In this document: positions 1 through 51,362 of the stretch, one piece after another
Numbering within the stretch: position 1 is the first letter of the stretch
How the letters are laid out: each line of letters begins with the position of its first letter
Assembly (NCBI GenBank): GCA_903944895.1
Contig: CAJATL010000347.1
Location: 1 to 51,362 of the forward strand
Direction of reading: 5' to 3'
DNA from: an uncultured Bacteroidota bacterium
GTDB taxonomy: Bacteria > Bacteroidota > Bacteroidia > Bacteroidales > 4484-276
Length of the DNA stretch: 51,362 bases
Notes under the pieces: generated by a model
Databases searched by the model: none
What the model was told of the DNA's origin: nothing
The model's input: the letters and a program-made list of their open reading frames with translations, nothing else
Program-made: the position numbers and the translations under genes

Positions 1-41
1 ATCGGCTGACCGACTAAATTCTTTGTTGTATCTTTGCCCAT
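1..41 (-). CDS. 5' end of a possible IS4-type transposase (partial)
   Basis: Thirteen codons are visible before the window edge, reading MGKDTTKNLVGQP. This resembles the N-termini of IS4-family, DUF4372-bearing transposases common in Bacteroidota, which begin with a short polar stretch followed by a GQP motif. The fragment is too short for a firm call; it could be any minus-strand gene starting here. The hairpin at 79-112 lies just upstream of its start codon. Confidence 0.3.
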   Translation of the reverse strand, partial: MGKDTTKNLVGQP

Positions 42-78
42 GTTGAAGTTATTTTTTGCAAAACAAACTTACAACATT

Positions 79-112
79 GGGGCGAAACCTAATGGCTATA
101 GCCCCTTTTTTT
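79..112 (+). terminator. Rho-independent terminator-like hairpin
   Basis: GGGGC at 79-83 pairs with GCCCC at 101-105 and is followed by seven T (106-112). It is oriented to stop plus-strand transcription entering from the left. It would shield the NlpC/P60 gene that starts 42 bases further on. Confidence 0.5.
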
Positions 113-153
113 GTTGAAATTTTAACCGGTCAGTACTGATATTTAATACCATA

Positions 154-1335
154 ATGAAGAATAATTTTAAAAAATCCGGCTTCCTGTTGCTAATGCTTTT
201 TGCAGGAACAATGATGATGGCGCAAAGCACGTCGTTTAAAACGCTTTCTCTGGAACTGCAATCCTTGCAAAAACAGCTTGTGCCTGATAAGCGGGTGGCT
301 ATTCTCGAAATCGAAATCAAAGACACCCTTCAACCCACGGTTGTTGTTTCGGGAGAAACCGATCTGGCGGAGGCAAAAGCACAAATTATCCAATTTCTGA
401 ATGATAAAAAGTTTTCTTTTATTGATTCCATCAGGCTTTTACCAGAATCTAAACTGGGAGATAAAATCTGGGCGTTGGCTACTTTGTCGGTTTCAAACCT
501 GCGTACAGAACCTGATCATGCTTCCGAATTAGCTTCTCAGGTGATGATGGGAACCCCGTTAAAAGTGTTGGACTGCAACGAAAAATGGTGCAGGGTGCAA
601 ACTCCCGAAAACTACATTGGCTGGATGGATACCAGCGGCTTTGAGCGGGTTGATCAAAAAGAATTAAATCGCTGGAAAGCCTTAAACCGCTATGTTTTTA
701 AGAGTATGACCGGCTATGTTTATGACGCACCTGGCAAAAAAGGTAAAATCGTTTCTGATCTAGTTCTTGGCGACCTTTTCGAAGTTGAAACGACGGTAAA
801 GGGATTTTTTAAAATCAAAATTCCCGACGGCAGGAGTGGATTTGTCAAAAAATCAGACTGCATTTCGTTTGATGAATGGAGTAATTCAGAACCAAATGTT
901 CAGGCTGTTTTGACAGTTGCCAGACAGATGATGGGTTCGCCTTATTTGTGGGGAGGAACTTCGAGCAAGGGTGTTGATTGTTCGGGCTTCGTGAAACTGG
1001 TTTATTATTCTCAGGGAATTATCCTTGCCCGCGACGCCTCGCAACAAGCTAAGTATGGTGAAGCGATTGATTTCACAAACACAAACAAACTGCAGGCCGG
1101 CGATCTGCTCTTTTTTGGAAGCTCGGCACAACGGATCGGCCATGTGGGGATTTATCTCGAAAAAGGAAATTTCATCCATGCTTCGGGCAGGGTGCACATC
1201 AGCAGCCTCATTCCAACCGATCCAAAATATGTTCCTTCGCGGAAAAACGTAGCCGCCCGCCGAATACTCAATTCGCTAAACACCGAAGGAATTGTGATGG
1301 TGAAAGACCATCCGTGGTACACTGTTAAACCATAA
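154..1335 (+). CDS. SH3-domain NlpC/P60 family cell-wall endopeptidase
   Basis: Exported peptidoglycan-peptide hydrolase of 393 residues. A signal peptide (residues 1-24, cut after MMAQ) leads into an N-terminal region. Two bacterial SH3-like domains follow, about residues 105-165 (LSVSNLRTEPDHASELAS) and 175-235. A C-terminal NlpC/P60 domain (250-375) carries catalytic Cys276 in GVDCSGFV, His330 in RIGHVGIY and a third polar residue His342 in FIHASGRVH. Known relatives with this layout (YkfC/DvLysin type) cut the gamma-D-Glu-diamino-acid bond and release L-Ala-D-Glu. The dipeptide epimerase that acts on that product starts 10 bases downstream, so the two are probably cotranscribed and functionally coupled. 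Confidence 0.93.
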   Translation: MKNNFKKSGFLLLMLFAGTMMMAQSTSFKTLSLELQSLQKQLVPDKRVAILEIEIKDTLQPTVVVSGETDLAEAKAQIIQFLNDKKFSFIDSIRLLPESKLGDKIWALATLSVSNLRTEPDHASELASQVMMGTPLKVLDCNEKWCRVQTPENYIGWMDTSGFERVDQKELNRWKALNRYVFKSMTGYVYDAPGKKGKIVSDLVLGDLFEVETTVKGFFKIKIPDGRSGFVKKSDCISFDEWSNSEPNVQAVLTVARQMMGSPYLWGGTSSKGVDCSGFVKLVYYSQGIILARDASQQAKYGEAIDFTNTNKLQAGDLLFFGSSAQRIGHVGIYLEKGNFIHASGRVHISSLIPTDPKYVPSRKNVAARRILNSLNTEGIVMVKDHPWYTVKP

Positions 1336-1345
1336 ACGCTTTATT

Positions 1346-2494
1346 ATGAAAACCGACCGCCGAAATTTTTTACGAACTGCCGGATTATTTGCACTTGCAG
1401 GGATGACCGGAGTAGAAACACTTTTTGCAACCTCCGGTAAAAAGGTCATCCCATCTTCAAAAGGAGGCTTATCGTTAAGTTTTTTGCCGTACGAGCTGCA
1501 ACTGCAACATGTTTTTACGCTGGCCAACAGTTCCCGCAAAACCACACCAGACGTACTCACACGCATCGAAATTGATGGCGTGGTTGGTTATGGCGAAGCA
1601 TCCATGCCACCTTATCTTGGCGAAAGCATCGAAAGCGCCACCCGCTTTCTTTCATCGCTCGATTTGAGCCAGTTCACCGATCCTTTTCAGATGGACGACA
1701 TTTTGCAATATGTTGATTCGGTGATGCCGGGAAATACCGCCGCAAAAGCCGCCGTGGATATAGCTTTGCACGATTTGGTTGGTAAAATTTTGAAGCAACC
1801 CTGGTATAAAATCTGGGGATTTGACCCTTCCGATACGCCCCACACATCTTTTACCATCGGCATTGATACACCCGAAATTGTCCGGCAAAAAGTAGCCGAA
1901 GCTGCACCTTATAAAATCCTGAAAGTAAAACTTGGTTTGGCCACCGACCGCGAAATGATCGAAACCATCCGCTCTGTAACCGACCGGCCTTTGTGCGTGG
2001 ACGTAAACCAGGGCTGGACCGACCGTGTAAAAGCCCTCGAAACCATCCACTGGTTAAAGGAAAACGGGGTTATTTTGGTTGAACAGCCCATGCCCAAAAC
2101 AGCAGTTGACGATATGGCCTGGCTCACGCAAAACAGCCCGCTGCCCACCGTTGCCGACGAATCGTTGCAACGTCTGCCCGATGTGATAAAAGCGCACGGC
2201 GTTTATAGCGGCATCAATATTAAGCTAATGAAATGCACCGGGATGCGCGAAGCCCACCAGATGCTTACACTGGCCCGTTCGCTGGATATGAAAGTGATGA
2301 TTGGCTGCATGACCGAAACTTCATGTGGTGTTTCGGCAGCCTCCCAACTTGCCCCAAAAGCCGACTGGGCCGACCTTGACGGCAACGTGCTCATCACAAA
2401 CGATCCCTTTGCCGGGATGCAAATAATTGATGGAAAAGTTACCCTGACAGATAAGCCGGGAATCGGGCTAAAGGTTGTGAAGAAGTTATTTTAA
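1346..2494 (+). CDS. Dipeptide (L-Ala-D/L-Glu) epimerase, Tat-exported
   Basis: Enolase-superfamily enzyme of the muconate-lactonizing subgroup, 382 residues. It begins with a twin-arginine signal (DRRNFLRTAGLFALAG), so it is expected to fold in the cytoplasm and be exported. Catalytic and metal ligands are all visible: the KVK pair (Lys193, Lys195), Asp219 in CVDVNQGW, Glu246 in LVEQPMP, Asp271 in VADES and the distal lysines in NIKLMKCTG. The family epimerizes L-Ala-D-Glu to L-Ala-L-Glu during murein-peptide recycling; substrate specificity cannot be read with certainty from sequence. A periplasmic location is unusual compared with cytoplasmic YcjG/YkfB, and agrees with the exported NlpC/P60 hydrolase just upstream. 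Confidence 0.88.
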   Translation: MKTDRRNFLRTAGLFALAGMTGVETLFATSGKKVIPSSKGGLSLSFLPYELQLQHVFTLANSSRKTTPDVLTRIEIDGVVGYGEASMPPYLGESIESATRFLSSLDLSQFTDPFQMDDILQYVDSVMPGNTAAKAAVDIALHDLVGKILKQPWYKIWGFDPSDTPHTSFTIGIDTPEIVRQKVAEAAPYKILKVKLGLATDREMIETIRSVTDRPLCVDVNQGWTDRVKALETIHWLKENGVILVEQPMPKTAVDDMAWLTQNSPLPTVADESLQRLPDVIKAHGVYSGINIKLMKCTGMREAHQMLTLARSLDMKVMIGCMTETSCGVSAASQLAPKADWADLDGNVLITNDPFAGMQIIDGKVTLTDKPGIGLKVVKKLF

Positions 2495-2519
2495 ATCGAA
2501 AAATGAAACCATTTTAACC

Positions 2520-4400
2520 ATGGCCAAAATTAATTTTCGTGTGTTTTATTTGGGTTTGATTGCTCCTATGTTTTTAATTTTACTCGAATCGTGCGGAGGA
2601 AATCAGACTGGAGAAAAAGGTGCGACATTTCTCCAAAAAATCGAATCAGCCATCGAAGGTGAAAAGCCGGATGAATACGATCCCGCGAATGTTTTGCTGG
2701 TTTTGCCCGGAAATCCTGCGCCCGGCGAAAGTTTTCGCATCCTGGCAACAGGCGGACGGAATATCCGTAAAGCAAAAATCATCGTTGCCGAACCATCTGG
2801 AAATCTGGAATCTCTTAATAATAAAACTGGGGATGAACTGCCTTGCTGGCGAATAGATGATTTTGCCGGAAGTCAGGCAGGCGACTATAAAGCCACCTTG
2901 ATTATTGATAAAAAAGAGGTCAGTAATCTGGAATTTAAAATTTCGCCACGTGAGCCAACTTCCCCAAAAGGGACAATATGGAAAACCACCCGTGGCTGGG
3001 ACAGCAACATGGAAACCGTTTATTCGGCGTGGGTCACGGCCTTGTTTCAAGGTGGCGATGAGCAGACTTCGTGGCCGGCACTGCATGAGGTAACCCAGAA
3101 TCGGGAGCATAATTTCCTGTATAATTTTCTCTCGCTTGATGAAGATAATCCCGAAAGTAAAATCAAAGTAATCATGGAACCCGACTGTGCCGATAATCCT
3201 TTTTTCCTAAGAGCCTATTTTGCCTGGAAACTGGGGCTTCCGTTTGGTTTTCATATTTGCGACAGAGGCTATCTCGGCAAAAATCCCGGCACAGGCCAAT
3301 GGGTTACCAACGAAAACCCAACATCAAAAAGCAATCCGGTGCTGGCTTTCAATTCCTTTTTACGAAGGATGATGGATGGCGTACATTCAGGTACCGCGCG
3401 GACTGCCCTCGACAACGAAAACTCGGACTATTATCCGGTTCCGCTTTCGCGGGAAGCTTTGCGTCCCGGAACGGTTTATGCCGATCCTTACGGGCATACC
3501 TTTATTCTGGTAAGTTGGGTGCCACAAACCAACAATCATCCGGGCGTGTTGCTTGCCGTTGATGCGCAACCCGATAAAACCATTGCAATTAAAAGGTTCT
3601 GGAAAGGGAATTTCCTTTTTAATACCACCGAAGTTGTTGGCGAACCAGGATTTAAAGCTTTTCGGCCTATTACTTTTGAAAATGGTAAGATTGGCCTGAT
3701 GAAAAACGAAGAACTTAATTCATCAACCGGATTCGTTCCGTTTTCGCTACAGCAGCGAAAGATGGAAAGCAATGTTTTTTATCTCGCCATGGAGCGGTTA
3801 ATAAATCCTGAACCGCTCGATCCGGAAGCAGCATTGCAAAATCTCATACAAGCGCTTCATGAACAACTATTGGTTCGCGTCAAATCTGTGGCCAATGGCG
3901 AAGCCTATCTTCAGGCACATCCGGGAACGGTAATTCCGATGCCTTCAAATGCCAACGGAATTTTTCAAACGGGTGGATTGTGGGAAGATTTTTCGACACC
4001 CAACCGCGATTTGCGGCTGCTTATTGCGATGGATGCCGTGACTGATTTCCCCGAAAGGGTTGCCACTTCGCCCGATGACTTTAAAATCTCAAATTTTAAT
4101 TCTTCAGAAAACATTAAAAATAAACTTCAAACGCTCCTTGATAAAAAGGTTTCCGAACTTACAATAAGCTACACCCGCTCCGATGGCTCAACACAGGAAC
4201 TTACTCTGGCAGAAATTCTGAAGCGAAAAGAAGCTTTTGAGGTGGCTTATAATCCAAATGATGGTATCGAAATACGCTGGGGAGCACCCGAAAACAGCAA
4301 CGAAAGATTAACCTGCAAACGTCAGGCACCGGCACATCAGCAGAAAACCATGCAATCGGTAAGGAAATGGTTCAGCGAGCGGCTGCATCCACCAACATAA
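2520..4400 (+). CDS. Lipoprotein with putative transglutaminase/papain-like triad
   Basis: A 626-residue protein I cannot assign to a named family. The N-terminus has a hydrophobic stretch ending in a lipobox (LLESC, Cys25), so it is probably a lipoprotein. Residues 55-145 look like an Ig-like beta domain. The middle part contains a pattern typical of papain-fold enzymes: Cys223 in PDCADNPFFLRAYFAWKLGL, His326 in DPYGHTFIL and Asp348 in LLAVDAQPD. I infer a cysteine-hydrolase or transglutaminase-like domain. The C-terminal 200 residues are rich in helices and unrecognised. It lies 25 bases after the epimerase in the same direction and probably shares its transcript, which suggests a role with cell-wall peptides or peptide linkage. 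Confidence 0.75.
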   Translation: MAKINFRVFYLGLIAPMFLILLESCGGNQTGEKGATFLQKIESAIEGEKPDEYDPANVLLVLPGNPAPGESFRILATGGRNIRKAKIIVAEPSGNLESLNNKTGDELPCWRIDDFAGSQAGDYKATLIIDKKEVSNLEFKISPREPTSPKGTIWKTTRGWDSNMETVYSAWVTALFQGGDEQTSWPALHEVTQNREHNFLYNFLSLDEDNPESKIKVIMEPDCADNPFFLRAYFAWKLGLPFGFHICDRGYLGKNPGTGQWVTNENPTSKSNPVLAFNSFLRRMMDGVHSGTARTALDNENSDYYPVPLSREALRPGTVYADPYGHTFILVSWVPQTNNHPGVLLAVDAQPDKTIAIKRFWKGNFLFNTTEVVGEPGFKAFRPITFENGKIGLMKNEELNSSTGFVPFSLQQRKMESNVFYLAMERLINPEPLDPEAALQNLIQALHEQLLVRVKSVANGEAYLQAHPGTVIPMPSNANGIFQTGGLWEDFSTPNRDLRLLIAMDAVTDFPERVATSPDDFKISNFNSSENIKNKLQTLLDKKVSELTISYTRSDGSTQELTLAEILKRKEAFEVAYNPNDGIEIRWGAPENSNERLTCKRQAPAHQQKTMQSVRKWFSERLHPPT

Positions 4401-4410
4401 AAAAGAAGGA

Positions 4411-5157
4411 TCAATTTACTTCATGTGTTCCGTCGGGAAGGAACTTTACGATTGGAGGCACTTTGGTTTTTTCAAAAAAATCGTAACTCTTTTTAAGGTC
4501 AGCCCACAAGCTGATATCATCCTTGAATTTGGAGAAGTTGGTTGTTAAAAAGGAATAATTGGAATCGGTAAGCTGAGCCGGGAAAATGGTCAGTCCAATT
4601 TCTTCCTGGCCGCTGTTGTAGGCCTCGATACAATAAACAAACAATTCCTTTATCCTTTCGTTCGTGATGGCGATGCAACCCGACGACACACACTCGCCGT
4701 GAATGAAAATGAAATTCCCCAAACGACCCGGAACACCCATGATGCTGTCGGAGGCATTCGGGTAGTTTATCTGCATCGACAAATAATATTTGCTGTAAGG
4801 ATTCAGGCCGGAGATGTGGTAAAATCCTTCGGGAACCTGTAAATCGCGATAACGCCTTTTTGGCCCTATGTATCCCGAGATTTCACAGATGGGAAATTCT
4901 TTGATCATCAAAAAAACAGAGTCGGAACTGTTTTTTGCCCACAACTCAATTTTTTTTTCGGTTTTAAAAGCACGCAGGTAAATCCTCAGGCTATCGCGCG
5001 AAATGGAATGCCTGGCAAGTGTTGTAATAACGGATTTCTCTTTATCAGCATAGGCTTCCCGCACTCTGGTAAACGCCAGTTGTTCGTTTCTGAATGAGTT
5101 AGGATTGCTTCCCTGATTCAGGAATAATAATGGTAAAAGTATTATCAAAAGTCTCAT
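4411..5157 (-). CDS. YafK-type murein L,D-transpeptidase family protein
   Basis: A 248-residue exported protein with an N-terminal hydrophobic signal (MRLLIILLPLLFL). The YkuD-type catalytic core spans about residues 65-190 and ends in the signature HGECVSSGCIAIT, with the conserved His and the nucleophilic Cys of SxGC. The stretch ISGYIGPKRRYRDLQVPEGFY is typical of the YafK/DpaA (LdtF) branch. Members of that branch either make or cut L,D cross-links or detach Braun-type lipoprotein from murein; which applies here is open. The gene converges on the preceding lipoprotein gene with only 10 bases between stop codons. A TATTTTTG -7 box lies on its strand at 5180-5187. Confidence 0.88.
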   Translation of the reverse strand: MRLLIILLPLLFLNQGSNPNSFRNEQLAFTRVREAYADKEKSVITTLARHSISRDSLRIYLRAFKTEKKIELWAKNSSDSVFLMIKEFPICEISGYIGPKRRYRDLQVPEGFYHISGLNPYSKYYLSMQINYPNASDSIMGVPGRLGNFIFIHGECVSSGCIAITNERIKELFVYCIEAYNSGQEEIGLTIFPAQLTDSNYSFLTTNFSKFKDDISLWADLKKSYDFFEKTKVPPIVKFLPDGTHEVN

Positions 5158-5440
5158 GAATAGATCTAAAATTAGGGAGCAAAAATAGTTTAAAAACGCT
5201 TAAAAAATCAGATCATGGATCATGATGAATTTCCCTGGAAAAGTTGGAAGGTTTTTTTTATTGTTAAAGGAAATCGTTAAATGAAAAATTGGTAACAAAT
5301 AAATCATTTAATACCAATAGATTAGGACGTTTAATGTGATTCGGAAGGGGCAAAGCTGTGTCAATCTTATTTTTCTGTTTTCAAATATCCTTGCCTGATT
5401 TTCATCCCTGCATATTTTTTTTGTTCAGTGAAATTTTGGC
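5158..5440. other. Intergenic stretch, no gene seen
   Basis: AT-rich spacer upstream of the L,D-transpeptidase gene. The only signals noted are the -7 box at 5180-5187 (minus strand) and a short GATCATGGATCATGAT near-palindrome around 5212. No convincing open reading frame or RNA gene was found here. Confidence 0.6.
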
Positions 5441-5465
5441 AAAAAAAAAGACACCATTTGGTGTC
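5441..5465 (-). terminator. Rho-independent terminator of the small RNA
   Basis: On the minus strand GACACC (5465-5460) pairs with GGTGTC (5455-5450), followed by nine consecutive T (5449-5441). It is one of the strongest intrinsic terminators in the window and lies more than 300 bases beyond the nearest upstream protein gene, supporting a separate transcript here. Confidence 0.8.
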
Positions 5466-5685
5466 CACTCTTTCCCCTATTATTTATTTTTCACTTTTGC
5501 ATTGTTGGTTGATTAAAAACAAGGTTCCTTATCCCTGGACCTTAGCTCTGCGGTTAAAAAAGAACTTTTTAATGAGAGCCACAAGAAATGTTGAACAAGG
5601 ATAAGGAACGCTAGTGCAATCAATTAATCCCTAAAAATCTGTTTGCCATTTCGAAATTAAACCCCTTTCAATTAAATCTCTGACG
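5441..5685 (-). ncRNA. Structured small RNA candidate, 6S RNA-like
   Basis: On the minus strand this region folds as one long interrupted hairpin. TTGATT (5623-5618) pairs with AATCAA (5514-5509). After an internal loop of about 8-9 bases on each side, an 11-bp perfect stem follows, 5609-5599 with 5534-5524 (GTTCCTTATCC). Next comes an open bubble, a 5-bp GC-containing stem (5579-5575 with 5549-5545) and an apical A/T stem (5572-5554). Downstream on the same strand is a canonical terminator (5465-5441), and upstream is a TAGATTTG -7 box (5699-5692). A closing stem, central bubble and terminal stem-loop are the layout of 6S RNA, the RNA polymerase regulator. The identity is an inference; no known sequence motif proves it, and the ends are estimates. 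Confidence 0.5.
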
Positions 5686-5691
5686 GCACGA

Positions 5692-5699
5692 CAAATCTA
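5692..5699 (-). promoter_or_regulatory. Bacteroidota -7 box ahead of the small RNA
   Basis: Reads TAGATTTG on the minus strand, matching TAnnTTTG. A TTTG lies upstream at 5727-5724, with a 24-base spacer that is longer than the usual 19-21. It would place the RNA start near 5685. Confidence 0.4.
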
Positions 5700-5781
5700 C
5701 ACCAAAACTGAATAATTATGTATCAAAAAGTAAGTTAACGGTAGCTTTGGGTCAGTTAACGGTATTTTACATCTCTGGAAA

Positions 5782-6438
5782 TTATAAATGACTAATGCTA
5801 CGGTTTAAAAAGTCGATAAAAGGGTTCATAATCCTGCAGGTTTCAACAACGAAGGGCAAATAACTCTCTTTTTTTAATTCTTCATCCGACATGTTTGCAC
5901 CTACAATATAGCTTTTGTATTTTAACAATTCTATGTCCTCAAAATCAGCAGGGAAGTCCTTTGGAGGCCGTTGGAGTTTTTCATCGCTCAATGATCCAAA
6001 TCTTTGCACAAATGGTTTCGAGTTGATAATTTTTTTGAATTCTTCGGAAGACTGATAAATTTCATACCTGATCGCTTTCAGAATCTCAGGAGATGGCTGC
6101 CACTTACCGCCTCCCACAAATGAATTTCCCGGTTCGATATGAAAATAGTATCCTGCAAACCTGCTATTTCGACCACCTTTATTTATAGAGGCGCCAAAAT
6201 GAGCTTTGTAAGGATCCTTGTTTTTCGAAAACCTGACGTCACGATAAATCCTGAAAACACAATCTTTCGCAGTCAAAAAATGTGTTTCCGGATCAAACAC
6301 TGAAACTCCTTTAATTACCTCAGTAACCAGTAATTCAAACTTTGTCTTTGTTTCTTCATACCAGTCTCTGTTGGCCAAAAACCACTCGCGCGTGTTATTG
6401 TTTTTCAATTCTTCAAGAAAAGCGATGATTGTTTCCAT
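5782..6438 (-). CDS. DUF2461 family protein
   Basis: A 218-residue cytoplasmic protein recognised as DUF2461 (TIGR02453 type) from its opening FLEELKNNNTREWFLANRDW, the central DCVFRIYRDVRFSKNKDPYK and the PGNSFVGGGKWQP segment. The family is widespread in bacteria, with no established biochemical role. The length matches relatives. It stands alone, with the small-RNA candidate 97 bases downstream on the same strand and a TATTTTTG -7 box at 6467-6474 on its strand, 29 bases upstream of the start codon. Confidence 0.9.
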   Translation of the reverse strand: METIIAFLEELKNNNTREWFLANRDWYEETKTKFELLVTEVIKGVSVFDPETHFLTAKDCVFRIYRDVRFSKNKDPYKAHFGASINKGGRNSRFAGYYFHIEPGNSFVGGGKWQPSPEILKAIRYEIYQSSEEFKKIINSKPFVQRFGSLSDEKLQRPPKDFPADFEDIELLKYKSYIVGANMSDEELKKESYLPFVVETCRIMNPFIDFLNRSISHL

Positions 6439-6474
6439 ATTTTAAAATTTATTTGTGTTCAGAAAACAAAAATA

Positions 6475-7027
6475 GTAAAGTTGGCCAAATCAGATGGTGC
6501 AATCCATCGTAATATGTTCGTTCATCTGACTAACTTAATTTTCCATCGATCTTCTTTCAAACATAATTTTCCTAAATATTTAAGCATTTGAGCTATTGTA
6601 TCAATGGACAACTGCTAACTTCAATATTTTTTCACTCTCTGGTAATGAGATGACAAAAAAGTGATTTCAGGAAAGTTGAATGTAAGCGGTTAATGTAAAA
6701 GTTTTCAGTGAGCTCTTCGGCTGCATACATTAACAAAAAGCAATTATGATCATTTCGATCTGCCAACTTGCCGAATGAATTCACTGCTCCTGTATTTTTT
6801 AATATCATCACTACTAAAATCGTTGTTTGCCATCCCGGAATTTTCAAATTAAAGAAATTCACAAAACAGAAATGACTAAATCCAGGGATTGAATTGTCGT
6901 TAAGCCATAAAAATGGTGATATCGTTTTATTATCACTCCATCATTGGCATAAAATACTTCCTGATGGTCTAAATGCCTATCTGTGAAAATTTTCTATAAA
7001 ATATTTTCTTTTATTTTCAGGAATTAC
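6475..7027. other. Intergenic stretch, no convincing gene
   Basis: AT-rich spacer between DUF2461 and the rimP promoter. A 76-codon minus-strand frame (6862-6632) exists but lacks a recognisable domain, ribosome site or typical composition. I see no RNA gene. Confidence 0.5.
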
Positions 7028-7035
7028 TATCTTTG
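7028..7035 (+). promoter_or_regulatory. -7 promoter box of the rimP-nusA-infB operon
   Basis: Reads TATCTTTG, a match to the Bacteroidota TAnnTTTG element. The upstream -33 region is T-rich (TTTTC near 7006-7010). It would start transcription near 7042 and give a leader of about 108 bases. Confidence 0.65.
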
Positions 7036-7113
7036 CAGCCGAATTTTAGAGGAGAATTAGAAGGGAAATTTTCGTAAAATTATGCTTTTTGATAAGCAGC
7101 GAAATGAAGCAGA

Positions 7114-7138
7114 GGGGACAACAAGTCCCCTATTTTAT
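7114..7138 (+). promoter_or_regulatory. rimP leader hairpin, possible attenuator
   Basis: GGGGAC (7114-7119) pairs with GTCCCC (7125-7130) across a 5-base loop, followed by TATTTTAT. The hairpin ends about 12 bases before the rimP start codon. A terminator-like stem in the leader of an operon encoding the elongation factor NusA suggests attenuation or autocontrol; this is inferred, not shown. Confidence 0.5.
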
Positions 7139-7149
7139 TAGGTTAGTGA

Positions 7150-7602
7150 ATGATTGAGAAAAATAACATAGTTGGATTAGCCGATGAGTTTCTGCAAAAT
7201 ACCGACAAGTATGTGGTTGATTTGCAGGTTAAACCGGGGAATATTATTGCCGTAACAATTGATGGGGATACGCCAGTAACCATTGTTGATTGCATTCAAT
7301 TGAGTAAGTTTATCGAATCGAAACTTGACAGGGAAATTGAGGACTTTGATTTAAAAATCAGTTCCTTTGGCGCCGAAAAACCTTTCAAAATGATACGTCA
7401 ATATCGGAAAAACATTGGCCGTGACGTTGAAATCATCATGGAAGACGACACAATTGTTAAGGGAAAGCTGCTCGATATTGTTGACGAAAAGATTAAAATC
7501 AAACCAGCTGGTAAGAAAAAGAAAAACGAAACACTGATTGAAGAACTTTGGATTGATCTTGCTCAAGTCAAACAAACCAAATGCACACTATCATTTAAAT
7601 AA
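7150..7602 (+). CDS. rimP: Ribosome maturation factor RimP
   Basis: A 150-residue cytoplasmic protein required for maturation of the 30S ribosomal subunit. The N-terminal alpha/beta domain (about residues 1-80) has the family pattern VTIDGDTPVTIVDCIQLSKF, corresponding to the DhhGvtldDC segment. The C-terminal SH3-like domain (85-150) includes NIGRDVEIIMEDDTIVKGKL. Length and position directly ahead of nusA and infB are the usual bacterial arrangement, which supports the call. It is the first gene of the operon, preceded by the leader hairpin; nusA starts 38 bases after its stop. Confidence 0.95.
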   Translation: MIEKNNIVGLADEFLQNTDKYVVDLQVKPGNIIAVTIDGDTPVTIVDCIQLSKFIESKLDREIEDFDLKISSFGAEKPFKMIRQYRKNIGRDVEIIMEDDTIVKGKLLDIVDEKIKIKPAGKKKKNETLIEELWIDLAQVKQTKCTLSFK

Positions 7603-7640
7603 TACGATTACCGGAATAGTCAAAGAAAAATATTGAAACA

Positions 7641-8879
7641 ATGGATAATATAAATTTGGTCGAAACCTTTTCGGAATTTAAAGATTTCAAAAACATCGAC
7701 CGCGAAACTATGATGAGAATACTCGAAGATGTATTCCGCCATATGCTCGCTAAAAAATACGGGACCGCCGATAACTTTGACATCATTGTAAATATTGATA
7801 AAGGCGATCTTGAAATTTATCATCTGCGTCAAATCGTTGAAGATGGTGAAGTAGAAGACGAAAACCTTCAGATTGCCTATTCAGAGGCTATTAAGATTGA
7901 GCCTGATTTTGAAGTTGGCGAAGAGGTTTCGGAAGAAATTAAAATGAAGGATTTTGGCCGTCGTGAGATTCTCACCATTCGCCAGAATCTGATTTCAAAA
8001 ATCCAGGAATACGAAAAGGATAACGTTTATCAAAAATATAAAGATCGTATTGGCGAGATTGTTACCGGCGAGGTTTATCAGGTTTGGAAAAAGGAAATTC
8101 TTGTTGTTGACGATGAATTTATCGAATTGATCCTTCCGAAATCTGAACAGATTCCTTCGGATTATTACCGCAAAGGCGATACAATCAGAGCGGTAGTGTC
8201 AAAAGTTGACATGCGCAACAACACGCCGCAGATTATTCTGTCACGTACTTCCCCAGCCTTCCTGGAACGTCTTTTTGAACAGGAAGTTCCGGAAGTTTTT
8301 GATGGTTTGATAACCATAAAAAATATTGTGAGGGTACCTGGTGAACGTGCAAAAATTGCAGTCGAATCATATGATGACCGTATTGACCCGGTTGGTGCAT
8401 GTGTGGGAATGAAAGGATCGAGGATTCATGGTATTGTGAGAGAGTTGAAGAATGAAAATATTGACGTAATTAACTACACTTCAAATGCTTCATTGTACAT
8501 TCAGCGAGCATTAAGTCCTGCCAAAATAACCTCAATCAATCTTGATGATATACACAAAAAAGCTGAGGTTTACATGAAACCTGACCAGGTTTCGCTGGCC
8601 ATCGGCAAAGGCGGATTTAACATTAAACTGGCCGGAAAACTTACCGGTTACGAAATTGATGTTTACAGAGATACCGAAGTTGATACCGACGACGACGTTG
8701 ACTTGCAGGAATTCTCAGATGAAATCCAGCAATGGATAATTGACGAACTGAAAGCTATCGGTTGCGATACAGCAAAAAGCGTGCTTACAATCGAGTTAAG
8801 TGACTTGGTAAAACGCACTGATCTGGAGGAAGAAACTGTTAAGGAAGTCATCAAGATATTAAAAGCAGAATTTGAATAA
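7641..8879 (+). CDS. nusA: Transcription termination/antitermination factor NusA
   Basis: A 412-residue RNA polymerase-binding factor controlling pausing, termination and antitermination. Visible parts are the N-terminal polymerase-binding domain (about 1-125), an S1 domain near 130-200 ([21 protein letters not shown]) and two KH domains. The KH region contains [29 protein letters not shown] and [20 protein letters not shown]. It is shorter than the 495-residue E. coli protein because the two C-terminal acidic repeats are absent, as is usual outside Proteobacteria; the last 70 residues are helical and acidic. The gene lies between rimP and infB in the conserved order. Confidence 0.96.
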
Positions 8880-8928
8880 AAAAAGTATTTTTACAGCAAT
8901 TGTAAATTTCCACAGGAATAAATTTTTT

Positions 8929-11900
8929 ATGGCAGTAATCAATTCAACAAGGCTTAATAAAGCCGCCCGGGAGTTAAACGTTGGGACCGGCACCATTGTC
9001 GAATTTCTTCACAAGAAGGGATTTGACATTGACCCAAGTCCTAACACCAAACTTACTCCCGAGATGTATGATCTGCTCACCGAAGAGTATAAAGGGGAAA
9101 AAACCGTCAAGGAAGAAGCCCGTAAATTGGGCATCGGCACAGTAAAACGTGAAAGCATTTCGATCAAGGACCGCAAACCTGAAGAGGTTGAATATGATGA
9201 TTCAGAAGATGAAGATGATATCATCATCAGAGGGGTTACCGTTGAAGTTAATGAAAATTTCAGGAAATCTCTTGATTCGCATCATAAAGACGAAAAGCCC
9301 GCCCCAATTGAAATTCCAACCATAGAAATCATTGAACCCGTGCTCCCGCCTGTTGAAGTTTACATAGAACCTACTGTCGTCGAACCTGAAATGACAGAGG
9401 TAATTTCGGAAAAAGCAAAAGCAGAACCAGAATCCGGAAAAACTGATGAGATAATTCACATTCCCGAAGAGAAAACGGTTATTGAACTACCCATCGAGGT
9501 AGTCGCTCCGGTTGAATCAGAATCAAAAGTACCTGTTCCCGAAACAAGGCAGGAACCGGAGATCATTCATGAACCAGAGATTGTAATTGCCGTTGAACCA
9601 GAGGTTGTTGAACAGGAAAGACTAACTCAGCCAAAAATAGTTGGCAGGATCGACTTATCCACCATCAACGAGCGCACTAAACCTGCTAAAAAATCGCAGG
9701 ACGAAAAGCGTAAAGAACGTGAAGACCGACGTTTGGCTGAAAAGCAAAAGAAGACGCCACCTGAACAAAAAGTTGTGGAGGAAGAAAAAACCTTTACCCG
9801 GCCAATTACTAAAATCAGGGTTCCTCATCCCGAAAAAGAAACAGCAAAACCCGAGATTAAACCTCCGGTTGAAGCCACTAAAGTTGAAGTCAAGGCAGAA
9901 ACGCCCAAACCAGATAATTTCTTAAAAACTACTTTCGAGAAACTTCAGGGAGTAAGTATTGTCGGGAGAATCGATTTACCCGAAAAGAAAAAAATTGAGA
10001 AAAAAGATCCTGTGGCTTCTTCGTCAGATGACAAAGTAAAACCAAAGAAAAAGAAACGCAGAAGGATAAGGAAAACTTTGGCTGAGCAACAACAGCAACA
10101 GCAGCAGCAAAAGCCACCACAAACCGGAGCGCAAAAACCATCCGATAACAGGCCAAAAACAGCAGCTTCACCCATCAAGGCAAAACGCCCGAAAAGAGAA
10201 GAAAAACACGAACCTACAGAGGAAGAAATCCAGAAGCAGATTAAGGAAACTTTAGCCCGACTCAGCGGAGGAGGAAAGTCAAAAACCTCCAAACACCGCA
10301 GGCAAAAACGTGATTTAATCCACAAGCAAAGAGAAAAGGAAATCCTCGAAACCGAAGAATCAAAGCACACCATCAAGGTTACCGAATTTGTGACAGCAAA
10401 CGAACTTGCATCAATGATGAATGTTCCTGTTACCAACGTTATTTCGATGTGTATGCAACTTGGCCTCGCTGTTTCAATCAATCAACGTCTCGACGCCGAA
10501 ACGATATCTTTGGTTGCCGAAGAATTTGGCTTCCTGGTTGAATTTGCAAGCGCTGATAATATTGATGATACCGAAGTTATTGTTGACGATCCGGCCGATC
10601 TTGTTTTAAAAGCGCCCATCGTAACTGTAATGGGCCACGTTGACCACGGAAAAACAAAATTGCTCGATTACATCCGTCACACCAATGTTATCGCAGGTGA
10701 AGCCGGCGGAATTACCCAGCATATCGGAGCTTATGAAGTGGCTCTTGAAAACGGTAAAAAGATTACCTTCCTCGACACACCAGGCCATGAAGCTTTTACT
10801 GCAATGCGTGCACGTGGCGCTAAAATTACCGACGTTGCCATTATTGTAATCGCTGCCGACGACAGCGTGATGCCTCAAACTAAAGAGGCCATCAATCATG
10901 CACTTGCTGCAAATGTGCCCATCGTTTTCGCCATCAATAAGGTTGATAAAGCAACGGCCAATCCTGAGAAAATCAAAGAACAGCTTTCACACCTCAATAT
11001 TTTGGTTGAAGACTGGGGTGGAAAATATCAAAGCCAGGAAATTTCGGCTAAAGCCGGAACCGGCATCGAAACACTTCTCGATAAAGTACTTCTCGAAGCC
11101 GAAATGCTCGATTTGAAAGCAAATCCAAGCCGCAGAGCCACAGGAACCATTATCGAATCATCGCTCGACAAAGGTCGGGGATATGTTGCCAAATTGCTTG
11201 TACAAAACGGAACTTTAAAGAATGGTGATATTGTCCTTGCCGGTTCACATTACGGAAAAGTAAAAGCGATGTACAACGAGCGCAACCAGCTTATCAAAGA
11301 AGCCGGACCTGCTACTCCACTGTTGATTCTCGGAATTAACGGAGCGCCGCAGGCAGGTGATATTTTTAAAGTTATGGAAGATGAGCGCGAAGCAAAAACC
11401 ATTGCCTCAAAACGGATGCAATTGCAGCGCGAACAGGGCCTGAGAACTCAAAAACATATTACACTCGATGAAATTGGACGTAGAATTGCTATTGGCGATT
11501 TTAAAGAGCTTAATATTATTGTGAAAGGTGATGTTGACGGATCCGTTGAAGCACTCTCCGATTCATTGCTCAAACTCAGCACCGAAGAAGTGCAGGTAAA
11601 TGTTATTCATAAATCGGTTGGAGCGGTCACTGAGTCTGATGTATTACTTGCTTCGGCTTCAAATGCTATTATCATTGGATTCCAGGTTCGTCCTTCACTC
11701 GGTGCACGCCGTCTCGCCGAAAGAGAACAGATTGACATCCGTCTTTACTCGATCATTTATGCAGCCATCGAAGAAATCAAATCAGCCATCGAAGGCATGC
11801 TGGCGCCTGAAATCGAAGAAAAAATCATTTGCAACATCGAAGTCCGCGAAACCTTTAAAATTACAAAGGTTGGAACAATCGCAGGTTGTATGGTTCTCGA

Positions 11901-12117
11901 CGGAAGCATCACCAGGAACACGACAATACGAATTATCAGAGATGGTATCGTTATCCACACCGGTAAATTGGGCTCACTCAAACGTTTTAAAGACGATGCC
12001 AGAGAGGTTAATGCCGGCTATGAATGCGGTTTAAATATTGATAAATTTGACGATATCAGGGTTGGCGACATCATCGAAGGCTTTGAACAAAAATCAGTTG
12101 CCAGAAAACTTAATTAA
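8929..12117 (+). CDS. infB: Translation initiation factor IF-2
   Basis: A GTPase of 1062 residues that places initiator tRNA on the 30S subunit. I chose ATG at 8929 ([20 protein letters not shown]) because this matches the IF2 N-terminus; the frame stays open upstream to 8872, overlapping nusA. The first 440 residues are a charged Glu/Lys/Pro linker with a CAA/CAG-encoded glutamine tract (about 10087-10110). A lysine/arginine-rich segment and the IF2-N module follow ([15 protein letters not shown] is approximated by [14 protein letters not shown]). The G domain has GHVDHGKT near residue 568, DTPGHEAF and NKVDK. Domains II-IV complete the C-terminus. The long N-terminal tail is typical of Bacteroidota IF-2. 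Confidence 0.96.
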
Positions 12118-12183
12118 TCTGATCAAAAAAACATCATAATAACAAAAACTTAATAAATTTGCACGTACAAAAAAACGGGAATT

Positions 12184-12759
12184 ATGAAACAAAAGATCGT
12201 TCAAATTACATTGTTAGTAGTAGCTGTTGTATTGGCCTACTTCATTTATGAAACCATTCAGACTCCGGTGAGATTTAATAATGAAAAAAATCGCCGGGCA
12301 GAATTAGTTATTCAAAATCTTAAAGATATCCGCCAGGTGCAGCAAATTTACAAAACACTACACAGCAGATTCACTTCAGATTTTGATACGTTGATTAATT
12401 TTACACGTACCGGAAAAATTCCAGTAGTAAGTATCCGTTTCGATCCAAACGACACAACACTTACCAGGACCATCAGCGATACCATTGCGTATGTTACTGT
12501 AGCTGACTCATTGTTTGGAAAACGCAAGGGTTTTAATATCCAGGATATCAGATTTGTGCCCTTTTCAAATGGACAGAAACTTATGATGGAAGCTGGTAAA
12601 ATTGATAAAGGTGGCGTTGCTGTTCCTGTTTACACAGTGATCGCAAAAAAGGAATTTTACCTGAACGGGCTTAATGCTGAACTCATTAAAAATCCTAACG
12701 TAAAAGATTTGATATTAGGCTCGATGGAAGAACCTACAACTGATGGAAACTGGGAGTAA
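12184..12759 (+). CDS. Conserved membrane-anchored protein of unknown function
   Basis: A 191-residue protein with one N-terminal transmembrane helix (about residues 5-23, IVQITLLVVAVVLAYFIYET). The rest (24-191) should be extracytoplasmic and contains the segment NLKDIRQVQQIYKTLHSRFTSD. I do not recognise a named family. A TAAATTTG -7 box at 12154-12161 suggests it can be transcribed separately from infB, whose stop lies 66 bases upstream. The DUF3822 gene follows 11 bases downstream, so the two probably share a transcript with rsmD. Confidence 0.8.
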   Translation: MKQKIVQITLLVVAVVLAYFIYETIQTPVRFNNEKNRRAELVIQNLKDIRQVQQIYKTLHSRFTSDFDTLINFTRTGKIPVVSIRFDPNDTTLTRTISDTIAYVTVADSLFGKRKGFNIQDIRFVPFSNGQKLMMEAGKIDKGGVAVPVYTVIAKKEFYLNGLNAELIKNPNVKDLILGSMEEPTTDGNWE

Positions 12760-12770
12760 TTTTACACTAA

Positions 12771-13643
12771 ATGCCCCATAAGGTTCTTTTATCAGCAAGT
12801 AAATTCGATAAAGCTTTACAAAAGGAAGCCTCAAAAAATTACAGATTGTCCATTCAACTTTCGTTGGATGGACTTTCTTTTTGTATCCTCGACACCAGGC
12901 TAAACAAGTATTCGGCCATCGAAATTTATTCTTTTCAGGATGTTTCAGTCCCACTGGCGCTAAATAGTATTCTCAACGATTTGATTGCCAAAAACGATTG
13001 GCTGAATTTAACTTACCAGGAAACACACATCATCATTGAGTATCCAAAATCAACAATTATCCCTTTGCCTCTTTTTTACGAAAATCATTCAGAGGATTAT
13101 CTCCGCTTCAATCATTATATCGATTTTGGTGATAAAATCCTCTTCGATAAATTGCCAAACCTCGATGCAGTAAATATTTTTGCAGTCCCGGAAATCATCC
13201 TTCAAACCTTGCAGAAATGTTTTCCCGGCGCTCATATCCACCATTTTACAAGCCCGCTCATCGAAAACCTGATTATTCTTAATAAAAATCAGGACGAAGA
13301 CTTTGTAATTTTCGCCCACGTGCGCAAATCGTGGTTTGACCTTTTAGTGTTGAGCGGCAAAAAACTGATTTTCATCAATTCCTTTAAATACAAGACCAAG
13401 GAAGACTTTGTGTATTTTATGGCATTTGTGATGGAACAACTCAACATCAATCCTGAAAAAACATGCCTCACCTTAGTTGGCGATATCAGTAAAATTTCCT
13501 CCCTTTTTGATCTTGCCTTCAAATACGTAAGAAACGTAAATTTTGGTAAGCGCACCCAGGATTATGAGTATAGTTATGTTTTTGATGAATTTCCGGAACA
13601 TTTTTTCTTTAACCTTTTAAACTTACAACGTTGCGAATTATAA
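12771..13643 (+). CDS. DUF3822 family protein
   Basis: A 290-residue protein recognised as DUF3822 from the N-terminal pattern YRLSIQLSLDGLSFCILD and the central HYIDFGDKILFDKLP. The family appears restricted to Bacteroidota; its fold resembles the actin-like ATPase or pilus-assembly superfamily, but its role is unknown. The gene overlaps the start of rsmD by 13 bases, a pairing commonly seen in the phylum, which suggests translational coupling. No signal peptide or membrane helix is visible. Confidence 0.88.
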   Translation: MPHKVLLSASKFDKALQKEASKNYRLSIQLSLDGLSFCILDTRLNKYSAIEIYSFQDVSVPLALNSILNDLIAKNDWLNLTYQETHIIIEYPKSTIIPLPLFYENHSEDYLRFNHYIDFGDKILFDKLPNLDAVNIFAVPEIILQTLQKCFPGAHIHHFTSPLIENLIILNKNQDEDFVIFAHVRKSWFDLLVLSGKKLIFINSFKYKTKEDFVYFMAFVMEQLNINPEKTCLTLVGDISKISSLFDLAFKYVRNVNFGKRTQDYEYSYVFDEFPEHFFFNLLNLQRCEL

Positions 13644-14167
13644 ACGGATCACACAAAGGCAGACGAATCAACCCTCCTGCAAATCTCCCGGTAAGGCCTA
13701 CAACCGACATGGCCAAAGAAGGCCTGTTCAATATTCTGAATAACATGATCGATTTTGAAGACCTGGTGGTACTCGACCTGTTTGCAGGGACCGGAAATAT
13801 TACGTTTGAATTTGCTTCAAGAGGTGCGGCCTCCGTAACTTCGGTTGACCTGAATTTTAAAAGCGTCGATTTTATCAAAAAAATGTCAGCAGAAATAGGC
13901 ATGGAAAACGTAAAGGCTATACGGTCGGAGGTTTACCGGTTTTTGAAATCAACATCAAAAAGCTATGATCTGATTTTTGCCGACCCACCCTTTGATCTGG
14001 AAGGAACTGAATTGTTGCCCGATTTGATCTTTGAAAATAACTGGCTCAATAAAAATGCCTGGCTTATCATCGAACACCCCAGAGGGATTGACTTTGCCAG
14101 GCATAAATATTTTTCGCAAAAGCGTAATTACGGTAAGGTGAATTTCACCTTTTTTACGAGAGATTAA
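13631..14167 (+). CDS. rsmD: 16S rRNA (guanine966-N2)-methyltransferase RsmD
   Basis: A 178-residue SAM-dependent enzyme that methylates the 2-amino group of G966 in 16S rRNA. It has the family start MRIINGSHKGRRI, the motif RPTTDMAKEGLFNIL, the SAM-binding loop VLDLFAGTGNITFEFASRGA and the catalytic FADPPF. Translation appears to start at a TTG codon (13631) inside the end of the DUF3822 gene; the conserved N-terminus begins exactly there and no ATG is available. The overlap and weak start suggest its expression depends on translation of the upstream gene. Confidence 0.94.
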   Translation: MRIINGSHKGRRINPPANLPVRPTTDMAKEGLFNILNNMIDFEDLVVLDLFAGTGNITFEFASRGAASVTSVDLNFKSVDFIKKMSAEIGMENVKAIRSEVYRFLKSTSKSYDLIFADPPFDLEGTELLPDLIFENNWLNKNAWLIIEHPRGIDFARHKYFSQKRNYGKVNFTFFTRD

Positions 14168-14385
14168 TACTCGTCTTCATGAAAAAAGAAATCATCCTTG
14201 GTAGGATAATCAGGCCAGATATCTTCGATGCGTTCATATACCTCACCTTCGTCTTCTATTTCCATCAAATTTTCAATGACTTCTTGTGGCGCTCCCGACC
14301 GTACTGCAAAATCGATTAATTCGTCTTTTGTTGCAGGCCAGGGCGCATCTTCCAGCTTTGAAGCTAATTCCAACGTCCAGTACAT
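14164..14385 (-). CDS. DUF2795 domain protein
   Basis: A small acidic protein of 73 residues, highly typical of Bacteroidota. It opens with MYWTLELASKLEDAPWPATK, continues with DELIDFAVRSGAPQEVIENL and ends in IWPDYPTKDDFFFHEDEY. The family has no proven function. It converges on rsmD, and the two coding regions overlap by four bases at their stop codons. The strong conservation of the whole chain across the phylum suggests a housekeeping role. Confidence 0.92.
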   Translation of the reverse strand: MYWTLELASKLEDAPWPATKDELIDFAVRSGAPQEVIENLMEIEDEGEVYERIEDIWPDYPTKDDFFFHEDEY

Positions 14386-14468
14386 AATTCGAAAATATTA
14401 TTTTATTTAGTGCAAAAGTAAATTTTTTAGCGAAAGCGCTTAAAAATATCTCATTTATTTTATGCTCA

Positions 14469-15032
14469 TCAAACCCTTGCTTTCCACGGGGTTTCTTCAG
14501 CTCCAAAGTCCTGTGTCATTTTTCTCGACAATACAAACAAATAATCGGATAAACGGTTAAGGTATTTTATTACCAACTCGTTAACCTTCGAATGTTGTGA
14601 TAACTTGATAACGAGGCGCTCGGCACGGCGACAAACCGTACGCGCGATGTGGCAGTACGACACTACCGGATGCCCGCCGGGAAGAATAAAATTAGCAATC
14701 GGAGGCAAGGTTTCGTTCATCAGATCAATGGCATTTTCAAGCCTCAGGATATCTTCCTCATGAATTTCGGGAAGTTTCCGTAAAGGCTCATGCGCCGGAT
14801 CAAGCGCCAGGATTGATTCGGCAGTAAAAATGCGGTCCTGAATTTCGATGAGCAGTATTTTGGTTTGCTCGTCGATGGCCTGATCGCGGACAAGCCCGAT
14901 AAAAGAATTGAGTTCGTCCAAAGTTCCGTAAGCTTCAATACGCTCGTGAAATTTTGGAACGCGGGTTCCGCCAATCAGCGAAGTTTCGCCTTGATCCCCG
15001 GTTTTTGTATAAATTTTCCATTCGTTGCTCAT
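14469..15032 (-). CDS. PduO-type cob(I)alamin adenosyltransferase
   Basis: A 187-residue enzyme that transfers the adenosyl group of ATP to cob(I)alamin, giving coenzyme B12. Diagnostic segments are the ATP-binding N-terminus YTKTGDQGETSLIGG, the EAYGTLDELNSFIGL segment and the C-terminal RTVCRRAERLV helix with the conserved arginines. The length fits the trimeric PduO/MMAB family. Its stop is 83 bases upstream of the DUF2795 start. The ABC ATPase ends 16 bases upstream of its start, so the two may be cotranscribed, though no functional link is evident. The product probably serves B12-dependent enzymes encoded elsewhere, such as methylmalonyl-CoA mutase. Confidence 0.94.
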   Translation of the reverse strand: MSNEWKIYTKTGDQGETSLIGGTRVPKFHERIEAYGTLDELNSFIGLVRDQAIDEQTKILLIEIQDRIFTAESILALDPAHEPLRKLPEIHEEDILRLENAIDLMNETLPPIANFILPGGHPVVSYCHIARTVCRRAERLVIKLSQHSKVNELVIKYLNRLSDYLFVLSRKMTQDFGAEETPWKARV

Positions 15033-15048
15033 AAATTTTTCTCCTTGT

Positions 15049-15783
15049 TTAATCTGCCGGCTGCAGTTGATAATCAGCCATGGTTTTGATATGAGGATTC
15101 AAGGTGTCACTTTCGATCAGACCATCTCTCAACCTGATAATCCGGTGTGCAAACCGTGCAATGTCTTCTTCGTGGGTAACCACAATTACCGTATTTCCCA
15201 ACTTATGAATTTCTTCAAAAAGGCCCATCATTTCGATGGAGGTTTTTGAATCGAGATTTCCGGTTGGTTCATCGGCGAGGATAATCGAAGGATCGTTAAC
15301 GAGCGCTCTTGCCACCGCAACCCGCTGGCGTTGTCCGCCCGAAAGCTCGTTTGGTTTGTGATGAACCCTGTCAGAGAGTTTCACGCTATCCAGAACCTGC
15401 AAGGCTTTTTCGATACGCCGGGCTTTTGCAAAACCAGCATAAACCAAAGGCAGGGTAACATTTTCGAGTGCTGAAGAGCGGGGCAACAGGTTAAAGGTTT
15501 GAAAGATAAAACCGATTTCCTTATTTCTGATTTCGGCCAGGCTGTTGTCGTCCATTTTGCTAACATCTTTCCCGTTAAGGAAATATTCGCCGCTGGTTGG
15601 TGTGTCGAGGCAGCCCAGAATGTTCATCAGCGTCGATTTGCCGGAACCTGAGGCGCCCATCAGCGCCACGTATTCATTTTTATAAATGTTCAGATCGATG
15701 CCCTGAAGCGCCTTTACGGTTTGAGTTCCAACTTTGTAATACTTCCTGATGTCAAGAAGCCGGATCATTATTTTTTTTTCCAT
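15049..15783 (-). CDS. ABC transporter ATP-binding protein, LolD/MacB type
   Basis: An ATPase subunit of about 244 residues. Walker A is GASGSGKST, the Q-loop lies in [10 protein letters not shown], the signature is LSGGQRQR, Walker B is [14 protein letters not shown] and the switch His is in VVTHEED. The LNKxGxYxxxG-like and DEPTGNLD patterns place it in the MacB/LolD/FtsE group, which powers lipoprotein release or peptide and antibiotic export. I start it at 15783 ([16 protein letters not shown]), since the 14 codons upstream are not conserved in this family. No permease gene is adjacent, so its partner must be encoded elsewhere. Confidence 0.9.
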
Positions 15784-16056
15784 TGTGCTAAAGTTTTCCA
15801 GACCAAAAGTATAAATAGTTAACAAGCCATTTATCTTTTTAAGTATTTCTGAAACAGAAAAGCTATTTTATTATTGTACAAGCTATTAATCATTTGGATA
15901 AAATCAGGTTTTCCTGTTTTTGTAAGGATAAACATAATCCGGAAAAGTTTGTTTACATTTTTTGATTCAACATTCCTGCAAAACTATCAATTATCGTTCA
16001 TCACCCGTAAATTGCCGTAAAAAGGCTAATTTTGGCCACTAATTATTTTTTAAAAA

Positions 16057-16935
16057 ATGTTTAAGAAGATTTTAACCACCACCTCAAACTATATTTCGCT
16101 GGTAAAATTTGCGCACACGCTGTTTGCGCTTCCTTTTGCACTCATTGGGTTTTTTATTGCTGTCCATCAGTATCCCGAAAGGTTCACATTATGGCTTTTT
16201 CTCGAAGTTTTGCTTTGTATGGTTTTTGCCCGCAATTCGGCCATGGCTTTCAATCGCTATGCCGACAGACATTTTGATGCAAAAAATCCACGTACGGCCT
16301 GGCGCGAAATTCCTGCCAATGTCATCAAAGCTGATTCGGCACTGGTATTTGTGATTTTAAACTGTTGCCTTTTTATCCTGACAACGTATTTTATCAACCC
16401 GCTTGTGTTTTTCCTTTCGCCGGTAGCTTTGACGGTAATTCTCGGTTACAGCTACACCAAGCGATTTACCTGGCTGGCACACCTGGTTTTGGGGCTTGGC
16501 CTTTCGCTGGCTCCCATCGGTGCTTACCTGGCCGTTACTGGCCATTTCAGCTTACTTCCAATCCTGTTTTCTATCATCGTGCTGTTTTGGGTTTCGGGTT
16601 TCGATGTTATTTATGCTTTACAGGATGAGGATTTTGATAAATCGTTAAATCTGAAATCAATACCTGCTTTTATGGGTAAGAAAAACGCCTTGCTCACGAG
16701 TGTGATTCTTCACCTTATTTCGGCAACTTTTGTTGTTGTTGCCGGTATTTTAGGCCAAACAGGAATTTTATTCTGGGCAGGAGCTTCGGTTTTCGTCATT
16801 CTGCTGGTTTATCAGCATTTTCTGGTAAAGCCCCATGACCTTTCAAAAGTTAACCTCGCCTTTTTCACCACCAACAGCTTTGCCGGCGTAATTTTTAGTA
16901 CCGCCGTGATTCTGGATCTTTTTATTAAGATGTGA
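16057..16935 (+). CDS. UbiA family prenyltransferase, MqnP/UbiA-like
   Basis: An integral membrane protein of 292 residues with about eight hydrophobic helices. The two Asp-rich motifs that bind Mg-prenyl diphosphate are NRYADRHFDAKN (about residues 67-78) and DVIYALQDEDFD (about 183-194), and NPRTAWREIPA follows the first. Enzymes of this type attach a polyprenyl chain to an aromatic acid in quinone synthesis. In Bacteroidota the close relatives include the menaquinone (futalosine route, MqnP) and 4-hydroxybenzoate types; the exact substrate is inferred only. A TAATTTTG -7 box lies at 16027-16034, just ahead of the start. The reductase gene follows 27 bases downstream. Confidence 0.88.
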   Translation: MFKKILTTTSNYISLVKFAHTLFALPFALIGFFIAVHQYPERFTLWLFLEVLLCMVFARNSAMAFNRYADRHFDAKNPRTAWREIPANVIKADSALVFVILNCCLFILTTYFINPLVFFLSPVALTVILGYSYTKRFTWLAHLVLGLGLSLAPIGAYLAVTGHFSLLPILFSIIVLFWVSGFDVIYALQDEDFDKSLNLKSIPAFMGKKNALLTSVILHLISATFVVVAGILGQTGILFWAGASVFVILLVYQHFLVKPHDLSKVNLAFFTTNSFAGVIFSTAVILDLFIKM

Positions 16936-16962
16936 GATTTTTACATACCTGAAAAAAATTGA

Positions 16963-17967
16963 ATGAAAAATCCTGTGCCTTCGCAGATGACTGCCGTATT
17001 TGTAAATGCCGAAAACGGGAAATTATTTACAAAAAAGGTGGATGTTCCTGTTCCCCGCAAAGGAGAAGTTTTGATTAAGATGCTGGCAGCTCCAGTTAAT
17101 CCTTCCGATCTTGCAAAAATCAGGGAGGTTACGGCTGACGAAACGGTAAGTTTCATCCCCGGCATCGAAGGTTGCGGAACAGTGGTTGCGGCTGGGGCAG
17201 GCATTTTACCTCGCATTTTTATGGGAAGGCGGGTGGCATGTTCGTCGAAATACATGAACAGCGGAACCTGGGCAGAATACATGGTTACTCCGGCTGGAAG
17301 CTGTTTCCCGATTGGCAAATCCATTTCCGATGAACAGGCTTCGATGACCATCGTCAATCCTATGACCGCGCTTGCTTTTCTTGATTTTGCCCGTAAAAAC
17401 CACCATAAAGCTGTCGTCAATACTGCGGCTGCCGGGGCTTTGGGGAAAATGGTAGCCGCACTTTTTGCAAAACACAAAATCAAAGTACTCAATATTGTCA
17501 GGAACGATGAAGGTGTAAAAGCAATCGGGAAACAAAAAAACAATACCGTCCTGAATAGCACGGCGCCTGAATTCCCCGAAAAGTTTAAGGAATGGTGCGA
17601 AAAAAATAATGCCACACTGATGCTTGATGCCGTAGGCGGGGAATTGGTAAACCGGGTTATTACACTTTTGCCGGCCAGGTCAACCATCATGTTGTACGGA
17701 AATCTCTCTCAGGTGAAAATCGAATTTTTGCCCACCCAATTGTTGCGTGAAAACAAAAAGATTGTCGGGTTTTTCCTGGGTCATTGGATTCATGAAAATG
17801 GCCTGATGAAAACGGTTTTCAACCTGATCAAAGCAAACAGCCTGCTTAAAAATGAGGTTGAAACTCCGGTGCAGGCTGTTTTCAATCTCGAAAATATCCA
17901 ACAGGCAGTCGATTTGTACGAGAAAAATATGAGCCGGGGGAAAGTATTGCTTAAGTCAGGTCTTTAG
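16963..17967 (+). CDS. Medium-chain dehydrogenase/reductase, quinone-reductase-like
   Basis: A 334-residue NAD(P)H-dependent oxidoreductase of the MDR superfamily. The N-terminal GroES-like domain has VPVPRKGEVLIKMLAAPVNP and GIEGCGTVVAAG. The nucleotide-binding domain is a Rossmann fold starting near residue 145, with NTAAAGALGKMVAALF in place of the usual AxGGVG, and continues through TLMLDAVGGELVNRV. The catalytic-zinc cysteine and histidine of true alcohol dehydrogenases are not apparent, which points to the zinc-independent quinone/enoyl reductase branch. Substrate unknown. The gene follows the prenyltransferase by 27 bases and is probably cotranscribed. Confidence 0.85.
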   Translation: MKNPVPSQMTAVFVNAENGKLFTKKVDVPVPRKGEVLIKMLAAPVNPSDLAKIREVTADETVSFIPGIEGCGTVVAAGAGILPRIFMGRRVACSSKYMNSGTWAEYMVTPAGSCFPIGKSISDEQASMTIVNPMTALAFLDFARKNHHKAVVNTAAAGALGKMVAALFAKHKIKVLNIVRNDEGVKAIGKQKNNTVLNSTAPEFPEKFKEWCEKNNATLMLDAVGGELVNRVITLLPARSTIMLYGNLSQVKIEFLPTQLLRENKKIVGFFLGHWIHENGLMKTVFNLIKANSLLKNEVETPVQAVFNLENIQQAVDLYEKNMSRGKVLLKSGL

Positions 17968-18476
17968 AAAAAGCTGTCCTGATTTTAGTCATACCTTTAT
18001 TTTGATACATTTGCAGGATTAACATTCAATGTTGTTTGGTTAAGGATTTGAACGCTGATAACGCTGATGCCGGCAACGCTGATTTTCGCGGATTTCTTGT
18101 ATCATAAACAGTTTTAATCCGCGTCCGCCAGCTGGCGGATCCGTTTGATCCGCGTTCCATTTTATATTTCTTAATTCTACTTTGCCATAATAAAAACGAA
18201 ACCACAATAGGCACATAGTTCACATCAGAAAAAATGTTTTCAACATAGTTTTTGAGTTTCAAATCTTAAAAATACTAGCACGGTTTGAACTTTTACGATG
18301 GAAAAATACCTATAGGTACTTCATTTTTAATTTCTATGTGTTCTGATGTGCCTATTGTGGTTCAAAATATTGGTATGGTTTATTTTAGAAAAGTAGAATT
18401 AACTACATTGGATTAACATTACTAATTTCCAACCCACCCTTTGTTTTTCTAAAAATTATCTGTTATTTAAAAAGCT
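17968..18476. repeat. Gene-free stretch filled with REP-like palindromic sequences
   Basis: No gene is seen. AACGCTGAT occurs three times around 18049-18080. TCCGCCAGCTGGCGGA is a perfect 16-base palindrome at 18124-18139. A 17-bp inverted repeat joins 18200-18216 (AACCACAATAGGCACAT) to 18346-18362. The left arm is followed by a CACATAG and then a CACATCAGA block; on the right these blocks recur in swapped order (18334-18340 and 18342-18350, reverse complement). The same GC palindrome core recurs at 24915-24932. Confidence 0.75.
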
Positions 18477-19775
18477 ATGAAAACAAGAATAATTCCGCTT
18501 ATGATTAAAAGAACCGCTCAGTTTTTCGCACTGATCTGCGTAATGATCATCGTTTCGTTTAATTACGATAATCCGCAGGAAAACAACGAAATCACTGTCA
18601 ATAAACTGTCAACCGAACTCGGGGCAATCAGGGATTTTGTGCCGGTAAATACTGTTATTGCACACCGCGGTTCGACCTATTGGGCTCCTGAAGAAACCGA
18701 AGCTGCTTTCCGCTGGGCACGAAACATCGGGGCCGATTATCTGGAATGCGATCTTCAGATTACCAGCGACGGTGTAATCATTGCCTTGCATGATGTCGAA
18801 CTGAAGCGAACTACCAATGTCGAAGAAGTTTTTCCTGACAGGGCAGAAAATCCTGCCAGTTCTTTTACCTATGAAGAGCTCATGCAACTTGATGCCGGCA
18901 CATGGTTTAACCTTGCAAGACCCGATCAGGCACGTGCAAGTTTTGCCACCCAAAAGCAGTATATCTCCACGCTCGAAGATCTGATCATGATTGCCGGGGG
19001 CAAGCGGCTAAAACGTGATGCCAACACACAGCAAAGAATTTATTCAAAAGTTGTGAATGGAGATGGAACCGTTACTTACACCTTCGAATATGAAACTGAC
19101 CCCATGGAAAATGGCCACAGGCCCGGGATTTATGTCGAAACCAAAGAACCATCGGTAAATCCCAATATTGAACAGGCATTGTATGAAAAACTGGATCAGC
19201 TTGGCTGGAATATTTTAACAAAGCCGGCTACCGGTTCGGGACAGTTTTACACGGGTTTGGATGGCAAACAAAAAGTGAATGTTGGAAATACCAGCGGTAA
19301 AGTCGCCCTTCAAACATTTTCACACGAAAGCCTGAAGAACCTCAACAACATTTTTGCGGGAAAAATTCCGACCCTTTTCCTTTTTTGGTTAGGTGATGGG
19401 TTGGATGATATGCCTGCAAGTGATCCGGCAACGTATGCCGGTTTTATCAATTTCGGGATCGAAAACAGGGCAGTGTTTTTCGGGCCGAGCATCGCCGGAG
19501 CACCCAACAACTACGACGAACTATTAGAACCCTGGCAGGCTGAACTCATTCATTCGTCGGGTGCAGCTATTCACGCGTACTCGTTCGATACCCCTGAGCA
19601 GATGAACAAATATTACTTTGGTGAAGCTGGCTTGCCAAAACCTGACCGACCTTTGGCAGATGGGATGTTTACCAACCTTTCCGACATGACCTTAAACTTC
19701 TACCACGAGAACGGAGTTCGTCCGGTGGGAGCAGAGGCCACTGCTGCTGAAATCCTTACAAATCTTGGGTACTGA
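18477..19775 (+). CDS. Exported glycerophosphodiester phosphodiesterase
   Basis: A 432-residue protein with an N-terminal hydrophobic export or anchor segment (about residues 14-30). The GDPD TIM-barrel begins at VIAHRGSTYWAPEETEAAF, with catalytic His, Arg and Glu, then YLECDLQITSDGV and ALHDVELKRTTNV with the second His. Such enzymes cut glycerophosphodiesters to sn-glycerol-3-phosphate plus an alcohol. The protein is longer than the 250-residue cytoplasmic type and resembles the GlpQ-like periplasmic group, with an insertion near residues 170-215. An alternative start exists at 18501 (MIKRTAQFF). It stands alone after the repeat-rich gap. Confidence 0.92.
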   Translation: MKTRIIPLMIKRTAQFFALICVMIIVSFNYDNPQENNEITVNKLSTELGAIRDFVPVNTVIAHRGSTYWAPEETEAAFRWARNIGADYLECDLQITSDGVIIALHDVELKRTTNVEEVFPDRAENPASSFTYEELMQLDAGTWFNLARPDQARASFATQKQYISTLEDLIMIAGGKRLKRDANTQQRIYSKVVNGDGTVTYTFEYETDPMENGHRPGIYVETKEPSVNPNIEQALYEKLDQLGWNILTKPATGSGQFYTGLDGKQKVNVGNTSGKVALQTFSHESLKNLNNIFAGKIPTLFLFWLGDGLDDMPASDPATYAGFINFGIENRAVFFGPSIAGAPNNYDELLEPWQAELIHSSGAAIHAYSFDTPEQMNKYYFGEAGLPKPDRPLADGMFTNLSDMTLNFYHENGVRPVGAEATAAEILTNLGY

Positions 19776-20085
19776 CGCTACATTTAAGAAAAAGGAGAAA
19801 TTGATCTCAGGTCTCCTGACCTCTGGCAAATTGAAATGTCGTCACCCCAATATTTTAATAATAGGGTAATAAGGTTTGGTGTTGTGTGTTTGTTTTTTGT
19901 ACTAAGGTTAAATAATTGATAAATAAGGTTTTAAATTACATTTAAACCTTAGTACAAAAGTATTCCTGATAAATTATTCAACCTTATTCCGCGCCTGCGG
20001 GATTTTTTGCTGCTAAGTGCTTCTATTTTATCGAAAAAAATAAAGAGATTAGTAAGCCGGAACCTTGTAATCCGTTAAGCAAAAT
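19776..20085. repeat. Intergenic inverted repeats between convergent genes
   Basis: A 15-bp perfect inverted repeat pairs 19895-19909 (TTTTGTACTAAGGTT) with 19945-19959. The left arm is followed by an AAGGTTAAATAATTGAT stretch (19905-19921) that can instead pair with 19970-19986 at 15 of 17 positions, so two mutually exclusive hairpins are possible. CCGC/GCGG with a following T run near 19989-20008 could act as a weak terminator. No gene is seen. Confidence 0.7.
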
Positions 20086-21372
20086 CTATTTCGCGCCAGC
20101 CATCACACCGTATTTTTCGCCCATCAGCAAATGAGGGTATGTTTGCCCGTTATCCGGCACTTTTGAAGTTTCTAAAACAAATCCGGCACCCTTCTGAAAG
20201 ATCATCACAAAATCAGAACCTCCAAACAGGAAATATCCTAACATGTCGCCTTTGTTTACGCGGGTGCCAACGGTAATATTCGTCTCCCAGTTTATCGAAC
20301 AAATCTGCGACATCCCAATAGGAAGCAATGCCACCAAACCGAAATCCTCCGTATCAACAATCACGCACCCTCTTGTTTCGATGGCCTGCCAGCCCGGAAC
20401 CGATGCGTCTAACATGTATCTTTGGTTTACGGCATCCCAGGACGTAATGCCACCAATGGCTTCTTCATCAGTAATAATTCTAACCTCTTTTATAATTCCA
20501 CCTACCGGAAAATGGTAACGATGATAATCCTGAACATCTAAAAAAGCATGTGTAAATGTTCCTTCTGCAAACTCATTTTCATAGTCGCTGTCTTGGCCAA
20601 TTAATGTTACAATGGATGTTAATGTTCCCGATTTAATGGGCACACCACCTTCTTCGATAATGTTTGAACTTGCATCAATTTGCCAAATGCCTTGAGGTTT
20701 TGCATCGGCAGGCGATACAACAATGGTGCTGTCGGCTGGTAAAGCAATCGGGCGTTTATCCGGCGATTTGAGATACCTCGAAAAAAACTGGTTAAACGAT
20801 TTCCAGTTTGAAGGATCTTCGTACCAATCGTTCGATAAACCAAACCGATCGTCATCCAGAAACATTTGATAATATTCATCTTTCCACGACTCCGGTGTAT
20901 CCAGATACAAACCCCACGCTTTATTGAAACTTACCAGCCAATCGGTGTAAGGTTTCACATATTGAAGCGAGTTATGATACAAATTCTCACCTTCCAGCTC
21001 AGTAAGCGGCTGGTCGTTGATGAAATAGAAGTAGTCTAAGCTCTGATCAATTTTATCATACAACAAAGGGTATGGCGTGCCCGGAAGAATGCTCCATGGC
21101 ATGCAGGTCTCGGCCCAGGTAACAAATTCATAGTATTCTTCGAGCGTTTGGGCCGGATTTGTGTTTTTATCCGGATTCACCATTTTTGCCTGATCAATCG
21201 ATTTGATCAAGAGCGATTTTATGTTCTGATTACTTTCAACAATGGCGATTAACTCCAGCGTTTTATCCCCATAGGCGGGGGTATTTGACGAATCGTCGCG
21301 TTTACAGGACAACTGAACCATTGTAACGACCAACAAACACAGAGCAACCAAAAGGTGTAGTTTCTTTTTCAT
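20086..21372 (-). CDS. Lipoprotein with phosphatidylserine decarboxylase-like domain
   Basis: A 428-residue protein with a signal peptide and lipobox (VQLSC, Cys23). From about residue 190 it follows the phosphatidylserine decarboxylase pattern: SFNQFFSRYL, RPIA, VVSPADA with Asp223, the DYHRYHFPVGG motif with His284 and His287, and YFLFGGSDFV with the GGS autocleavage site at 384-386 in place of LGST. These are the residues that build the pyruvoyl cofactor, so it is probably self-processing. The N-terminal 180 residues recall the extension of PsiD-type amino-acid decarboxylases. A lipid-anchored, exported form is unusual; substrate could be phosphatidylserine or an amino acid. Confidence 0.8.
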   Translation of the reverse strand: MKKKLHLLVALCLLVVTMVQLSCKRDDSSNTPAYGDKTLELIAIVESNQNIKSLLIKSIDQAKMVNPDKNTNPAQTLEEYYEFVTWAETCMPWSILPGTPYPLLYDKIDQSLDYFYFINDQPLTELEGENLYHNSLQYVKPYTDWLVSFNKAWGLYLDTPESWKDEYYQMFLDDDRFGLSNDWYEDPSNWKSFNQFFSRYLKSPDKRPIALPADSTIVVSPADAKPQGIWQIDASSNIIEEGGVPIKSGTLTSIVTLIGQDSDYENEFAEGTFTHAFLDVQDYHRYHFPVGGIIKEVRIITDEEAIGGITSWDAVNQRYMLDASVPGWQAIETRGCVIVDTEDFGLVALLPIGMSQICSINWETNITVGTRVNKGDMLGYFLFGGSDFVMIFQKGAGFVLETSKVPDNGQTYPHLLMGEKYGVMAGAK

Positions 21373-21598
21373 AACAAGTTTTTTTTAGTTTTTTACAATT
21401 CGTAAAAATAGGTTTTAATGACTTATGAAATCTTTTTTTGGAAATTATTTGCATCATCCCCGAAAACATTGGAGTTGGGGTAATTGAAGGCTTAGGAAGG
21501 ATGTGTGGTTTAGAGGTTTTCTTCAAAATTTGGAATATTCCTTCGCCAGGGTGTTTGTCCAAAGATGCGTAGCAAAATTTTATCGTCGGAAATTTAGG

Positions 21599-21734
21599 CC
21601 TTTCCTGCGACAGAATAGATTTTGTGATTTTGAGAATTTCATGCAAATTGAGCGGAGACAAAATTGAAGGCAATCGCTTGGTCAGCATGGTTTTCCCGGA
21701 ACCTGGAAGACCGATGAGAATTCTATTATAAACT
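21599..21734 (-). pseudogene. Decayed comM fragment A (P-loop region)
   Basis: About 135 bases align with the intact comM gene at 23983-24117, at roughly 80 percent identity by eye. On the minus strand it reads [18 protein letters not shown] and continues PSILSPLNLHEILKITK, against [20 protein letters not shown] in comM. Frame is kept here, but homology fades after the LHE-helix and no start, upstream domain or C-terminal part exists. It lies between the decarboxylase-like lipoprotein gene and the plus-strand gene at 21801. Confidence 0.8.
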
Positions 21735-21800
21735 ATTTTAGTTTTAAAAACTATTTATCATTTTTATTACTTTTATACCCATAATTAAAAACCTCAAATT

Positions 21801-22334
21801 ATGAGCCGTTTTCTTTTTTTATCCTTTTTCTTTTTTTCGTTTTTGGTTAGCACATTTTCTCAATGTGATAATATGAAAACCTCTTATGACAAGTTTGAAA
21901 AATCAACTACAAAATATTTAAATTTTACACTTGTTGCAAGAGATACAATGAATAGAGGTCGAGGCCTAGGATATAATTTTATTTTTTCGCATACTTCAAA
22001 TAATAATTTTATTGATTTTTCAATTAGATTAGATAAGGGGTTCAAACTTGTTACTGATGGAATGTTTCCACCTATAATACTTGAAAATAGAGTAAAAATC
22101 CTTTTTGATAATGGTGAAACCTGCTCCATATCAGGTTATGGTGCTCCTACTGAAAGATTTTCTGGGCGTTTGTTGAAAGGGAATTCCAATGACGAAAAAC
22201 TTCTAAATAAATTATCAACAAATAAAATTTCTGCTATACGATTAAAAACCGCAGATTCAGATCAAAATTTTGATTTTGATTTAACTCAAGAAGATAAAGT
22301 AACTTTACTTAACGCCTTTAAATGTATTCGATAG
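21801..22334 (+). CDS. Small secreted protein of unknown function
   Basis: A 177-residue protein with a clear signal peptide (residues 1-20, very Phe-rich, cut near TFSQ). The mature part looks beta-rich, with segments such as GYNFIFSHTSNNNFIDFSIR and VKILFDNGETCSISGYG. No family was recognised. The gene is more AT-rich than its neighbours and sits between two comM relics, which suggests acquisition together with, or insertion into, a duplicated comM region. No operon partner: neighbours on both sides are transcribed in the opposite direction. Confidence 0.7.
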   Translation: MSRFLFLSFFFFSFLVSTFSQCDNMKTSYDKFEKSTTKYLNFTLVARDTMNRGRGLGYNFIFSHTSNNNFIDFSIRLDKGFKLVTDGMFPPIILENRVKILFDNGETCSISGYGAPTERFSGRLLKGNSNDEKLLNKLSTNKISAIRLKTADSDQNFDFDLTQEDKVTLLNAFKCIR

Positions 22335-22394
22335 AAACACGGGGGTTTTTCAAATAGCTTTGATTTAAAAAATCCCTTTATGGGGAAAATCATT

Positions 22395-22461
22395 CAGGGA
22401 ATCTTTTGGCCAGCATGGTTTTTCCCGAACCTGGAGTATCGGTAAGAATTTAATTATAGAC
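22395..22461 (-). pseudogene. Decayed comM fragment B (P-loop region)
   Basis: About 65 bases match the comM P-loop segment. On the minus strand it reads [15 protein letters not shown] and then a stop codon. The flanking bases AATTATAGAC (22452-22461) align with the equivalent position in fragment A (ATTATAAAC), so A and B end at about the same point relative to comM. It lies between the convergent genes at 21801-22334 and 22479-23111. Confidence 0.7.
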
Positions 22462-22478
22462 GGTTAACGCAAATGAAT

Positions 22479-23111
22479 TTATTCCGTTTTTATCATTTTT
22501 TTAGTGCCAATTTCATTTCCAATATTTATTTGATAGAAATACATTCCACTTGATAAATCAACACCATTAAACAAAATTTCATATTCACCTGAATTTTTAA
22601 TCTCATTGACAATGATTTTTAATTCATTCCCATTGCTGTCAAATATTTTCACATTAACCAAGGTGTTATTTTTAGGAACGGAATATTTAATAGTTGTGGT
22701 CTGTTTGAAAGGATTTGGGAAATTTGAAGATTGTAATTTGTTAATAAAAATTTCATTAACAGAAATGCCTTCTTTTCCAAGTAAAATCCATTCATAACCC
22801 GGACCATTATCAAAACCTTTAAACAAAATCTCATACACTCCGTCTCCATCATAGTCAAGTATCTTTTCGAGCTCAATATTTGACCAAGTTTCGCCTGAAT
22901 TATACTCTATGATGCCGCTTTGACCATCAACTATATAAAGGCGCCCACTATTTTCGAATAGAAATTCTTTTTGAGGGTCAGAATCTGTATTTTCTAATGC
23001 TAAAAAAGTGCCACCAACTTCAAGATTAGTCCAAATCGGTGAATACTGTGCTTTTAGCGAGATTAAGCTACAAGTAAAAATACTAATTAGAATTGCATTT
23101 AATGTTTTCAT
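22479..23111 (-). CDS. Small secreted protein with T9SS sorting domain
   Basis: A 210-residue protein with a signal peptide (MKTLNAILISIFTCSLISLKA). Residues 25-115 resemble an FG-GAP/VCBS-like repeat (DYDGDGVYEILFKG). The last 85 residues are a type A T9SS C-terminal domain: SSNFPNPFKQTTTIKYSVP, then NVKIFDSNGNELKIIV and the final FYQINIGNEIGTKKMIK. It should cross the outer membrane through the T9SS and be anchored or released. It is shorter than most T9SS cargo and AT-rich like the gene at 21801. Function of the N-terminal part is unknown. Confidence 0.85.
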   Translation of the reverse strand: MKTLNAILISIFTCSLISLKAQYSPIWTNLEVGGTFLALENTDSDPQKEFLFENSGRLYIVDGQSGIIEYNSGETWSNIELEKILDYDGDGVYEILFKGFDNGPGYEWILLGKEGISVNEIFINKLQSSNFPNPFKQTTTIKYSVPKNNTLVNVKIFDSNGNELKIIVNEIKNSGEYEILFNGVDLSSGMYFYQINIGNEIGTKKMIKTE

Positions 23112-23218
23112 TTTATTTGATATTTTGATTTTCCCTACTCTTTTTTCTGGTTTTTCGGGTTACACCAATTAATTTCAAAAATAGACAGTAATTTCAAATC
23201 CATTTATTTTAAATACCC

Positions 23219-24757
23219 CTACCCACCCCAGTTCTCCCTATCCAAACTGCGGTACTGGATGGCTTCGGCAAGATGCTCTGTTCGGATGTCGGGGCTGGCA
23301 TCAAGGTCGGCGATGGTGCGAGCAACCTTTAAAATGCGGTCGTAGGCGCGGGCAGAAAGATTGAGTTTTTCCATGGCATTTTTGAGAAGCGTCATGCCGG
23401 CATCATCAATTTTACAGATTTGCCGCATCAGCTTGGACGACATCTGCGCATTGCAGTAAACGCCTTTGTTTTCGCGGTAACGCTCCTCCTGGATTTTACG
23501 GGCTTCAACCACCCGCCCCCTGATAATTTCGCTCTTTTCCGAAGTCCGTGCATCGGCCAATTCCCGGAAAGGAACCGGCACAACTTCAACATGAATATCA
23601 ATCCTGTCGAGTAGTGGCCCCGAAATTTTGTTCAGGTATTTCTGCACGATTCCCGGTCCGCAAACACAGTCCATCTCAGGATGGTTGTAATACCCGCATG
23701 GACAGGGATTCATGGCTGCAATCAACATAAAACTCGAAGGATATTCAACGGCAAACCGTGCCCTCGAAATGGTGATTACGCGGTCTTCGAGCGGCTGGCG
23801 CAAAACCTCAAGGACGGTTCGCTTAAACTCGGGCAATTCATCCAAAAATAAAACGCCGTTGTGCGCCAGCGAAATTTCGCCGGGCTGCGGATTGCTGCCA
23901 CCGCCCACGAGGGCCACGTCCGAAATCGTGTGGTGAGGACTTCTGAATGGCCGGATTGAAATCAACGATGAATCGCGGCTCATCTTACCTGCAACCGAAT
24001 GGATTTTCGTGGTTTCGAGGGCTTCATGCAAATTGAGCGGCGGCAAAATTGAAGGCAAGCGTTTGGCCAGCATGGTTTTCCCGGAACCGGGAGGACCTAT
24101 GAGAATTGCATTGTGCCCGCCGGCAGCGGCAATTTCGAGTGCCCGCTTTATATTTTCCTGGCCTTTTACATCCGAAAAATCAAATTCGTACTCATTCAGG
24201 CTGGCATAAAATTCAGCCCGTGTGTCGATGATGATGCGTGTTAATTCGATTTCTCCATTAAAAAAATCGATTACTTCTTTTACGGATTCCACGCCATAAA
24301 CTTCAAGATCGTTTACAATGGCGGCTTCACGGGCATTTTGCTTTGGCAGGATAAAACCTTTAAAACCCTGTTTCCGGGCTTCGATGGCGATGGGCAACGC
24401 GCCTTTGATGGGCTGTAAAGTCCCGTCGAGCGACATCTCACCCATGATAATGTATTCTCCAACATGTTCGGGAAGGATTTGGCCGCTGGCAGCAAGAATT
24501 CCCATGGCGATGGTCAGGTCGTAGGCTGAGCCTTCCTTCCGGAAGTCGGCAGGCGCCATGTTGACCACAATTTTTTTTCCAGGAATGCGGTAGCCTGTGT
24601 TTTTCAAGGCTGCTTCGATGCGCTGATGGCTTTCTTTAACGGCGCTATCGGGCAAACCGACCAGGAAAAAATTGACACCCTGGTCAATATTTACTTCAAC
24701 CGTGATTGTGATCGCGTTTACTCCGTGAATCGCACTACCATAAGTTTTTACTAACAT
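23219..24757 (-). CDS. comM: YifB/ComM family Mg-chelatase-like AAA+ ATPase
   Basis: A 512-residue hexameric helicase-type protein; ComM in other bacteria drives branch migration of incoming DNA during natural transformation. The N-terminal Lon-like domain begins [20 protein letters not shown] and holds the family segment [12 protein letters not shown]. Walker A is GPPGSGKT (residues 221-228), Walker B is [10 protein letters not shown] (301-310), and a zinc-type cysteine cluster appears in [19 protein letters not shown]. The C-terminal chelatase lid ends with [14 protein letters not shown]. It is intact, while two short copies of its P-loop region lie 1.6 and 2.4 kb downstream. Confidence 0.95.
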
Positions 24758-25249
24758 GGGGCAAGGGACTTAATTAGTGGTGCAAGATACCAATTAAGTA
24801 ATTTGGTAGGAGTTTTTCGTAAAAATATTTTGAACTATTGGTGTCCGGTAAAAAATGTTTATCCCCTACGGGGAATTTAAATAGCCCTTATTACATTGTT
24901 CTACAATACTTTATCTCCGCCAGCTGGCGGAGAATTCCACGTAGTGGATAAAGTATTGTAGCCTAAATGCAACCTCAACAGTTCTATTACCTCGTAGAGG
25001 TTAAACTAAATAAGAATCTCAAATGTTGGGACTATTTTTTCTGGTTAATAATGATTGAGACTGGTCTAAAAAGGTGCCGAATAAGAAATTAATGGGGCTA
25101 AAGCCCAGAATATCACGTGCATCAATTGCCCCGACCTTAAGGTCGGGGCAATTGAAAAACAGTCAATTATCGGGCTTTAGCCCAAAAATAACAGTTTTAA
25201 GACTGGACTCATGATTTCAACTATTTCAAGTCCAAAAATGACCTGATTT
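24758..25249. repeat. Gene-free stretch with a cluster of palindromes
   Basis: No gene is seen. Hairpins with short GTA/TAC loops occur at 24862-24874 (TCCCCTACGGGGA), 24936-24948 (TCCACGTAGTGGA) and 24989-25001 (ACCTCGTAGAGGT). A larger inverted repeat pairs 24901-24915 (CTACAATACTTTATC) with 24947-24961, enclosing the palindrome CTCCGCCAGCTGGCGGAG (24915-24932). A 34-base perfect palindrome at 25122-25155 is flanked by GGGCTAAAGCCC (25095-25106) and its reverse complement GGGCTTTAGCCC (about 25171-25182). Confidence 0.85.
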
Positions 25250-26257
25250 CTATTTTTTTGGCTTGTAGCGGGAGCCGGTAAGTATTTTCTGTGCGTCTTC
25301 TTCGAGCAAAAGTTCCTGCAAAGTGATTTCCTGATTTTTGTTCATGTAAGCCCTCACGATTTGCCAACCGAGCCATTCGCCCAACCTGGCAGGCGATTCA
25401 GAAGAAAACGAATGAGAATATGGGCCATCGGTAAAAAACTTACGGATAACGAGCATATCCGACGAAAAAATCAAATCGTTCTCAATCATAAAAGCCCAGA
25501 TTTTACTTTCATTGTCCAGGCACCAGTTGAGTTTTTGTTCGGGGTAACCGATTTTAATATTGTCGGGAGTTTTGGGAAGCATGGCATCCAGAAAATAGAG
25601 CCGTTTGCCTTCGCCAATCATTTTTTGAAGCACGTTTTTACCCGGTTTTTCGAGATAAGTGTAATAATACATTTCGTTGATGCAATCGCGAACCAGGAAA
25701 TCCTTGTTCATCCTTTCGATTTTGTAAAGCGGCAGACCCGTTTTGCGATATTCGGTAAAATTGTTGCCGAGGTACATGTCCAGCGCCACAATCATGTCGC
25801 CGGCATAAAACTGAACAGGATATTCGTACGAAAGCCCAGAAACGTATGAGAACACATTGGGTAAACCGATTTCGGGGAAGTAAAAATTATAGCGTTTGAA
25901 AGCCTCGGTAAGTTGCTCCTCGTAGGGAGAAAGGGTTGGGAAAATCACCAAAACACTATCGTAAAGCTTGGTATTTAAAGGACTTGTAACAAAGTCGTTC
26001 AAACGGATCAGATTTAAGGTATCATCCAGGTCTGCTTTTAAGAAGACCGGAAATTCCGGAGCAATTTTTTTTAAACCCTCTTTAAAAGAATTTTTTTCGA
26101 TGTTAAAAAGCTGCTTTTCGTACCTTTTAATATTTACAGGCGAAATATTGGTTTTACTTACGTCGATGTTGAGGTTTCTGTTTGCCTTTCCTGAGCAGGA
26201 GTTCAGCACAACAGCGATAAACAAAAGTATTGGAAAGAGCCGGAATTTGTGAGCCAT
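25250..26257 (-). CDS. gldB: Gliding motility lipoprotein GldB
   Basis: A 335-residue lipoprotein of the GldB family, in Flavobacterium needed for gliding together with the T9SS machinery. I start it at 26257 (MAHKFRLFPILL), which places the signal peptide and lipobox LNSC correctly; the frame stays open 11 codons upstream. Family segments include NIKRYEKQLFNI, VSGLSYEYPVQFYAGDMIVALDMYLGNN (split across residues 150-180) and the C-terminal SSESPARLGEWLGWQIV. GldB-like proteins also occur in non-gliding Bacteroidota, so motility is not proven. nadE, often found near gldB, is encoded 1.6 kb away. Confidence 0.88.
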   Translation of the reverse strand: MAHKFRLFPILLFIAVVLNSCSGKANRNLNIDVSKTNISPVNIKRYEKQLFNIEKNSFKEGLKKIAPEFPVFLKADLDDTLNLIRLNDFVTSPLNTKLYDSVLVIFPTLSPYEEQLTEAFKRYNFYFPEIGLPNVFSYVSGLSYEYPVQFYAGDMIVALDMYLGNNFTEYRKTGLPLYKIERMNKDFLVRDCINEMYYYTYLEKPGKNVLQKMIGEGKRLYFLDAMLPKTPDNIKIGYPEQKLNWCLDNESKIWAFMIENDLIFSSDMLVIRKFFTDGPYSHSFSSESPARLGEWLGWQIVRAYMNKNQEITLQELLLEEDAQKILTGSRYKPKK

Positions 26258-26277
26258 AACAAGGTTTTTAGTAAAAT

Positions 26278-26315
26278 AAAAAAATGCCAACGTTGCATAA
26301 ACGCCGGCATTTTAA
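26278..26315 (-). terminator. Terminator after the beta-barrel gene
   Basis: On the minus strand AAAATGCC (26313-26306) pairs with GGCATTTT (26288-26281), and the T-rich tail continues to about 26271. It lies between the beta-barrel gene (26351-26962) and gldB, so gldB probably needs its own promoter or read-through. Confidence 0.6.
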
Positions 26316-26350
26316 TCATATTTTGTCAACTTTAAATCGCAGGAAGCCTG

Positions 26351-26962
26351 TTACAATATTTTCCAGCCCAGCGAAACAGCAAACATGTTATTTTTCGAGT
26401 TGAAACTGAAACCTTCAACTTCCTGAATTACTTCATTAAGTCCCATCTGGTACCTGATATCCAGGGTAAACATCAAAATATCAGCACCGGCTCCAATATT
26501 AAATCCCCAGAGCATGTCTTCGATATCAGATTCTTTGATAGGATTAATAAAATTGTCGGGGTCGGATGTTGAAACAGTTGAGTTTGTTACGATTGTGGCA
26601 GATGGCCCGGCTAAAACCCTGATGTTTCCGACGCCAAGATTAATAATTCTCCAACCAACAATAACAGGAATTTCGATGGATTTCATTTCGACTTCCTGTT
26701 TAATGGGTTTTACATCGCCTATCTGTGGTTTTTTATAAACACCGCCTGAGGTCAACCAGTTGATTTCGGGCTGTAAGTAAATCTTTGATCCCAGGCGGAC
26801 AAAGACACCAAAGTTAAAATTACTCGACGCATCCGATTCAATCTGGTCAAGGTCGGTAGTGAGTTTTGAAGTATTGAACCCGATTTTTGGTCCAATCGAA
26901 AACTGTCCGAAGGCAAAGCCTGATGCCAAGAACAGGATAAAAATAAAAGTGATTTTTTTCAT
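26351..26962 (-). CDS. Outer-membrane beta-barrel protein, PorT-like
   Basis: A 203-residue protein with a signal peptide (MKKITFIFILFLASGFAFGQ). The mature chain shows alternating beta strands of the PF13568/OMP_b-brl type: FSIGPKIGFNTSKL at the start, then SKIYLQPEINWLTSGGVY, GVGNIRVLAGPSATIV and a final strand ending in MFAVSLGWKIL with a terminal aromatic/hydrophobic pattern. Many Bacteroidota carry several of these barrels with unknown function. It is divergent from the second barrel gene at 27177 across a 214-base spacer. Confidence 0.82.
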   Translation of the reverse strand: MKKITFIFILFLASGFAFGQFSIGPKIGFNTSKLTTDLDQIESDASSNFNFGVFVRLGSKIYLQPEINWLTSGGVYKKPQIGDVKPIKQEVEMKSIEIPVIVGWRIINLGVGNIRVLAGPSATIVTNSTVSTSDPDNFINPIKESDIEDMLWGFNIGAGADILMFTLDIRYQMGLNEVIQEVEGFSFNSKNNMFAVSLGWKIL

Positions 26963-27121
26963 AATCTGTAAATTTTATGTTTATTGATTTGTAAGCAAAA
27001 ATAACAAGTTTCGTGACTGATAAAATTATTTTGAGAAAATAAACCCATTTTGTCACCAAAACAGCCAATTCTTTTCAAAACTTCTGACAATCCACGAAAT
27101 AGATGTTTTTAATGAAATCGA

Positions 27122-27151
27122 TTTGTTACTCCTTCAGTTTGATTAATTTTG
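27122..27151 (+). promoter_or_regulatory. Promoter of the beta-barrel-nadE operon
   Basis: TTTG at 27122-27125, an 18-base spacer and TAATTTTG at 27144-27151: a good match to the Bacteroidota -33/-7 consensus. The predicted start lies about 20 bases before the gene at 27177. A TATTTTTG box on the opposite strand at 26996-27003 probably serves the divergent barrel gene. Confidence 0.7.
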
Positions 27152-27176
27152 CTGGCTACTCAAAAAAGTCAGTTTT

Positions 27177-27884
27177 ATGAAAAAGTCAGTTTTATTAGCG
27201 GTTATTGGTGTTTTGTTTGCCTTGCAGCCTGCATTTTCTCAATTAAAACCATTCAGGTTTGGGCTAAAAGTTGCTCCAAATATTGGCTGGATTTCGCCCG
27301 ATTCGGATGAATATGAGATGGATGGCTCAGTTCCCGGTTTTTCGTGGGGTTTTGTAAGCGATTTTACGATCACCGAAAACTATTTCTTCGGCACAGGCTT
27401 CAACGTGAGTTACATCAACGGGAAATTAAATTATCCCCATCAGCAAACCATTGGAGAGGACACCGTTTTAGTGGTTGGGACGCTTAATCGCACGTACAAC
27501 CTGCGTTATATCGATATTCCGCTTACGCTGAAAATGAAAACCAATAAATTTGGCAGCATGCAGTATTACGGGCAGATTGGTTTTTCGGCAGGTGTAAACA
27601 TCAAAGCCAAATCGCAGGACGAATTCTCTTATCAGGTTGATAATTACTACGAAAGCGAAAGTTCAAAACATAATATTTCGGATGATGTTACACAGTTTAA
27701 AGGATCGATGGTTCTGGGCGCAGGCCTCGAATATTACCTTGATAATTCAACATCTATCATAGCCGGAATTACCTATTTTAACGGCTTGTCCAACATTCTG
27801 AAAGGCGACAACACCGTTGATCCGATGATCAGTCAAAAAGCTGTGCCTCATTACATTGAAATTACCTTCGGAGTCATTTTTTAA
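27177..27884 (+). CDS. Outer-membrane beta-barrel protein, PorT-like
   Basis: A 235-residue protein with a signal peptide ending in PAFSQ. The mature part has the PF13568-like pattern: FRFGLKVAPNIGWISPDSDE, YFFGTGFNVSYINGKLNYP, YIDIPLTLKMKTN, YYGQIGFSAGVNI and a C-terminal strand ending IEITFGVIF. Divergent from the similar gene at 26351-26962 but only distantly alike. nadE begins 11 bases after its stop, so the two genes are almost certainly cotranscribed; the functional reason for pairing a barrel with NAD synthesis is not evident. Confidence 0.83.
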   Translation: MKKSVLLAVIGVLFALQPAFSQLKPFRFGLKVAPNIGWISPDSDEYEMDGSVPGFSWGFVSDFTITENYFFGTGFNVSYINGKLNYPHQQTIGEDTVLVVGTLNRTYNLRYIDIPLTLKMKTNKFGSMQYYGQIGFSAGVNIKAKSQDEFSYQVDNYYESESSKHNISDDVTQFKGSMVLGAGLEYYLDNSTSIIAGITYFNGLSNILKGDNTVDPMISQKAVPHYIEITFGVIF

Positions 27885-27895
27885 TTGAGATTTTT

Positions 27896-29545
27896 ATGAA
27901 AATTGCCCTGGCGCAAATAAATTATCATATTGGTAATTTCGAAAGTAATGTCGAAAAGATAAAAACCGCAATCAGGCAGGCTAAGGACAGTGGCGCCGAT
28001 CTGGTGGTTTTTGCCGAGTTAGCCGTTTCCGGGTATCCTCCACGCGACTTTCTGGAATTCGACGACTTCATTAACAAATGCCAGCAGGCAATCACCGACA
28101 TTGCGACCAAATGCAAAGGCATTGCCGCCATTGTTGGCTCACCTACAAAAAATCCTGAATTTCATGGCAAGAACCTGTTTAATTCGGCCTATTTTTTAGC
28201 CGATGGAAAAGTTCGGAATGTGAGGCACAAAACGCTGCTCCCTAATTATGATGTTTTTGATGAATACCGCTATTTTGAACCCAATAAAAAATTCAGCATC
28301 ATCGAATACAAGGAGACAAAAATTGCCCTTACGATTTGTGAAGATCTCTGGAATATCGGCCACGATCCTTTGTACACGGTAAATCCAATGGATGAACTCA
28401 TCGGCCAGGAGCCGGATTTTATGATCAATATTGCAGCTTCGCCATTTAACTACAATCAGCACCAAACCAGGAACTGCATCTTAAAGAAGAATGTAAAAAA
28501 GTATGGGATACCTTTGTTTTATGTCAATCACGTGGGTGCTCAAACTGAGTTGCTTTTTGACGGAGGCTCGCAGGTTATCGACGGGAACGGCCAATTGATT
28601 GATGAACTGAGCTATTTTGAAGAAGATTTCCGGATTTTTGATACGAACAACCTTGAGCCATCGCAGTTACCAAAACCCATCGAAAAATATCCGGCCGACA
28701 ATATTAAGATCGGCCTGATCCACGATGCGCTGGTGATGGGAATCAGGAACTATTTCCAGAAATTAGGTTTTACAAAAGCCATACTTGGACTTTCTGGTGG
28801 CATCGATTCAGCACTGACACTGGTTTTGGCTGTTGAGGCGCTTGGCAGCGAAAATGTACTTTCGGTGATGTTGCCGTCACAGTTTTCGTCGGATCATTCG
28901 GTGAATGATTCAAAAACATTAATCGAAAACCTGGGATCACCGGCTGAAATTATCATTATCGAAGAGGCTTATCAGGCTTTTGAGCATTCATTAAAGCCAA
29001 TTTTTAAAAATTTGCCGTTTGGCCTTGCTGAAGAAAACCTTCAGGCGCGCATTCGTGGTGTTTTGCTGATGGCGCTTTCGAATAAATTCGGGTACATTTT
29101 GCTCAACACTTCCAACAAAAGTGAGGCCGCCGTTGGTTATGGAACGCTGTACGGCGATATGTGCGGCGGGCTTTCGGTGTTGGGAGATGTTTACAAAACC
29201 GAGGTTTTCGGGCTTGCGCGCTATATTAACAGCGAAAAGGAAATTATCCCCGAAAACATCATTACAAAACCGCCTTCTGCCGAATTGAGGCCGGATCAGA
29301 AAGATTCTGATTCGTTGCCTGAATACGATATTCTCGACAAAATTCTTTTCCAGTACATCGAGCAGCGGCAAGGCCCCAAAGAGTTGATTGAAATGGGTTT
29401 TGATGAGGCTGTTGTAAAGAAAACGCTGAAACTTGTAAATACAAACGAGTACAAGCGTCATCAAACGCCACCGATTTTGAGGGTTTCCCCCAAGGCTTTC
29501 GGCATGGGGCGCCGCATGCCCATTGTAGGAAAGTACCTGGCATAA
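27896..29545 (+). CDS. nadE: Glutamine-dependent NAD+ synthetase
   Basis: A 549-residue bifunctional enzyme completing NAD+ synthesis from deamido-NAD+. The N-terminal nitrilase-type glutaminase (about 1-260) has the Glu-Lys-Cys triad in VFAELAVSGYPP, RHKTLLPNYDVFDEYRYF and LTICEDLW. The C-terminal synthetase has the PP-loop LGLSGGIDSALTLVLAVEAL near residue 300 and the family segments LNTSNKSEAAVGYGTLYGDM and KPPSAELRPDQKDSD. Length suits the shorter two-domain type. A bidirectional terminator follows immediately. Confidence 0.96.
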   Translation: MKIALAQINYHIGNFESNVEKIKTAIRQAKDSGADLVVFAELAVSGYPPRDFLEFDDFINKCQQAITDIATKCKGIAAIVGSPTKNPEFHGKNLFNSAYFLADGKVRNVRHKTLLPNYDVFDEYRYFEPNKKFSIIEYKETKIALTICEDLWNIGHDPLYTVNPMDELIGQEPDFMINIAASPFNYNQHQTRNCILKKNVKKYGIPLFYVNHVGAQTELLFDGGSQVIDGNGQLIDELSYFEEDFRIFDTNNLEPSQLPKPIEKYPADNIKIGLIHDALVMGIRNYFQKLGFTKAILGLSGGIDSALTLVLAVEALGSENVLSVMLPSQFSSDHSVNDSKTLIENLGSPAEIIIIEEAYQAFEHSLKPIFKNLPFGLAEENLQARIRGVLLMALSNKFGYILLNTSNKSEAAVGYGTLYGDMCGGLSVLGDVYKTEVFGLARYINSEKEIIPENIITKPPSAELRPDQKDSDSLPEYDILDKILFQYIEQRQGPKELIEMGFDEAVVKKTLKLVNTNEYKRHQTPPILRVSPKAFGMGRRMPIVGKYLA

Positions 29546-29572
29546 AAAAACCGGAGTCAGCTCCGGCTTTTC
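29544..29572. terminator. Bidirectional terminator
   Basis: CCGGAG (29551-29556) pairs with CTCCGG (29561-29566). A T-rich tail follows on the plus strand and seven A (29544-29550) precede it, giving a T run on the minus strand. It separates nadE from the convergent OmpA-like gene. Confidence 0.85.
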
Positions 29573-29590
29573 TGTCTTAAAATTTTATTA

Positions 29591-30970
29591 TTATTTGGTT
29601 ATCATCAGGATTTCAACCCGCCGGTTGGCTTTTTTACCTTCCGGTGTTTCGTTTGTGGCCATTGGTACTGAGCTTCCAAAACCTTTAACTTCGAGCCGGC
29701 TTGCTTCCACTCCGCGGGAAGTAAAATATTCCTTTACACTTTGCGCTCTTTTTAACGAAAGCTGCTTGTTAAGTTCATCAGGACCGGTATTGTCGGTATG
29801 GCCATTAATCGTGAAACTGATTTGAGGATATTCGTTCATCACATCAAGAATATTGTTTAAACTTGGGTAAGATTCCTCTAAAATCAGAGCTTTCGAGGAT
29901 TGGAAGAGTACGTTTTTTGCATTGAAGTTAATTTTGCTTTCTTTCTCTTTAGGAATAATAACATCGGCTGAAGTTCCTGATTTATCAGGACAACCACCAT
30001 TTTCGACTGTTCCCGGCTCATTTTTGCAGGCATCGTATTTATCGGGGATACCATCGTTATCAGCATCCGGACAGCCTTTTGTTTCTGGGGTTCCTTTTTC
30101 CTGTGGACATTCATCTTCACTATCGATTACCCCATCCCCGTCAGCATCAGGACAACCATTTAATTCGGCTTTTCCTGGTTCACAGGGGCATTTATCTTTA
30201 CTATCGGGAATTCCATCCCGGTCAAAGTCAGGGCACCCATGTGCTTCGGCTACTCCATAATCTCTCGGACAATTATCAAGGGTGTCCACAATTCCATCGT
30301 GGTCATAATCCGGGCAGCCCTGGAATTTCTCAAGACCCGGAATCTCCGGACATCGGTCGTATTTGTTTGCAATCCGGTCTTTATCCTTATCAAGCATGTT
30401 TCCGAACTTCACAATCAATCCTGCCGAATAATGAAAGTAATCGTTCCAGTCGACCATAAATTCATACGAACCTTCGGCATTTATTCCGATGTAATCATTT
30501 ATCCAAATATTTACGCCAACACCCGTTGATTGGGCAACATAAACCAGATCATTAACCGAAGAACCATTCACACCAAGAAAAACATATGGATCGACGCGGC
30601 TTGTTTCCTTAAGCAGATAACCATTGGCAAATTTGTACTCAATCTGGGTTCCCAATCTCCAGAAGAAATCACTTGTAACGGTTGTTTCGGTTGGGATTGC
30701 GTTCATTTTTGCAGGTTCAATAATAATGGTCGAAAATTCGGCACTTACAACAAAAGAATTTGATAACATCCTTCCGATCTTAGCCTGTGAAGGCATGTGT
30801 TTTCCCATCCAGGTAGCATGGGTCAACTGATCCCCCAAAGGTAGTAACACCGAATTGAAATCGGCATAATTTGTACTGACACCTAAAATCCAGGGGTGAT
30901 AAATATTTTGTGCTTTTGCCGAAAATAAAGTCATAACAAACACAAATCCAATAAATAATAATTTCTTCAT
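29591..30970 (-). CDS. OmpA family protein with thrombospondin type-3 repeats (copy 1)
   Basis: A 459-residue outer-membrane protein. A signal peptide (cut near AKAQ) precedes an N-terminal beta-barrel of about 190 residues ending in YHFSAGLIVKFG-like sequence (YSAGLIVKFGN). Five calcium-binding TSP3 repeats follow (DxDxDGxxD with CP pairs, e.g. DYDHDGIVDTLDNCP), about residues 195-325. The C-terminal OmpA domain, with NGHTDNTGPDELN and RAQSVKEYFTSRGV, should bind peptidoglycan. The next gene upstream is a close paralogue with the same architecture, so this is a tandem duplication. Promoter at 31022-31054. Confidence 0.92.
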   Translation of the reverse strand: MKKLLFIGFVFVMTLFSAKAQNIYHPWILGVSTNYADFNSVLLPLGDQLTHATWMGKHMPSQAKIGRMLSNSFVVSAEFSTIIIEPAKMNAIPTETTVTSDFFWRLGTQIEYKFANGYLLKETSRVDPYVFLGVNGSSVNDLVYVAQSTGVGVNIWINDYIGINAEGSYEFMVDWNDYFHYSAGLIVKFGNMLDKDKDRIANKYDRCPEIPGLEKFQGCPDYDHDGIVDTLDNCPRDYGVAEAHGCPDFDRDGIPDSKDKCPCEPGKAELNGCPDADGDGVIDSEDECPQEKGTPETKGCPDADNDGIPDKYDACKNEPGTVENGGCPDKSGTSADVIIPKEKESKINFNAKNVLFQSSKALILEESYPSLNNILDVMNEYPQISFTINGHTDNTGPDELNKQLSLKRAQSVKEYFTSRGVEASRLEVKGFGSSVPMATNETPEGKKANRRVEILMITK

Positions 30971-31021
30971 CTGCTACTATTTAATTAAAAAGAAGATACA
31001 ATTCCCTAAAAAAGCCAATTT

Positions 31022-31054
31022 CAAAAATACGCTATTTTTTTATGTGAAAACAAA
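31022..31054 (-). promoter_or_regulatory. Promoter of OmpA/TSP3 copy 1
   Basis: On the minus strand, TTTG (31054-31051), a 21-base spacer and TATTTTTG (31029-31022): a near-consensus Bacteroidota promoter about 50 bases before the start codon. It shows copy 1 can be expressed independently of copy 2. Confidence 0.7.
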
Positions 31055-31077
31055 GTGAGTAATTATGAAACCAAACA

Positions 31078-31109
31078 AAAAAAGCAGAGCTTTTAAACTC
31101 TGCTTTTTT
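31078..31109. terminator. Terminator after OmpA/TSP3 copy 2
   Basis: GCAGAG (31084-31089) pairs with CTCTGC (31098-31103), with A and T runs on the two sides so that it can work in either direction. It lies 20 bases beyond the stop of the minus-strand gene and would insulate the two paralogues. Confidence 0.8.
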
Positions 31110-31128
31110 CCTGATTTCTAATTGAAAA

Positions 31129-32505
31129 CTATTTCATCAAATTAATTTCAACCCTGCGGTTTTCTAATCTACCTTCGGGTGTATCATTTGTTGCAATTGG
31201 ATTTGCTTTACCAAATCCCTTTGCAGTTAACCTGCTGGCAGCAATGCCACGATCGGTAAAATATTTCTTAACTTCCTGAGCGCGGTCTTCCGAAAGTCTC
31301 ATGTTTAATTCATCACCGCCGGTATTATCAGTATATCCGTTGATAGAGAAACGGCTTGCCGGAAACTCATTCATAATTTTCAGGATATTATTCAGGTCAT
31401 TGAATGAACTCTGCTTGATATTTGATTTTCCGGTATCGAAACGAATATTTTTAGCAGCGAATTCGATAGCTTTTACTTGTTCGACAGGTGGTGGAGTTAC
31501 AACAACGGCTTCTTTAACCGGGCAGCCTTTATTTTCTTTTAATCCTTTTTCGTTAGGACATTCATCCTGTTTATCGGTGATACCGTCACCATCAGTATCA
31601 GGACAGCCGAAAGTTGTACGAGGGCCTATATCATTCGGGCATTGATCTTCCTTGTCAGGAATACCATCACCATCGGTATCAGGGCAACCTTTGAACTGAG
31701 CAATACCAGCAACTTGTGGGCATTGGTCTTCGATATCAATAATTTTATCACCATCGGTATCAGGACAACCATTAAATTCTTTAGGTCCGGCAACGGTGGG
31801 GCATTTATCGTCTTTATCCTGAATGCCGTCGTTGTCGGAATCCGGACAACCTGCAAATTCAGGAATTCCAGGAACTTCAGGACAAGCATCGTTTTTGTCA
31901 GATATTCCGTCTTTATCCATGTCGTGCTTCTTTCCAAATTTTGCAACAAGCCCAAACGAATAATGGAAATAGTCGTTGTAATCAAAAACATATTCATAAG
32001 AACCTTCAGCATTTACACCAAGCCAATCAGTAATCCAGATGTTCAAACCAACTCCGCTTGATTGGGCCAGAAAGGTCTTTTCGTTGATGTTTGAGCCATT
32101 CATACCAAGAAAAATATAAGGAGCAATACGTGCTTCTTCTTTTAGCAGAATTCCATTGGCAAATTTGTACTCAAACTGACCACCGATTCTCCAGAATTGA
32201 TCGGTTGTAAAGTCTGACTCTCTGTATGGCCATTCATTTAATTTATCTTGCTCCAATTTGATAACTGAAAACTCCGCACCAAAATTAAATGATCTGCTAA
32301 GTGATCGTGCAATTTTCAATTGTGTTGGTAGTGTCTGACCCATCCAGTTAGCATTGGTCAATTGATCGCCAAATGTCATTTCTACAGCATGAAAGTCTGC
32401 ATAATTGGTACTTATCCCGATAAGCCAGGGACGTTCGGTGTTTTGTGCCTTAACGGCAAAGGCAGCTAAAAAAACTACCACTAAAAGTAAAATTGATTTT
32501 TTCAT
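31129..32505 (-). CDS. OmpA family protein with thrombospondin type-3 repeats (copy 2)
   Basis: A 458-residue paralogue of the neighbouring gene with the same plan. It has a signal peptide (cut near VKAQ), a barrel domain opening with NTERPWLIGISTNYADFHAV, five TSP3 repeats (such as DTDGDGIPDKEDQCPN) and a C-terminal OmpA domain with NGYTDNTGGDELNMRLSEDR. The opening WxxGxSTNYADF is shared by both copies, so they are clear duplicates that have since diverged. A TAATTTTG -7 box on its strand lies at 32607-32614, about 100 bases upstream. Role: envelope integrity through outer membrane-peptidoglycan contact. Confidence 0.92.
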   Translation of the reverse strand: MKKSILLLVVVFLAAFAVKAQNTERPWLIGISTNYADFHAVEMTFGDQLTNANWMGQTLPTQLKIARSLSRSFNFGAEFSVIKLEQDKLNEWPYRESDFTTDQFWRIGGQFEYKFANGILLKEEARIAPYIFLGMNGSNINEKTFLAQSSGVGLNIWITDWLGVNAEGSYEYVFDYNDYFHYSFGLVAKFGKKHDMDKDGISDKNDACPEVPGIPEFAGCPDSDNDGIQDKDDKCPTVAGPKEFNGCPDTDGDKIIDIEDQCPQVAGIAQFKGCPDTDGDGIPDKEDQCPNDIGPRTTFGCPDTDGDGITDKQDECPNEKGLKENKGCPVKEAVVVTPPPVEQVKAIEFAAKNIRFDTGKSNIKQSSFNDLNNILKIMNEFPASRFSINGYTDNTGGDELNMRLSEDRAQEVKKYFTDRGIAASRLTAKGFGKANPIATNDTPEGRLENRRVEINLMK

Positions 32506-32801
32506 ATGTTTTAAAATTTAAATGATTTGTTAATAACTCTTTTCATTGCTCATTGTTCAATAATTCATTTTTTAATTTCTGTGCACCGGCCTTTACAAAA
32601 TTCATGCAAAATTAGATTAAAACTAAATTTATTCTTTATGTTGCTGATAAAGAATTTGTTAAAAAAACCATTCGTGAAAGAATGTCTAAGTTAAAATTCT
32701 CTTAATCCCCTTTCACCAACCAAAAGTAGAAAAATTAATGAACAAAATCAAATTACCACTAAAAGAATTTACTGGTTTTGTTTAACTTTTGTAAAAATCA
32801 A

Positions 32802-33056
32802 TTAAAAATCGAGATTTACAGCCTCAACAGATTTAATTTCGGGAATAGCCTTTTTCATTGCAGATTCGACACCATTTTTAAGCGTCATCGTGCTGTAAGG
32901 GCATGATCCGCAGGCGCCAAGCAACCTCACGTTTACCACATTGTCATCGCTAAGGTCAACAAACTCGATATCGCCGCCATCCTGCTGAAGATATGGTCTG
33001 ATTTGTCCTATAACATTAATCACTTTATCTGTAATTTCCTGCTTGTTGTTTTCCAT
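32802..33056 (-). CDS. NifU-like Fe-S scaffold/carrier protein
   Basis: An 84-residue NifU C-terminal-type protein. The signature is LLGACGSCPYSTMTLKNGVE, with the CxxC that carries a transient Fe-S cluster; the N-terminal part has LQQDGGDIEFVDL. Stand-alone NifU/NfuA domains deliver clusters to apoproteins. It sits 65 bases downstream of the Mrp ATPase on the same strand, a pairing well known in Bacteroidota, so the two probably act together in cytosolic Fe-S assembly. Confidence 0.94.
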   Translation of the reverse strand: MENNKQEITDKVINVIGQIRPYLQQDGGDIEFVDLSDDNVVNVRLLGACGSCPYSTMTLKNGVESAMKKAIPEIKSVEAVNLDF

Positions 33057-33121
33057 TTGTTTCTTATTATTTAATTTTCGATATCAATTATTTAAATGTT
33101 TACCTGAAAGTTGGTGATTTT

Positions 33122-34192
33122 TTAATGCTGCTTAAGTCTTGAAACAGGCGCCTCTTTAGCGCGCTGGATAATATTTAAAGCTAACTGTTCAAATGCTTTT
33201 GAAACCGGATTGTCCGAATTCTGCAAAGCAACAGGCTTTCCAGAGTCCCCCGATTCGCAAATACTCTGCACAAGCGGTATTTCGCCAAGAAGAGCCACAC
33301 TAGATTCTGCTGCAAGACGCTTACCACCTTCTTTACCAAAGATATAATAGCGGTTATCCGGTAATTCGGCAGGGGTGAAATACGACATGTTTTCGATCAG
33401 ACCCAAAACCGGCACTTTGATTTTTTCGCTGTTAAACATACTGAAAGCTTTTCTTGCATCGGCCAGGGCAACTTCCTGTGGGGTGCTTACAATGGCCACT
33501 CCGGTAATCGGAACTTCCTGCACCAGGGTAAGATGAATATCTCCGGTTCCGGGAGGAAGATCGAGAACAAGATAATCGAGTTCGCCCCAACTGGTGTCGT
33601 GAAGTAACTGAAGCAAAGCATTTGAGGCCATGGGGCCACGCCAGAGCAACGCCTGATTTGGATCAACAAAAAAGCCAATCGAAAGGATTTTCATACCGTA
33701 CTTTTCGATGGGAATTATCATATCGCGGCCATTGATGTTTTGTGAAACAGGTTTTGCATCAACCAGATCGAACATCAGGGGCACCGAAGGTCCATAAATA
33801 TCGGCATCGAGTAAACCAACCTTTGCCCCGGTTTTTGTAAGCGACACTGCCAGATTTGCAGCTACAGTAGATTTTCCAACACCACCTTTTCCCGAAGCAA
33901 CCGCAATAATGTATTTTACCTTGTCGAGCGGGTTTTCCTTTATTGCTTTGATGGTAATGTTGCCCCTGATCCGTACATCATTTCCAATGTTTTTTAAAAT
34001 TGCATCAACACAAGCCTGCTCAACTATTGCAGCGCTTTTATCGTTAGGCTCAGGAAAACCCAGGGTAAAACCAATTTTCTTCCCCTCAATAATGATGTCA
34101 TCCACCATGTCGAGAGAAATAATATTATCATGTTTTGGAAAGTAGATTACTTCTTTTAAAGCTTCGATAACCTGTTGTTTCGTGTAGGCCAT
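33122..34192 (-). CDS. Mrp/NBP35-type Fe-S cluster carrier ATPase
   Basis: A 356-residue P-loop ATPase of the Mrp/ApbC family. The N-terminal MIP18 (DUF59) domain covers about residues 5-85. The deviant Walker A is GKGGVGKST (residues 101-109), followed by GLLDADIYGPSVP and the Walker B segment LDYLVLDLPPGTGD. The family carries Fe-S clusters to apoproteins. The C-terminal CxxC found in E. coli Mrp is absent; the equivalent place reads ENMSYFTPAELPDNRYYIFG, as in other Bacteroidota members, so cluster binding may involve other residues. NifU-like carrier follows downstream. Confidence 0.92.
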   Translation of the reverse strand: MAYTKQQVIEALKEVIYFPKHDNIISLDMVDDIIIEGKKIGFTLGFPEPNDKSAAIVEQACVDAILKNIGNDVRIRGNITIKAIKENPLDKVKYIIAVASGKGGVGKSTVAANLAVSLTKTGAKVGLLDADIYGPSVPLMFDLVDAKPVSQNINGRDMIIPIEKYGMKILSIGFFVDPNQALLWRGPMASNALLQLLHDTSWGELDYLVLDLPPGTGDIHLTLVQEVPITGVAIVSTPQEVALADARKAFSMFNSEKIKVPVLGLIENMSYFTPAELPDNRYYIFGKEGGKRLAAESSVALLGEIPLVQSICESGDSGKPVALQNSDNPVSKAFEQLALNIIQRAKEAPVSRLKQH

Positions 34193-34307
34193 TTTTTCAG
34201 GAATATAGTAAAATGTGATTTTTTATTTTTAAGATGGCAAAAGTAATATTTTATTGAGTAAGTCAATGCTTAATCAGGTAAGTCATTACTTAATTAGGAC
34301 AGGAAGG

Positions 34308-34646
34308 TTAATCATTCAATTCGGTTGCCGGATTCCAGAAATATTTATCAAAACTTACGATCTGATCATTTTCCACGGTAATTCCTTCGCTTTCTAAAAG
34401 CTGTTTCATAATTTCGGGGCTACCAAAATGATGTTTTCCTGTTAAAAGGCCATTGCGGTTAACGACGCGGTGTGCCGGAATATTTGCGGTCGAATGATGT
34501 GAGCTGTTCATGGCCCATCCAACCATCCGCGACGAACCCTTTGTTCCGAGATATCCGGCAATTGCCCCATAACTTGTAACCCTTCCTTTGGGGATAAGTT
34601 TTACAACTTCAAATACTTTTTCGAAAAATGTGACATCCTTTTCCAT
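34308..34646 (-). CDS. Alkyltransferase-like (ATL) protein, MGMT family
   Basis: A 112-residue DNA-binding protein of the MGMT family. It has the DNA-recognition part VFEVVKLIPKGRVTSYGAIA and the arginine-finger region TKGSSRMVGWAMN. The active-site motif PCHRV reads IPAHRVV, with Ala58 in place of the acceptor Cys. It therefore cannot accept alkyl groups. Known ATL proteins bind O6-alkylguanine and flag it for nucleotide-excision repair. The short length, lacking the N-terminal MGMT domain, fits this class. It stands alone. Confidence 0.92.
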   Translation of the reverse strand: MEKDVTFFEKVFEVVKLIPKGRVTSYGAIAGYLGTKGSSRMVGWAMNSSHHSTANIPAHRVVNRNGLLTGKHHFGSPEIMKQLLESEGITVENDQIVSFDKYFWNPATELND

Positions 34647-34656
34647 AGTCGTAAAA

Positions 34657-34688
34657 ATAAAAAAGTCCCGGCAAAACCAGGACTTTTT
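34657..34688 (-). terminator. Terminator after the large T9SS cargo gene
   Basis: AAAGTCC (34662-34668) pairs with GGACTTT (34680-34686); on the minus strand the tail is T-rich (TTTTTTATTTTTA). It lies 23 bases past the stop of the 1150-residue gene. Confidence 0.75.
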
Positions 34689-34710
34689 TATTTAAAGTAT
34701 TATTGGTTAA

Positions 34711-37700
34711 CTATTCAACAACCAATTTTTGACTTGCCCAACCTTTTTCAGTTTCCATTTGCAGGATATAGATGCCTGCTGACAATTCGCTGGTGCTGAT
34801 TTTTACGTTATTATCCGAAACATTTTGTTGGTAAACAACTTGTCCGGTATAGTTAACGATTCTAACATTCAGTAAACCAACTTCGCTGGTGACGTTTACA
34901 AAGTTTGAAGCAGGATTAGGATAAACCTTGATTCCTGCATTCAGGTCATTTTCGTGAATTGCAGTTACCGAAGTAATCATGATATCATCAATCATGAAAA
35001 CAAAAGCATCCTGTGAAAGACACTGAATGGCAACATAAACCAACTGACCGTCGTAAGCCGAAAGGTCGAAAGTTTTTTCAGTCCAGGTAATTGGAGCTTC
35101 CAAATAACTGGCGCCACTGATAAAGGTGAAATCGGCCGGGTTTGTGCCCGTTGTAGAAACACCAATTTTATATCTTTCAAGACCATAATCAGAAGTGTAA
35201 GATTTTACCCAAAGATTAAGCAGTGAATTATCACCAAGCTGAATCTGTGGAGAAATCATCCAGTCGTTGTTCCATGGAGCAGCGGTTGAAGCCATACAAG
35301 CGCCAAATCTGGCACCAGCATGTGGTTGAATTTCCGGATCGCTGGTCATAGGAGGTTCAGTAGTAGCAGGGTTGAAAGCAATGTAAGCCATTGGTTCGTA
35401 AGCACCTGGGAACGTAGTTCCGGTAAAACCATATGTAGCTTGCTGGTCAACATCGTTTACCGACCATGGATTAAATGTCATCGACCAATCTGCTTGTTCT
35501 TCAAATGTAAGTTCAGCAACGGCTGATGGAGGATTTCCGCCAACAGTAAGCGTAACCGGAACAACTACTGAAGGAGTAATCGGGTCGTTGCTCGAAATAG
35601 TGATATGTGCCTGATACGAGCCAACAGGAAGAGTTCCTGAATTAAAAGTAACAGTAACAGCGTCAGATCCGCCTGGAATAACAGTTCCTGAAACAGGATT
35701 TGCTGCCAGCCATGCCGAAATTGGTTCGCCTACGAGTGTTGCACGAATGTTCCAGTTATAATCCAATGCTGGATTTGCAATGTGAAGCTGTGCCCATGAA
35801 GCACCTGTTTTAATCCAGTCACCGTTTAATTGGTGTGGGCCTGCATCGGTTCCTGCCGGAAATACACCAACAACAGTTTGAACGATTTCGTAAGCAACCC
35901 AGAGGTCGCCACCCGAAACAGTTACAGGATCTGTTAAAGTTACGGTGTTCCAGCTCAATGATGTTGCAGCAAAAACTTGTTCATAGAGTAATGATCCGGG
36001 TGCATTTGGTGTGTTGGCACCATAAATTTTCAGTTTGTACGAATCAGCAGGATCGTTGATGTAAACTTCAACTTTTGTAAGCTCCATGCCAATATAATTA
36101 CCAGTCATAGATGACGGGAACATAGCTGCAACCTGGTATGTTCCACCATTTGTAAGGCCAACTGCTGAAGCGTTTTCACCATCATAATGAAGTAAAACAA
36201 CATCATCGCTTGAGCCAGGATAAACTTGTCCGTTTCCGGTTACCTGAGCGGTAATATCAGAAGGATTAATAATGGTTTCTGATTTCAATTCCTGAGTTGC
36301 GGAAGCTGATCTGCCAGCATTTCCACCATTATTGCTGTTAAGTGTAGTTACATAAGAAATAGCAAGGGTGTAATCAAGATCGCCAACACCTGTATTGGTG
36401 ATGGTAAGATTTTGAGAAGCTGTCTGACCTGATTCGAGTGTTTGAGTCATCGACAATGGTGAAACGATAATTTCAGGATCGCCGCCCGGAGGAGCAAGTT
36501 CTGTAAAGGTGATGTCTTCATAATAAGTCTTTGGTGAACCATTTACATTCCATGCATAAAAATTTGCTGCGCCTAATTGATTAAGACCAGGTGTTCCGAA
36601 AGTACCTAAACTCCATTGCCATTCAACAACCAGATCACCGTTATAGTAGATTTGTGCCCAGTCGTTATTCAGGTCGATGATGTTTTCCATTTCGAACCAC
36701 TCATCATAAAAATAGTTGAATGTAGCAGCACCTTCGGCACCAGCATCAACTGTTGCCAAATTGCCTGCATCAAAGTAAACCTGTGTTCCCCATTCGCTGT
36801 TTGCGCCATTAAACAAGGTAAGAATATTGTAATATCCAAAAAATCCTGTTGGTACAAAAACATTGAATTTTACCGAATATTTGCCGGCAGTTTTGTCGCC
36901 AAATTTTAAAACTGCATCATTGGTGCCTGTAATAACTACTGAGTTTGCTCCGCTAATATGCTGGTCTGCCGAAACGGTAGGATCTTCTGCTCCGCCTGGT
37001 GCATTGCTCCAGGTTGTCCAGTAATCTTTACCCTGAGCAACTGCTTGCTGAACAAGTTTCTGTCCGGCAGTGTAGCTTTCGAAATCTTCCATAATAATGC
37101 TAACCGGGCCACCTCCTGGCAATGGATCTCCATTGTAAACAAGGATTCCACCTACGCCGCCAACAACCCATGTTCCAGCCCAGCCGGTAGAATTGTCAAC
37201 AAATGCAGGTGACTGAACAGGAACACCAACAGTCAGATCTGACCAGTCGGTTCCATCATTTTCGGTATAGCTGATTCCTTCAAATCCAACTTCAGATGAA
37301 CTGCCAACCCATGTACTTGTGGTACCAGGAACAAATGCAAACCAACGGGCGTACATCGATCCGTTAACAGCAAGTACCGACCAGGTAGCGCCGCCATCGG
37401 TGGAAACATTTAATTCAGGTTCGATACCCATGTTGAGGTATGAACGAAAAGCGATACCAACATTGGCATCTTTGAATAATGGCTGTACAACGTTTGCTGT
37501 GCCAAATGGAGTTAAAGCAGCCTGCCAGGTAAAACCTTTATCAGTTGACCTGAAAACCCTGCCCATGTTTGTGCCGAACCAACTGCTGTTACCAACAGAT
37601 GAAGTGTTTCCGGTAATTCCATACTCGCCCGATGTTGGAGCAGGAATACTTCCTGTTGGTACGCGTGTCCATGCTTCACCACCGTTTGAAGTGGTGTAGA

Positions 37701-38163
37701 TTTCGTAATAGCCGCCAACCGGGTCGCCCATGGCAAAACCATCGTTGTTGTTGTAGAAGTGAATAACATTGGCAAAAGAAGAGGCGTTGTAAACACCACC
37801 TTTTTTTACCCAGGTTGTACCGCCGTCGGTGGTTTTGTACAAGCCTTGCGTTGCGCCGGTATTGAAAACTGCCCAGCAGGTTGTTGCATCAATCGCAAAA
37901 AGCATTGATAAGCCTGTGCCTGCGTTAAAATCACCGGCAGTCCATGTTTGTCCACCATCAGTTGATCTTGTAAAAGAATCGTTGATGGTGCCATCTGGAT
38001 TAATTGGTGCAGCCCAAAGAGCAGTTGCATCGTTCATACCAACGGAGATCTGGCCTACGCCCAATCCATTGGCTAACTCGGAATCTACCTGAATCCAGTC
38101 CTGTGCGAAGGAGGATAAGGAAATCGCGAGTAAAATTGTGAATAACTGTAATTTTCTAAGCAT
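34711..38163 (-). CDS. Large T9SS-sorted multidomain surface protein
   Basis: A 1150-residue exported protein (signal peptide cut near SSFAQ). Residues 25-350 form a BNR/YCF48-like beta-propeller with repeated STDGGQTW-type motifs (at least five). About 355-560 is a jelly-roll-like lectin/LamG domain. From about 563 come Ig-like segments (SPLSMTQTLESGQTASQNLT; ISSNDPITPSVVVPVTLTV), with a DYDGEN-type beta domain between them. About 905-1065 is a choice-of-anchor J domain. The last 80 residues are a type A T9SS signal (IKVYPNPASNFVNVTS to SAGIYILQMETEKGW). No catalytic domain is obvious; adhesion or polysaccharide binding is likely. A TAAATTTG -7 box lies at 38208-38215. Confidence 0.88.
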   Translation of the reverse strand: MLRKLQLFTILLAISLSSFAQDWIQVDSELANGLGVGQISVGMNDATALWAAPINPDGTINDSFTRSTDGGQTWTAGDFNAGTGLSMLFAIDATTCWAVFNTGATQGLYKTTDGGTTWVKKGGVYNASSFANVIHFYNNNDGFAMGDPVGGYYEIYTTSNGGEAWTRVPTGSIPAPTSGEYGITGNTSSVGNSSWFGTNMGRVFRSTDKGFTWQAALTPFGTANVVQPLFKDANVGIAFRSYLNMGIEPELNVSTDGGATWSVLAVNGSMYARWFAFVPGTTSTWVGSSSEVGFEGISYTENDGTDWSDLTVGVPVQSPAFVDNSTGWAGTWVVGGVGGILVYNGDPLPGGGPVSIIMEDFESYTAGQKLVQQAVAQGKDYWTTWSNAPGGAEDPTVSADQHISGANSVVITGTNDAVLKFGDKTAGKYSVKFNVFVPTGFFGYYNILTLFNGANSEWGTQVYFDAGNLATVDAGAEGAATFNYFYDEWFEMENIIDLNNDWAQIYYNGDLVVEWQWSLGTFGTPGLNQLGAANFYAWNVNGSPKTYYEDITFTELAPPGGDPEIIVSPLSMTQTLESGQTASQNLTITNTGVGDLDYTLAISYVTTLNSNNGGNAGRSASATQELKSETIINPSDITAQVTGNGQVYPGSSDDVVLLHYDGENASAVGLTNGGTYQVAAMFPSSMTGNYIGMELTKVEVYINDPADSYKLKIYGANTPNAPGSLLYEQVFAATSLSWNTVTLTDPVTVSGGDLWVAYEIVQTVVGVFPAGTDAGPHQLNGDWIKTGASWAQLHIANPALDYNWNIRATLVGEPISAWLAANPVSGTVIPGGSDAVTVTFNSGTLPVGSYQAHITISSNDPITPSVVVPVTLTVGGNPPSAVAELTFEEQADWSMTFNPWSVNDVDQQATYGFTGTTFPGAYEPMAYIAFNPATTEPPMTSDPEIQPHAGARFGACMASTAAPWNNDWMISPQIQLGDNSLLNLWVKSYTSDYGLERYKIGVSTTGTNPADFTFISGASYLEAPITWTEKTFDLSAYDGQLVYVAIQCLSQDAFVFMIDDIMITSVTAIHENDLNAGIKVYPNPASNFVNVTSEVGLLNVRIVNYTGQVVYQQNVSDNNVKISTSELSAGIYILQMETEKGWASQKLVVE

Positions 38164-38361
38164 AATTAAAGAATGATTTTGGTGAATAATACTATTATTT
38201 GAATAAGCAAATTTACATTTTTTATGTTAGGATTAGCATTTCCTCAAAATTTCATTTTACATAGAGACCTTTTATCAGTCACTTCCGACGAAAACACTAA
38301 AGCGAAAACACATTCTATCTGTTTGAATATCAATCACAAATTGAGTTGAAAAATTTTAAAT

Positions 38362-39312
38362 TTAAAAATACAACCTTCCCTGCCATGTTTCTCTCTCTTC
38401 CATCCGATTTTCGATTTTTTGAAGAATCTGGTCGTAACGAATGGTTCCCCAGCCTGGTCCTGCCAAAAAACGCGGAGGAACTTCACCGGCAAATCTTTCG
38501 ATCACAATTTTAGGATTAAGGCGTTCCAGAAAATTGACAATCAATTCGATATATTCATCCAGCGAAAAAAAAGTAAAATTTTCGGGTTGACTCAGATACT
38601 CCAAAGCCATGCTGGTGTTTTTTACAATCTGAAGCTGATGAAATTTAATGGTATTTAAAGGCAATTTTGAAAGGATTTCTGCTTCAGCCATTATTTGTGC
38701 CGTAGTTTCGCCGGGCAAACCAAAAATCAGGTGAGCGCCTGTCTTTATTCCCCGTGAAGCAGTTTTTTCGATGGCTTCCACCGATTGGCCGAAAGTGTGC
38801 CCACGGTTAATCCTTTCAAGTGTTTTATCATAACACGACTCGATGCCATATTCGATAATCAGGTAATGGTTTTTAGATAATTCCTGAAAATAATCGAGCT
38901 TTTCGTCGTCAATGCAGTCGGGTCTGGTGCCGATCACCAAACCGATAATTCCATCCACAGCCAAAGCTTCATCATAAATTTTTTTCAGATGTTCCAGCGG
39001 GGCAAAGGTATTCGAGAAAGCCTGAAAGTAGGCAAGATAATCAATCGCCCGGCGGTATCGCCAGGCATGAAACTGTTTTCCTTCCTCAATTTGCTGCCTG
39101 ATACTTTTGGCGGGCTGGCAGTATGAAGGGTTAAAGGCGTCGTTGTTACAAAAAGTGCAACCACCTCTGCCAATAGTACCATCGCGGTTTGGACAGGTAA
39201 AGCCGGCATCAAGCGAAAGTTTCTGCACCCTCTGGCCAAAAGTCTTTTTAAAATATTCGTTGTACGAATTAAACCTTCGGTGGTGGCCCCACGGAAATCG
39301 AAAATCCTGCAT
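38362..39312 (-). CDS. Radical SAM protein, YhcC/TIGR01212 family
   Basis: A 316-residue radical SAM protein. The Fe-S cluster cysteines are Cys40, Cys52 and Cys55 in GFTCPNRDGTIGRGGCTFCN, the CX11CX2C spacing typical of TIGR01212 (YhcC). Other family segments are IGLVIGTRPDCIDDEKLDY, IEYGIESCYDKTLERINRGH and HLIFGLPGETTAQIM. It carries the Elp3-like core, and the biochemical role in bacteria is not settled. The start codon overlaps no neighbour. The peptide-transporter gene ends 64 bases upstream, and a terminator separates the two. Confidence 0.92.
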   Translation of the reverse strand: MQDFRFPWGHHRRFNSYNEYFKKTFGQRVQKLSLDAGFTCPNRDGTIGRGGCTFCNNDAFNPSYCQPAKSIRQQIEEGKQFHAWRYRRAIDYLAYFQAFSNTFAPLEHLKKIYDEALAVDGIIGLVIGTRPDCIDDEKLDYFQELSKNHYLIIEYGIESCYDKTLERINRGHTFGQSVEAIEKTASRGIKTGAHLIFGLPGETTAQIMAEAEILSKLPLNTIKFHQLQIVKNTSMALEYLSQPENFTFFSLDEYIELIVNFLERLNPKIVIERFAGEVPPRFLAGPGWGTIRYDQILQKIENRMEERETWQGRLYF

Positions 39313-39328
39313 AGTGTAAAATTAAAAA

Positions 39329-39356
39329 GGCTGCTCCTGTGGTTGAGCAGCCTTTT
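39329..39356 (-). terminator. Terminator after the peptide transporter
   Basis: GGCTGCTC (39329-39336) pairs with GAGCAGCC (39345-39352), an 8-bp GC-rich stem with T-rich tails on both sides. It can stop transcription of the minus-strand transporter gene. Confidence 0.85.
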
Positions 39357-39375
39357 GAAAATATTTTTATTAAAA

Positions 39376-41220
39376 CTATTTCGTTGCGCTTTCCAGTCGC
39401 TTCATAATCGAGAAAATGAAAACCGCGGCAAGAATACAACAAATGATAAATATGCCCCAAAGCATGTAAAGATCGATAATTCCCCACATTAAACTTCCAA
39501 CAAACAGGAATTTGTTTCCAATAGCCGTTGCTAATAACCAACCGCCCTGCATCAAACCCTGGAAACGGGCCGGAGCAACTTTTGCAACAAACGAAAGTCC
39601 GATCGGACTTAAAAACAACTCGGCTATAGTTAAAATCAGGTATGAACTCATCAACCAATATGGTGAAACTCGTGCGCTTTCCTCAACAGCAACACCAGCC
39701 ATATCTTTTGGTGAAACCAAACCTAAGGAGGCAATTAATACAAGAATGAACCCAACTGAAGCGATGATCATTCCAATACCAATTTTTTTAGGCGATGATG
39801 GTTCCTGACCTCTTTTATTCAGCCACGCAAAAATCCCCATAACAAAAGGAGTTAATGCTACGATGAACAGCGGATTAAATGATTGGAAGACTTCCGGTGA
39901 AATTTTTGTTAAAGCATCAGCGGTGCTGGCAAAATGATAACATAAATAGCCAAAAACAAGAAACATGGCTGCACCTATGATTTTCGTTGTAACCTTTTTA
40001 TTGAAAAATAAAAGCGCACTTCCGGCAATAGCACCAATTACTGATAAAATTGACCAGATATTGAAAAACAGGTTTGTAAACGGGCTTACTAAAATATGTG
40101 TGTAATCGCGTGCAAACATCGTTAATGTAAGGCCATTTTGATGGAATGACATCCAGAAGAAAATTACAACAATAAAAACTAAAGTTAATGCTGTAACACG
40201 AGGTTTCTCTTCTTTTGTCGAAATCTGAAAGATCAGTGAAACAAACCCAACAAACAAACCAACCGCTAATCCAAGTTTATAGTCAATGTCTTTTACATCG
40301 GTGTATTGATCGGCAATATGAAACAAAACAGCAATAATAGTCATCAATCCTGACGAAATTAACAAGTACTTAAGGTTGCTTTGTAAACTTACGACTGGCT
40401 TAACTTCAACGTTGGTGTTGTTTTTCTTTTGTTCCTGAGCAATTTTATGTTTTGAAGGCAACAGTTTGTTAAAAATCACATAAACCAGCAACGAAACAAT
40501 CATTGCGCCGGCAGCTATTGCAAAAGCGTAGTTGAATCCGGTTGAGAATACCTTAATATAATCGGTGGCAAAAACGCCAAGATCAGCTGCTGATTTTCCT
40601 CCGTTCTGGAGAATTGCTTCGTTAGCAAGTTTTTGAAATTGATCTAAATCCCTTAAAGATCCACCTAAATATTGATGGCACAACGATGGAAGACTGGCAT
40701 TTTCGGCGTAGCCATTAACTTTTAGCCAATAATCTTTAATCCCCTTGGCAACAAAAGGTGCGAAAAATGCACCAATATTTATTCCCATGTAAAAAATCAT
40801 AAAAGCCGAATCACGGACACCGGAATATTTTGGGTCGTCGTACATCTGACCTACAACAGCCTGCAAATTCCCTTTAAATAACCCGTTTCCAAGGGCAATA
40901 ACAAACAACGCACTTATCGATACCCATAATTCTGATCCGGGAATGGCAATAATAAGATAACCTGCAAACATGATTATCTGGCCAATAAAAATAACCGATT
41001 TGTATTTTTTTGTCCAATCTGCAAGCATACCACCAACCAATGCAAGCGCATAAATAGCAAAATAAAACCATGAATAATAACTTCCTGCTTCATCAGCGGC
41101 TAATCCATAACGCGCCTGAAGAAACATGACCAGAATCGCCATCATGGTGTAAAATCCAAAGCGTTCTCCCATGTTTGTAAAAAACGCAACCAACAATCCT
41201 TTGGGATGATTTTTTAACAT
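39376..41220 (-). CDS. POT/PTR2-type proton-dependent oligopeptide transporter
   Basis: A 614-residue inner-membrane protein of the major facilitator superfamily. It has the POT signature NMGERFGFYTMMAILVMFLQ on the first helix, with the ExxER-type proton-coupling residues. Also visible are LVGGMLADWTKKYKSVI, the MFSR-like GNGLFKGNLQAVVGQMYD and about 14 predicted transmembrane helices. These carriers import di- and tripeptides with protons. The central cytoplasmic loop (about residues 255-275, KHKIAQEQKKNN) is charged. Promoter TTG-N19-TATTTTTG lies at 41288-41317. Confidence 0.92.
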   Translation of the reverse strand: MLKNHPKGLLVAFFTNMGERFGFYTMMAILVMFLQARYGLAADEAGSYYSWFYFAIYALALVGGMLADWTKKYKSVIFIGQIIMFAGYLIIAIPGSELWVSISALFVIALGNGLFKGNLQAVVGQMYDDPKYSGVRDSAFMIFYMGINIGAFFAPFVAKGIKDYWLKVNGYAENASLPSLCHQYLGGSLRDLDQFQKLANEAILQNGGKSAADLGVFATDYIKVFSTGFNYAFAIAAGAMIVSLLVYVIFNKLLPSKHKIAQEQKKNNTNVEVKPVVSLQSNLKYLLISSGLMTIIAVLFHIADQYTDVKDIDYKLGLAVGLFVGFVSLIFQISTKEEKPRVTALTLVFIVVIFFWMSFHQNGLTLTMFARDYTHILVSPFTNLFFNIWSILSVIGAIAGSALLFFNKKVTTKIIGAAMFLVFGYLCYHFASTADALTKISPEVFQSFNPLFIVALTPFVMGIFAWLNKRGQEPSSPKKIGIGMIIASVGFILVLIASLGLVSPKDMAGVAVEESARVSPYWLMSSYLILTIAELFLSPIGLSFVAKVAPARFQGLMQGGWLLATAIGNKFLFVGSLMWGIIDLYMLWGIFIICCILAAVFIFSIMKRLESATK

Positions 41221-41287
41221 AATCGTAAAATTTAATGAATAAATATCTTTTTAGTCTGAAATTCCAACCTTGCTCAACAACGGTGCA

Positions 41288-41317
41288 CAAAAATAATTAA
41301 AAATAATTGCCAGCCAA
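41288..41317 (-). promoter_or_regulatory. Promoter of the peptide transporter
   Basis: On the minus strand, TTG (41317-41315), a 19-base spacer and TATTTTTG (41295-41288), close to the Bacteroidota consensus. The leader would be about 60 bases. Confidence 0.65.
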
Positions 41318-41517
41318 CTCCGTCGCTCTTTTTATCTCTAACTTATTCTTTTATTTAGCGTTACAAGTGACTGCCGACTTGTGATTTCAGATTTAGGATT
41401 TCAGATTTAGGATTGCCTTACTGCCGAATGCCCACTGACGCCAACTGCCAACTGCTGCCTGGTGACTGCCGACTAGCGCATGCCAACTTCTACAATCTTT
41501 CGCTTAAAAACTTTTTC

Positions 41518-41525
41518 TATCTTTG
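41518..41525 (+). promoter_or_regulatory. -7 box of the pseudouridine synthase gene
   Basis: TATCTTTG, a TAnnTTTG match 20 bases before the chosen start codon, with a T-rich -33 area. It decides the start at 41545, because a start at 41413 would lie upstream of it. Confidence 0.6.
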
Positions 41526-41544
41526 CACCCAATTTAATAATTTT

Positions 41545-42876
41545 ATGAAAGATTCTGAAAATCCACGGGTTCCCGGCGGAAAATCAAGCAAACATGGTGA
41601 TTTTTCCAAATTCATCAAAAAACCACAGGCGCCATCTAAATCCTCTAAAACTGCAAAGCCGGGGCGAAAAAAATTCAACGAAGGCGATGAAAAGCCAAGG
41701 TTCAAGGCTTCATCCAAACCCGACACAAGGTCAAATGACAGGTCGTCGTCCGGATATTCTGAACGACAGGATACCAGGTCTTCCGACAGACCTTCATCAC
41801 GACCACCGGCAAGATCTGCTGAGCGGTCAGATTCACGACCACCTTCAAAATATCCTGAAAGATCTTCAGAAAGACCTTCATCAAGATCAACCGAAAGACC
41901 AACTCCAAAACCATCTTCACGGGCAGCGGCACGATCGATGGATAAATCTTCAGAGCGGCCTGCTTCACGACCTTCTTCAAGACCATCTTCAAAACCATTT
42001 GAAGGATCATCCGAAAGAAAATCCTCCAAACCTTATGAAAGATCATCAGAAAGATCATCAGAAAGGTCATCGGAAAGACCATTTAAAAAATCTTTCAATA
42101 AATTTTCCTCCGACCGGCCCAGGCGAAAACGGACTACAAAAAGCAGCGACCCAATTGCGGGAACAGGCATGATCAGACTTAATAAATTTATTGCCAACTC
42201 GGGGGTTTGTTCGCGCCGTGAAGCCGACAACCTGATTCAAACCGGCGCTGTGCAGGTAAACGGAGAAATTGTTGCTGAACTTGGTGCCAGGATAAATCCC
42301 ACCGATAAAGTGCAAATCGGTGGTCAGACCCTCACCACCGAAAAAACACAATACGTCCTGCTCAATAAACCCAAAGGTTTCATTACCACCACCGACGACC
42401 CGCTCGAACGCAAAACCGTGATGGCATTAATCGAAAACGCCTGCAAAGAGCGTGTGTATCCGGTTGGCCGCTTAGACCGCAACACCACAGGCTTGCTGTT
42501 GTTTACCAACGATGGCGAAATAGCCAAAAAACTTACTCACCCGCGCCATGAATTAAAGAAAATTTATCATGTTTACCTCGACAAACCACTGACAAAGAGC
42601 GACATGATTAAAATCAGTGAAGGTGTACATCTTGAAGACGGTTTCATAAAACCTGACAATATTTCGTATGTTGGTTCAGGCGTCGATAAACACGATATCG
42701 GCATCGAGCTGCATTCGGGCAAAAACAGGGTTGTCCGCCGGATTTTTGAAACGCTTGATTATAAAGTTGAAAAACTCGACAGGGTATTTTTTGCAGGCCT
42801 CACTAAAAAAGATTTACCACGCGGCAAATGGCGGCTGCTGACCAAAGAAGAAATTAACTTTTTGAAGATGTTGTAA
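41545..42876 (+). CDS. RluB/RsuA-type pseudouridine synthase with long disordered N-terminus
   Basis: A 443-residue protein. The C-terminal 230 residues are the enzyme. An S4 RNA-binding domain (GMIRLNKFIANSGVCSRREA) comes first, then the catalytic core with VYPVGRLDRNTTGLLLFTND, where Asp of GRLDRNT is the nucleophile, and LHSGKNRVVRRIFETLDY. It should convert a uridine in 16S or 23S rRNA to pseudouridine. The first 205 residues are a low-complexity Ser/Arg/Pro/Glu tail (many SSERP/SSRP repeats), probably disordered and RNA-binding. The frame extends upstream to 41413 but lacks homology and precedes the promoter. Its last 23 bases overlap the response-regulator gene. Confidence 0.9.
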   Translation: MKDSENPRVPGGKSSKHGDFSKFIKKPQAPSKSSKTAKPGRKKFNEGDEKPRFKASSKPDTRSNDRSSSGYSERQDTRSSDRPSSRPPARSAERSDSRPPSKYPERSSERPSSRSTERPTPKPSSRAAARSMDKSSERPASRPSSRPSSKPFEGSSERKSSKPYERSSERSSERSSERPFKKSFNKFSSDRPRRKRTTKSSDPIAGTGMIRLNKFIANSGVCSRREADNLIQTGAVQVNGEIVAELGARINPTDKVQIGGQTLTTEKTQYVLLNKPKGFITTTDDPLERKTVMALIENACKERVYPVGRLDRNTTGLLLFTNDGEIAKKLTHPRHELKKIYHVYLDKPLTKSDMIKISEGVHLEDGFIKPDNISYVGSGVDKHDIGIELHSGKNRVVRRIFETLDYKVEKLDRVFFAGLTKKDLPRGKWRLLTKEEINFLKML

Positions 42877-43561
42877 GTTTAAACCCGCTTCCGTGGATAT
42901 TCACAATTTCGATGGAAGGGTCATCTTTGAGGTATTTGCGCAGTTTAGTGATAAAAACATCCATGCTGCGTGTGGTAAAATAATTTTCGTCGCCCCAGAT
43001 CTTTTTTAAGGCAACTTCACGCGGTAAAATTTCACCGGTTTTCAGGCATAACATGCGCAGCAACTCTGCTTCGCGGGGCGAAAGTTTCTGCTCCAGGCTG
43101 TCGAGCAAAATCACGCGGTGCGGGTAATTGAAGCAATATTTTCCAATCATAAACTCACCTGAATCCCCCTTTTGATTTTCCTGAATTTCATTTCTTTTCA
43201 GGATGGCCTGCATTTTACAAAGCAATACTTCCGAATCGAAAGGTTTGGTAATATAATCGTCGGCACCCAGGTGGTAGCCTTGCAAAATATCCTGCTTGAG
43301 GGTTTTGGCGGTAAGAAAAATAAGCGGAATATTTTTGTTGATGAGTTTGATTTCCCTGGCAATCTGGAAGCCGTCCACGTTGGGAAGCATCACGTCTAGG
43401 ATGCAAATATCGAAATCCTCCGAACGAAATTCGCGCAAGGCATATTTCCCGTCGTCAACCAAAGTAACCACATAATCGTTGATCTCGAGGTACGATTTGA
43501 GCACCGCCCCAAAATTATGGTCATCTTCAACCATGAAAACATGAACCTTTTTTCGCATCAT
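42854..43561 (-). CDS. OmpR-family response regulator, RprY-like
   Basis: A 235-residue DNA-binding regulator. The receiver domain has the acidic pair in MVEDDHN, the phosphorylated Asp56 in ICILDVMLP and the Thr/Lys pair in FLTAKTLKQD. The winged-helix C-terminus (about 135-230) ends with SMDVFITKLRKYLKDDPSIEIVNIHGSGFKL. The kinase gene overlaps its start by four bases, so the two form one operon. The layout matches the RprX/RprY system of Bacteroides. The phased TTAAC repeats upstream of the operon (45268-45304) are its likely binding site. Confidence 0.93.
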   Translation of the reverse strand: MMRKKVHVFMVEDDHNFGAVLKSYLEINDYVVTLVDDGKYALREFRSEDFDICILDVMLPNVDGFQIAREIKLINKNIPLIFLTAKTLKQDILQGYHLGADDYITKPFDSEVLLCKMQAILKRNEIQENQKGDSGEFMIGKYCFNYPHRVILLDSLEQKLSPREAELLRMLCLKTGEILPREVALKKIWGDENYFTTRSMDVFITKLRKYLKDDPSIEIVNIHGSGFKLTTSSKS

Positions 43562-45228
43562 TCTTGATTTTTGAAAGGTAAAAAAATATCAAAACGGCTT
43601 CCTTTTCCGGGTTCACTCTCCAATAAAATTTTCCCTCCAAAGGCCAGCACAATGGCTTTTACGTAACTCAAACCCAATCCAAAACCTTTTACGTTGTGAA
43701 TATTTCCGGTGGAAACCCTGAAAAACTTGTCGAAAATCTTATGCTGAGCTTCTTTGGTGATTCCAATTCCACGGTCTTCAACCGAAATTTTAATGCCTGC
43801 TGCGGTATTTTCGGTACTAACCCTGATGTAAAGTTTTTCGGGAGAATATTTGCAGGCATTATCCAAAAGGTTGGTAATTACGTTGTAAAAATGGTTTTCA
43901 TCGGTTTGGATAACCGGATTTTCAGCTTTCAGATCCAGTGCAACTTCGCCTTCTTTGCGTTCGACCTGCAGTCGGAAATTTTGGGCAGCCCGTTTAATAA
44001 TTTCATGAATATCGAGTTCCATCACCCGCAGGTCAAAATCCCGTTTATCGATCAGCGACATTTGAAGCACGTTTTCAACCTGGGCGTTCATGCGGCGGTT
44101 TTCTTCTTTGATGATGCCGGTAAAATATTTCACCTTTTCAGGAAAATCGAGCACTCTGGGATTATTTATCGAGTCGGCAGCCAGCGAAATAGTGGCAATA
44201 GGTGTTTTAAATTCGTGAGTCATGTTGTTGATAAAATCCGACTTGATTTCGGAGATTTTCTTTTGCTTCAAAATTACCAAAATTGTAACCGAAAAAGTGA
44301 TGATAATAATCAGCGTAAAGATGATCGATCCCAACAAGAGGAAGAAAATAGAACCAAAAAGATGCTTTTGTTGATGAGGAAAATCAAGTAAAAGGAAATT
44401 TGGCTTTTGAAAAATATCATTTGGGAAAAGGCTGATTCGATAAGGGCTTTCGAGGTTTTCATCAGTAAATCCGACCGATTTTATGGGGATAAGATCTTCG
44501 CCGGTTCCTGAAATAACCGCAAATTCAAAATCATCTGAAAGGCCTTTATTGTCCAATGATTTTCTTACCTGGCTTTCGAGATATTCTTTGTCGAGCCGTT
44601 CCGCGATGGGCATGTGGTAACTTTCGACTTCTACAACCATTTTGTTAAACATATCACTGAGTTCTTCCGAACGCTGTTCGACTTTAACTGAGGTACTGAT
44701 TGCGAAATGCGCGGAATCGTCGCTGTTTTTGTAAACAAAAACCTTTGTTTTTTCTCCTCCAGGCGAAATCCTGGTTTCATCAAAAGTTGAAGTTACCACA
44801 ACCTGTCCTGGTGAAGCAGAATTAAAGAAGTATTGCCGCTGCACCGAATCAACGTAACTATGAATTTGATTATCGGTTTTGAGATCCTTTTCGAGCCATT
44901 CCAGATTTTTATCCATGCCTTTAAGTTCAGATAAGCGGGCTTCAAGCGAGTCATTCATCCTGAAACTGAAGTTCATCACCGAATCTAATCCCTGAAACTG
45001 AAAATCGTATTGTTGCCTGATTTCATCCAGGTTTTCGCTTAAAAGCAGGACATTTTCGTTTTTCTCAAGTTTTCCAACAACATCTGTAAGGGCATCGTTA
45101 ACCTTACGGCCGAAATGCTCTTTTTGAATGGCGATCGCATTTTGAATCCAGAACAACTGAACGGCAACGATTCCTGCCAGCGATACACTCATCAGCACAA
45201 TAATTAGAATAAATGTTTTTCTGTTCAT
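43558..45228 (-). CDS. Sensor histidine kinase, RprX-like
   Basis: A 556-residue membrane kinase. Transmembrane helix 1 is residues 6-27, a periplasmic sensor of about 265 residues follows, and helix 2 lies at about 293-318. The HisKA domain has the H-box NNMTHEFKTPIATISLAADS near residue 335. The HATPase has NLLDNACKYSPEKL (N box), SVEDRGIGIT (G1) and KGFGLGLSYVKAIV (G2). The periplasmic part has no recognised ligand-binding fold. The kinase phosphorylates the downstream regulator. Promoter at 45233-45265. Confidence 0.94.
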   Translation of the reverse strand: MNRKTFILIIVLMSVSLAGIVAVQLFWIQNAIAIQKEHFGRKVNDALTDVVGKLEKNENVLLLSENLDEIRQQYDFQFQGLDSVMNFSFRMNDSLEARLSELKGMDKNLEWLEKDLKTDNQIHSYVDSVQRQYFFNSASPGQVVVTSTFDETRISPGGEKTKVFVYKNSDDSAHFAISTSVKVEQRSEELSDMFNKMVVEVESYHMPIAERLDKEYLESQVRKSLDNKGLSDDFEFAVISGTGEDLIPIKSVGFTDENLESPYRISLFPNDIFQKPNFLLLDFPHQQKHLFGSIFFLLLGSIIFTLIIIITFSVTILVILKQKKISEIKSDFINNMTHEFKTPIATISLAADSINNPRVLDFPEKVKYFTGIIKEENRRMNAQVENVLQMSLIDKRDFDLRVMELDIHEIIKRAAQNFRLQVERKEGEVALDLKAENPVIQTDENHFYNVITNLLDNACKYSPEKLYIRVSTENTAAGIKISVEDRGIGITKEAQHKIFDKFFRVSTGNIHNVKGFGLGLSYVKAIVLAFGGKILLESEPGKGSRFDIFLPFKNQE

Positions 45229-45232
45229 GCTT

Positions 45233-45265
45233 CAAAAATACAAATTAATAAACCCGCGATTGCAA
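45233..45265 (-). promoter_or_regulatory. Promoter of the kinase-regulator operon
   Basis: On the minus strand, TTG (45265-45263), a 22-base spacer and TATTTTTG (45240-45233), just ahead of the kinase start codon. The phased TTAAC array begins three bases upstream of the -33 element. Confidence 0.6.
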
Positions 45266-45267
45266 CC

Positions 45268-45304
45268 TTAACTTTTCGTTAACCTTTGTTAACCTAACCT
45301 TAAC
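45268..45304. promoter_or_regulatory. Four helically phased TTAAC repeats, probable regulator binding site
   Basis: TTAAC occurs at 45268-45272, 45279-45283, 45289-45293 and 45300-45304, i.e. at 11-, 10- and 11-base steps, all on one face of the helix. This is the form of OmpR/PhoB-type operators (direct half-sites about one helical turn apart). It lies between the divergent kinase operon and the T9SS gene, directly upstream of both promoters. Confidence 0.7.
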
Positions 45305-45326
45305 TAAACACGGGTTCAGATAGTTA

Positions 45327-45334
45327 TAGTTTTG
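45327..45334 (+). promoter_or_regulatory. -7 box of the divergent T9SS gene
   Basis: TAGTTTTG matches TAnnTTTG. The -33 region has no TTTG; its place is taken by the last TTAAC repeat 22 bases upstream. This is expected for a promoter that depends on an activator. Confidence 0.6.
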
Positions 45335-45383
45335 CTTCGTGAAACAAACATTTAACCATCATAAAATTTCGGAGGATTAAAAC

Positions 45384-46475
45384 ATGAAAAAAAATTCGTT
45401 AAACTTTAAAATGATTGCTGCGGTAATTTTTGCTGCCATCTGCATTCTGGCTTTGGGAACATCGCTTTTTGCCCAGACAGGTAGCGAAAATCCTAAAAAG
45501 GAACACACCAAAACCATCACGCTCAAAATTGTTGAAGATGAAAACGGCAAAGTCACAAAAATCGACACTACCTTTATTTATGAAGGTGATGATCCGTCAA
45601 GCCAGTTTTTCTATTGGAATGATGATAAAAATCTTCAATATAATTTGAGTAAGCTCGACTCGATGAATTTCAAATTTGATTTTGAAACCAATTCTCTGGA
45701 CAGCCTTGAACGCTCCAAGTTTTTTATACAATCTGATAATGAAGAAGAAATGAAAGGGATTGAAGAAGAAATGAGAAAGTTCCAGGAGTTTACATTCAAC
45801 ATTCAGGATTCGCTTGAAGCCGATGGGATGAAGCGGATTTGGGTAACCGTTGACCATGATTCAAACGATTCAATAATCGAAAAAAACATCAAAATAATTA
45901 AAGGTGGTAAAGACCGGGTAATCGTCGTTGGAAGACCGGATACGATTATTACCAGAGATGGACAGAAAATTATGGTCACAACCGACGTTGATGACGAAGA
46001 CGGCCAGACGATGAAGACAGTCACTGTTACCACGGACGCTTCCGGGAATCAGGAAAAAACCATCACTGTAACCGTTGATGGTGAAGATGTTGATGTTCAA
46101 AATATAGAAGAGGGTAAAAAAATCATCATTGTAAGAACAAAAGTTAACATTGACGAGACTGAAGATGCTACAAAAGAAGAATTGAAAAGTGCAGGCATCA
46201 AAGAGAAAAATGGTGATCTTGAAGTTGAGAATCTTAAATTCTCTCCAAATCCCGGCAATGGCAAATTTAACCTGAGTTTTTCGGTTAAAGAAAAGAAAAA
46301 GGTAACCATCAATATTTACAACATCAAAGGCAACCTGGTTTACAGTGAGACTTTAAAAGATCTTGAGGGAACCTATAATAAGGAAATCGACATTTCGGAT
46401 GAAGAATCCGGCACCTATTTTATTCAGATCATCCAGGGAATTTACGACATCATCCAGAAGATCATTATTCAATAG
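45384..46475 (+). CDS. T9SS-sorted acidic secreted protein, likely target of the two-component system
   Basis: A 363-residue exported protein (signal peptide residues 1-29, cut near LFAQ). The central part is acidic and rich in Asp, Glu and Thr, with repeated VTVTTDASGN- and EKTITVTVDGEDVDV-like strands, suggesting beta structure. The C-terminal 80 residues are a T9SS sorting domain (LKFSPNPGNGKFNLSFSV to GTYFIQIIQGIYDIIQK). No named domain was recognised in the middle. It is divergent from the kinase-regulator operon across 155 bases holding the phased repeats, so it is probably controlled by that system. A strong terminator follows. Confidence 0.85.
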   Translation: MKKNSLNFKMIAAVIFAAICILALGTSLFAQTGSENPKKEHTKTITLKIVEDENGKVTKIDTTFIYEGDDPSSQFFYWNDDKNLQYNLSKLDSMNFKFDFETNSLDSLERSKFFIQSDNEEEMKGIEEEMRKFQEFTFNIQDSLEADGMKRIWVTVDHDSNDSIIEKNIKIIKGGKDRVIVVGRPDTIITRDGQKIMVTTDVDDEDGQTMKTVTVTTDASGNQEKTITVTVDGEDVDVQNIEEGKKIIIVRTKVNIDETEDATKEELKSAGIKEKNGDLEVENLKFSPNPGNGKFNLSFSVKEKKKVTINIYNIKGNLVYSETLKDLEGTYNKEIDISDEESGTYFIQIIQGIYDIIQKIIIQ

Positions 46476-46502
46476 TTTAAAAGAATTCATTGAATTAAAA
46501 CT

Positions 46503-46530
46503 AAAAAAGGGGCCGTAAAGCCCCTTTTTT
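46503..46530. terminator. Bidirectional terminator
   Basis: GGGGC (46509-46513) pairs with GCCCC (46520-46524), with T run 46525-46530 on the plus strand and A run 46503-46508 for the minus strand. It serves the T9SS gene and the convergent DUF6249-like gene. Confidence 0.85.
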
Positions 46531-46554
46531 GTTCATCAAAATCTGATGGAAATT

Positions 46555-46896
46555 TTAATCTTTTTGCTTCAGCTCGTTGTCTTTATCGTGCTTTTTCATC
46601 ATTCCGTAATAAATCAGCAAACTGATGCCTCCACAAATCAAAGTCATCGAAAAGTAAGCAACTTCTTCCTGGATTGAGGTTGTTTCCGAAATTACATTTC
46701 CAAGCAAAATACCGAGGGCAATGCCAACCATCAGTAAGCCAAATTTGAGGGAATCGTTGGATGCTTTATCCATTTTTAGCGTTGAAGCATCAGCGCCATG
46801 CTGGATTAAAGTAAGCCGTTCTTTGCGGCGGGCAAGGATGTAAACAATTGCCACAACCATCGTAAATGCGCCCAAAGGGACCAGAATTTCTTCCAT
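46555..46896 (-). CDS. Small membrane protein, DUF6249-like
   Basis: A 113-residue protein with three predicted transmembrane segments (about residues 3-20, 48-68 and 76-97). It resembles DUF6249 proteins, which in Bacteroidota often lie beside ECF sigma factors. I start it at 46896 (MEEILVPLGAF); the frame extends 29 codons upstream, but that stretch is not conserved-looking. The segment RRKERLTLIQHGADAS after helix 1 is basic and probably cytoplasmic. It is divergent from the sigma factor gene at 47111, so the two may share control. Confidence 0.75.
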   Translation of the reverse strand: MEEILVPLGAFTMVVAIVYILARRKERLTLIQHGADASTLKMDKASNDSLKFGLLMVGIALGILLGNVISETTSIQEEVAYFSMTLICGGISLLIYYGMMKKHDKDNELKQKD

Positions 46897-47067
46897 TGTT
46901 TTATCGTTTTTAGTTAAACATTCAAATACATTTTGTGTTCGCCAGTTTTGACGTTGCCTTTTAATGCAGGTTACAAAAACCAAAAAATATTTTTCGAAAC
47001 CTTATTCAAAAACAGGCTTATTCTAAGGTTTATGCTTTTTTAGATTAATTTATCTTCCGAAAAAAAA

Positions 47068-47075
47068 TATCTTTG
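47068..47075 (+). promoter_or_regulatory. -7 box of the ECF sigma factor operon
   Basis: TATCTTTG, matching TAnnTTTG, 35 bases before the start codon. Its -33 area is only T/A rich. Confidence 0.55.
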
Positions 47076-47110
47076 CTTTTCCTGTAACCAGATTTGTTAA
47101 ATACCGTCAA

Positions 47111-47680
47111 ATGCAACGAATGGCATACAAGGACGATAAATTTTACATCGAAAAGGTACTCAAAGGTGAGACAAATGCTTATGCTGATTTGGTTAACAAG
47201 CATAAGGAAATGGTTTTTACCATTGCTGTCAAAATTCTCAGGAATCACGAGGATGCTGAGGAAATTGCACAGGATACCTTTTTAAAAGCGTTTAATGCAT
47301 TGTCCAACTTTAAAGGCGACGCAAAATTTTCGACCTGGATTTACCGGATCGCTTACAACACAGCCATTTCGCAAAGCAGGAAACGAAAACATGAATTTGC
47401 TGCAATAAACGAGGAAATGATTGATAATTACACCACCGATAAGGTTAGCCGTTCGGTGAATGAGTTTAATGAAGATGAACAAATCAACGCCATTAACAGT
47501 TTGATGGAAAAGTTACCTGAAGAAGAAAATTTGTTGCTAACTTTGTTTTATAAAAATGAAAAGTCCATCGGGGATATCAGCGAAATTACCGGCTACACCG
47601 AGTCGAACGTGAAAGTGAAACTTTACAGGCTTCGCAAAAAGATGTACAATGAGTTGGAACATTATTTTAATTTGAGTTGA
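47111..47680 (+). CDS. ECF-type RNA polymerase sigma factor
   Basis: A 189-residue sigma-70 family protein of the ECF group. Region 2 reads [20 protein letters not shown] and EDAEEIAQDTFLKAF, with the core-binding and -10 recognition helices. Region 4 has LPEEENLLLTLFYKNEKSIG and ISEITGYTESNVKVKLYRLR. The start is either 47111 or MAYKDD at 47120. The membrane protein gene that follows starts two bases after its stop and could be its anti-sigma partner. Confidence 0.93.
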   Translation: MQRMAYKDDKFYIEKVLKGETNAYADLVNKHKEMVFTIAVKILRNHEDAEEIAQDTFLKAFNALSNFKGDAKFSTWIYRIAYNTAISQSRKRKHEFAAINEEMIDNYTTDKVSRSVNEFNEDEQINAINSLMEKLPEEENLLLTLFYKNEKSIGDISEITGYTESNVKVKLYRLRKKMYNELEHYFNLS

Positions 47681-47682
47681 TT

Positions 47683-48129
47683 ATGGAAAATAAGAACACC
47701 CAACATATCGAAGATGATTTTTTAAGAAATCTGGTGAAGAAATCTGCGACCAGTCAGCCGTCTGATGGTTTTACCAACAATTTAATGGCACTGATTCCAA
47801 AACCCAGAACTGTTGTAACTACCGAAAATGATGCCATCAAACCCTGGCATTATGTTGCTTTGGCGGCAGGTTTTATTGCAGTAGTTTACTTCATCATTAC
47901 CTTCGATCTGAATTCACTGGTAAATCAACTGGCGGGTGGTGAAAACCAGGAAGGCATTAATTACGTTGGCATGTTTGGCAACATAATCCTCACTTTCAGT
48001 AAAGCGTTTTCGGCCTTTCATTTTTCCTCCATTTCACTCATGGTTTTGATTTCGGTAACCATCCTTTATTTCGGCGACAAAATGCTCAAAAGGTGGTCGA
48101 AAAATAAAAGTGAAGCCACTTTTGCCTGA
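47683..48129 (+). CDS. Membrane protein, candidate anti-sigma factor
   Basis: A 148-residue protein. The N-terminal 50 residues are polar and end with the family-like segment DGFTNNLMALIPKP. Two transmembrane helices follow (about 55-73 and 115-135), with an extracytoplasmic loop between them. I choose ATG at 47683, two bases after the sigma factor stop; a TTG two codons earlier also fits. Position directly behind an ECF sigma factor and the cytoplasmic N-terminus suggest an anti-sigma or sensing role, but no anti-sigma motif (such as HxxxCxxC) is present. Function is inferred from context only. Confidence 0.75.
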   Translation: MENKNTQHIEDDFLRNLVKKSATSQPSDGFTNNLMALIPKPRTVVTTENDAIKPWHYVALAAGFIAVVYFIITFDLNSLVNQLAGGENQEGINYVGMFGNIILTFSKAFSAFHFSSISLMVLISVTILYFGDKMLKRWSKNKSEATFA

Positions 48130-48135
48130 TCCGGC

Positions 48136-49020
48136 ATGTTTATGATCCCACCACAAGTTCTCGAAAAAGTAACCGGATTTTTACAATCCGGCAGCAGCCA
48201 ACCTGTTAAAATTCTTTCGGTTCAGGCAATTTCAGGTGGGTGCATCAACCATACCCTCCAAATCAAAACTAACCAGGGCAGTTACTTCTTAAAATATAAC
48301 GTATCGTCTCGCTTTCCGCAGATGTTTCAAAAAGAGGCAAAAGGATTGGAATTGCTGCGAAGCTCAGGCGCAATTAATGTTCCGGAGGTTTTGTTGACAG
48401 GTGAAGCTGGTGACTTTTCGTTTCTGCTGCTGGAATTTATTGATTCCGCCCAGATGAAGGCTGATTTCTGGAATGACTTTGGAAAATCGCTGGCAGCCTT
48501 ACATTCCCACAAAGCGGAAAAGTTTGGACTGGATCATGATAATTTTATGGGATCGCTTGAACAACGAAACAATTTTCATGAAAACTGGATTGAGTTTTTT
48601 GTTATCGAACGGCTGGAACCACAAGCCAGGCTTGCCCGTGAAAAAAACGCCCTCAGCAAAACCGATGTTCAGGCTTTTGAAAGATTGTATCAAAAACTCG
48701 GCGGCATTTTCCCAAAAGCCTTGCCATCGCTGCTTCATGGCGATTTGTGGAGTGGGAATTTTATGATAAACCATCAGGGAAATCCCTGCCTGATTGACCC
48801 AGCGGTTTATTACGGTCATCCCGAAATTGATATTGCCATGACCACCCTATTTGGCGGCTTCAGCCAACGGTTTTATGAAGTTTACAACTACCATAATCCT
48901 CTCGAAAAAGGCTGGCAAAACCGGCTCGATATTTACAATCTTTACCCGCTCATGATTCATGTGAACCTTTTTGGCGGCGGGTATCTGAGTTCGGTTAGGG
49001 GGATTTTGGGGAGGTTTTAG
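48136..49020 (+). CDS. Fructosamine/ketosamine kinase family protein
   Basis: A 294-residue kinase-fold enzyme. It has the ATP-binding region VQAISGGCINHTLQIKTNQG with Lys in YFLKYN, and the FN3K signature LPSLLHGDLWSGNFMI with catalytic Asp. The metal-binding LIDPAVYYGHPEIDIAMT follows. The family phosphorylates sugars attached to amines and so starts repair of glycated proteins. It begins six bases after the membrane protein gene and probably ends the sigma factor operon. Its C-terminus (SSVRGILGRF) is typical of full length. Confidence 0.92.
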   Translation: MFMIPPQVLEKVTGFLQSGSSQPVKILSVQAISGGCINHTLQIKTNQGSYFLKYNVSSRFPQMFQKEAKGLELLRSSGAINVPEVLLTGEAGDFSFLLLEFIDSAQMKADFWNDFGKSLAALHSHKAEKFGLDHDNFMGSLEQRNNFHENWIEFFVIERLEPQARLAREKNALSKTDVQAFERLYQKLGGIFPKALPSLLHGDLWSGNFMINHQGNPCLIDPAVYYGHPEIDIAMTTLFGGFSQRFYEVYNYHNPLEKGWQNRLDIYNLYPLMIHVNLFGGGYLSSVRGILGRF

Positions 49021-49103
49021 GATTTTTAACTCACGTGTTTTTAGCCAAAACGAATGTAATATAATTGCCTTTTTACTCTTTGCCGGTGCGTTATTAAAAG
49101 GAA

Positions 49104-49142
49104 CGGCAGGATTAATGCGGCTTGTGCCGGGTAATCCTGCCG
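49104..49142. repeat. Nested palindromic hairpin
   Basis: GGCAGGATTA (49105-49114) pairs with TAATCCTGCC (49132-49141), extended by one C-G pair. Inside, CGGC (49118-49121) pairs with GCCG (49126-49129). No T run follows, so it is more likely a REP-type repeat or RNA structure than a terminator. Confidence 0.7.
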
Positions 49143-49286
49143 GGATGCTAATAGCTGGTGTTTTTTTCAGTAAAAAGAATAAAAGCTAACGCGTTATTTT
49201 TTCGGTGAATTCAATTTGTAACTTTCTAAAATTCCTTACTTCCCTTTTTAATTTGAGGTTTTGATTGCCTTATGGCACAAGGATTA

Positions 49287-49622
49287 TCATATTATTTTGA
49301 ATACTGCATTGTTAACATGCTTAACCAAATTAATAAGCGGTTCCTTTTTAATCCGGCTAATCTTTTTTTCAATCTCATTTTCATTAAAAAGGGCGATCAA
49401 CTGGCATCGTACCTGGCTTTGCTGGTCTAATGGTTTTGTAAGCATTTCATTTGAAAGCTCAAAACTAAAATTGTCCCTGATTTTTGAGGATGTTATCATA
49501 ATTCCAATGTAACATTCCTCTGTTTCGTAAACTTCATCGGTTGAAACAATTACGGCAGGATGCAATTTAAACCCATCAGGCAACGGAAAATTAACCAATA
49601 CAATATCTCCCTGTTCGTACAT
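49287..49622 (-). CDS. PemK/MazF-type endoribonuclease toxin
   Basis: A 111-residue toxin of the MazF/PemK family. It has the N-terminal MYEQGDIVLVNFPLPDGFK, the KLHPAVIVSTDEVYE strand with the conserved RPavVls-type position reading HPAVIVS, and the YIGIMITS strand. Downstream VRCQLIALFNENEIEKKISR corresponds to the SxvrcdqirtldksRl motif. Members cut mRNA. I start it at 49622 (MYEQGD). The partner gene lies 10 bases upstream on the same strand, a typical toxin-antitoxin spacing, but its product is not a recognised MazE-type antitoxin. Confidence 0.88.
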   Translation of the reverse strand: MYEQGDIVLVNFPLPDGFKLHPAVIVSTDEVYETEECYIGIMITSSKIRDNFSFELSNEMLTKPLDQQSQVRCQLIALFNENEIEKKISRIKKEPLINLVKHVNNAVFKII

Positions 49623-49632
49623 AACCAACGTG

Positions 49633-50046
49633 CTAATTACTTATTAATCGCCTGGAAATATTACCCTGTGTTAGTTTTTGCACACCTTCAACCAAATCGC
49701 CTTCAATATTTTTCAATAAATCCTTACGCAACTCCTTTAAGGCAATGATGATATTATTGAAACTATTGCGAATGGTTGTATTGCCAAAGAATTGAAAATA
49801 CTCCAGCCTCTTTTGAATTTTAACGAAATCATGTGTTGCCTGATAAACTTTGTTGTAGAAAAGTTCCAATTCGCTTTTTGACAATTCAGAAATAACCGCT
49901 TTTTGATTTTCCAAACTAACTAAAAACCCGTTTAGCGTTAGAATCAGATCTGTTTTTTCGGTTTCATTGGATATTTCCAAATCGCTTGTTCCCACAAAAT
50001 AAACCATTTTATTCTGCAACAATATAAGTTCCTGGGTTAAGCACAT
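49633..50046 (-). CDS. Unrecognised protein coupled to the PemK-type toxin, candidate antitoxin
   Basis: A 137-residue helical protein with no family I recognise. It contains two heptad-like stretches (about residues 55-75 and 85-115), ending in EDLVEGVQKLTQ-like sequence (EGDLVEGVQKLTQGNI). I chose ATG at 50046 because a TATCTTTG -7 box at 50079-50072 would start transcription near 50066, after the alternative TTG at 50070. An AGGAAG ribosome site precedes ATG 50046. It is longer than usual antitoxins and lacks a visible AbrB/MazE DNA-binding domain. The operon position supports an antitoxin role, but that is inference. Confidence 0.7.
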   Translation of the reverse strand: MCLTQELILLQNKMVYFVGTSDLEISNETEKTDLILTLNGFLVSLENQKAVISELSKSELELFYNKVYQATHDFVKIQKRLEYFQFFGNTTIRNSFNNIIIALKELRKDLLKNIEGDLVEGVQKLTQGNISRRLISN

Positions 50047-50071
50047 ACTTCCTGTTTTTAATATTGACAAA

Positions 50072-50079
50072 CAAAGATA
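50072..50079 (-). promoter_or_regulatory. -7 box of the toxin-antitoxin operon
   Basis: TATCTTTG on the minus strand, matching TAnnTTTG. No good -33 TTTG was found at the expected distance, so the promoter may be weak or regulated. Confidence 0.55.
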
Positions 50080-50394
50080 AACTTTTATTGGATTTCTTAT
50101 TGGTAATCAGTCATGCTGAAACCTGGAAACACTATGTTTTCGATAAGAAAAACTTGCCTTTCAAAATTCATGTAAAATATTGCTGCTGAGGAATCACCGG
50201 AAAGACTTTCCCCGTTCGTTGTTTAATTTTGAGGTTAAATCGCATATTTGATGATTTTGATGAACAAACTGATGACAAACGTTCAAATAGAAATTATTTT
50301 CATTCTGAAAACCAGGCATTTTTCACATATTTTTCGTTTTGAATTTTTCTCTTCCTCTAAAACCCGGAACCCTGAACAGAATAAACCCGGAACG
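50080..50394. other. Intergenic stretch, no gene seen
   Basis: Spacer between the stop of rsmI and the toxin-antitoxin promoter. It holds short CCGGAA/TTCCCC pieces but no convincing gene, RNA or terminator. Confidence 0.5.
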
Positions 50395-51069
50395 CTAATC
50401 TTTCTTCCCCTCAATCACCAGCACGAATTCACCTTTTAGGGTGCTAATGGTAAAATGCGTAATCAATTCGCGGATGGTTCCACGGACGGTTTCTTCGTAA
50501 ATTTTGGTAAGTTCACGTGATATTGAGGCGTGGCGGTCTTCGCCAAAATGAAGGGCTAATTGTTCCAGTGTTTTTAGCAATTTGTGCGGTGATTCGTAAA
50601 AAATTACCGTACATGGCATCTCCTTCAAGAATTCCAGTCGGGTTTGCCGGCCTTTTTTCTGAGGTAAAAAACCTTCGAAAATAAACCTGTCGGCAGGAAG
50701 GCCTGAGTTTACAAGTGCCGGAACAAAAGCCGTGGCTCCTGGCAGACATTCAACCTCAACTTCCTGCCTGATACATTCGCGAACCAGCAAATAACCGGGA
50801 TCGGAAATGGCCGGAGTGCCGGCATCAGTTACGAGTGCCGCTTGTTCGCCGGATTTTATGCGCTCGGTAATCCGGGCAAGGATTTTATGCTCGTTATTGA
50901 GATGATAAGCCACCATGGGCTTGCTGATGTCGAGGTGTCTGAGCAGGTTACCCGAAGTGCGGGTATCCTCGGCAAGGATAAAATCAACAGCTTTTAAAAC
51001 CTTGATTGCACGAAGGGTGATGTCGTCGAGGTTGCCGATGGGCGTTGGAACAATGAACAGTTTTGCCAT
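50395..51069 (-). CDS. rsmI: 16S rRNA (cytidine1402-2'-O)-methyltransferase RsmI
   Basis: A 224-residue SAM-dependent tetrapyrrole-methylase-fold enzyme that methylates the ribose of C1402 in 16S rRNA. Family hallmarks are MAKLFIVPTPIGNLDDITLR, AEDTRTSGNLLRHLDI, ALVTDAGTPAISDPGYLLVR and LPGATAFVPALVNSGLP, with the C-terminal FYESPHKLLKTLEQL. It lacks the C-terminal helical domain found in the 286-residue E. coli enzyme, as in many Bacteroidota. A TACCTTTG -7 box sits at 51184-51177 on its strand. Confidence 0.95.
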   Translation of the reverse strand: MAKLFIVPTPIGNLDDITLRAIKVLKAVDFILAEDTRTSGNLLRHLDISKPMVAYHLNNEHKILARITERIKSGEQAALVTDAGTPAISDPGYLLVRECIRQEVEVECLPGATAFVPALVNSGLPADRFIFEGFLPQKKGRQTRLEFLKEMPCTVIFYESPHKLLKTLEQLALHFGEDRHASISRELTKIYEETVRGTIRELITHFTISTLKGEFVLVIEGKKD

Positions 51070-51244
51070 GAATGATGTTTCTGAAGTACATTAATACGTG
51101 CTTATTATCAATGCTTTACTAATCCGGTAGGAACAAGGTAGAAAAGTAAATATTTTTAATTGTTTTTAACACTTCACAAAGGTAAACGATTAAACATAAC
51201 AAAAAATATTTGTTTTTTGCGTGGTTTCATCATTCAGGCAGCAC

Positions 51245-51362
51245 TTAAAAGGCGACCTTTTCACCGGGTTTAGGTGTCCAGGGTAAAGGGTTGCCCGGCC
51301 TGATCTGGTTGCGATCCTGTGGAACCGCTTTGGCAGCTTCGATTTGTCCAGGCGGTTTATTG
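51245..51362 (-). CDS. C-terminal end of an unknown protein (partial)
   Basis: The last 38 codons of a gene that continues beyond the window edge. The visible end reads NKPPGQIEAAKAVPQDRNQI then RPGNPLPWTPKPGEKVAF and a stop. It is rich in proline and charged residues; no domain is recognisable. It lies upstream of rsmI on the same strand, with 175 bases between, so it could belong to a different transcript. Confidence 0.55.
   Translation of the reverse strand, partial: NKPPGQIEAAKAVPQDRNQIRPGNPLPWTPKPGEKVAF

Follow-up and report, generated by a model that had tools for sequence, protein, structure and literature searches.

Direct-repeat operators and autoregulation are textbook features of OmpR/PhoB-type regulators: in the pho box of PhoB and at OmpR-type sites, direct repeats at 10-11 bp are bound by head-to-tail dimers and take the place of the -35/-33 element. 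In Bacteroidota, few regulator binding sites have been defined, and the promoters of this phylum (-33/-7) are unlike those of the E. coli type. A search of open-licence papers for TTAAC arrays already described from Bacteroidota gave only the TTTAACA motif of PhoP, a flavobacterial OmpR-type regulator of Riemerella anatipestifer; the report on it describes this motif, obtained by DAP-seq, and the binding of PhoP in EMSA to a 35-nt stretch that precedes its own operon (PMC9603813). RprY of Porphyromonas gingivalis also binds its own promoter in EMSA and has been proposed to be a repressor (PMC3646045). RprXY of Bacteroides and RprY of P. gingivalis are the best family match of the regulator considered here, and the papers on these systems state no motif or consensus (PMC3646045, PMC6032018). 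The CpxRA-CpxP and Spy feedback modules, in which an envelope two-component system is encoded adjacent to a secreted protein that it co-regulates, are alike by analogy only.

The window, that is, the whole stretch of 51,362 nucleotides of an uncultured Bacteroidota bacterium that was analysed, contains a gap of 155 bases (45229-45383) that separates a kinase-regulator operon on the minus strand from a gene for a secreted protein on the plus strand. The features of this locus are as follows.

42854-43561, minus strand: OmpR/PhoB-type response regulator of 235 aa (Response_reg and Trans_reg_C), overlapping the end of the kinase gene; the presumed ligand of the array.
43558-45228, minus strand: RprX-like sensor histidine kinase of 556 aa (HisKA and HATPase_c).
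45233-45240, minus strand: -7 box TATTTTTG in the promoter of the kinase operon, at 27 bp from the array.
45268-45304, plus strand: putative operator of four exact TTAAC half-sites starting at 45268, 45279, 45289 and 45300 (steps of 11, 10 and 11), directed away from the kinase.
45327-45334, plus strand: -7 box TAGTTTTG of the secreted-protein promoter, exactly 22 bp past the last half-site, which lies where a -33 element would be.
45384-46475, plus strand: secreted protein of 363 aa with a signal-peptide-like start and a T9SS C-terminal sorting domain.
46503-46530, minus strand: terminator-like stem-loop just past the secreted-protein gene, weak and recognized by pattern only.

In comparison with R. 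anatipestifer PhoP, the core of the half-site (TTTAACA) is alike and the site again lies upstream of the regulator's own operon, but the accessible part of the PhoP report mentions neither a four-unit 11-10-11 array nor fixed spacing to two promoters nor a secreted partner encoded divergently (PMC9603813). The array of the window also differs from the PhoB pho box and OmpR repeats in its half-site and in the primary sigma factor, with its -33/-7 elements, and, unlike them, it would serve two divergent promoters, each at a fixed distance of its own. The four-unit grammar, these two fixed distances, the tie to two families of secreted proteins and the differences in flank and spacing among paralogues appear to be undescribed in the searchable open literature.

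The initial annotation had described the operon as RprXY-like and the divergent gene as a T9SS gene. The kinase and regulator genes adjoin and overlap, which is the gene adjacency expected of RprXY, and the adjacent regulator has the receiver and winged-helix Trans_reg_C domains of the OmpR/PhoB type. Its best NCBIfam model is RprY, but the score of 285.1 bits falls short of the curated equivalog cut-off of 370 bits, and the system is therefore named RprXY-like only; a paralogue on contig C365 is closer to RprY (327 bits). The tail of the secreted protein exceeds the cut-offs of both T9SS models (PF18962, 53.9 bits against 27; TIGR04183, 39.5 bits against 23), but only part of its family has this tail. 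A crude count, and nothing finer, makes the N-terminus hydrophobic; conservation through the middle of the protein is poor. There is a single full-length copy of this protein in the genome, in which the tail domain recurs about 50 times. The window also holds, at 41413-42876, an S4/pseudouridine synthase gene with a long, low-complexity N-terminal extension rich in Ser, Arg and Pro.

The four exact TTAAC units, previously reported at steps of 11, 10 and 11, were recovered at the same positions, and the exact four-unit pattern has no other match in the window. When up to three mismatches are allowed, the second match in the window is the same site on the opposite strand, and a dinucleotide-shuffled window averages 0.04 matches. 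In the genome of 7.17 Mb, at least three TTAAC at 10-11 base steps occur in three places (the window, C94 and C422), and exact four-unit arrays in only two; the second, on C94, is again spaced 11-10-11 and lies upstream of a paralogous kinase, opposite a divergent secreted protein of 114 aa. The 10-10 triplet on C422, a phage-like contig with no kinase, was taken as chance. The genome-wide search for two or more phased TTAAC units that had been suggested as a means of listing a regulon proved uninformative: phased pairs are not enriched, with 83 matches versus 116 for the reversed word, and since pairs stand at or below the level of the control, no two-unit regulon can be listed by motif search. 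With just two four-unit arrays in the genome, the longer pattern does not yield a larger regulon either.

Conservation of the array was approached from the motif and from the kinase. A search of 198 genomes of the order for exact TTAAC-N6-TTAAC-N5-TTAAC-N6-TTAAC, blind to proteins, gave 33 places in 27 genomes, and the reversed control pattern gave none in the same 198. An RprX-like kinase adjoins 30 of the 33 arrays (27 of 30 fetched loci, G182:C4 and two placed via kinase coordinates), and TTAAC is directed away from the kinase every time; the arrays that are not beside such a kinase are L142, L143 and L149. Within the family, the pattern is matched in 11 of 12 genomes with at most two mismatches. 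Kinase loci were also gathered by protein similarity without the motif, plus stretches around paralogues in related genomes, and 42 of the 86 loci counted (those where the upstream region was usable and a regulator gene lies next to the kinase, and including a few paralogue stretches picked because an array had already been seen there) match the four-unit array at 18 or more of the 20 half-site bases. The maximum among 1720 shuffled upstream regions was 16 of 20, and none reached 18.

Among these loci, 11-10-11 is the most frequent spacing (31 loci), 10-10-10 is that of one clade, starred in the regulator tree, and 10-10-11 is found only at Cytophagales-type loci. The spacing class tracks the ancestry of the regulator, with 12 changes versus 35.9 when labels are shuffled, a count that is inflated by near relatives. 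In other lineages (Saprospiraceae, Flavobacteriaceae), about half of the kinase loci show just two units or no unit at all. Relatives preserve the head-to-tail direct repeats at 10-11 bp, and those that keep the kinase retain four TTAAC with the 11-10-11 spacing as well as the exact distances to the two -7 boxes. The check on relatives that the initial annotation had named as able to refute it was carried out, and the annotation withstood it. The same gene pair is found in Maribellus luteus (L055), a cultured relative.

These distances were counted over 58 distinct exact arrays, with TAnnTTTG as the Bacteroidota -7 box. On the side of the secreted gene, this box lies 21-23 bp past the last TTAAC in 53 of the 58 arrays (22 bp in 36, 21 bp in 11 and 23 bp in 6); in the window it is 22 bp, the value given earlier for this plus-strand -7 box without a -33 element. 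A half-site replaces the -33 element at a constant 22 bp and no other -33 remains; at its fixed spacing from the -7/-10 box, the repeat stands at the -33/-35 position. On the kinase side, the box lies 26-28 bp from the end of the array in 42 of the 58 (27 bp in 21, 28 bp in 12 and 26 bp in 9). In a footprint alignment of seven loci, most of the columns that stay invariant belong to the four TTAAC and to the -7 boxes of the two promoters. The array had further been placed next to the -33 element of the kinase operon, and the TTG so named does exist in the window, two bases from the array, but it is not conserved: TTG is found at 18-23 bp in only 4 of 42 relatives (control set: 35 of 157 other box-bearing starts). 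Because a half-site stands at the -33 position on one side and TTG is kept in only 4 of 42 relatives on the other, the operator appears to touch two promoters, neither of which has a good -33 element, and, as far as sequence can tell, the layout of the array is that of an activator site as viewed from either end.

We are therefore confident, though short of certain, that the array is an operator common to two divergent promoters, to which the regulator would bind to activate the secreted-protein gene and autoregulate the kinase operon. Since the docking site and its base-exact distances to both promoters have been kept across many Bacteroidota, the regulator very probably turns on the secreted protein along with its own operon. 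The phosphorylated regulator (42854-43561) would bind as two head-to-tail dimers, one per TTAAC-N6-TTAAC pair, and the two dimers would stack on one face of the helix, 10 bp apart. On the plus side, the last half-site is at the -33 place, 22 bp before the -7 box, as in PhoB-type (class II) activator sites, so the regulator bound there would be expected to recruit polymerase and switch the secreted-protein gene on. On the minus side, the array lies 27 bp before the kinase -7 box, just upstream of -33, from where it may mediate autoregulation of the kinase and the regulator, and the secreted protein possibly feeds back on the sensor. The sequence and its conservation, the constant distances, the association with the gene pair and the survival of the array where the genes have parted are direct observations, from which we go on to infer the identity of the bound protein, the dependence on phosphorylation, the activation on both sides and the possible feedback; of these steps, we are least sure of the sign of control.

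If that sign were reversed, the array would be a repressor operator at which the regulator blocks both promoters until phosphorylation releases it. We consider this unlikely: the proposal that P. gingivalis RprY is a repressor that binds its own promoter (PMC3646045) and the closeness of the kinase-side array edge to the -33 region would agree with it, but a half-site that replaces the -33 element at a constant 22 bp, with no alternative -33, has a geometry that suits an activator.

Control of both genes by one regulator can also be considered in a genome (G100) where the two genes are apart. In G100, the gene for the secreted-protein homologue is not beside the kinase and has its own stand-alone four-unit array with a -7 box at 22 bp, and the kinase homologue, on another contig (C64), has three phased units with a -7 box 27 bp on. 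The operator stayed with each gene after the split, and no other comparative evidence speaks as strongly for a single regulator acting on both.

The gene across the array from the kinase has a signal-peptide-like start in 48 of the 50 arrays with an open frame, and at the two exceptions (L147 and L148) the automatic pick looks like the wrong frame. The partners fall into two classes. Class A consists of homologues of the window protein, some of which have the T9SS tail whereas several lack it. Class B partners are short (about 100 aa), secreted-looking and rich in Cys, Lys and Asp (L119:1082-1426; L120-L126, L144, L146), and they match no Pfam family above the cut-off.

The genome has four RprXY-like systems. 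Systems A (the window) and B (C94) have the 11-10-11 array, and system C (C159) has two GTTAA 21 bp apart. System D (C365) has 10-10-10 spacing with one degenerate unit, in an operator common to a divergent phosphoglucose isomerase gene (PF00342), and its -7 box is again at 22 bp (L163:589-1944; upstream of L163:2283, G000:C365). TTAAC is followed by A in 80-95% of class B units versus 0-29% of class A units; the R. anatipestifer PhoP motif has A at this place, like class B and unlike the window (PMC9603813). The recognition helix of the regulators, RSMDV[FY], is nearly invariant. Because flank and spacing differ while this helix is nearly the same, we infer that the half-site flank and the unit spacing are candidates for what keeps the paralogues apart.

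Competition for the window site could nevertheless come from three paralogous regulators whose recognition helix is nearly identical, and it is conceivable, but quite improbable, that the array belongs to one of the three paralogous RprXY-like systems or to a global factor, in which case adjacency to the kinase would reflect cross-regulation. The half-site and a nearly identical recognition helix are common to at least three of the four paralogous systems, and all paralogous regulators score best against RprY; on the other side, the array remains beside its own kinase in the order-wide scans, and the class-specific base after TTAAC and the restriction of 10-10-10 spacing to one regulator clade make each operator look matched to its own regulator. 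That an AT-rich word merely clustered by chance, or that the repeat plays no part in regulation, has next to no likelihood, because, common as TTAAC is (147 copies in the window, both strands counted) and unenriched as its two-unit pairs are, the reversed control gave no four-unit array in the 198 genomes, and the conservation, which is locus-specific and tied to both promoters, refutes it.

The shared activator operator may belong to something wider, although we propose this only tentatively and would rather expect it to fall short: a Bacteroidota-wide module of paralogous two-component systems, each sharing a four-unit operator with a divergent secreted partner from one of two unrelated families, where flank and spacing would separate the paralogues and the partner would feed back on the sensor. 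At the level of the locus, the analysis offers a widespread kinase family a predicted operator whose geometry is exact to the base, and it links uncharacterised secreted proteins of two families with particular sensors. Paralogues with a common half-site but different flank and spacing allow the avoidance of cross-talk between related regulators to be tested directly, and the array motif is usable for genome annotation.

Some individual arrays deserve mention. The array of L149 (G051:C56:2717-2753) is exact but lacks both a kinase and a -7 box at the distances seen elsewhere, and is perhaps due to chance. At L143 (G182:C1:296625-296661), an exact array lies between an IgA-type M64 peptidase gene and a secreted-looking ORF of 110 aa with no kinase nearby, and this locus is a candidate additional target. 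At L116/L037 (G007:C144:426-520), two full four-unit arrays stand in tandem between the kinase and the secreted gene, and each promoter is rightly spaced from one of them.
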